Shown one piece after another: positions 1 to 34,551 of a stretch of DNA of 34,551 nt. The stretch is taken from contig JAFUOS010000005.1 in assembly GCA_017472665.1 (NCBI GenBank), positions 1-34,551 of the forward strand. Direction: 5' to 3'. Made by a program: the position numbers and the translations under genes. Position 1 is the first letter of the stretch. Each line of letters begins with the position of its first letter. The stretch is from Tyzzerella sp. GTDB lineage: Bacteria; Bacillota; Clostridia; Lachnospirales; Lachnospiraceae. The notes below the pieces were generated by a model, which worked only from the letters and a program-made list of their open reading frames with translations, was not told the DNA's origin and searched no databases.

Positions 1-645
1 ATATAGCCACTTCTGAATTTCCTGATCTATATAAGATATTTCTACTGCTATCGTGAAACCCAATTTCTTTTCATCTACCATATCAAGCAAATCAGAAATC
101 AGTTCCGTAAGTCTGATACATCTCTGAATAGATCGCGCACTTTCTCCTACTTCTAAAGCCATCAATTCATCTGAACGTAAATGTGTGCCACTTTGGCACG
201 AATTATTTTTTGTCGGTCTTCCAGCTTTTCGCTTCATTGCTTCCAGCATCATTCTGTAAGAGAAAGCCCTTTCACTTGGTAATTGTTCTTCTCGTTGGAT
301 ATTCGCATTTACCATTGCAATGGTAGCTTCATCATCATCCATCTCTTTGACAATAGCCGGAAGTGTATCTAATCCCACAGCTTGTGCTGCGTGCATTCGT
401 CTATGACCTGAAATCATTTCATATTGACCAGTTCCATCGGCACGGACAGTAACAGGCGTCAAAATTCCTTGTGAACTGATACTTTTTATCAATTCCTGCA
501 TTTTCTCATCATCTCGTACCTTGAACGGATGATTTTTAAAAGGATGTATATCATCGATTGCAATTATGACAACCTCTTCGTAATCACCAATTCCCATGAT
601 TTCTTCATATGATACTAATTTCACTGGTGCTTTACTCTTAGCCAT
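1..645 (-). CDS. parB: ParB/Spo0J-like partition protein (3' end cut by window edge)
   Basis: The reading frame is open from the ATG at 645 to the left edge (215 codons, no stop), so only the N-terminal part is visible. It shows the ParB/Srx nuclease-like fold: IHPFKNHPFKVRDDEKMQEL near residue 35, the box II-like GHRRMHAAQALGLDTLPAIV near residue 85, then the helix-rich region NANIQREEQLPSERAFSYRM. ParB proteins bind centromere-like parS sites and work with a ParA ATPase. The start overlaps the end of parA by 8 bp, so the two are translationally coupled. The insert MKRKAGRPTKN and the overall form resemble ParB proteins carried by conjugative elements of Clostridia more than the chromosomal Spo0J; this comparison is from memory, not from a search. 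Confidence 0.88.
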   Translation of the reverse strand, partial: MAKSKAPVKLVSYEEIMGIGDYEEVVIIAIDDIHPFKNHPFKVRDDEKMQELIKSISSQGILTPVTVRADGTGQYEMISGHRRMHAAQAVGLDTLPAIVKEMDDDEATIAMVNANIQREEQLPSERAFSYRMMLEAMKRKAGRPTKNNSCQSGTHLRSDELMALEVGESARSIQRCIRLTELISDLLDMVDEKKLGFTIAVEISYIDQEIQKWLY

Positions 646-1414
646 TCTTAATTACCTCCTTTGCAAGCCAATCATATCCTAATGCTCCTGGATTATTTTT
701 ATCGTAAGCGAAAATACTTACTCCATCCTTAGGACACTTTGCAATAGGATTTGAGCGTGGAATAGATTTCTCAAATATCTTGATATGGTTTCCATATGCT
801 TCGCTCACTGCCTTTTTATATTCTTTTGAAGAGTTATACCAATATGGATCTTTCGTAAAGAGAATACCCTCAATCTCAATTCGAGGATTATATCTCTTCT
901 TTGTGTTTCTAATTACTCTTAATAATTCCACCATACCATCCAAAGCGTAATACTCCGGTTCAATCGGAATCAGTACACTATCTGCCGCAGCCATTGCATT
1001 TACAGTCAACATTCCCAAAGAAGGCATACAGTCGATAACCACATAATCATATTCAATTTTTAATGTATCAAGATACTTTTTCAAGATGCTTTCTCTTTCC
1101 TCAACAGTTATTAGAGAAATATCTGTACCTGACAGCAATTTATTTGATGGGATAATATCTACACCCTCATCATTTTTGATAACAGCTTCGTATGGATCAT
1201 ACTCCATTTCCATAATCACATACTCCATCATCGTCTTTAAAGTTACTTTTGTTGTTTTTGCAATCCCAAGGCCTGTAGACAAATGCCCCTGCGGATCTGC
1301 ATCTACCAATAATACTTTCTTACCATTTCTTGCCAAAGCTACACCTAAGTTAATACTTGTTGTAGTCTTTGCGACTCCACCTTTTTGGTTTGACACTGCA
1401 ATAACTTTACCCAT
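638..1414 (-). CDS. parA: ParA/Soj family partition ATPase
   Basis: This 258-residue protein starts at MGKVIAVSNQKGGVAKTTTS, which contains the deviant Walker A motif KGGVAKTT of ParA/MinD ATPases. LLVDADPQGHLSTGLG is the A' region and VVIDCMPSLGMLTVNA the Walker B region. The family moves plasmids, chromosomes or mobile elements by ATP-dependent binding to DNA, stimulated by ParB. The ATG at 1414 has an AGGAGGT site 6 bp upstream; the in-frame extension to 1573 runs through a terminator hairpin and lacks a Shine-Dalgarno site, so I reject it. It overlaps parB by 8 bp. Placement next to the lysS end suggests it belongs to an integrated element. Confidence 0.93.
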   Translation of the reverse strand: MGKVIAVSNQKGGVAKTTTSINLGVALARNGKKVLLVDADPQGHLSTGLGIAKTTKVTLKTMMEYVIMEMEYDPYEAVIKNDEGVDIIPSNKLLSGTDISLITVEERESILKKYLDTLKIEYDYVVIDCMPSLGMLTVNAMAAADSVLIPIEPEYYALDGMVELLRVIRNTKKRYNPRIEIEGILFTKDPYWYNSSKEYKKAVSEAYGNHIKIFEKSIPRSNPIAKCPKDGVSIFAYDKNNPGALGYDWLAKEVIKNG

Positions 1415-1463
1415 ACGGCAACCTCCTAATCGATTAATAAGAATTAAAACTATAACGCAAAAA

Positions 1464-1495
1464 AAGGACACCTTCTTTTTATTGAAAGTGTCCTT
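1464..1495 (-). terminator. intrinsic terminator between lysS and parA
   Basis: Read on the minus strand, AAGGACACTTTC pairs with GAAGGTGTCCTT around an eight-base loop, with one mismatch, and is followed by a run of T. It would stop transcription coming from lysS or from the element border. The parA start lies only about 50 bp further on, so parAB needs a promoter in that short gap or is controlled by attenuation. Confidence 0.75.
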
Positions 1496-1529
1496 AAAAG
1501 TACAATATTTGATTAGTGTGCGCGTAAAA

Positions 1530-1548
1530 TTCGTATATTTTTCGTATA
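1530..1548. repeat. phased direct repeat TTCGTATA x2
   Basis: TTCGTATA occurs at 1530-1537 and 1541-1548, exactly 11 bp apart (one helical turn), in the gene-free stretch between lysS and parA. Such paired repeats are typical of protein-binding sites near the ends of integrative elements (arm-type integrase sites). The function here is inferred. Confidence 0.5.
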
Positions 1549-1605
1549 CGCCTCGTAGGTCAATTACGTACATAGACGTATTATTCTGTACTATTTATAC
1601 AAAAA

Positions 1606-1624
1606 TTGTTGCACTTTTGTTGCA
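1606..1624. repeat. phased direct repeat TTGTTGCA x2
   Basis: TTGTTGCA occurs at 1606-1613 and 1617-1624, again exactly 11 bp apart, about 50 bp from the lysS stop codon. Together with the TTCGTATA pair it suggests a recombinase-binding element border. Confidence 0.5.
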
Positions 1625-1670
1625 GTACGCACAATGATTGGAGCCCGAAACCCTTGATTTTTCGCGGTTT

Positions 1671-3170
1671 TTACTTATCCAACGACTTCATTGTTGGGAA
1701 GAGCAACACATCTCTAATCGCCGCACTATCCGTCAACAACATACACATTCTATCAATACCAAATCCAATACCACCTGTTGGAGGCATACCGATTTCAAGC
1801 GCATTCAAGAAATCCTCATCCGTTGTGTTAGCCTCTTCATTCCCCTGTGCTAACTGCGCTTCCTGATCCTTGAAACGTTCTCTCTGGTCGATTGGGTCAT
1901 TTAACTCTGAATATGCATTTGCCATTTCCCATCCATTCATAAAGAACTCGAAACGTTCTACGTATTCTGGATTCTCCGGTTTCTTCTTTGTCAATGGAGA
2001 AATCTCGATTGGATGATCCATTACAAATGTTGGCTGAACCAAGTGTTCTTCTACAAATTCTTCAAAGAACAAGTTCAGGATATCACCTTTCTTGTGATGT
2101 TTTTCATATTCTACATGATGTTCTTTTGCAACAGCCTGTGCTTCTTCCAAGGTATGAATTTCATTCCAATCCACACCAGAATATTTCTTAACAGCGTCTA
2201 CCATCGTGATTCTTTCAAATGGTTTTCCAAGATCCATCTCAATACCATTGTATGTAATCACAGTGGTTCCAAGTACTTCCTGTGCTACATGACGATAAAG
2301 GTTTTCTGTTAAATCCATCATGCCGTTGTAGTCAGTATATGCCTGATATAATTCCATCAATGTAAATTCTGGGTTGTGTCTTGTATCAACACCTTCGTTA
2401 CGGAATACACGTCCAATTTCGTAAACGCGTTCCATACCGCCTACGATAAGTCTCTTTAAGTATAATTCCAGAGAGATACGAAGCTTGAAGTCTTCACCCA
2501 ATGCATTTGAGTGTGTGATAAATGGTCTTGCTGCTGCACCACCTGCGTTAGCAACGAGCATTGGAGTTTCTACTTCTAAGAAACCTTGTCCATCCAAATA
2601 TCTTCTGATTGAGCTAATGATTTTAGAACGTTTGATGAATGTATCTTTTACTTCCGGATTCATAACAAGGTCTACGTATCTTTGACGATAACGTAAATCT
2701 GTGTTTGTAAGTCCATGATATTTTTCTGGTAAAATCTGAAGGCTCTTTGATAATAAAGTTACTTCTTCTGCATGGATGGAGATTTCTCCCATCTTTGTGC
2801 GGAAAACTTCACCTTTGATACCTACGATATCACCGATATCCATTCTCTTAAACTCTTTATATTCTTCTTCCCCAACACAATCTCTTGCTACGTATGATTG
2901 GATGGTTCCTTCTAAATCCTGAACGTGACAGAATGAAGCTTTCCCCATAACACGTTTGGACATGATACGTCCTGCAATCGATACTTTTTTGCCTTCCAAC
3001 TCCTCAAAGTTGTCTTTGATCGTCTGGCTGTGTGCATCTTGGTCATATTTCATGATTTGGAATGGGTCTTTCCCATTTGCCTGCAATTCTGCAAGTTTTT
3101 CACGACGCACTTTTCTCAACTGATTAATATCCGGTTCTTGCACGTTTTGTACTTTATTTTGTTCTGCCAT
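1671..3170 (-). CDS. lysS: lysyl-tRNA synthetase, class II
   Basis: A 499-residue class II lysyl-tRNA synthetase that charges tRNA-Lys with lysine using ATP. An N-terminal OB-fold anticodon-binding domain ([20 protein letters not shown], about residues 60-80) is followed by the catalytic core, with motif 2 in [20 protein letters not shown] and motif 3 in [20 protein letters not shown] near the C-terminus. Length is normal for the family. The ATG at 3170 (MAEQNK) is preceded by GGAGAGAAGGAAC; the in-frame ATG six codons upstream has no ribosome site. It lies 30 bp behind greA and shares its promoter. Its 3' end abuts a probable integrative-element border, but the protein ends normally (FPTMKSLDK). 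Confidence 0.97.
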
Positions 3171-3199
3171 GTTCCTTCTCTCCTTCATAAATTTCGTAA

Positions 3200-3682
3200 T
3201 TAAATATTTCTATCAATTTTCAATACTTTGTATTCAATGATTCCAGCCTGTGCTTCCACTTCTATGTCATCCCCTACGCCTTTTCCGATTAAAGCTTTTC
3301 CAAGTGGAGATTCGTTTGAAATCTTTCCTGCCAAGCTGTTTGCTTCTGTAGAACCTACGATTTTGTATTCTACTTCTTCTTCAAATTCTTTGTCGTACAA
3401 TACGACAGAGCATCCAATGCTGATTTTGTCCAAATCCACTTCATCTTCTACAACAACTTCAGCATTTTTGAGAATTTTCTCGATTTCCTCGATTCGGGCC
3501 TCGATGTCTCTTTGTTCATCTTTTGCTGCATCGTATTCTGCGTTTTCTGACAAATCACCTTGTTCTCTGGCTTCTTTAATTTTCCCAGCCACTTCTTTAC
3601 GTCTTACTACTTTTAAGTTTTCGAGTTCATCTTCTAACGCTCTTAAACCTGCATAAGTAAGAATTTTTTTCTTTTCTGCCAT
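3200..3682 (-). CDS. greA: transcription elongation factor GreA
   Basis: A 160-residue GreA, the expected length. The N-terminal coiled coil carries the acidic tip ([20 protein letters not shown]), which reaches into the RNA polymerase secondary channel and stimulates cleavage of backtracked transcripts. The C-terminal FKBP-like domain follows ([40 protein letters not shown]). It is first in a greA-lysS operon with a strong promoter about 100 bp upstream. Confidence 0.97.
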
Positions 3683-3782
3683 GTCCTTAATTCCTTTCTT
3701 TTTGTTTCTTAAATAGGTACTATTTATGGTATAATTCTGACTTAATAAACTAGATAAACAATTCTATTCTCACAATTTCAAT

Positions 3783-3811
3783 ATTATACATAAACGCAAG
3801 GGCAAAGTCAA
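3783..3811 (-). promoter_or_regulatory. sigma-A type promoter of greA-lysS
   Basis: On the minus strand, TTGACT (3806-3811) and TATAAT (3783-3788) are separated by exactly 17 bp. The promoter sits directly behind the dusB stop codon and so gives greA-lysS its own start within a run of same-strand genes. Confidence 0.8.
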
Positions 3812-3817
3812 GAAAAA

Positions 3818-4780
3818 TCATAGTTTGTTTTCTAGCAATTCCTCCAGTTCCCCAAAGGATTCCACCGCATTAATTTCACCACGAAGTTTAGCTGAATTCG
3901 GTAATCCAGTTGTGTACCACGACACGTGCTTTCTCATCTCTCGAATCCCAAGATACTCTCCCTTATATTCAATCTGCAGTTTCGCATGACGTGCAATCAT
4001 TTTCTTAATCTCTTCCTTTGTCGGTCGCTCTGGCATTTTCCCTGTGCGCTCATATTCCAAAAGTTCTGAAAAAATCCACGGATTTCCCTGCGCGCCTCTG
4101 CCAATCATCACTCCGTCGCAGCCCGTCTGCTTCTGCATCGCAATCGCACTTTCGCCCGAAGTCACATCCCCATTTCCAATGACTGGAATGGAAACTGCCT
4201 CTTTCACCCGGCGTATGATATCCCAATCTGCCTTGCCGGAATAATATTGTTCTCTCGTTCTTGCATGAACTGCCACAGCTTTTGCCCCGGCATCCTCTAT
4301 AATCTTTGCAATTTCCACCGCATTAATACATGAATCGTCAAATCCTTTTCGGATTTTTACAGTGACCGGCTTTTGAATCGCTTTCACTGTTTTGCTCACA
4401 ATCTCATGCACCAGTTTTGGATTTTTCATCAGAGCTGAGCCTTCTCCATTTTTGACAATCTTCGGGACCGGACATCCCATGTTGATATCCAAAATGGAAA
4501 ATGGTAACTCTTCAATCCGTTTCGCAATTTCACTAATAACATCCGGGTCCGAACCAAAGAGCTGCAACGAGACCGGTGGCTCATCCGGATGGATTTCTAA
4601 AAGTGCCCTTGTATTTTTATTGTTATATTGAATCGCCTTTGCGCTCACCATTTCCATACACAAAAGCCCTGCGCCCTGTTCCCGGCACAGCAAGCGAAAT
4701 GGCAGGTCTGTTACCCCTGCCATCGGTGCTAAAATATATGGATTTTCAAGTGTTATATTTCCTATCGTTAACTTTTTCAT
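3818..4780 (-). CDS. dusB: tRNA-dihydrouridine synthase (DusB type)
   Basis: A 320-residue FMN-dependent enzyme that reduces uridine to dihydrouridine in tRNA with NADPH. It has the TIM-barrel signature of the family: ILAPMAGVTDLPFRLLCREQ at the N-terminus, the active-site loop DINMGCPVPKIVKNGEGSAL with the catalytic Cys, then PVTVKIRKGFDD, AVHARTREQYYSG and VMIGRGAQGNPWIF for FMN-phosphate binding. It is the last gene of the patatin/argF-birA-coaX block, 5 bp after coaX, and ends at the greA-lysS promoter. Confidence 0.96.
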   Translation of the reverse strand: MKKLTIGNITLENPYILAPMAGVTDLPFRLLCREQGAGLLCMEMVSAKAIQYNNKNTRALLEIHPDEPPVSLQLFGSDPDVISEIAKRIEELPFSILDINMGCPVPKIVKNGEGSALMKNPKLVHEIVSKTVKAIQKPVTVKIRKGFDDSCINAVEIAKIIEDAGAKAVAVHARTREQYYSGKADWDIIRRVKEAVSIPVIGNGDVTSGESAIAMQKQTGCDGVMIGRGAQGNPWIFSELLEYERTGKMPERPTKEEIKKMIARHAKLQIEYKGEYLGIREMRKHVSWYTTGLPNSAKLRGEINAVESFGELEELLENKL

Positions 4781-4785
4781 CCTGA

Positions 4786-5556
4786 TTATTCTGCCTTTTT
4801 GTTCTTTTCGTAAATCATGCGAAGACCTTCCAATGTCAGATTTTTGTCATAAATGTCAATCACATCCGTTTCTGGCACGATAATATTTCCAAGTCCGCCA
4901 GTTGCTACAACCTTCGCATCTGCAAATCCTGCTGCCTTCATCTTGTTTACAATATATTCTGTCTGTCCAATATATCCAAATACGAGACCGCCTTGCATAC
5001 TGGATACTGTTTCTTTTGCAATAATAGAACCTGGGTTGCGAATCTCAATTTCAGGAAGCATGGAGGCTCCGCCCCAGAGAGCTCTAGCAGAAGTTCGAAT
5101 TCCTGGGGAAATCACGCCACCTTCAAACACGCCATCCGCACTCACCGCATCATAAGTCGTCGCAGTTCCAAAATCAATCACAATCACTGGACCGCCATAT
5201 TTTTCATAGGCAGCAACCGCATCTACGATACGGTCAGGTCCGATTTCCTTTGGATGTTCGGTATTAATTTTAAGACCCATATCCAGCGTCGTCGGCACCA
5301 TCGGTTTCACATGGAAATATTTAATAATGGCGCTTCCAAGGGAATGCATGATATCTGGCACTACGGATGAAACAATTACATCTTTGATATCCTTGATATC
5401 AAAATCTCTGTGAACCAACAGGTCACATAGTTGTATCCCATATTCATCAGATGTACGCGGCTGTTTTGCCGTCATACGAAAAGTCGCCTTCAATTCTTCA
5501 CCGTCAAACACGCCTAATGTAATATGTGTATTTCCTACATCAACTACTAATAACAT
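4786..5556 (-). CDS. coaX: type III pantothenate kinase
   Basis: A 256-residue CoaX, which phosphorylates pantothenate in the first step of coenzyme A synthesis. The ASKHA-fold motifs are [15 protein letters not shown] at the N-terminus (phosphate binding), [12 protein letters not shown] in the middle (catalytic Asp) and [15 protein letters not shown]. The start codon follows the stop of the upstream 109-residue ORF with no spacing, which implies translational coupling. Co-occurrence with birA in one operon fits a cofactor theme (CoA and biotin). Confidence 0.97.
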
Positions 5557-5886
5557 CTATAAATCCTCCCCTAAGAAGAACACCCTATAGTACAATTGCA
5601 ATGCTTCCAAAAGCTCTCCCTTTGTGTTCTGCAGTTCTTTTATTTTTAACTGGCTCCCAATTTCATCAAAGAAAAAATCATTTTCGTCTGAAGTTACTTC
5701 AAAGCAAAGTTCCCCATCTTCTTCAAACACAAGGGTCAGAATCCCACCGACATCCTCTGTATACAGTACACACATTACCTTCAATTCATCTTTCACGCTA
5801 TCCGGAAGCGCTTCAAAATCTGGATTTAGGTAAAATCTTTTTTCATATGCATTTGCGCCACAAAGTACAATCTTTTCTTCGTACAT
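5557..5886 (-). CDS. small conserved hypothetical protein (DUF6145-like)
   Basis: A 109-residue, acidic soluble protein without signal peptide or membrane segment. It begins MYEEKIVLCGANAYEKRFYL and contains an alternating hydrophobic core (VMCVLYTEDVGGILTLVFEE) that suggests a small alpha/beta fold. From memory it resembles the DUF6145 family found between birA and coaX in Lachnospiraceae; I could not check this. It lies 8 bp after birA and is directly joined to coaX, so it is co-translated with cofactor genes. No function can be assigned. Confidence 0.8.
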   Translation of the reverse strand: MYEEKIVLCGANAYEKRFYLNPDFEALPDSVKDELKVMCVLYTEDVGGILTLVFEEDGELCFEVTSDENDFFFDEIGSQLKIKELQNTKGELLEALQLYYRVFFLGEDL

Positions 5887-5894
5887 ATTTCCTC

Positions 5895-6647
5895 CTAAAT
5901 GTATCCGTAGATTCCTCTTACTGATACTTCACCTGCGAAGACCGCCTCCGTGCTGCCGTCGCTTTTTTTCACAAGCAGTTCTCCTTTTTCATTAATTCCG
6001 AGAGCCTGCGCCTGATATTCATGTCCTGGTTCTAACACCAGCACTTCTCTGTCTTTATTAATCAACATTTGATTATATTCATTTTGTAAAAATGACAAAT
6101 CCTGAATTTCTAGAAAACGCTCATACTGGCGTCTAAATTTTTCTAAAATCTGCTGCAGCAATTTTTCTCGTTCTACCTGCTCCCCTTTTTGCAAATAGAG
6201 GGAAGTAGCCTTGTCACGCAGTTCTTCTGGAAATTCTGTTGTATTCACATTAATTCCCACGCCAATCACTACGTCTGCAATCTGACTTCCGGATAATTCC
6301 ATTTCCGTCAAGATGCCGCAGATTTTCTTTTTCTCCAACACCAAATCATTGGGCCACTTAATTTCCACCGGCAAGCCTTCCTGTGTGCGAAGCACCACTG
6401 CCACGCTATATGCCATCACCAGCGTCAGCATCGGTGCCTTATCTGGCTCCAACTCTGGACGCAGCAGAATCGAGAAATAGAGATTCGTTCCCGCTGGTGA
6501 TTCCCAAACCCGGCCTCTTCTTCCTTTTCCCGCGCTCTGCTCATCGGCTGTCACGACCAGGCCTTGCTCAGCGCCTTCCTTTGCCATCCGCTTTGCCTGT
6601 GTATTTGTGGAATCGATTTCCTCGTAATAAACGACATTCCATTCCAT
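5895..6647 (-). CDS. birA: biotin--[acetyl-CoA-carboxylase] ligase, monofunctional
   Basis: A 250-residue biotin protein ligase that makes biotinyl-5'-AMP and transfers biotin to carboxylase carrier lysines. Motifs are YEEIDSTNTQAKRMAKEG, the adenylate-binding GKGRRGRVWESPAGTNLYFS and EIKWPNDLVLEKKKICGILTE; the C-terminal SH3-like part ends in FAGEVSVRGIYGYI. The N-terminal helix-turn-helix repressor domain of E. coli BirA is absent, so this is a ligase only and not the biotin repressor. It starts 6 bp after argF. Confidence 0.95.
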   Translation of the reverse strand: MEWNVVYYEEIDSTNTQAKRMAKEGAEQGLVVTADEQSAGKGRRGRVWESPAGTNLYFSILLRPELEPDKAPMLTLVMAYSVAVVLRTQEGLPVEIKWPNDLVLEKKKICGILTEMELSGSQIADVVIGVGINVNTTEFPEELRDKATSLYLQKGEQVEREKLLQQILEKFRRQYERFLEIQDLSFLQNEYNQMLINKDREVLVLEPGHEYQAQALGINEKGELLVKKSDGSTEAVFAGEVSVRGIYGYI

Positions 6648-6653
6648 GTCGTC

Positions 6654-7589
6654 TTACTCTCCTAAGGTTGCCACCATGACTGCCTTGATGGTATGAAGAC
6701 GGTTTTCTGCTTCATCAAATACCACATCTGCATATTTTTCAAACACATCTTCTGTCACTTCATTGCCTTTTACTGCTGGCAGACAGTGCATGAAAATCGT
6801 TTCTTCTTTTCCTGTCTTATCCATAAGTTCCTGGTTAATCTGGTATGGTTGTAATAATGCGATACGTTCTGCTGCCTTATCTTCTTCTCCCATAGAGCAC
6901 CATACGTCTGTATATAATACATCTGCGCCTTCTACTGCATCAGTAGAATCGGTGACGCATACTGTAGAACCTGCTTCTGTTGCATAACCTTCACACAGTT
7001 CTACCAAATCATGACTTGGCCATAATTCCTTTGGTGCAATAATCGTAAAGTTCACACCCACTTTTGCGCAACCAATCATAAGGCTGTTTGCCATGTTGTT
7101 TCTCCCATCGCCAAGGTAAACAAAATTAAGTCCTTTGACATATCCAAAGTGTTCTTTCATCGTCAATAAATCTGCAAGAATCTGCGTTGGATGGTAATCA
7201 TCTGTCAATCCATTCCAAACTGGCACACCACTATACTCGGCAAGCTGTTCCACGTGTTCATGTTTAAATCCACGGAACTCGATTCCATCAAACATGCGTC
7301 CAAGCACGCGTGCTGTATCTTTTACGCTTTCCTTGTGTCCCAACTGGATGTCATGTTGGGAAAGATATGTTGGAATACCACCTTCATCCTGTGCACCAAC
7401 TGTAAATGCACAGCGTGTTCTTGTAGAAGGTTTTTCGAAAATTAATGCAATGTTTTTCCCTTTCAGAGAATTTCCTGTGATTCCTTGTTTTTTCTTTGCT
7501 TTCAGTTCTGCCGCCAAATCAACGAAATATATAATCTCATCTGGCGTAAAATCTTTCAGTGTTAAAAAATTACGTCCTTTTAAATTCAT
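6654..7589 (-). CDS. argF: ornithine carbamoyltransferase (internal start within a longer frame)
   Basis: From the ATG at 7589 ([18 protein letters not shown]) the frame codes a complete 311-residue ornithine carbamoyltransferase, which makes citrulline from ornithine and carbamoyl phosphate. The carbamoyl-phosphate loop STRTR is at 55-59, HPTQ at 133-136, the ornithine loop SMG at 232-234 and HCLP with the catalytic Cys at 268-271. An AAAGGA site lies 7 bp upstream of this ATG, so it can be translated on its own. No stop codon separates it from the upstream patatin-like region, which is in the same frame; see the 6654-8690 entry. Confidence 0.9.
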
Positions 7590-8690
7590 CTCATTGTCCT
7601 TTCTGATATTCATGAGTATATGGACAAACCTTGGGAGATTCACCTGATCCTCCAAGCCCTCGTATCTTTGTGCCACTGTTTCTTCCAACTCTTGTACCGT
7701 ATAAATCTGATACTTGGGTACACGAAGCAGTTTTGCACTTGCCTCCAGCATCGCAAGATAGAGTTCCATATCTGAAAATCCGAGTGATAATTTTAGAATA
7801 AATGCGATTTCCGCTTTTTCTATCTCGGTCAATTCTTCTAGTATCCTTTCATAATACCACTCTTCTCGCGTTTGTTCAATATAATAAATTCGACCAATCA
7901 GCCCATAAAGCACCCTTTTTGCATCGAAATAGCCGATTTTCATGTTTTGCCGGCTACGCCTTTTGTCAAATTCAATGATACTTCCAAGCTTTACTTTTGG
8001 AGCAATTTCATAGAGAACAGTATTCTCTGTCTTTCTTACTCGCGGCTTTCTTCCCGGGCCATAGATTCGGATCTGAATAATATCATCATAGCCACGTTCA
8101 ATCAGCGAGTTTGTGGGAACATTATTAATCACGCCGCCATCAATATAAGTCTGACCGTGCAGTTTTTCATTTTTGAATCCAATTAAATATGCACTTGCAA
8201 GCAGAAAATCTTCCAGCATCCCTTCTGGTATGTCATGGATACTGATATCTAATTCTTTCATCTGAGAAACTGAAAATGTCAAAAGGCAAAACTCCATCCC
8301 TGACTCACGAATCTTCTTTTCATCCACATTTTCATGAATCAATTCACGGAGAGGGGTAATGTTCACACCGCCTTCCGATAAATACCGTTTCATTTCAGAC
8401 ACAATTTCCCGAAAAGAGGTCTCTTTGTCAAAAATCCCTTCCATCCATGCATCATCTACATCCATGACATGTGAATAAGTGATATCGTGCCAGATTTTTT
8501 CTGCTTTTTCTACGTCTCCCATGCAAATCAGTGCACCATTTAATGCCCCTACCGAAGTCCCTGCCACCGCATTGATTTTGACGCCTGCTTCTACAAGTGC
8601 TTTCCATGCGCCTATCTGATATGCGCCGCGAGCCCCTCCTCCGTCCAGCACCAGACTATATTCCTTTGTCAGATCAAGAATCGGTTTCAT
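6654..8690 (-). CDS. uninterrupted patatin-like phospholipase + ornithine carbamoyltransferase frame
   Basis: One open frame of 678 codons. Residues 1-367 are a patatin-like phospholipase: oxyanion loop [11 protein letters not shown] (17-27), nucleophile elbow GTSVG with Ser46, and catalytic Asp184 in [11 protein letters not shown]; such enzymes hydrolyse acyl lipids. Residues 368-678 are a complete ArgF. I re-translated the junction ([16 protein letters not shown]) and there is no stop codon. The patatin start at 8690 has GGGAGGTG 6 bp upstream. ArgF has its own ribosome site, so the cell could make the fusion, free ArgF, or both. Both alternative frames meet a stop within about 35 bp upstream of the argF ATG, so a single-base indel, real or from sequencing, would split the genes normally. 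Confidence 0.75.
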
Positions 8691-8768
8691 TCAAACACCT
8701 CCCACTCCGGAAATTGTCACCTTCCATTGTTTTACCACTTACTATATCATTATTTACAAGACATAAAA

Positions 8769-8788
8769 GGGTATGCCTTCGCATACCC
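8769..8788 (-). terminator. intrinsic terminator after the SPFH gene
   Basis: Perfect 8-bp stem GGGTATGC/GCATACCC with a four-base GAAG loop, followed on the minus strand by TTTTATG. It lies 28 bp past the SPFH stop codon and isolates the NfeD-SPFH pair from the patatin/argF operon. Confidence 0.8.
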
Positions 8789-8815
8789 AAATTATGTTAT
8801 CTTATTTTCTATTTT

Positions 8816-9748
8816 TTATTTGTCTTTGCCAACTTCTACAAGTGACTTTGCCAAGCCTGCAATTCCCTGAATCTCAGATGGAATAATAATCTTTGTCGCA
8901 TTTCCGTCTGCTGCTTTTTCAAATGCTTCCAAGCTCTTAATCGTGAGAACTGCTTCATCAGCCCCAGCTTCACGAAGGAAGCGGATACCATCCGCATTTG
9001 CCTGCTGCACTTTAAGAATCGCTTCTGCTTCACCTTCTGCCTCGCGGATACGTTTCTCTTTTTCTGCTTCTGCACGAAGAATTGCAGATTGTTTTTCTGC
9101 TTCTGCTTCCAGAATCACAGACTCTTTATGACCTTCTGCCACAAGAATCGTCGATTTCTTTTCTCCTTCTGCACGGAGAATTGCTTCACGGCGTTCACGT
9201 TCTGCTTTCATCTGTTTTTCCATTGCATCACGAATTGCTGCAGGTGGAATAATATTCTTTAATTCAACACGGTTGACTTTGATGCCCCATGGGTCAGTCG
9301 CAACATCAAGAGATGCTCTCATCTTTGTATTAATCGTTTCTCTGGATGTCAATGTCTGGTCTAATTCCAAATCACCGATAATGTTACGGAGTGTAGTAGC
9401 TGTTAAGTTTTCGATTGCCATGATTGGGTTTGCTACACCATAGCAGAACAACTTTGGATCTGTAATCTGATAGAATACGACAGTATCAATCTGCATCGTA
9501 ACGTTATCTTTTGTAATGACCGGCTGTGGAGGGAAATCAACAACCTGCTCCTTTAAGTCTACTCTTCTTGCTACTCTATCGATAATTGGAACTTTAAAAT
9601 GAAGTCCAACACCCCATGTATCCTGATAAGCGCCCAGTCTTTCAACAACCAGCGCCTGTGCCTGTGGAACAATTTTTACGCAGGAAAGCACCAACCCTAC
9701 AATAAGCACCACAATAATAACTGCTAACACCTGAACTAAACTAACCAT
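8816..9748 (-). CDS. SPFH/band 7 domain membrane protein (stomatin/QmcA-like)
   Basis: A 310-residue protein with one N-terminal transmembrane anchor (about 6-26) and an SPFH domain starting at VPQAQALVVERLGAYQDTWG. The ring-forming core contains DFPPQPVITKDNVTMQIDTV and PWGIKVNRVELKNIIPP. A long charged Ala/Glu-rich coiled coil follows (about 180-260, repeats of RAEGE/EAEAEKQ), then a hydrophobic tail. SPFH proteins form large oligomers that organise membrane microdomains. It is 3 bp downstream of an NfeD gene, the usual partner of this family. Confidence 0.93.
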   Translation of the reverse strand: MVSLVQVLAVIIVVLIVGLVLSCVKIVPQAQALVVERLGAYQDTWGVGLHFKVPIIDRVARRVDLKEQVVDFPPQPVITKDNVTMQIDTVVFYQITDPKLFCYGVANPIMAIENLTATTLRNIIGDLELDQTLTSRETINTKMRASLDVATDPWGIKVNRVELKNIIPPAAIRDAMEKQMKAERERREAILRAEGEKKSTILVAEGHKESVILEAEAEKQSAILRAEAEKEKRIREAEGEAEAILKVQQANADGIRFLREAGADEAVLTIKSLEAFEKAADGNATKIIIPSEIQGIAGLAKSLVEVGKDK

Positions 9749-9751
9749 ACC

Positions 9752-10183
9752 TTATACCTCCTCTTTTTCCACTATGAGTTTTACGCCCTGAATTCCTTTG
9801 ATGGAAACAACCGTATTTACTTCAATCCGGTCTGATTCTTCCGTCTTTGCTGACCATTCCATTCCGTTCACTTCTACTCTTCCAGTTGCCTGAAGTGTAT
9901 TAATCTCTTCCAGCACAACCGCTTTCTGTCCAATCAGGCTCTCCGCATTGGTCTTCTGACGCTCTTGATTAAAATACTTCATCGCAATCGGCCTTGTAAG
10001 AACCAGTAGTATAATCGAAACGGCAAGGAAAATAATCACCTGCACAGGAACTCCAAATCCAATGAATGCTGCAAGAAATGCTACAAGTGCTCCCGCCGCA
10101 AACCATATCGTCGTCAGTCCTAATGTGGCAATCTCGATCACTAAAAGAGCTACAAACACAATTAACCAAAAAATCATTTCCAT
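9752..10183 (-). CDS. NfeD family membrane protein
   Basis: A 143-residue short NfeD: three to four hydrophobic helices in residues 1-75 (IFWLIVFVALLVIEIATLGL, ALVAFLAAFIGFGVPVQVII), then a C-terminal OB-fold of about 60 residues (IGQKAVVLEEINTLQATGRV, VVSIKGIQGVKLIVEKE). The ClpP-like serine protease domain of long NfeD proteins is absent. It is paired with the SPFH gene, and the two products are thought to act together in membrane organisation. Confidence 0.92.
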   Translation of the reverse strand: MEMIFWLIVFVALLVIEIATLGLTTIWFAAGALVAFLAAFIGFGVPVQVIIFLAVSIILLVLTRPIAMKYFNQERQKTNAESLIGQKAVVLEEINTLQATGRVEVNGMEWSAKTEESDRIEVNTVVSIKGIQGVKLIVEKEEV

Positions 10184-10228
10184 AGAATCGCCTCTTTCTT
10201 AGCTGCTTTTTAGTATTTCTGTTTTTTT

Positions 10229-10257
10229 ATTTTACTATACTTTGTATCAAAATACAA
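10229..10257 (-). promoter_or_regulatory. promoter of the nfeD-SPFH operon
   Basis: TTGTAT (10252-10257) and TAAAAT (10229-10234) are 17 bp apart on the minus strand, about 45 bp upstream of the nfeD start. Confidence 0.55.
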
Positions 10258-10322
10258 CCGATATGACTAACCCTAAACCTTACATTATTGTTACGAAATT
10301 AATAGGTAAAAAGCAACCCGGT

Positions 10323-10345
10323 CAAAACCTTCACCGGAGGTTTTG
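10323..10345. repeat. short hairpin CAAAACCT/AGGTTTTG
   Basis: A perfect 8-bp inverted repeat with a 7-base loop in the space between the hydrolase terminator and the nfeD promoter. No T-run follows on either strand, so it is not an ordinary terminator. Function unknown. Confidence 0.4.
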
Positions 10346-10367
10346 TTGAGGTGCTAGAGTAAAAAAA

Positions 10368-10391
10368 GAGACGGATTTTTTCATCCGTCCC
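10368..10391 (-). terminator. intrinsic terminator of the cell-wall hydrolase gene
   Basis: Minus-strand stem GGGACGGAT/ATCCGTCTC with a GAAAAA loop and a following run of seven T. It lies about 60 bp after the hydrolase stop codon. Confidence 0.85.
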
Positions 10392-10448
10392 TTTCAAATA
10401 CTCCCTTTTTCATGAATGTCTCCATAAAATTTTTCACAGGAAATTCTC

Positions 10449-11246
10449 TTAGTGGAAATAATGATCTCCAAGCTTGAAGCTTCCATAACCTGTATTAAAA
10501 TACATTGCGTCTCCTACTGGACTTACTCCATTTAACGCGTCACGTGCTGCTTCATAACATGAACTTGGAATCTTTCCAGAAGCCAACACACGGTTAAGTT
10601 TTCCTGTCATAGCTGGTGTAAATTGCCCTCTCTGGTAGATTACTTCCTTGATTGTGTTAGGATAGCGTCCGCTTTCTACACGATTCATAACAACCGCACC
10701 TACTGCAACCTTTCCATCATATGGCTGATTACCTGCCTCGCAAAAGATAAGTGCTGCTAATAATTTTTCTGTTTCTAAATCTTCAAATGTGCGTGCAACG
10801 CTTGTTCCGTTTGCACATGTCACTTCTGCTCTCACAACTGCTGCTGTTCCAGTTAAAAGTGACTCATTTCTTACGTAACCTGTAACTGAACCAGAAGAAA
10901 CTTTTGTCCATTCTGCTCCTTCTTCTTCCACAGTTACAACTGTGTTACTGTACATAATTCCTACTACGGTACTTTCTTCTGACATTTCTGCAAAAATGTT
11001 CATTTGACTGTCGGTGTTTGCCAATGCCTTTCCACACCATTCTTGTGTATTTACTGCCATACTCGCCATCGCTGGAAGTTGTTCCCAAGTTGCTGCAAGT
11101 GGTGACATCTTAGTTTCATAATTTGTTGTTGCAATCGCCTGAGCTTCAGATTGTGGATCAGCAGCCAAAGCTTCAAACTCTGCCGTAAAAACAAGACAGC
11201 CTGCAACTAAGAGACTTACAATCCCTCTCTTTTTCCCAAAAAACAT
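10449..11246 (-). CDS. secreted SH3 / SleB-type cell wall hydrolase
   Basis: A 265-residue secreted protein. Residues 1-28 form a signal peptide (KKRGIVSLLVAGCLVFTAEF, cut after ALA-A). Residues about 70-125 are a bacterial SH3-like domain (NIFAEMSEESTVVGIMYSNT, WTKVSSGSVTGYVRNESLL). The C-terminal 120 residues are a SleB-type hydrolase domain with the Glu in ALIFCEAGNQPYDGKVAVGA followed by RYPNTIKEVIYQRGQFTPA. SleB enzymes are lytic transglycosylases acting on spore cortex or cell wall peptidoglycan; an SH3-bearing form without a spore-coat context could serve vegetative wall turnover. AGGAGG lies 5 bp before the ATG. It is monocistronic with a striking promoter. Confidence 0.92.
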   Translation of the reverse strand: MFFGKKRGIVSLLVAGCLVFTAEFEALAADPQSEAQAIATTNYETKMSPLAATWEQLPAMASMAVNTQEWCGKALANTDSQMNIFAEMSEESTVVGIMYSNTVVTVEEEGAEWTKVSSGSVTGYVRNESLLTGTAAVVRAEVTCANGTSVARTFEDLETEKLLAALIFCEAGNQPYDGKVAVGAVVMNRVESGRYPNTIKEVIYQRGQFTPAMTGKLNRVLASGKIPSSCYEAARDALNGVSPVGDAMYFNTGYGSFKLGDHYFH

Positions 11247-11579
11247 AATTACCTCCTAAATTTGTTGTAACAATTGAGTATCTATTACAACATTATACTC
11301 ATTTAATTCTTTTTTATTACAAAATGTTACGTAATTGTTACAACTCCTTGTTGCATTTGGCATACTACCATTAATTTTTTGATACGTCAACCCCTTTTTT
11401 TCTTTTTTTTGCTTATTTTTGTATTTATTTTAATACAATTTACCATTTTTATCCTTTTTTGACATTCTGTAAATTTTTAAGTTTCTTTTCATTTCTGTGA
11501 GATATTGCATTTTGTAACCTAATTTAATCGTGTATTGAGCACTAACACGTATAAAAAGCGTATAAAAAGAAGAAGAGGC
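11247..11579. other. AT-rich intergenic region upstream of the hydrolase gene
   Basis: Apart from the promoter and its repeats, this 333-bp stretch holds the long inverted repeat GTTGTAACAATT...AATTGTTACAAC (about 11267-11343), which brackets the promoter, and long T-runs at 11390-11460. No ORF with a ribosome site was found on either strand. Confidence 0.5.
11292..11342 (-). promoter_or_regulatory. hydrolase promoter with WalR/PhoB-like direct repeats
   Basis: Upstream of the hydrolase the minus strand reads TGTAAC-N5-CGTAAC-N4-TGTAAT (11337-11342, 11326-11331, 11316-11321), three hexamers 11 and 10 bp apart. The last overlaps a weak -35, and 18 bp further on is a good -10 TATAAT (11292-11297). 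This arrangement is typical of activation by an OmpR-family regulator, and TGTAAN-N5-TGTAAN is close to the known WalR box that governs wall hydrolases in Firmicutes. Confidence 0.6.
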
Positions 11580-11590
11580 TTACCGCCTCT
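11574..11590 (-). terminator. intrinsic terminator overlapping the RNA methyltransferase stop codon
   Basis: AGAGGC/GCCTCT stem with a five-base loop that contains the TAA stop codon, followed on the minus strand by TTCTTCTTTTTA. Using the stop codon as loop is compact but not rare in this group. Confidence 0.65.
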
Positions 11591-12353
11591 GGCGATAAAC
11601 CTCAAACATTAATATCGAAGCAGCAATTGCAGCATTGAGTGACTCCACCTGCCCCTGCATCGGAATTTGTACCCAGACATCCGCCGCATTGGCAACCTCC
11701 TTGCGCAAACCATTGCCTTCATTCCCAATCAAAATAGCCGTTCCAAATTGATAATCCTCTTTGTCATAAGAATTCTTCCCATCTAGATGCGCCGCATATG
11801 ATTTGATTCCTCTTTCTCTAAAAATTTGTAACAATTCCAACAAATCTTCCACATAAATGACTGGCATCCTGTAAATCGAGCCCATCGTAGAGCGAATTGT
11901 CTTTGGATTGTAAATATCCACACTCTCTTTACTCAGAAATACCGCGTTGACTCCAGCTCCTTCTGCTGTTCTGACAATAGTTCCCAAATTTCCTGGATCC
12001 TGCAGATTATCTAGCACCATAAAATGCGGATTTTCCAGATTCAAAAGTTCCTCTATATCATACTTTTTCTGTTTTACCACACACAAAATTCCTTGTGGAG
12101 TCTTCGTGTCAGACACATGCGAAAACACAGAATCTGTCAGAATTTCCACCGAAAAACGCTCCAATTTTAAATCCTGTTTCTTCTTATTATAAAGCGACTC
12201 AGAAATATACACTTTTTCGACACGTTCTTCCGGCACTTCCGAAAACATCCGAAGCCCTTCTACGAGAAATACATTTTCCTCATTTCTCACCTTACTTTTC
12301 TTCTGTAATTGAAGCAATTTTTTCACCTGTGGATTGCTCGTACTCGTAATCAT
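11580..12353 (-). CDS. SpoU/TrmH family RNA 2'-O-methyltransferase
   Basis: A 257-residue SPOUT methyltransferase that uses S-adenosylmethionine to methylate ribose in rRNA or tRNA; the exact target cannot be read from sequence. The N-terminal substrate-binding part begins MITSTSNPQVKKLLQLQKKS and contains EGLRMFSEV. The three SpoU motifs are present: VLDNLQDPGNLGTIVRTAEG, TAILIGNEGNGLRKEV and VQIPMQGQVESLNAAIAASI, the last two forming the trefoil knot. It follows the two-component genes with a 74-bp gap that holds a possible gene remnant. Confidence 0.93.
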   Translation of the reverse strand: MITSTSNPQVKKLLQLQKKSKVRNEENVFLVEGLRMFSEVPEERVEKVYISESLYNKKKQDLKLERFSVEILTDSVFSHVSDTKTPQGILCVVKQKKYDIEELLNLENPHFMVLDNLQDPGNLGTIVRTAEGAGVNAVFLSKESVDIYNPKTIRSTMGSIYRMPVIYVEDLLELLQIFRERGIKSYAAHLDGKNSYDKEDYQFGTAILIGNEGNGLRKEVANAADVWVQIPMQGQVESLNAAIAASILMFEVYRQRR

Positions 12354-12359
12354 TTTTCT

Positions 12360-12433
12360 CTATTCCTTCTCTAATTTTTCCAATGCTTTGTTGGAACCAA
12401 CCAAAATCACAATCGATTTTTCGGCCGTTACAC
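12360..12433 (-). pseudogene. possible remnant of a TrkA/RCK C-terminal domain
   Basis: In the short gap between the response regulator and the methyltransferase, one minus-strand frame reads TAEKSIVILVGSNKALEKLE before a TAG stop. This looks like the last strand and helix of an RCK_C (TrkA C-terminal) domain. A stop codon closes the frame immediately upstream, so at most about 20 residues remain. The match is by eye and short; it may be chance. Confidence 0.25.
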
Positions 12434-13117
12434 TTTAAATCTGTAACCCACTCCCCAGATCGTTTCAATATATTGTGGCTTTGAAGTATCAAATTCAATC
12501 TTTTCACGAATCTTCTTGATATGCACCGTAACCGTTGCAATATCTCCAATGGACTCCATATCCCAGATTTCACTAAACAGTTCATCCTTTGTATACACGT
12601 GATTTGGATGGGATGCGAGGAATGTCAGTAAATCAAATTCTTTCGTTGTAAACGTTTTTTCTTCTCCATTCACCCAAACACGTCTTGCAGTCGTGTCGAT
12701 TTTGATTCCACGAATCTCAATCACTTTATTTTCTTCTACAACACTTCCGATTAATCTCTCGTATCTTGCCATGTGTGCTTTGACTCTGGCAACCAATTCA
12801 CTTGGACTGAATGGTTTTGTCATATAATCATCTGCCCCAAGTCCAAGGCCTCTGATTTTGTCGATGTCATCTTTCTTCGCAGACACCATAATAATCGGTG
12901 TATTCTTTTCTGCGCGCACCTGACGGCAGATTTCAAATCCATCCACGCCTGGAAGCATCAAGTCTAAAATAACCAAATCATAATCCACACTCAGGGCTTT
13001 TTCCAATCCTGTTTTTCCATCGTTTGCGACTTCCACTTCGAAGCCGCTTAACTCTAAATAGTCCTTCTCCAAATCCGCAATCGCTGCTTCATCTTCTACA
13101 ATTAAAATCTTACTCAT
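12428..13117 (-). CDS. OmpR/PhoB-family response regulator
   Basis: A 229-residue response regulator. The receiver domain carries the acidic pocket (EDE at 8-10), the phosphoacceptor Asp52 in LVILDLMLPGVDGFE and Lys101 in the TKPF motif. The C-terminal winged helix (about 130-229; KTFTTKEFDLLTFLASHPNH, VHIKKIREKIE, ETIWGVGYRFKV) binds direct-repeat DNA. Its start overlaps the kinase stop by 8 bp. Its target is unknown, but the hydrolase promoter 1.1 kb downstream carries OmpR-type direct repeats. Confidence 0.94.
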   Translation of the reverse strand: MSKILIVEDEAAIADLEKDYLELSGFEVEVANDGKTGLEKALSVDYDLVILDLMLPGVDGFEICRQVRAEKNTPIIMVSAKKDDIDKIRGLGLGADDYMTKPFSPSELVARVKAHMARYERLIGSVVEENKVIEIRGIKIDTTARRVWVNGEEKTFTTKEFDLLTFLASHPNHVYTKDELFSEIWDMESIGDIATVTVHIKKIREKIEFDTSKPQYIETIWGVGYRFKV

Positions 13118-14606
13118 TTACTGGTACCTCCTGATATTTTCTAATTACAAAGTACATCACGGTTCCGGTTCCTTCTTTGCTGGTTGCCCAGATCTTACCG
13201 CCATGTTCTTCTACGATCTTCTTGACAATTGAAAGACCGATTCCACTGCCTCCGGTCGAAGAATTTCTGGAAGCATCTGTCCGATAGAAACGTTCAAAGA
13301 TATATGGCAGTTCCTTCGCTCCAATGCCTTTTCCATTGTCCTCAATTTCGACTTGAATAAAGTCTCCTACGTCTTTCACGCGGAGATTGACCTGACCTTT
13401 TGGTTTATCCATATATTTTGCAGAGTTTGAAACAATGTTGTTAATCACCCGCTTCAGCTGTTCTGCATCTGCAATGATTTTCACATCTCCCTCTACGTAA
13501 TTAACATAACTGAAATCAACTCCTCGCGATTCCAAATCCATTTGCAAATCTACCGCACAATCATCAAAATAGTCGCTTACCGATATGGTATTAAAATTGT
13601 ATGGAATGCGGTTGGAATCAATTTTTGAATACAATGTCAATTCATTGATCAACAGATCCATCTCATTTGCTTTATTATAAATGGTCTTGATGTAACGGTC
13701 CATCTTTTCAGGCGTATCTGCAACGCCATCCATGATACCTTCCACATACCCTTTAATCGCCGTAATCGGTGTTTTTAAATCATGTGAAATATTGCTAATC
13801 AGTTCTTTGCTGCGTTTATCATATTCTATTTTTTCGGAGGTAGTATCTCTCAAACGCATTCTCATTTCTTCAAAATCTCGGCAAAGCTGACCAATCTCAT
13901 CATCCGTCTCGACTTCCAGTTCAAAGTCAAGGTTACCCTCTTTGATGTTCTGGGTGGCAATCTTCATCCTGCCAAGTGGAATTGCCACTCCGCGGTAAAT
14001 CCAAATAATTAAGAGAGCCGCTGTAAGTGCAAGAATAACTACAATTGCCACAAGCATGTCTGTCACAAATTGGCTTACTTCCGGGATTGCCTGACTGACA
14101 TCCGTGATAATAAATGCGCTGCCTTTTAAACCTTCTGACGTCACGAAGTCTATCTGCTTAATCAACACTTGTAAACTTCCACCAACATACACTCCATTCT
14201 CTGAAGAAGAGTCATGATGTCCATATTCTGGAAGCTGTTCGTATACCTTCGCCGCTGTATCTGAATCCGAGCCCGAATAGACAACTTCTTGTTCCTCTCT
14301 TAAAATCAAGTAAGAATTCATCGTTCTCAGTTCCTGATTCACACTATCTAAATAAGTTATATCAGCAAATTTCTCCACTTGACGATTTGCTGTAATAGTC
14401 AATTGCTGATACGAGCTTTCCGTAACTTTACTTAGCATGCGGACTGGATTTGAAAAGCTTTCGTATGTAGCTCCTGTAATCCCATAATTCTTTTCAATTG
14501 TGCGGAGCTGCAATTGACTAAATGTAAAAATTACGGCAACTGATAACAGTAACGGCAAAATCGTAACGGTAATAAATGCTATGATTAAACGTGTTTTTAA
14601 TTTCAT
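13110..14606 (-). CDS. sensor histidine kinase with HAMP domain
   Basis: A 498-residue membrane kinase. TM1 is near residues 6-30, an extracellular sensor region spans about 31-182 and TM2 about 183-204, followed by a HAMP linker (PLGRMKIATQNIKEGNLDFE), HisKA with the phosphorylated His275 in SNISHDLKTPITAIKGY, and the ATPase domain with NNIVSNSAKY (N box), DNGKGIG (G1) and GGSGIGLSIVKKI (G2). I chose the ATG at 14606 because AAAGGTG lies 8 bp before it; the GTG three codons earlier is too close to the same site. It is translationally coupled to the response regulator. The signal is unknown. Confidence 0.93.
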   Translation of the reverse strand: MKLKTRLIIAFITVTILPLLLSVAVIFTFSQLQLRTIEKNYGITGATYESFSNPVRMLSKVTESSYQQLTITANRQVEKFADITYLDSVNQELRTMNSYLILREEQEVVYSGSDSDTAAKVYEQLPEYGHHDSSSENGVYVGGSLQVLIKQIDFVTSEGLKGSAFIITDVSQAIPEVSQFVTDMLVAIVVILALTAALLIIWIYRGVAIPLGRMKIATQNIKEGNLDFELEVETDDEIGQLCRDFEEMRMRLRDTTSEKIEYDKRSKELISNISHDLKTPITAIKGYVEGIMDGVADTPEKMDRYIKTIYNKANEMDLLINELTLYSKIDSNRIPYNFNTISVSDYFDDCAVDLQMDLESRGVDFSYVNYVEGDVKIIADAEQLKRVINNIVSNSAKYMDKPKGQVNLRVKDVGDFIQVEIEDNGKGIGAKELPYIFERFYRTDASRNSSTGGSGIGLSIVKKIVEEHGGKIWATSKEGTGTVMYFVIRKYQEVPVNE

Positions 14607-14720
14607 AAAATGCACACCTTTATTCTGTGTTTTGTCTTATTGTTTTACTCGCAATTTTACTGGCAGTAAAACGCAAGAGCCACTGCTCGTTGTTTATTTA
14701 AGTATTATAACACGACAAAA

Positions 14721-14741
14721 GGCGCATTACACGAATGCGCC
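14721..14741 (-). terminator. intrinsic terminator of metK
   Basis: Perfect stem GGCGCATT/AATGCGCC with a five-base loop, followed on the minus strand by TTTTGTCG, 28 bp after the metK stop codon. Confidence 0.8.
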
Positions 14742-14768
14742 TATAAATAATTATAAACTTTTTGTAAA

Positions 14769-15956
14769 TTATAAATATTTTTTCAAATCTTCTACCTTGT
14801 CTAATTTTTCCCAAGGCAAATCTAAATCATTGCGTCCAAAATGTCCGTAAGCTGCTGTCTGTTTGTAAATTGGACGGCGTAAATCTAACATTTTGATAAT
14901 TCCAGCTGGTCTTAAATCAAAGTTTTCTCTTACGATTTCCACCAATTTTTCTTCTGACAATTTACCTGTGCCAAATGTGTCAATCATAATTGATGTAGGC
15001 TGAGCTACACCGATTGCATATGATAACTGGATTTCACATTTGTCTGCAAGGCCTGCTGCAACAATATTCTTTGCTGCATAACGTGCTGCATAAGCTGCTG
15101 AGCGGTCTACCTTTGTGCAGTCTTTTCCAGAGAAAGCACCGCCGCCGTGACGAGCCATTCCACCGTATGTGTCTACGATAATCTTACGTCCTGTCAAACC
15201 GCTGTCTCCGTGTGGTCCACCGATTACGAAACGTCCTGTTGGGTTGATGAAGAATTTTGTATTTTCATCAATCAATTCTGCTGGCAGAACTGCGTCGAAA
15301 ACATATTTTTTTACGTCTTCATGAATTTGTTCTTGTGTTACATCTGGATCATGTTGTGTAGATAATACAACTGCATCCAATCTTGCTGGCTTGCCGTTTT
15401 CATCGTACTCAACCGTTACTTGAGATTTTCCGTCTGGACGAAGGTATGAAAGTGTACCATTCTTACGAACTTCTGTCAGTTTTCTTGTCAATTTGTGAGC
15501 AAGGGAAATTGGGTATGGCATCAATTCTTCTGTTTCATTTGATGCGTAACCAAACATCATACCTTGGTCTCCGGCACCGATTGCTTCGATTTCTTCTTCT
15601 GACATTTTATTTTCTTTTGCTTCTAATGCTTTATCTACGCCCATGGCAATGTCTGTAGATTGTTCATCAATTGCTGTAATTACGCCGCATGTGTGAGCGT
15701 CAAATCCGTATTTTCCTCTGTTGTATCCAATTTCATCTACGGTATCTCTTACGATTTTTTGAATATCAACATAGGCGTTTGTTGTGATTTCACCCATTAC
15801 TAATACTAAGCCTGTTGTGATCGCTGTCTCGCAGGCAACACGGCTCATTGGGTCTTGCTCTAACAATGCGTCCAATACGGCATCTGAAATCTGGTCACAG
15901 ATTTTATCTGGATGACCTTCGGTTACTGATTCTGAAGTAAATAATAATCTTTCCAT
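14769..15956 (-). CDS. metK: S-adenosylmethionine synthetase
   Basis: A 395-residue MetK, the normal length, which makes S-adenosylmethionine from methionine and ATP. Signatures include [20 protein letters not shown] at the N-terminus, [20 protein letters not shown], the P-loop-like [20 protein letters not shown] and [20 protein letters not shown]. It is a single-gene transcript between a SAM-I riboswitch and a terminator, so its product represses its own synthesis. Confidence 0.98.
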
Positions 15957-16062
15957 ATGTTCTTTCCTTTCTTTTTTTCTTTCTCTCGTTTGTCGTCTAT
16001 TTTCTTAAGCAGTTAATGGTTCATAATGTGGATTTTCATCTGCGCAAATCATTCCTTACTCG

Positions 16063-16091
16063 AAAAAACAGCCCGACAATATCGGACTGTT
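16063..16091 (-). terminator. regulatory terminator of the SAM-I riboswitch
   Basis: ACAGTCCGATATTGTCGGGCTGT followed by six T on the minus strand, about 20 bp after the aptamer. It is the expression platform that would form when SAM is bound and stop transcription before metK. Confidence 0.88.
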
Positions 16092-16112
16092 TTATATACT
16101 TATAACCCAATC

Positions 16113-16209
16113 CTCTTATTGTTCGATTGCTCGCTCAGGTTGGCACCTTCCGCATACGGGGTTGCCGTGGCTTCATAGATCCTTTTACCTCCACCACTCT
16201 GAATAAGAG
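16113..16209 (-). ncRNA. SAM-I (S-box) riboswitch aptamer
   Basis: On the minus strand the P1 arms CTCTTATT (16202-16209) and AATAAGAG (16113-16120) enclose the S-box core: CAGAGTGGTGGAGG, then ATGAAGCCACGGCAACC and AAGGTGCCAACCTGAGCGAG. The conserved GGCAACC and GGTGCCAA segments and the position before metK leave little doubt. The aptamer senses S-adenosylmethionine. Confidence 0.95.
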
Positions 16210-16243
16210 AAAGTTTTCTTTGTTTAATTTTGTTACGTTGTAG

Positions 16244-16272
16244 ATAGTATCATTAATTTCCATACTCGTCAA
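16244..16272 (-). promoter_or_regulatory. promoter of the SAM riboswitch-metK transcript
   Basis: TTGACG (16267-16272) and TACTAT (16244-16249), 17 bp apart on the minus strand, about 35 bp before the aptamer. Confidence 0.7.
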
Positions 16273-16312
16273 GTGGATTCTGCACTTTTCTAAATTTTAG
16301 TCCTTGTGAAAA

Positions 16313-16687
16313 TTACTCCACGCTCTTCAAGGCCTCGACCATGTTAATCTTATCCAGTGTTCTGTTGGTAATCACATTTACAATCAGTGCAAAAATCAGC
16401 GTAATCGGGGCTTCCACTTCCGTCAAGTCCAGATTCTGCAAAGTCACCGTATCGCCTTCTTCAAATTCCAGCATCTTTGCTGCATTCCGCGTCACGAAAA
16501 TCTCTCCGCTGGTTGGCGTGTCCATTCCTCCTAAAATATTGAGTGCTGTCGTCTTACCTGCCCTAAGGAGCCTAAGATTACAGCAAGTTCGCCTTTTTCA
16601 ACACAAAAAGAAGCGTCATCCAGTGCCTTGATGATGTTTCCCCGTCTTATATTCCTTTGTGATGTGATTGAATTCGATATATGACAT
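16313..16687 (-). pseudogene. decayed MacB/FtsX-type ABC transporter (ATPase start fused to permease end)
   Basis: From the ATG at 16687 (ribosome site GGGAGGATG) the sequence starts like an ABC ATPase (MSYIEFNHITKEYKTGK), shifts frame, then shows LDDASFCVEKGELAVIL and a damaged Walker A region with KTTALNILGGMDTPTSGEIF. This runs directly into permease-type sequence (MLEFEEGDTVTLQNLD) and ends with the typical FtsX permease tail NRTLDKINMVEALKSVE. Most of both genes is missing. It resembles the intact ATPase/permease pair at 24950-27925, whose ends read RKNRKIDMVEALKGAE and [16 protein letters not shown]. Confidence 0.8.
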
Positions 16688-16768
16688 TTACATCCTCCCT
16701 GAATTTTGAAACGATTTGTTACATAATTTTAGTACAACACGTTATTATTTATTTTATCATGCCTCATA

Positions 16769-17080
16769 TCAGAATACCATTAAATCTCCATAAACAAATT
16801 TTCTTTTAATCATACAAAACAAGCTTTTTGTATATACTAAATATTTCCAAAGAATTCTATCTGAAAATTTCTTCATAAACATATCCAGCGAAGTATGTGT
16901 CTTGTATCCAGAAGATTTAACCTCCATTGGACACACTTTATTTTTTCTTGCCAGTAGAAAATCAATCTCATAATTATGTCTGGAAGTCTCGTTCATAAAG
17001 GTATGGTAAACATAAGCAACCCCCAGTGCGAAACAAAATCGCATTTTTTATTTTCATAGTTTTCTGCAAAATCGCAACTT
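16769..17080 (-). pseudogene. 3' fragment of an AAA/DUF4143 ATPase gene
   Basis: The minus strand encodes HTFMNETSRHNYEIDFLLAR then VCPMEVKSSGYKTHTSLDMF, the PD-(D/E)XK-like end of AAA/DUF4143 proteins (Asp in EIDFLL, Glu-x-Lys in MEVKSS). Just upstream, in another frame, lies CDFAENYENKKCDFVSHWG, which looks like the FAENYV segment that normally precedes it. A frameshift and loss of the N-terminal ATPase show that it is dead. It ends near the 3' end of the DUF4430 gene, which may have been joined to it by a deletion. Confidence 0.7.
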
Positions 17081-17089
17081 TTTAAATAC

Positions 17090-18946
17090 CTATTCCAAAT
17101 CTTTACCAAGTTCACAAGTGTATAGCCACTCAATCTCATCACCCACCGAAACTTTATATTCTCCACAGCCAACCGATGGTTCTTTGTCATTTACCAAATA
17201 CATCCAGCCGGACAAATCCCCATAATCCATCTCATAAATATGATTGATTCCCTCTACATAAATTGCGGTCCCGCTGCCACTCGTTTCAAGATGAATCTTA
17301 TTTTTACCTGCAGCCTCCAGTAAAATATCATATACCGTGTCGCCTTCCTCGATTTCAATCTCTGTCACATCGAGAATAATACCGTCATCAGGGACATATT
17401 CTTCCTCACTTTTTCCTACAATCGTATCACATCGTATCGTCAAAGTCACTTTCCCAATAGCATTATCTTTGGCAGTATCGGCGTTTTTGTAATACTCTTC
17501 TGTTGTCTGAAAATTGGTTGCCAGAACAATAAAAATTGCTACGGCTGCAACCACAAGAATCGCAATGTAATTCTTTAGATTTCTCTTTTTCAAGAAATAT
17601 AAAATCAAACAAATAGCTCCTGCTATGATTGCAATGCCCAAACTAACCCACAATTTGTAATTGGTACTATTTTTTTGTTCTAAAGTAGCATTGTCATTCT
17701 TCCCCGTAACTGAGGTATCATCTGTAGTTGCATTTTTCTTGCCACCTGCTTCAGAAATTTTATCTTCTGTCTGATTATCCGTGACAGTCCCCTCTGAGCC
17801 GTCACTTGAAGCCGCTGCAGAATCTGTATCTGATTCCCCTTTATTCTGATTCGTTGTTGTTTGAGATGAATTGATAACCGAAGCACTATTTTCGCCTGTT
17901 TGGTTTGCAGCAGACTGTCCTCCAGACGATGTTGCTCCAGCAGCGTTTGAGATCGCGGAATTATCTGGTATCTGAAGTCCCGCTGGATTTCTAGCATCCA
18001 ATATATATAATCCACTCTGTCCGTTCTTCATACGCAGATAGGACACCATTGAATAAAACACCTGAACGGTAGCAGTTCCGTTAGAGCCTCCACCTTGTTG
18101 GTGGCAAAATGAACCATCTGATAATTGGTAGAGACTTATCCCATCAAACAAGGTTTTTCCATTCTTTATAAAACGGTTGTCAGTTTCACTATCGATCCCC
18201 AGCGTTGAAAGTGCGACAAGCACCTGCGCAGTACTTTCCAGATTGCCAACACCATAACTTGCATAATCTCCCGTGGCCTGCTGTCGATTAGATAATAATG
18301 TCAAAGCTTTATCGATTGCCGATTTTACCGAGGAATCGCTATGATAATATGGCGCTAGCGCCTGAACTGCCATTGCCGTCGCATCCACATCACTATAGGA
18401 GCCTGTGACAGCCCATCCACCATCGCTTAATTGCAGGGATAATAATTTCTGCTTTACACTAGATAGTGAATAGCTATTACTGCTATACCCATTGTTCAGT
18501 AGATGAAGACCAAATGTCCAACTCATAACCCCTTGTTGTCCGATAGAATCGTTTAACGTATTATATATGTACGAATCCGTACTGCCAGAAGCCACAAGAG
18601 CGAGTGCATATTTCTGACGCGACGACGCGGAATACACTTCATTTTGAGCCAAATAGTTCAAAAGCGCATTTTTATAAGAAGAAAAATCGTAGTTTCCATT
18701 CTGGCTCAAAGCAATTGCATACCATTCTGATGACACGCCTGCATTCTTTGTAATGGAACCATTAATCCATTGTTGAACAGAAGATGCACCAGAACTTTTC
18801 AAGTTATAAGCGACGATACCGTCGATAAAGCTTTGCGCTTCACCGACGGTTCGTGTGTTTTCTTGTGCTGAAACGGGCAATACACCTGTCAGCAGTACAA
18901 ACGCAGCAAGGCAGACAACAACTACCTTTCGCAATTTATTTTTCAT
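17090..18946 (-). CDS. membrane-anchored transcobalamin-like protein (alpha/alpha-barrel repeats + DUF4430)
   Basis: A 618-residue surface protein (numbers from MKNKLRK at 18946; AGGAGA lies upstream and the ATG seven codons earlier has no ribosome site). Residues 1-28 are a signal peptide. Residues about 34-315 are terpenoid-cyclase-like repeats (SLQLSDGGWAVTGSYSDVDA, LYQLSDGSFCHQQGGGSNGT), the fold of the N-terminal domain of intrinsic factor and transcobalamin. A Ser/Thr/Asn/Gln linker (325-428) leads to two membrane helices (431-452, 460-477) joined by KKRNLKN. The C-terminal region (about 497-618) is a DUF4430/transcobalamin-C domain with DLSGWMYLVNDKEPSVGCGE and VSVGDEIEWLYTC. By the positive-inside rule both large domains face outward. 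It is last in the cobalamin-riboswitch ECF operon and overlaps the upstream gene by 11 bp. Corrinoid capture is inferred. Confidence 0.85.
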   Translation of the reverse strand: MKNKLRKVVVVCLAAFVLLTGVLPVSAQENTRTVGEAQSFIDGIVAYNLKSSGASSVQQWINGSITKNAGVSSEWYAIALSQNGNYDFSSYKNALLNYLAQNEVYSASSRQKYALALVASGSTDSYIYNTLNDSIGQQGVMSWTFGLHLLNNGYSSNSYSLSSVKQKLLSLQLSDGGWAVTGSYSDVDATAMAVQALAPYYHSDSSVKSAIDKALTLLSNRQQATGDYASYGVGNLESTAQVLVALSTLGIDSETDNRFIKNGKTLFDGISLYQLSDGSFCHQQGGGSNGTATVQVFYSMVSYLRMKNGQSGLYILDARNPAGLQIPDNSAISNAAGATSSGGQSAANQTGENSASVINSSQTTTNQNKGESDTDSAAASSDGSEGTVTDNQTEDKISEAGGKKNATTDDTSVTGKNDNATLEQKNSTNYKLWVSLGIAIIAGAICLILYFLKKRNLKNYIAILVVAAVAIFIVLATNFQTTEEYYKNADTAKDNAIGKVTLTIRCDTIVGKSEEEYVPDDGIILDVTEIEIEEGDTVYDILLEAAGKNKIHLETSGSGTAIYVEGINHIYEMDYGDLSGWMYLVNDKEPSVGCGEYKVSVGDEIEWLYTCELGKDLE

Positions 18947-19856
18947 AGGATTTCTTTCTCCTGTCATTTAGAACAATGATACCAGAAAAAGCAACTGTCA
19001 TAAGAATCATGAACAGATACATATTTGTGCTGTCTCCCGTCTTAGGAGAACTTGTATTAGTATTTGTATTGACATTTGTATCTGTATTTATATTATTATT
19101 GGTATTTGCATTAGCATTCTGGTTGTTATCGGTGTTTGTGTTATTTGCTGCTGAAACGGTTGCCAAACAAACTGGTGGAACAAGAATCTGTGTATCAGAA
19201 ACCGCACTGATTACATGGTTTCCGCCATCTGCAATTTGGATAGTTGCTTTACCTTCAGCATCTGTTTTTACAGTAGTTTTAACACCATCTACAGTGATTG
19301 TTGCATCTGCGACAGCTACAACAATTGGCGCCCAATTATTATCAGCATCATAACCATTTGCTTTAAGTGTCAAAGAAATATCCTTTCCTGCATCAGTCGA
19401 AAAGCTATTAACATCAAAATAGCAATAAGTATCAGAATAGTATTCACCATCTGAATATACAAATGCATTGATATAATCGCCTTCCTTAACTGGGTCTGCA
19501 AGACTCCAAGCAGATGCATTGTTTACATAATAGCCAAAGTTTCCGCTTGCATCTCCCCAAAGTTTTCCTAAAGAGAGACCATAATCTACATGCATATAAG
19601 ACTGATATCCTGCAGCAGCACCGCCTTCATATTTTGCCTCATGCGCCGCATAAAGAGCTTCATCAATATTTAATTCTCCATCCTTATTGATATCTTGAAC
19701 CACAATCTTTTCCTGTGTCAGTGCCAACTTTCCATCCTTATCGGAAATAGTCACATACACATTTGCAGATAACGTTCCCTCCTCTGCAAATACCGTCAGG
19801 TTAAAACACCCAATCAGCATAATCGTCGTCATTACGACAGTAAGTAATTTTTTCAT
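18936..19856 (-). CDS. surface protein with EF-hand-like loop, Asn/Thr linker and SPKTG sorting signal
   Basis: A 306-residue exported protein with a signal peptide (1-24, cut after VFA). Residues 30-145 include an EF-hand/dockerin-like loop DINKDGELNIDEAL (55-68) and WGDASGNFGYYVNNASAWSL (100-119), whose GYYVNN...VKEGDYI layout recalls the DUF4430 motif of the next gene. Residues 150-232 form a second beta domain (TITVDGVKTTVKTDAEGKAT). Residues 237-268 are nearly pure Asn/Thr. The C-terminus is a sortase-type signal: SPKTGD (270-275), a hydrophobic helix and DRRKKSYEK. It is probably anchored to peptidoglycan and, given the operon, helps bind or hand over a corrinoid; that role is inferred. 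Confidence 0.85.
   Translation of the reverse strand: MKKLLTVVMTTIMLIGCFNLTVFAEEGTLSANVYVTISDKDGKLALTQEKIVVQDINKDGELNIDEALYAAHEAKYEGGAAAGYQSYMHVDYGLSLGKLWGDASGNFGYYVNNASAWSLADPVKEGDYINAFVYSDGEYYSDTYCYFDVNSFSTDAGKDISLTLKANGYDADNNWAPIVVAVADATITVDGVKTTVKTDAEGKATIQIADGGNHVISAVSDTQILVPPVCLATVSAANNTNTDNNQNANANTNNNINTDTNVNTNTNTSSPKTGDSTNMYLFMILMTVAFSGIIVLNDRRKKSYEK
19050..19150. repeat. degenerate hexanucleotide tandem repeat coding an Asn/Thr linker
   Basis: The plus strand shows repeated TTTGTA/TTTGCA-like units (gtatttgtattgacatttgt and following), coding the stretch NTNNNINTDTNVNTNTNT on the minus strand. Degenerate short repeats of this kind can vary in copy number between strains, changing the distance between the protein and the wall. 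Confidence 0.6.
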
Positions 19857-19918
19857 TTCAAAATTCCCCTTTCATAAAAAATAATATTTATCAAAACAGG
19901 GCTTCCCCTGATTTTGAA

Positions 19919-20470
19919 CTAAAAATGTTCGTCCTTTACAACAAATAAGCCATATTTCTTTTTCAGCCGCTCCAACTTTTCGCCAATTGGCTTCGCCAAA
20001 AGTGCTAAGAATATCACATTAGAAACAGCGTATTCTACAGTAACTGGAAGTGACGTAACGACAGTAGCAATATAGCGGGATAACCGAAAGGTATTATCCG
20101 CCCAAAGAGTTGCCCACACATCCATTGTCATAGAATAAAAAACTCCAGCAAATGCACCAAAAATGCAAAGCACAAATTTATTCTCCCGCAGCGGTTTTGC
20201 AAATAGCCCCGCAAGGAAACCTAACATCCCCCAAGCAAGCATCTGAAATGGCGTCCACGGGCCTTGTCCGAAATAAAAGTTGGAAACGACTGCAGATAAT
20301 GAACCGACTACAAATCCTGCTTTCTTCCCTAACCAAATGGCAACAATCACTGTGATTGCAGTAACTGGCTTGAATCCAGGAAACCACGCAAAGATAAATC
20401 TGCCAGCGGCGGATATTGCAATTAATACTGCAAGTATTGCTAGTTCCTTTGAAAAACTTTTCCTATTCAT
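19919..20470 (-). CDS. ECF transporter S component, probable corrinoid type
   Basis: A 183-residue integral membrane protein with about six helices (ELAILAVLIAISAAGRFIFA, AITVIVAIWLGKKAGFVVGS, PFQMLAWGMLGFLAGLFAKP and others), the size and pattern of ECF substrate-binding subunits. S components bind one vitamin and dock on the EcfA-EcfT module. I chose the ATG at 20470, which overlaps the ATPase stop codon as ATGAATAG. The cobalamin riboswitch upstream and the transcobalamin-like genes downstream suggest a corrinoid or its precursor as substrate. From memory it fits the CbrT-like group; the ligand cannot be proven from sequence. Confidence 0.87.
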   Translation of the reverse strand: MNRKSFSKELAILAVLIAISAAGRFIFAWFPGFKPVTAITVIVAIWLGKKAGFVVGSLSAVVSNFYFGQGPWTPFQMLAWGMLGFLAGLFAKPLRENKFVLCIFGAFAGVFYSMTMDVWATLWADNTFRLSRYIATVVTSLPVTVEYAVSNVIFLALLAKPIGEKLERLKKKYGLFVVKDEHF

Positions 20471-22109
20471 TTGCACGCCCTGCCTTTCTTCCATTCATTC
20501 GGCACAGTTCTGCTACTTCTTCGCACAAAATCGCATTTTGGAAATATCCTCTGGAAATGCGATTAGCAGCAGTCGTATAGAAACTATTTTCGGTGAAGAA
20601 ATTTGTTGGTGTATCGGTAGATACCAATTCTCCGTCGAAGAACATTCCACACCTGTCAGCTTCCGAGGCAGCAAATTCTACATCATGCGTAACCGTGATT
20701 ATGGTAATTCCTTCCTCTTTCAGCTCCTTCATGATTGCCGAAAGAGTTCGTTTCGAATATGCATCAATGCCTTTCGTAGGTTCATCCAAAAGTAAAATTT
20801 GAGGCTGAAGCAATAATATCTTCGCAAGTGCCGCTTTTTGCTGTTCACCGCCACTCAAATCATAGGGATGCATCTGAAGCAAATGTTCAATGCCTAATCT
20901 CCCCACAACATTAGCGATTTTGTCTTCACTTTCTGTTGGCGTGTATTTCATAATTCGGCAAGCTTCTCCTAGATCTTCTTCTACCGTTTTCTCAAGAAAT
21001 ACTGTTTGTGGATTTTGAGGCAAAAATGCGACTTTCCCTTTTGTCAAAATCTTACCCCGGTACGCTTTCAGAAGACCTGCAATGACTCCCAACGTTGTTG
21101 TTTTACCAGTTCCGTTACCGCCTAACATACAGAAATGTTCGCCTTTATAAACCTGCAGCGAAACACCTTTCATAACATCTGGCAGTTCTCGTTCATAGCG
21201 GAACCACACTTCTTTTAACTCAACGGTTTTTTCATCACAATGCCTATACGGCTTTGCTGTAACTGTATCTATGTCATCTTTGTAATTTTCTATCACATAA
21301 TCTCTTCCTTCGCGAACAGTAATTGGACAATCCCCCTCTTCTTGGAGCAGTCCAAAAATACGCATAGCAGCAGGCAGACCTGCAAGCATAGGGTGCGAGG
21401 GATAGGCTTTAAAATATGTACCAATATTCTTCGGATGGTCATCACAAATCAGTCTGCCTTCTTCCAGCACCAACACCCGATCCGCAATCGGAAAAACATC
21501 TTCCAATCGATGTTCCACCAGCAAAATGGTAAGTCCTAATTCCCGGTTAAGTTTTTGCAACGTACCTATAAAGTTCATAGCCGCAATGGGGTCGAGTTGT
21601 GCTGTAGGCTCATCCAGCAATAATATTTTCGGCTGCATTGCCATAACAGAAGCAAGGTTCAGAAGTTGTTTCTGACCGCCAGATAGTTCTGTGGTCTTTT
21701 TATGAAACCATTCTTCAATACCGAAATAGCTTGCCATTTCTGCAACTCTACGCCTGATGACCTGTGTATCAAAGCCAAGACTTTCCAGACCAAAGGCTAA
21801 TTCGTGCCATACGGTATCTGTTACAATCTGACTTTCAGGGTTTTGTAAAACAAATCCGATATTTGACGCAGCAGCACGCTCATCGACTTGCGATAAGGAA
21901 ACCCCATCATATAAAATATCGCCGCTTTTCTCACCATATGGTGAAAGCTCCCTTTTTAGGAGTTGCAGCAACGTAGATTTGCCACAACCGGATTCACCAC
22001 AGATTACCGCAAATTCTCCAGCTTTTAGGGAAAGACTTATACTATCTAGTGCACTTTTCTCTGCATCAGGATATCGAAAAGTTAAATTTTTGATCTGTAA
22101 TATTTCCAC
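20463..22109 (-). CDS. ECF transporter ATPase, two fused ABC domains
   Basis: A 548-residue protein with two complete ABC ATPase domains, equivalent to EcfA and EcfA' joined in one chain. The first has Walker A GESGCGKST (38-46), signature LSGGQKQ (142-148) and Walker B ILLLDEPTAQLD. The second has GGNGTGKTT (330-338), LSGGEQQ (418-424) and ILLLDEPTKGID. It powers the S and T subunits. The start is GTG at 22109 with AGGAGGG 6 bp upstream, and it overlaps the EcfT gene by 28 bp. The dedicated arrangement suggests a transporter that does not share the housekeeping ECF module. Confidence 0.95.
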   Translation of the reverse strand: MEILQIKNLTFRYPDAEKSALDSISLSLKAGEFAVICGESGCGKSTLLQLLKRELSPYGEKSGDILYDGVSLSQVDERAAASNIGFVLQNPESQIVTDTVWHELAFGLESLGFDTQVIRRRVAEMASYFGIEEWFHKKTTELSGGQKQLLNLASVMAMQPKILLLDEPTAQLDPIAAMNFIGTLQKLNRELGLTILLVEHRLEDVFPIADRVLVLEEGRLICDDHPKNIGTYFKAYPSHPMLAGLPAAMRIFGLLQEEGDCPITVREGRDYVIENYKDDIDTVTAKPYRHCDEKTVELKEVWFRYERELPDVMKGVSLQVYKGEHFCMLGGNGTGKTTTLGVIAGLLKAYRGKILTKGKVAFLPQNPQTVFLEKTVEEDLGEACRIMKYTPTESEDKIANVVGRLGIEHLLQMHPYDLSGGEQQKAALAKILLLQPQILLLDEPTKGIDAYSKRTLSAIMKELKEEGITIITVTHDVEFAASEADRCGMFFDGELVSTDTPTNFFTENSFYTTAANRISRGYFQNAILCEEVAELCRMNGRKAGRANE

Positions 22110-22963
22110 TGTAAGCCCTCCTTTACTTCAAGAATAAACGGCAACAGAACAAGAACTGCAAAAGTAATCATTGCCAAAAAATTATATATGGTCATTGTTG
22201 TTGCTGAAATCGTTGGATAGAAGGAAAAATCTAACTGTCCGGTTGCCATTACCATGACTATGATCGCATCCATAGCCATAATCGCTGCCATAAGCAGTGC
22301 GTCTGATTTGCGGAATGTAAATATCGAGTAGTGACTTCTGCCTTTTAATCCATAACCACGTGCTTTCATGGATGAGCCGGTATCAATTGCATTTTCCAAA
22401 GCCCATGTAATCAGAGCGGAATATACTCTCATACTGCCTCTCAATTTGTCCGTCCATGCTTCCGATGCAAACAAGCCCATGGCTTTTTGTGATTGTCGTA
22501 TTCTCGCCGCCTGGATTTTTAATAATGGTATAAATCGCAAAGCCGAGGAAAGCAGCAAAGAAATTTTTGGCGAGATTTTTCCAAATAAGAATAAAAGCTT
22601 GTCCTCAGTCATGATTTTGTTGAAGCATTTGAACCAGTACATTACCGCAACCAGCATAATTGCAATATCTACACCATATAAAAGCGCTTCCAAAGTAATC
22701 GGATTACCATTTAAAAAGAATAGCGGCGTAACGCCGTCATGCGAAAATAACGGATTTGTAAGTGTAATTATCACAATCAAAACTAAGTAAAAGCGGAACT
22801 CTTTCAAAAAATGAATGCCTTTTTCTGTTTTCGTGTAGAATAGAATCCCACCGAGCAAAGCAACAAATAGCAATATCGGATTAGCAGTAAACATTGTAAT
22901 AACCAACACCGACACAAAATATAATGCAGAAACTACTGGATGCAGGTTGGAAAAGTTAATCAT
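22082..22963 (-). CDS. ECF transporter transmembrane protein EcfT
   Basis: A 293-residue EcfT with five to six hydrophobic segments (FVSVLVITMFTANPILLFVA, FYLVLIVIITLTNPLFS, ATTMTIYNFLAMITFAVLVL). The coupling-helix ARG motif is visible in GSSMKARGYGLKGRSHYSIF (near residue 205), which contacts the ATPase grooves. The start codon overlaps the stop of the upstream small ORF as ATGA. It joins the double ATPase with the S component. Confidence 0.95.
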   Translation of the reverse strand: MINFSNLHPVVSALYFVSVLVITMFTANPILLFVALLGGILFYTKTEKGIHFLKEFRFYLVLIVIITLTNPLFSHDGVTPLFFLNGNPITLEALLYGVDIAIMLVAVMYWFKCFNKIMTEDKLLFLFGKISPKISLLLSSALRFIPLLKIQAARIRQSQKAMGLFASEAWTDKLRGSMRVYSALITWALENAIDTGSSMKARGYGLKGRSHYSIFTFRKSDALLMAAIMAMDAIIVMVMATGQLDFSFYPTISATTMTIYNFLAMITFAVLVLLPFILEVKEGLQWKYYRSKI

Positions 22964-23247
22964 TTGTTTCCTCCCTTTTGCGTTCTACTTTTTTCCTGCT
23001 TTTGTAATGCATGAATGCGTTGTGCCTTTGCCTTGCCAGATTTTCTTTTCTTTTTTGTATTTTTCAGCGCGGGCCTGGCTTCCTTCAATCCAGCCGCCTC
23101 CAACGCTCTTGGCCATGGGCCAAGAAATGCTTTGATACGCGAACGTGTAACCTCATCAAAATCATCTTTATGTGGCAAACGCCCAAGTTCTTTTTCTTTT
23201 TGCAGCAGTTGCTCTACTGCCCATTCTTTCTTATCTTCTGGTGTCAC
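22960..23247 (-). CDS. small basic protein resembling a homing-endonuclease-associated repeat
   Basis: About 95 residues, strongly basic at the C-terminus (NTKKKRKSGKAKAQRIHALQ). The N-terminal half reads KEWAVEQLLQKEKELGRLPH then IKAFLGPWPRALEAAGLKEA, which is like the HNH-associated DNA-binding repeat (LGR-P...FG-W--AL-AAGL). No nuclease domain is present, so it would be a nucleic-acid-binding protein only. The likely start is the GTG at 23247, 7-8 bp after AGGAGGT; an ATG at 23253 is too close to that site. It is first in the cobalamin-riboswitch operon and overlaps EcfT by 4 bp, so it is co-regulated with B12 uptake. Function unknown. Confidence 0.75.
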   Translation of the reverse strand: MTPEDKKEWAVEQLLQKEKELGRLPHKDDFDEVTRSRIKAFLGPWPRALEAAGLKEARPALKNTKKKRKSGKAKAQRIHALQKQEKSRTQKGGNK

Positions 23248-23289
23248 ATCCATACCTCCTGCCAAGAATTATTTTTAAGCGTAAAAAAA

Positions 23290-23319
23290 TACTCTCTCAA
23301 CCGTTAGGTCAAAAGAGTA
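23290..23319 (-). terminator. second terminator in the cobalamin-riboswitch leader
   Basis: TACTCTTTTGACC pairs with GGTTGAGAGAGTA on the minus strand (with G-T pairs), followed by seven T. It lies about 40 bp upstream of the first gene's start, so transcription must also pass this point to reach the transporter. Confidence 0.75.
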
Positions 23320-23374
23320 CAACTGATTCATACAACATATACTAAAAGAAGCCTTGAGCTGTTTGCAAAAAATA

Positions 23375-23427
23375 AAGAGTGCAAACCCCAAAGCCGACAG
23401 TATCGGCAATAAATCGGTTGCACTCTT
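23375..23427 (-). terminator. riboswitch expression-platform terminator
   Basis: On the minus strand AAGAGTGCAACC pairs with GGTTTGCACTCTT, enclosing a second small hairpin (GCCGA/TCGGC), and is followed by TATTTTTTG. It begins about 30 bp after the aptamer and is the likely ligand-controlled terminator. Confidence 0.8.
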
Positions 23428-23454
23428 CTCACCAAAGTTTGTGTTAAACCTAAA

Positions 23455-23656
23455 AAGATACGGCAGGTCTCCTGACTTATGATATGGTGACGTCTGTCAC
23501 CATAGAACATTCCTTCTCAAAGCACCAGCATTTCTACAAAATGCTTCAATGGAATCCAAGTTCTTCTCTCTCAAATACAGTAATGGCGGTTGTTCCGGAC
23601 TCAAACCGGATTCCCTTTTACATCTACTAAGCTAACAACTTTTCAAACCGTATCTT
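23455..23656 (-). ncRNA. cobalamin (adenosylcobalamin-type) riboswitch
   Basis: The minus strand has P1 arms AAGATACGG (23648-23656) and CCGTATCTT (23455-23463). Inside are the conserved pieces GGGAATCCGGTTTGAGTCCG, CCGCCATTACTGT and the strongly conserved 3' block AGTCAGGAGACCTGCC. The large extra hairpin GGTGACAGACGTCACC lies just before that block. Corrinoid binding would favour termination and shut the ECF operon. Confidence 0.95.
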
Positions 23657-23680
23657 CTCATATTCCTGTTTATTTTCAAT

Positions 23681-23708
23681 ATTATACTATATTTTTATTG
23701 GAATGCAA
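23681..23708 (-). promoter_or_regulatory. promoter of the B12 uptake operon
   Basis: TTGCAT (23703-23708) and TATAAT (23681-23686), 16 bp apart on the minus strand, about 25 bp before the aptamer. Confidence 0.7.
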
Positions 23709-23730
23709 TAACGAAAAATAAAAAATTATC

Positions 23731-24576
23731 CTATTCTTCTGTAATTTCATTCTCAAATTGTTCCACTGATTCAGCTTTTGCTGCCAATCTACACCATTTT
23801 CTTAAAGTATCTGAATTTTTCTCTTGCATAATCTTCATCTGCAGATTTTCAGGCACAGCTCCCAACTCTTCTAGCAGTTCAATAATCATTTGGCTACGTT
23901 CTTCCATACGTTCATCCTTCAATAATTCCTGAAATGTCATATACCTTGCCCCCATTTCACGGCTTTCCTTCACTTTTCTCACAGAAGACTGAAGCCTTCG
24001 GATAAAATCATCCTCAAAGTCCTTATCACTGTCAGAAAGCGGCGCCTCTACAAATTTTAAAAAGCGAACTAACTCTGGCGGTACTTCATTTACATTGGTG
24101 CCCTTTGTACTGAGAAAAACTGTATGTGCTCCATCTTCCATGGAAAGTTCTGGCTCTTCTTCACATATCTTCTGCTGAGTATATCGGTATTTTCCTTTTC
24201 CAAATGGATCATAATCACAAATAAAAATGACATATGTGTCTGGCAAATCCTCATATGGCAATCCGCTTAACAATATCTCCATATCAAGCTGGCCATGGTA
24301 ATACCTTGCTCTCTTTTTTACTGCTGGTTTTCGTAGCACCTGCATTTCCACATCGTAATGTGTATTGTTTTCATCTTTGGCGTAGACATCCAGGCGAACG
24401 CCTTTGTATTCCGGATTATAAACAATGCTCTTTTCCTTGCTGACTTCCACACGCTCAATCTCAACGCCCAAACTGCGTTCTAAGATTCCTTTACAATTTT
24501 CTGGATCCAGCATCACCGCACCAAACATAAAGTTATCCTTAAATGTTAGTTCCTGTAAACTTTTCTTTTGTTTCAT
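23731..24576 (-). CDS. Rpn/PD-(D/E)XK nuclease family protein
   Basis: A 281-residue protein of the Rpn/transposase_31-like nuclease family. It opens with LTFKDNFMFGAVMLDPENCK and shows the catalytic PD-(D/E)XK elements GVRLDVYAKDENNTHYDVEM followed by Q, then RARYYHGQLDMEIL and TYVIFICDYDPFGKGKYRY. The C-terminal third is charged and helical (MTFQELLKDERMEERSQMII). Related E. coli Rpn proteins are DNA endonucleases that promote RecA-independent recombination, and some act in phage defence. A promoter-like TTGCTA-N16-TATGAT lies just upstream of the start. It stands alone between two operons. Confidence 0.88.
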   Translation of the reverse strand: MKQKKSLQELTFKDNFMFGAVMLDPENCKGILERSLGVEIERVEVSKEKSIVYNPEYKGVRLDVYAKDENNTHYDVEMQVLRKPAVKKRARYYHGQLDMEILLSGLPYEDLPDTYVIFICDYDPFGKGKYRYTQQKICEEEPELSMEDGAHTVFLSTKGTNVNEVPPELVRFLKFVEAPLSDSDKDFEDDFIRRLQSSVRKVKESREMGARYMTFQELLKDERMEERSQMIIELLEELGAVPENLQMKIMQEKNSDTLRKWCRLAAKAESVEQFENEITEE

Positions 24577-24842
24577 ATTGTTTCTCCTTTCATCCTATCA
24601 TAATTCGCAATTCTGTGGTAGCAAAAAACATAAAAATGTATAGTTTTTCACACAATCATAGGCAATTAACCTCCGTTCTTTATTTTTCATCAATTTTGAG
24701 ATTCTTCGACTGAATCGTCTTGAAAATCAGATACGCTTCAAAAACGTTCTTGCGACACCTTGAATGATTTGATACAAATCGTGTCTTGTTTTGATGTATA
24801 GATATACTAGCATAGATATCCCTCGACTTACAACCCTAAAAA

Positions 24843-24892
24843 TGTGGATAACCTCGACAAAAATGTGCATAAGCAGAAAAGAGTGTGGATAA
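24843..24892 (-). promoter_or_regulatory. array of three DnaA boxes at 20-21 bp spacing
   Basis: On the minus strand TTATCCACA lies at 24843-24851, TTATGCACA at 24864-24872 and TTATCCACA at 24884-24892. All three fit the TTATNCACA consensus, share one orientation and are 21 and 20 bp apart (two helical turns). A near match, ATATCCACA, is on the plus strand at 24902-24910. The array could bind DnaA; whether it acts in initiation, titration or transcription is not visible. Confidence 0.55.
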
Positions 24893-24914
24893 CTCGCCGA
24901 GATATCCACACTCT
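24880..24914 (-). terminator. intrinsic terminator of the ABC transporter operon
   Basis: AGAGTGTGGATA/TATCCACACTCT, a perfect 12-bp stem with an 11-base loop, followed by TTTCTGC on the minus strand, 36 bp after the permease stop codon. Its arms contain DnaA-box-like sequence. Confidence 0.75.
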
Positions 24915-24949
24915 TCCCACATTTATAAATCATTGGTCCATAAAACAAC

Positions 24950-27220
24950 CTACTCCGCACCTTTCAGCGCCTCAACCATATCAATCTTCCTATTCTTTCT
25001 CGCTACCATCCAGCCCACAACAAGTGACACCCCAAACGTCAGCAAAACACTCACAGAATAAGTCAATACCCCCAGCGTCAAACTCAACTCATACTCACTC
25101 ACAAGTGAAGTAATCAAAATATAAAGCACTCCCACGCCCGCCGGAAGCCCAACCAGCACACCAATCACTGTCAGCCAAATATTCTGACTAATAAGCAGTT
25201 TCCCAATATGTCTGTCACGGAATCCAAGCACCTTCAAAGTGGCCAGCTCCCGATAGCGCTCCACATAACTCATCACGCCAAGATTATAAAGCACCACTGT
25301 TCCAAGAACGATTGCTGCCAACACAAAAATCAGCACCATAAGATTCATAATCTCCATAAAACTATCATAAGTTTCCATAATCATATCTTTGTCCTGCTTT
25401 CCAGAAATAAGTGCAGAACTCTCAATGTCCTCAGAATCTTCATCCGTATAAATCGAACTGATATGATAAGGAACCCCCACACTATCCGCGTAAGTATCTG
25501 TCATCACAATGCACTCTGTCATCAATGAACGTAAATATCCTGCCACCTTGACACGATAGGTTTCCTCACTGCCATATGGTGAGAACTCGATGGTATCGCC
25601 AATTTTAGCAGTATCTTTCAGACGCAAACAGAGGTATACGCCGTCATCATCCAATTGTACTAACTCATTTTCTTCATCTACAAAACGAATTAACTGGTTG
25701 TCTGCCTGATATATTTCGAGGCTAATCGTTTCCCCTTCATAACTAATGCCGGAAGATGCCTGCCAATCGCCTTCTACTTCTTCCGCAAGTTCTTTGATTT
25801 CAGCATTCTCTGCAGATTCGGACAAATTGATTTTTGTTGTATAATTGTTGATGTCCTCATCCAACATGACCATAAAATGATCCATGGTATCTTTCATACC
25901 GAGACCACCTACAAGAAGCAGCATACAGCCAACCACACCTACGAGTGTCATAGCTGAACGGGATTTGTGACGAAGAATATCGCGCACATTCCACTTTGTT
26001 CCAAAAGGTAGTTTTTCCCAAAATGGCAGCTTCTCCAGTACACTCTTTTTCATAGCCTTTGGTGTGTATGGGCGAAGCGCATCGGCTGCCGTTCCTTTCA
26101 GCATCTTCTTCACCGATAGATAACTAATCAGAGTAAGCAATAACACAGTAAGCACGAGAATCGGCCAACAGAATGCCGGCATCACCAACGCCCAATTTGG
26201 AATATCAAAATAAGTACTCATCATTCCGGTAGGGCTGATAATAAGGGCCGCGATTCCGTACCCCAGCATAACACCCAGCGCAGTTCCAATAAATCCGATT
26301 ACAAATCCGTAAGAAGTATAATGTCTGAGTATCCGGCGGTCTCTAAAGCCAAGTGCCTTAAGCGTACCAATTTGCACTTTTTCATTAGCTGCAATACGGT
26401 GCATGGTAGTCACCATCGTCAGCACTGCAATGGCAAGGAACAGCACAGGCAGAATCGAACCCATCGTCTTTCCTTCCTCAGCCTCACTTTTCGCTCCGGC
26501 ATAAGCAGTATGCTCCTCTTTTGAAGTTACTAAAATCGTGCGGCCCAGAGCATCCTTTACCTCTTCTTCCAACTCTGCTTTTTCCATATCAGAGCGTACA
26601 TTTATCTGCGGATAAAAAGCAACGCCAAGAACATTTTCTAATTTTTCTGTTGAAATATAAGCAAAACCAAAAGATTTATAATCTGGCATTACCTGGTTTT
26701 CATCAGCTACGCAAATCATGTTCTCGCCACTCTTAACTAGCCCAATGACTTCACCTTCAATGTCAATTCCCCTGTATGTAAGAGTCAATGTATCACCAAG
26801 CGAAATATCATTTTCTTCTGCAAATCGGTCTGACAGCCAGATGCCGTCAGAGTTTTCATCATATTCTTTGCCATCCATCACAAGCATGGTAGAGACGTTA
26901 TAATTTTCCGAAACATTTAACGCAACCGATTTCTTTGTATCTTTGACACCAACATTAACCGACAAGTATCTCGTTGCGGCGTCCACACCATCAATCTCCT
27001 GCACCGCTTTGATGTCTTCTTCCGAGAATTCGGTTTCCGCATAGAGACGAAAATCCGCATACTTTGTATCCGCGAAAAAGGAAGAGGTATCCGCTTCAAT
27101 ACTCTGCCATTCGATATTAAAACCGAGGAACACACCCACACCGATGGCAATCATAATAATCATGGAAATAAACTGAGATTTGTACCTCCATGCGGTACGA
27201 AATAATTTTCTGATCAGCAT
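24950..27220 (-). CDS. ABC transporter permease, FtsX/MacB type with two FtsX domains
   Basis: A 756-residue permease. An N-terminal helix (FISMIIMIAIGVGVFLGFNI) is followed by an extracellular MacB-like periplasmic-core domain (to about 250), three helices of the first FtsX domain (ILPVLFLAIAVLTMVTTMHR and two more), another anchor (SAMTLVGVVGCMLLLVGGLG), a second extracellular domain and a final FtsX domain (FVLAAIVLGTVVLYNLGVMS onward). LATLKVLGFRDRHIGKLLIS and GTLKALGFRDRRILRHYTSY are the coupling segments repeated in both halves. Such transporters work as mechanotransmitters or lipid/peptide exporters. It is 3 bp after its ATPase gene. Substrate unknown. Confidence 0.94.
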   Translation of the reverse strand: MLIRKLFRTAWRYKSQFISMIIMIAIGVGVFLGFNIEWQSIEADTSSFFADTKYADFRLYAETEFSEEDIKAVQEIDGVDAATRYLSVNVGVKDTKKSVALNVSENYNVSTMLVMDGKEYDENSDGIWLSDRFAEENDISLGDTLTLTYRGIDIEGEVIGLVKSGENMICVADENQVMPDYKSFGFAYISTEKLENVLGVAFYPQINVRSDMEKAELEEEVKDALGRTILVTSKEEHTAYAGAKSEAEEGKTMGSILPVLFLAIAVLTMVTTMHRIAANEKVQIGTLKALGFRDRRILRHYTSYGFVIGFIGTALGVMLGYGIAALIISPTGMMSTYFDIPNWALVMPAFCWPILVLTVLLLTLISYLSVKKMLKGTAADALRPYTPKAMKKSVLEKLPFWEKLPFGTKWNVRDILRHKSRSAMTLVGVVGCMLLLVGGLGMKDTMDHFMVMLDEDINNYTTKINLSESAENAEIKELAEEVEGDWQASSGISYEGETISLEIYQADNQLIRFVDEENELVQLDDDGVYLCLRLKDTAKIGDTIEFSPYGSEETYRVKVAGYLRSLMTECIVMTDTYADSVGVPYHISSIYTDEDSEDIESSALISGKQDKDMIMETYDSFMEIMNLMVLIFVLAAIVLGTVVLYNLGVMSYVERYRELATLKVLGFRDRHIGKLLISQNIWLTVIGVLVGLPAGVGVLYILITSLVSEYELSLTLGVLTYSVSVLLTFGVSLVVGWMVARKNRKIDMVEALKGAE

Positions 27221-27223
27221 GAT

Positions 27224-27925
27224 TTACCACTCCACTTCATCTGCGCTCATAGGATTAGCCTGTTCCTCGCAGGATTTTATTTTCCCGTTTTTTACACGAA
27301 TTACCACGTCCGCCATCTTGGCGATGCTTTGGTTATGTGTAACAATGACGATGGTTTTTCCGTAATTTCTTGCCATAGAAAGCAAAAGTTTCAGCACCAG
27401 CACGCCTGTCTCCGAGTCAAGCGCCCCTGTCGGCTCATCGCAAAGAAGGATTTTCGGATTCTTTGCAAGGGCACGCGCAATGGAAACTCTCTGCTGCTCT
27501 CCACCCGAAAGTTCTGACGGGAAGTTTTGCAAATGGTCTGAAAGCCCAACATCTTCAATCATCTTTTTCGGTTCGATGGCATCTTTGGAAATTTCTTTTA
27601 CCAGCGCCACATTTTCGTATACTGTTAGCGTAGGAATCAGGTTGTAAAATTGGAACACAAATCCTACTGTAGATGCGCGGTAGTCCGCAAGTTCATTATT
27701 GGTAAGTGTGGAAATATCCTTGCCGTTTACCTTGATAGTCCCGCTTGTAGGGCTGTCAAGACCTCCAAGCATGTTCAGAAGTGTACTTTTCCCCGCACCA
27801 CTTGGTCCGAGAATGACGACAAATTTACCTTCATCCAGAGTGAAATTCACTCCGTCCAGCGCTTTTAATTCATGATCTCCGCTTGTATAAATACGGGTTA
27901 CGTCCTTAAATTCTACGATAGCCAT
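27224..27925 (-). CDS. ABC transporter ATP-binding protein, LolD/MacB type
   Basis: A 233-residue ATPase (start ATG at 27925, [19 protein letters not shown], with GGAGGAAAG upstream). Walker A is GPSGAGKST, the signature [14 protein letters not shown], Walker [14 protein letters not shown], and the switch His lies in [23 protein letters not shown] is typical of the LolD/MacB subfamily. It pairs with the FtsX-type permease immediately downstream. Its own promoter has almost no room, because the feo-side hairpin ends about 25 bp before the start. Confidence 0.95.
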
Positions 27926-27954
27926 ATTTCTTTCCTCCATATATGTTTCACGAA

Positions 27955-28004
27955 AAAACGTTCGTAAAGAATGTTATCAAGAACTCTTTCTTACGAACGT
28001 TTTT
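27955..28004 (-). terminator. long hairpin terminator/attenuator between feo genes and ABC genes
   Basis: AAAACGTTCGTAA...TTACGAACGTTTT: the arms at 27955-27970 and 27985-28004 pair over more than 12 bp around a 20-base centre, and a run of T follows on the minus strand. It lies 17 bp after the Cys-rich protein gene and just before the ABC ATPase. It can end the feo transcript or attenuate read-through. Confidence 0.7.
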
Positions 28005-28020
28005 AATCGTCTAATGATAT

Positions 28021-28239
28021 TTACTTTTTCGTATCAGCATGACAGCAGCAATCTTCCTTGCTCTCACTCTCGCTTCCACAGCCACAGCTGCATCCTGAAG
28101 ACGCCTTGTGACTCTGTGAGCAATTTCCACCTGCTGGGCAACCGATACATTTCGCTCCGCTTTTTTTCGCTTTTCTTATGTAACCTACTGCCGCTCCGAT
28201 AATAACCAGGAGAACTACTACAATAATGAAATCTGTCAT
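28021..28239 (-). CDS. FeoB-associated Cys-rich membrane protein
   Basis: A 72-residue protein: one N-terminal membrane helix (DFIIVVVLLVIIGAAVGYIR) and a Cys-rich tail (GAKCIGCPAGGNC, SGCSCGCGS, DCCCHADTKK; nine Cys and two His). This is the FeoB-associated Cys-rich family that sits beside FeoB in many Clostridia; it may bind iron or an Fe-S cluster at the pore, but no activity is established to my knowledge. It lies 21 bp after feoB. Confidence 0.92.
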   Translation of the reverse strand: MTDFIIVVVLLVIIGAAVGYIRKAKKSGAKCIGCPAGGNCSQSHKASSGCSCGCGSESESKEDCCCHADTKK

Positions 28240-28260
28240 ACGGATACCTCCTTATATTTT

Positions 28261-30273
28261 TTATGATGTAGCGTTTTTCAAAGCATATTCTGCTTTTAAT
28301 TTTGCATCTGTTCTCTTACTCAACCAAACTACGATAGCTACAAGAACAAGCACTGCAATTAATCCAGGAACAAAACCTGCACCTAAGTGACCTTCTGTAA
28401 TCAATGTACCAATCTGGTATACCAGGAATGCTACTACATAACCTGTTCCTAACTGGAATGCGATGCCGCCCCATAACCATTTTTTATCCTGCATTTCTGA
28501 GTTCATAGCACCCAAAGCTGCGAAACATGGTGGTGTGAAAAGGTTGAACATTAAGTAAGCAAGAGCTGCAACTGCTGTAATACCCATTGTAGTTGCTACG
28601 TCAGCACCTGCACCCTCTACCATTTCAAGTGCATCTGTGTTAATTAAGTTGGTAATTCCATATGTAACAGCCAATGTACCAACAACATTTTCTTTTGCAA
28701 TAAATCCTGTAACTGCTGCTGCTGCCAACTGCCAAGCTGCAACTCCTACGATAGGAACTAATAATACAGCGATTGGAGAAGCGATTGTTCCAAGGATAGA
28801 TGTAGCTTCTGCACCTTCTTCAACAACCTGTAAGCTCCAGTTAAATGTAGACATAATCTGTACTACTGCGTTACATACAAGAATGATTGTACCAGCTTTC
28901 ACAATATATGCCCAGCCACGTGAACACATAGAAACAAATGCTCTCCATAAACTTGGAAGTTTGTATTCTGGAAGTTCCATGATGAAGAATGATTTTCTAT
29001 ATTTGTATCCTGTAATCTTGTTTACTAATAAAGCACCTACTAAAATAAGCACGATACCTACAAAGTACATTGCTGTTCCAACCCAAGGAGTATTTGGGAA
29101 GAATGCACCTGCAAATAATGCGATAACTGGAAGTTTTGCTCCACAAGGCATAAATGGTGTGAGCATTGCTGTCGCTCTACGTTCTCTTGTGTTACGGATT
29201 GTACGGCAAGCCATAATACCAGGAATTGCACACCCTGTACCAATTACCATAGGGATCACTGATTTTCCTGAAAGACCAACTCTCTTGAAGATAGGGTCAA
29301 GTACAACAGTTGCACGTGCCATATATCCACAGTCTTCCAATAAAGCAATGAGGAAATACATTACCATTACAAGTGGAAGGAAACCAACAACGGCACCTAC
29401 ACCACCGATGATACCATCAACTAAAAGTGCCTGTAAGAACGGATTTGCATTTTCTACTAAACCTGCAACCCATTCTTGGAATGTTTCAATCCAGCCAACT
29501 AACCAGTCAGCAATCCATGTTCCGACTGTTGATTGTGATATGTAGAATACTAAGAACATAACAACAACAAAAATAGGAATACCTACAATCGGATGTGTAA
29601 GAACTGCATCAATCTTATCTTGTTTGTTCTTGTCTTTTGTTAATACTTTACGTGTTTCAACGTCTTTTACAATTTTATTTACAAATTCGAAACGTTTTCT
29701 GTCAGCAGCTTCTACAACAGCCTTATCATTCAAGTCGATGTCTCCCTGTACGTAAGGTGCCTCTTGCACTTTTCCTTTCAGAGATGCTGCAACTTTTACA
29801 ACTTCTGCCAAACCTTTGTCACTAGTAACAGTAGAAACTGTCTCAACAACTGGGCATCCTAACTTTGCAGATAAAACAGCCGCATCAATCTTTGTTTCTT
29901 TTTTCTTATTAATATCACTCTTATTCAACGCAACAACTACAGGAATTCCTAATTCCAACAACTGTGTAGTGAAGAATAAACTACGGCTTAAGTTTGTAGC
30001 ATCCACGATGTTAATAATCGCATCTGGATTTTCATGTTTTACATAACCACTTGTGATGCTTTCTTCTGATGTGAATGGAGACATTGAATATGCACCTGGT
30101 AAGTCAACTGCAATCAGTTCCTCTGCTCCATTATAAAAACTTTTCTTAATCGGGCTTTCTTTCTTGTCTACTGTAACACCAGCCCAGTTACCAACACGTT
30201 CATTTCTTCCAGTGAGCGCATTGTACATGGTAGTTTTACCACTATTCGGATTACCTGTTAAAGCAATTCTCAT
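28261..30273 (-). CDS. feoB: ferrous iron transport protein B
   Basis: A 670-residue FeoB, the ferrous iron importer with a cytosolic GTPase. G1 is GNPNSGKTT (7-15), G3 DLPGAYSM and G4 NKSD in VVALNKSDINKKK. The membrane part has the two Gate regions, including MARATVVLDPIFKRVGLSGK, VIGTGCAIPGIMACRTIRNT and FMPCGAKLPVIALFAGAFFP. The ATG at 30273 has AGGAGGAG about 7 bp upstream; an upstream GTG in frame is rejected. A terminator-like hairpin separates it from feoA, so it may also have its own promoter. Confidence 0.97.
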   Translation of the reverse strand: MRIALTGNPNSGKTTMYNALTGRNERVGNWAGVTVDKKESPIKKSFYNGAEELIAVDLPGAYSMSPFTSEESITSGYVKHENPDAIINIVDATNLSRSLFFTTQLLELGIPVVVALNKSDINKKKETKIDAAVLSAKLGCPVVETVSTVTSDKGLAEVVKVAASLKGKVQEAPYVQGDIDLNDKAVVEAADRKRFEFVNKIVKDVETRKVLTKDKNKQDKIDAVLTHPIVGIPIFVVVMFLVFYISQSTVGTWIADWLVGWIETFQEWVAGLVENANPFLQALLVDGIIGGVGAVVGFLPLVMVMYFLIALLEDCGYMARATVVLDPIFKRVGLSGKSVIPMVIGTGCAIPGIMACRTIRNTRERRATAMLTPFMPCGAKLPVIALFAGAFFPNTPWVGTAMYFVGIVLILVGALLVNKITGYKYRKSFFIMELPEYKLPSLWRAFVSMCSRGWAYIVKAGTIILVCNAVVQIMSTFNWSLQVVEEGAEATSILGTIASPIAVLLVPIVGVAAWQLAAAAVTGFIAKENVVGTLAVTYGITNLINTDALEMVEGAGADVATTMGITAVAALAYLMFNLFTPPCFAALGAMNSEMQDKKWLWGGIAFQLGTGYVVAFLVYQIGTLITEGHLGAGFVPGLIAVLVLVAIVVWLSKRTDAKLKAEYALKNATS

Positions 30274-30312
30274 TTGAGTTCTCCTCCTCTTTCTCACTTC
30301 GTAAATATTCTC

Positions 30313-30334
30313 TCAGACAATTATATTCGTCTAA
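30313..30334. promoter_or_regulatory. inverted repeat at a possible feoB promoter
   Basis: TTAGAC-N10-GTCTGA on the minus strand, with TATAAT in the centre. The arms resemble the TTAG...CTAA sites in front of feoA and the DUF2325 gene, so this may be an iron-regulator site over a -10 box. The -35 is poor; tentative. Confidence 0.35.
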
Positions 30335-30368
30335 CAAGAGATAGATGACGCTAACCATATAACAAAAA

Positions 30369-30395
30369 TATATGTGGTGAACTCTCACCACTATA
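30369..30395 (-). terminator. hairpin terminator between feoA and feoB
   Basis: TATAGTGGTGA/TCACCACATATA with a four-base loop, followed by TTTTTGTT on the minus strand. It lies right after the feoA stop and would reduce feoB relative to feoA unless a second promoter exists. Confidence 0.7.
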
Positions 30396-30397
30396 TT

Positions 30398-30610
30398 TTA
30401 TACTATAATAGCTTCCGCCAGTTGTTTATCGATGTTGTATCTGCCATCTTTAATGGAAACAACACATCCGCCTTTTAAGTGTGAAATCACTGTAATCGGC
30501 TCTCCACTGTAGCAGCCAAGGGTAAACAAGAAAGCATCTAATTCTTCATCATCTGTCTGGATTTCTTTGATGATGTATTCTTCTCCTACTTGTGCATCTA
30601 CTAACTTCAT
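30398..30610 (-). CDS. feoA: ferrous iron transport protein A
   Basis: A 70-residue FeoA, an SH3-like fold that docks on FeoB and modulates it (MKLVDAQVGEEYIIKEIQTD, FLFTLGCYSGEPITVISHLK, GGCVVSIKDGRYNIDKQLAE). The ATG at 30610 is preceded by AGGAGGAAGCC; an in-frame extension upstream crosses the operator and is rejected. It has its own promoter and palindrome. Confidence 0.93.
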   Translation of the reverse strand: MKLVDAQVGEEYIIKEIQTDDEELDAFLFTLGCYSGEPITVISHLKGGCVVSIKDGRYNIDKQLAEAIIV

Positions 30611-30637
30611 GGCTTCCTCCTGATATTCGAACAATAA

Positions 30638-30651
30638 TTAGTTATCACTAA
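30638..30651. promoter_or_regulatory. DtxR-type operator at the feoA promoter
   Basis: TTAGTTATCACTAA, with perfect 5-bp arms, lies 7 bp downstream of the -10, so a bound repressor would cover the transcription start. Similar palindromes precede the DUF2325 gene. Confidence 0.6.
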
Positions 30652-30658
30652 CATAATT

Positions 30659-30687
30659 AAAATAGCACTAAGTACTATTTGTGTCAA
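30659..30687 (-). promoter_or_regulatory. promoter of feoA
   Basis: TTGACA (30682-30687) and TATTTT (30659-30664), 17 bp apart on the minus strand. The spacer holds another small inverted repeat, AGTACTTAGTGCT. Confidence 0.7.
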
Positions 30688-30705
30688 GTAATTTTCCAGT
30701 TTTTT

Positions 30706-30816
30706 CTATATTCTTTTTCCTTTTTTACTATAATTACGGCATGCCTTTTTTATCTGCCTCATAGACACGCTTACAAGCAATGCAAATCCAATTGCCACAA
30801 ATACATCCATACTCAT
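30706..30816 (-). CDS. 36-residue membrane micropeptide in the iron operon
   Basis: A short frame MSMDVFVAIGFALLVSVSMR followed by QIKKACRNYSKKGKRI and a TAG stop. It has an excellent ribosome site (GAGGAGGTTTCGGT before the ATG at 30816), one hydrophobic helix (residues 5-19) and a basic tail with one Cys, so it should sit in the membrane with the tail inside. It lies between the flavodoxin gene and feoA. I do not recognise a family. It is too short for standard gene calls. Confidence 0.65.
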   Translation of the reverse strand: MSMDVFVAIGFALLVSVSMRQIKKACRNYSKKGKRI

Positions 30817-30841
30817 ACCGAAACCTCCTCTTCAAGCGCAA

Positions 30842-30862
30842 AGCCGCCCAGAACGGACGGCT
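30842..30862 (-). terminator. weak hairpin after the flavodoxin gene
   Basis: AGCCGTCC/GGGCGGCT with a five-base loop, followed only by TTTGCGCTTG. The poor T-run suggests partial termination, letting some transcripts reach the small membrane peptide. Confidence 0.45.
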
Positions 30863-30878
30863 CAACCTCTCATCTTAT

Positions 30879-31298
30879 TTACACTAACGCTTTTCCCAGT
30901 GCCTTGCACTCCTGCGCGTCTCCTTCTGGCGCTCCTGCACAAATCACGCTGTCAGCCACAAGCTCTGCTCCGTCCGCTTTGCAGCGTTCTTCCCAGTCGC
31001 GCATCCATTCGCCGTCTCCCCAGCCATAGGAACCAAACAATGCAAGTCTTTTTCCTGCAAGATTTGCCTCACAATTCGTAAACATAGGCTCAAACTCTTC
31101 TTCTTCCAAAACCTCTGCTCCCATCGCCGGGCATCCAAAAGCAATCGCATCGAAATCACCTACCATATCCGCCGAAAACTCAGCCGATGTCAGCACCACT
31201 ACGTCTGCTCCTGCTTCTTTTGCACCTTCTGCGACTGCATTTGCCATCGCCTCTGTATTTCCTGTTCCACTCCAATATACTACTGCAATTTTACTCAT
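30879..31298 (-). CDS. short-chain flavodoxin
   Basis: A 139-residue flavodoxin. The FMN phosphate loop is SGTGNTEAM (10-18), the isoalloxazine loops are GCPAMGAEVLEEEEFEP and FGSYGWGDGEWMRDW. Flavodoxins replace ferredoxin as electron carriers when iron is short, which fits its place behind an iron-regulated promoter and before feoAB. It is downstream of DUF3793. Confidence 0.95.
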   Translation of the reverse strand: MSKIAVVYWSGTGNTEAMANAVAEGAKEAGADVVVLTSAEFSADMVGDFDAIAFGCPAMGAEVLEEEEFEPMFTNCEANLAGKRLALFGSYGWGDGEWMRDWEERCKADGAELVADSVICAGAPEGDAQECKALGKALV

Positions 31299-31331
31299 AA
31301 TTTTTTCATCCTTTCCTTTATATAAGTAGCC

Positions 31332-31883
31332 CTACGCAGCAACTGTCATCTGCGCAATATTTCTTCCTTCTGCAAAAACTCTGCAATACACCTTAGTACA
31401 TTTTTTGAATCGCTCAAACAATTTTCTCGTCTCACATTCATCACCATAGACTTTCCACAAGCCACAGCATTTACAATTTTTTCCGCCATGTTCCATAAAT
31501 CCGATGACATCCTCCAAGGGATATCCCAGAAACAGACCAATCTCATGTGGAAAGCAATCATATTCTGCGAGACGTTGTTTCAATTGTTCTATGCATTTTG
31601 CCTCTCCATTGTCCTCGTATCCGTGGTTCAAAAGCAGCTGCACTGTACCTTCTCTTTTCAAATCTGCTTCTAGCATCTTTTTTCTGTATACATATACAAG
31701 TGCACGCGAATGTTTAATCTTTAGAACCTCAATATATACTCCTTTCTCATTTAGTTTCTGATTTTCTTCCTGAAGCTGTTTGAAGAGATCATCAATAGAA
31801 GAAAATTTGTAGTTAAACATATTAGCTGTCTTTAATCCTGCAAGAGTAGGTGCGCAATGCTCTATAATTCCATTTTCCAGCAT
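31332..31883 (-). CDS. DUF3793 family protein
   Basis: A 183-residue cytosolic protein (start ATG at 31883, AAGGAGGGCG upstream). It shows the DUF3793 pattern: HCAPTLAGLKTANMFNYKFS at the N-terminus, YVYRKKMLEADL, FPHEIGLFLGYPLEDVIGFM, then the Cys cluster KNCKCCGLWKVYGDECETRK. The family is common in Clostridia near iron or flavodoxin genes. The conserved Cys and His residues suggest metal or heme chemistry, but no function is established to my knowledge. Confidence 0.88.
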   Translation of the reverse strand: MLENGIIEHCAPTLAGLKTANMFNYKFSSIDDLFKQLQEENQKLNEKGVYIEVLKIKHSRALVYVYRKKMLEADLKREGTVQLLLNHGYEDNGEAKCIEQLKQRLAEYDCFPHEIGLFLGYPLEDVIGFMEHGGKNCKCCGLWKVYGDECETRKLFERFKKCTKVYCRVFAEGRNIAQMTVAA

Positions 31884-31896
31884 ATGTTCGCCCTCC

Positions 31897-32178
31897 TTAT
31901 CTGCAATAAGTTTCCAACACATTCGTGAGCGCCGATGCACTGCTAGAGTGCGCTCTGGCAATCTGAATCTTATTTCGTTTTGCCTCCGTCACAGCACTAT
32001 TTACCATCTTATGGGATACCGTATTCGTAAACAAAATCATCAAGTCTGGATTTCCCAGTTTTTTCTTGAAACCGCTTCTTTCCTTTGCAAATATTTTCGC
32101 CTTGCATCCATATTCCTTACAAATTTTTTCGTATTGACAGACCATACATTCATTTCCTCCGATAATTACAACACTCAT
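31897..32178 (-). CDS. DUF2325 domain protein
   Basis: A 93-residue protein with a Rossmann-like single domain: MSVVIIGGNECMVCQYEKIC, then LGNPDLMILFTNTVSHKMVN and IQIARAHSSSASALTNVLET. Cys residues in CMVCQYEKICKEYGC could bind metal. It is first in the iron-regulated operon, 13 bp before DUF3793, with AGGAGGG before its ATG. Function unknown. Confidence 0.88.
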   Translation of the reverse strand: MSVVIIGGNECMVCQYEKICKEYGCKAKIFAKERSGFKKKLGNPDLMILFTNTVSHKMVNSAVTEAKRNKIQIARAHSSSASALTNVLETYCR

Positions 32179-32200
32179 GCGATCCCTCCTGTTCTTTCTT

Positions 32201-32218
32201 GGTTAGTTTTAACTAACC
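32201..32218. promoter_or_regulatory. palindromic operator before the DUF2325 gene
   Basis: GGTTAGTT-TT-AACTAACC, with perfect 8-bp arms, lies 22 bp before the start codon. It matches the TTAGT...ACTAA theme at feoA and is a good candidate site for the DtxR-type regulator coded nearby. Confidence 0.65.
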
Positions 32219-32273
32219 GTTGGTTAAAATAAAAAGGACTATTCATCCTATCTTCTATTTGCTTTCTTTTCGA

Positions 32274-32306
32274 GTTAGTCTTATCTAATTTATGTTAGTT
32301 TAACAT
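32274..32306. promoter_or_regulatory. paired operator-like repeats over the DUF2325 promoter
   Basis: TTAGTCTTATCTAA and TGTTAGTTTAACA lie side by side, the second overlapping the -10. With the palindrome at 32201 they make three related sites in front of one operon. Confidence 0.5.
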
Positions 32307-32325
32307 CACTTATGTTTCTCGTCAA
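32297..32325 (-). promoter_or_regulatory. promoter of the DUF2325-DUF3793-flavodoxin operon
   Basis: TTGACG (32320-32325) and TAAACT (32297-32302), 17 bp apart on the minus strand. Confidence 0.6.
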
Positions 32326-32377
32326 GCCTTATATTCATTTTTTTAAATTTTACCATTTACATTATTTCAAACCAAAA

Positions 32378-32420
32378 TTCACTTTCAACTCGCATTTTAA
32401 ACTGAAACGCACTTTTAACT
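32378..32420 (+). repeat. three direct repeats upstream of the DtxR-type gene promoter
   Basis: TTCACTTTCAACT (32378-32390), CGCATTTTAAACT (32391-32403) and CGCACTTTTAACT (32408-32420), the last two each followed by GAAA. They sit directly upstream of the -35 box, as activator sites often do. Confidence 0.5.
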
Positions 32421-32426
32421 GAAATC

Positions 32427-32455
32427 TTGTATTTTGAAAAAACCAATGTTATAAT
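32427..32455 (+). promoter_or_regulatory. promoter of the DtxR-type regulator gene
   Basis: TTGTAT (32427-32432) and TATAAT (32450-32455), 17 bp apart on the plus strand. A perfect palindrome AAGTTAACTT follows near 32476 and could be an operator. Confidence 0.7.
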
Positions 32456-32504
32456 GGATTAAACTCAAAATAGTTGAAGTTAACTTTGAACAAAGGAGGA
32501 TCCT

Positions 32505-32885
32505 ATGCGTAACAACAAATCTTCTGAAGACTATTTAGAAACGATTTTACTACTCAGCAAAAAATTACCTGTAGTGCGTTCTGTTGACATTGCAGTTGAA
32601 CTGAATTTTTCAAAACCAAGTGTCAGTGTTGCCATGAAACATTTGCGTGAAAATGGCTGTATCGAGGTAAACCAAGCTGGATTTATTACATTAACAGACA
32701 AAGGTATGCAGATTGCTACTGGCGTTTACGAACGTCATACCGTGCTGTCCGATTGGCTGATTTCTTTGGGTGTTAATCCAGAGACAGCGAAGGAAGATGC
32801 ATGCGAGATGGAGCATCAGATTAGTGATGAAAGCTTTCAAGCGATGAAGAAGTTCATTCAGCAGCACGCAGTAAGCGAGTCATAA
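32505..32885 (+). CDS. DtxR/IdeR-family metal-dependent transcriptional regulator
   Basis: A 126-residue regulator with the winged helix (VVRSVDIAVELNFSKPSVSV) and the dimerisation/metal domain of the DtxR family, but no C-terminal SH3 domain. Candidate metal ligands are Asp9 and Glu12 (SEDYLETI), His78 (YERHTVL) and Cys100, Glu103, His104 (DACEMEHQIS). The Cys-x-x-Glu-His arrangement matches iron-sensing DtxR/IdeR rather than manganese-sensing MntR, which has Glu there. AAAGGAGG precedes the ATG. It is divergent from the iron operon and is its probable regulator. Confidence 0.92.
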   Translation: MRNNKSSEDYLETILLLSKKLPVVRSVDIAVELNFSKPSVSVAMKHLRENGCIEVNQAGFITLTDKGMQIATGVYERHTVLSDWLISLGVNPETAKEDACEMEHQISDESFQAMKKFIQQHAVSES

Positions 32886-32913
32886 CTGTAAAATCAATAT
32901 GGAATAATCAAAG

Positions 32914-32944
32914 ATTCCCGCCTGTTTTCAAACCAGACGGGAAT
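32914..32944. terminator. bidirectional terminator between regulator and aldo/keto reductase
   Basis: ATTCCCGCCTG...CAGACGGGAAT with one mismatch, followed by TTTTC on the plus strand and preceded by AT-rich sequence that serves the minus strand. It separates two convergent genes. Confidence 0.75.
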
Positions 32945-32958
32945 TTTCTTTCATCATC

Positions 32959-33846
32959 CTACCAATTTTTATTTTCTTTCGTACAGTCATGTTGCTTTTT
33001 TCTCTCTTCCACCATCTTACCAAACCACTCAACCATATTCGGATCATAGTGTGAGAAGAAAGAACTTTGTTTCTTATCAAGCGCTGCAATCTTTTCCATA
33101 TCTTCATCAGATAGCACGAAATCAAACACATCAAAATTTTCTACCATTCTCTCATAATGTGTAGACTTTGGAATAATAACAATCCCTCTCTGCAAATGCC
33201 ATCTCAAAATTACCTGCGCAGCTGTTTTCCCATATTTCTCCCCAATTTCATTCAAAACAGGCTCTGCAAACATATCACCGCGTCCTTCGCCAAACGGTGC
33301 CCAAGCTTCTAACTGGATTCCGTATTTTTCATGCCACTTTTTTGACTCTTCCTGTTGATGATGCGGATGAATTTCAATCTGATTTACCATTGGTCTTATA
33401 CGCGCAAATGTGGCAATATCCACCATCCTGTCCGGATAAAAATTTGAAATACCAATTGCCCTAATTTTTCCGGCTTCATAATATTCTTCCAACGCCCTCC
33501 ATGCACCATAGTAATCCGCAAATGGCTGATGAAGAAGCATAAGATCAATATAATCCGTCTGCAATTTCCGCATCGACTCATCAATAGATGCCTTGCATGC
33601 TTCATAGCCATAATGTTCCACCCAAACTTTCGTAGTCAAGAAAATTTCTTCTCTCGGGATACCGCTTTTCTTAATGGCAGAACCAACTTCCTCCTCATTA
33701 AAATAGGATTGCGCCGTGTCAATCAGACGATAGCCTGCTTTTAAAGCATCAAGCACGCACCTTTCGCATTCATCTTTCGTCACTTGATAAACTCCATAAC
33801 CTAACTGCGGCATTTTTACACCATTACTCAGAACTTTATATTCCAT
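32959..33846 (-). CDS. aldo/keto reductase
   Basis: A 295-residue NADPH-dependent oxidoreductase with a TIM barrel. The catalytic tetrad is visible: Asp and Tyr in DTAQSYFNEEEVG, Lys in FLTTKVWVEHYG, His in DLMLLHQPF. Later motifs are IGISNFYPDR, PMVNQIEIHPHHQQEE and VIIPKSTHYERMVEN (cofactor phosphate site). The ATG at 33846 has AAGGAGG upstream. It faces a MerR regulator across a shared control region, so it is likely induced by a small reactive compound, perhaps an aldehyde or quinone. Substrate not determinable. Confidence 0.95.
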   Translation of the reverse strand: MEYKVLSNGVKMPQLGYGVYQVTKDECERCVLDALKAGYRLIDTAQSYFNEEEVGSAIKKSGIPREEIFLTTKVWVEHYGYEACKASIDESMRKLQTDYIDLMLLHQPFADYYGAWRALEEYYEAGKIRAIGISNFYPDRMVDIATFARIRPMVNQIEIHPHHQQEESKKWHEKYGIQLEAWAPFGEGRGDMFAEPVLNEIGEKYGKTAAQVILRWHLQRGIVIIPKSTHYERMVENFDVFDFVLSDEDMEKIAALDKKQSSFFSHYDPNMVEWFGKMVEERKKQHDCTKENKNW

Positions 33847-33890
33847 TTTCCAGCCTCCTTGCAAATGCATATTTCTTATGCTACACTCCT

Positions 33891-33921
33891 ATTGTAACAA
33901 TCGGTAGTAACTACCGGTCAA
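33891..33921 (-). promoter_or_regulatory. MerR-type promoter of the aldo/keto reductase
   Basis: TTGACC (33916-33921) and TACAAT (33891-33896) are separated by 19 bp, too long for normal use, and the spacer carries the palindrome CGGTAGT-A-ACTACCG (33902-33916). This is the hallmark of MerR-activated promoters, in which the regulator twists the DNA to realign the two boxes. Confidence 0.85.
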
Positions 33922-33944
33922 GCATTTTTTTGAGGAGAAAACAA

Positions 33945-34343
33945 ATGTATACGATGAAAGAGACCTGTGCAAAAACAAATTTGTCTTATGAGACATTGAA
34001 ATTCTATTGTAACCAAGGCTTGGTTCCAAATGTAAAACGTGATAAAAATAATCATCGCATCTTTGACGATAAGGATGTGGCTTGGATCCAAAGTCTTAAT
34101 TGTTTGAAAAATTGCGGTATGAGTATCTCTGAGATGAAAGAATATATTAGACTTTGTTTAATTGGAGAAGCTTCGATTCCTGAGAGGAAAGTGATTCTCG
34201 ATATGAAGAGGGAGGCTCTGGTAGAACAAATGGAACAAATACAGGAGTGTATTGACTATATTGATTGGAAACAGGGGTTTTATGATGATGTTTTGTCCGG
34301 GAAGACGAAGTATTTTAGTAATCTTATTAATATAGAAGGTTAG
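33945..34343 (+). CDS. MerR-family transcriptional regulator
   Basis: A 132-residue MerR protein. The N-terminal winged helix reads MYTMKETCAKTNLSYETLKF then NHRIFDDKDVAWIQSLNCLK, and the long dimerisation helix is KREALVEQMEQIQECIDYID, followed by a short effector tail. The ATG at 33945 has GAGGAG 7 bp upstream. Cys in NLSYETLKFYCNQGL and CLKNCGMS could sense thiol stress, but no clear metal site is present. It is divergent from the aldo/keto reductase and probably activates it. Confidence 0.93.
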   Translation: MYTMKETCAKTNLSYETLKFYCNQGLVPNVKRDKNNHRIFDDKDVAWIQSLNCLKNCGMSISEMKEYIRLCLIGEASIPERKVILDMKREALVEQMEQIQECIDYIDWKQGFYDDVLSGKTKYFSNLINIEG

Positions 34344-34469
34344 ATATGCTGGTTCCTTGACTGCTCTGTGACTTTGGATTTGTTGAGTTCATAGACGGAC
34401 GAAGAAATAAATATTTATTTGTTCTGTTCGTATATGAATTCTACATCTAACAGTTGTTTCCTCATTTCT

Positions 34470-34504
34470 CTTACCATGAATTTTATAAAAGCTCTCATGG
34501 TAAG
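34470..34504. repeat. inverted repeat near the right edge
   Basis: CTTACCATGA...TCATGGTAAG, perfect 10-bp arms separated by 15 bp, in the gene-free 208 bp at the right edge. No T-run follows on either strand. It could be an operator or a weak terminator for a gene outside the window. Confidence 0.45.
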
Positions 34505-34551
34505 AAAATTTACCTGAAATAGGTTATTTATTCTACCCATAGGTTAGTGAA

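Follow-up and report, generated by a model that had tools for sequence, protein, structure and literature searches.

Intrinsic factor, transcobalamin and haptocorrin, the soluble B12 carriers of vertebrates, combine a helical barrel with a beta domain of the DUF4430 type that lies C-terminal to the barrel. The presence of a DUF4430 domain in TCN proteins has been reported (PMC4350170), and eukaryotic B12 proteins have been described as encapsulating the vitamin with two domains (PMC13398666). In Bacteroides, the BtuG, BtuH and BtuJ/DUF4465 proteins capture B12 at the cell surface beside importers and are partly riboswitch-controlled, but they have unrelated folds and serve TonB-dependent Gram-negative systems (PMC6977713, PMC13398666, PMC8941943). 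The ECF-CbrT transporter of Lactobacillus delbrueckii (6FNP) imports cobalamin and cobinamide, with Kd values of CbrT of 9.2 nM for cyanocobalamin and 36 nM for cobinamide, and CbrT in proteoliposomes moves B12 without an extracellular partner (PMC5997447). For many gut genomes, identifying the systems that transport B12 has been called an open problem (PMC6593275). No description of a bacterial two-domain B12 binder was found in searches of open-access articles other than preprints, and none of the open-access papers naming DUF4430, as judged by title and the start of the abstract, concerned a bacterial B12 binder; of these papers, PMC4350170 also mentions the vertebrate binders.

Herein, we describe a locus that shares with ECF-CbrT the S-component family and, as a prediction, B12 as the ECF cargo, but adds two secreted proteins to the dedicated ECF module, whereas the accessible sections of PMC5997447 name no extracellular binder. 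The DNA analysed (the window) comprises 34,551 nt of Tyzzerella sp. (Lachnospiraceae; GCA_017472665.1, contig JAFUOS010000005.1, positions 1-34,551). On its minus strand, a cobalamin riboswitch (RF00174, 23445..23667, 80.4 bits against a gathering score of 31.5) is followed by an ORF for a 101-aa basic protein with no assigned function (22960..23265), EcfT, EcfAA', EcfS, a 306-aa protein and a 625-aa protein. The 101-aa ORF gave no match in NCBIfam and has homologues in 13 of 80 related loci (the best 80 of 350). EcfT, the transmembrane coupling subunit (22082..22963), also gave no NCBIfam match, and its identity comes from position, transmembrane pattern and homologues in 79 of the same best 80 loci. 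EcfAA' (20463..22109) consists of two fused ATPase domains, with two PF00005 matches and 349.7 bits to TIGR04520, and EcfS (19919..20494) is an S component of the CbrT type. Thus, the original prediction that the 625-aa protein is encoded by the last gene of an operon with a cobalamin riboswitch and a full ECF transporter, S component included, agrees with the features found. Elsewhere in the window, a SAM riboswitch (16113-16209, minus strand) lies upstream of an S-adenosylmethionine synthetase-like gene, an ordinary arrangement. A viral or plasmid origin was considered and rejected, as the 49 pattern matches in the viral_contigs collection included no relative.

The host genome, a 65%-complete MAG, encodes proteins and enzymes with B12-binding domains, which was counted in favor of corrinoid capture, and CbiG, a marker of B12 synthesis, was not found in this 65%-complete assembly. 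A second cobalamin riboswitch was observed in the same genome (locus L068, contig C15). After it come a short DUF4430 protein and an S component, with neither EcfT nor EcfA nor a barrel, and approximately 10 kb further on, a 796-aa B12-binding protein.

The 625-aa protein (ORF 17090..18967, minus strand) begins with a signal peptide and a barrel-type helical domain, continues through a disordered linker and a pair of membrane helices and ends in a DUF4430 domain. Met8 is conserved in at least 90% of 81 aligned full-length sequences (the window protein and 80 relatives from the best 80 of 350 loci), and position 18946, which had been given as the gene boundary, is for this reason probably a better start than the ORF start at 18967. 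The AlphaFold2 model built from this alignment reached a mean pLDDT of 83.9 and a pTM of 0.65. Residues 35-340, approximately (17948..18865), are helical throughout, with ten-residue pLDDT means mostly above 90; the linker (residues 345-433) is mostly below 50; the membrane helices span residues 436-458 (17594..17662) and 464-483 (17519..17578); and the beta domain is modeled, like the helical one with high pLDDT, across residues 505-617 within the C-terminal part (residues 505-625, 17093..17455). With a pTM of 0.65, the model does not fix the relative placing of barrel and DUF4430 domain, and this was counted against the capture reading. Hydropathy analysis of the 81 sequences revealed, in 73, two membrane segments that start between residues 380 and 520, with 3 to 5 Lys/Arg in the loop between the helices, suggesting, by the positive-inside rule, that both domains lie outside. 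These results are consistent with the earlier claims that an alpha/alpha-barrel-like repeat domain and a DUF4430 domain are joined in one protein, separated by a linker and two membrane helices, and that both face outward. Unlike intrinsic factor, transcobalamin and haptocorrin, in which the two domains form soluble carriers, the window protein has its domains set apart by a disordered linker and a pair of membrane helices and is predicted to be tethered at the membrane.

The DUF4430 domain (PF14478) scored 65.3 bits against a cut-off of 23.8, with an E-value of 7.1e-18 over residues 542-617. To compare this domain with proteins of known structure, a profile of 43 diverse DUF4430 segments (A10) was searched against 177,635 PDB sequences. 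Seven of the best eight matches were transcobalamin (E-values 0.0025, 0.059, 0.06, 0.06 and 0.33) or intrinsic factor (0.35 and 0.36), each matched in the C-terminal beta domain, and the remaining one was a Ruminococcus gnavus protein (3u7z, 0.11). Because none of these marginal values (0.0025-0.36) passes 0.001, and a narrower DUF4430 profile (A2) had no PDB match at E up to 1, the evidence is to be read as a ranking. Within the beta domain, C513, Y570, S586, W588 and Y590 are invariant in the 81 sequences.

The barrel has a different pattern of relatives. Its profile (A1) matched squalene-hopene cyclases first in the PDB (E 4.1e-20) and alpha-2-macroglobulin after these, whereas neither transcobalamin nor intrinsic factor appeared at E up to 10; a phmmer search with another barrel-DUF4430 protein also gave no PDB match at E up to 10. 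As judged from the profile, the window barrel is a toroid of the squalene-cyclase superfamily. Against PF01122, the family of the eukaryotic cobalamin binders, it scored 13.7 bits (E 0.031) under a cut-off of 25, and among 43 barrels, four matched this family at E up to 0.1, the best at 0.0033. No protein passed the PF01122 cut-off in 398 sampled phylum genomes, and by this cut-off, the barrel is not counted as a member of the family. The barrel originally proposed from a repeat pattern stands as a toroid by sequence; the whole protein has the build of transcobalamin, with a barrel that is a sub-threshold candidate for the transcobalamin subfamily. Three sub-threshold PF01122 matches were observed in the 398 genomes. 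In the two best, each scoring 19.7 bits by hmmscan, the barrel is followed by DUF4430 and then by S-layer anchors; one of the two (L176) is encoded directly downstream of a riboswitch. The third (L177) lies inside a riboswitch-rich cluster. Anchoring of barrel and DUF4430 proteins through S-layer homology domains was observed at L175, L176 and L185. In the barrel, D195, T197, Q229, N242, E244, Q248, K268 and H289 are invariant in all 81 sequences. An additional observation is that 38 of the 43 barrels match the Streptomyces-named NCBIfam family SCO2321_fam at E up to 0.1, the window barrel with 26.2 bits against a cut-off of 300; these matches are a lead that the system might extend to Actinobacteria.

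The S component points to the cargo. In the PDB sequences, the only strong match of EcfS was 6fnp_A (E 1.7e-10, the next being 0.091), and an EcfS profile of 33 rows (A11) matched the CbrT structure at 4.2e-26 and two other S components at 8.5e-6 and 0.0021. The nearest NCBIfam model is a folate S-component family, at 27.3 bits against a cut-off of 60. The best reading of these comparisons is that the transporter encoded in the operon is a CbrT-type ECF importer with cobalamin as the predicted cargo.

The 306-aa protein (18936..19856, minus strand) appears to be secreted and wall-anchored, with scores just above the cut-offs for the LPXTG signal (TIGR01167, 19.9 bits against 15.9) and for the sortase B sorting signal (19.1 bits against 18.15). 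Its model (pLDDT 94.5, pTM 0.88) shows strand, strand, helix and four strands, in the order of the DUF4430 domain, followed by an Ig-like half. An hhalign comparison with DUF4430 gave a probability of only 20%, with the G-Y-Y-V-N and G-D motifs aligned, and in one locus (L063), this family is fused to a barrel. Thus, the 306-aa protein probably holds a second DUF4430-type domain. It also carries a DxDxDG stretch resembling a calcium loop.

The recurrence of the system was examined in two sets of genomes. The 625-aa protein matched 49 of 200 family genomes (E up to 0.001), and RF00174 is present in 38 of these 49. In 27 of the 49, an RF00174 element on the same strand stands at most 15 kb upstream of the best match, compared with 0.196 expected at random placing under a uniform-placement null with one best match per genome. 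Among the 38 riboswitch-bearing genomes, 11 have no riboswitch upstream of the best match, a result counted against the capture reading. The first set of 41 loci, consisting of the window and 40 loci hand-picked from the match list after the riboswitch list was known (covering 39 of the 49 matched genomes, the host genome included), contains DUF4430 in 41/41 and the barrel in 38/41, and all 38 barrel loci also have DUF4430. In these 38, EcfT and EcfA were each found in 29, EcfS in 28, the 306-aa family in 13 and the riboswitch (by nhmmer) in 25. The three components T, A and S occur together in 28/38, with several loci lying at contig ends, and this figure was also counted against capture. Both domains are present in one chain in 21/38, in either order: the window type has barrel, two membrane helices and DUF4430, and the other order (e.g. 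L047) has DUF4430 and then the barrel, with a linker of down to approximately 15 residues that contains no membrane segment. Elsewhere, as in L044, barrel and DUF4430 are encoded by two adjacent genes. That the pairing survives these rearrangements suggests joint action of the two domains, both lying on one side of the membrane. At L040, a protein of 3382 aa that combines DUF4430, 306-family and barrel domains was observed adjoining two divergent cobalamin riboswitches. At the phylum level, profile A5 matched 75 of the 398 sampled genomes (E up to 1e-10).

The second set was obtained from a genome_contigs scan, which gave 396 pattern matches, 350 of them relatives; the best 80 of the 350, which share the query architecture by construction, were analysed. 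They derive mostly from Ruminococcus flavefaciens and other rumen and gut Clostridia, and apart from EcfT, they contain EcfA in 76, EcfS in 74 and the 306-aa family in 77. The commonest order is riboswitch, 306-aa family, barrel protein, EcfT, EcfA and EcfS; thus, the barrel gene, which is last in the window operon, precedes EcfT in most of these loci. Riboswitch-like elements were observed in 56 loci by nhmmer and in 43 by a short-form covariance model (R1), together in 69/80, with the models trained on some of the same loci and 15 elements (nhmmer alone or joint) at E above 1e-5; outside the training sets of both models, the figure is 52/63. Rfam itself was applied to two short elements, L111, which matched RF01689 (AdoCbl-II) with 40.1 bits, above the gathering score of 36.5, and L085, which matched RF01482 (AdoCbl) with 40.3 bits, below the gathering score of 50. 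Of the 11 loci without an element, some (L117, L120, L146) start a few hundred bases from a contig end. Two riboswitch-like elements per operon were observed at L104, L141, L148 and L149, the second lying between the barrel gene and EcfT.

Herein, we propose that the barrel and the DUF4430 domain capture a corrinoid outside the cell and hand it over to the CbrT-type S component, a reading that we consider probable. The domains, the topology signals, the operon, the riboswitch, the S-component family and the recurrence are read directly from the sequence; from these, we infer that the protein binds a corrinoid, that both domains close on a single ligand and that the cargo is handed over. Scarcity of corrinoid would relieve the riboswitch; after export, the two membrane helices would hold the protein in place, one arm bearing the barrel and the other the DUF4430 domain. 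Both domains might then close on the corrinoid, in the way that intrinsic factor and transcobalamin use their alpha and beta domains, retain it close to the membrane and deliver it to the S component, after which the ECF module would tip the loaded S component inward. The wall-anchored, DUF4430-like 306-aa neighbor is probably a second capture station. Our best reading is that the protein would work like transcobalamin, whether or not its barrel, which scores below the PF01122 cut-off, belongs to that family. The capture receptor of the original prediction is partly supported, by the two-domain build, the outward topology, the CbrT-type S component, the riboswitch and the recurrence.

Other roles for the protein have to be weighed against these results. 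The measurable kinship with transcobalamin lies in DUF4430 (the A10 ranking), the barrel is generic by profile A1, and at L068, a short DUF4430 protein and an S component accompany the riboswitch but no barrel does; corrinoid might thus be bound by the DUF4430 domains of the 625-aa and 306-aa proteins alone, with the barrel serving as a scaffold or docking to the S component or the cell wall. We regard this as unlikely, given the many polar barrel residues that are invariant in 81/81 sequences and the presence of both domains in every first-set barrel locus. A slightly smaller chance is given to a role in the ECF complex without corrinoid binding, such as assembly, stability, sensing or wall passage. 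Because CbrT alone binds B12 tightly, a dedicated capture protein is not obviously required, which was counted against capture, and the transport of B12 by CbrT in proteoliposomes without such a partner (PMC5997447) is in line with a non-binding role; however, the kinship of DUF4430 with B12 carriers in the A10 search and the persistence of the barrel/DUF4430 pairing over differing orders, chains and anchors argue for binding.

Squalene-hopene cyclases are the best structural relatives of the barrel by sequence and share its superfamily with related alpha/alpha toroids, as would be expected if it were a secreted terpene-cyclase-like or other enzyme. The DxDD motif is the catalytic motif of squalene and terpene cyclases. 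In the barrel, this site reads D-x-D-V/A-T, and the fourth position is Asp in 0/81 sequences. An enzyme was rejected on this loss and is highly improbable in a B12 operon; in contrast to the cyclases, the window barrel is exported and paired with DUF4430. Cobalamin riboswitches also govern other transporters, and another B12-regulated solute, e.g. cobalt, might be the cargo, but the S component is of the CbrT type and not of the CbiM type, leaving this a very small probability, barely above that of an enzyme.

A wider hypothesis, which we put forward tentatively and with less than even confidence, is that Bacillota widely use a two-piece, transcobalamin-type surface clamp for capture and hand-over to ECF transporters, and that the vertebrate build is a soluble offshoot of an old bacterial device. 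To our knowledge, no ECF transporter is known to work with an extracellular binding protein. If corrinoid capture by the barrel and DUF4430 is true, ECF transporters would gain an outside partner, and the capture proteins of a common importer would be named for Gram-positive gut and rumen bacteria. Two families that lack an assigned function, DUF4430 and the barrel that partners it, would become testable B12 binders, and the clamp of the intrinsic-factor type would be bacterial as well as animal.
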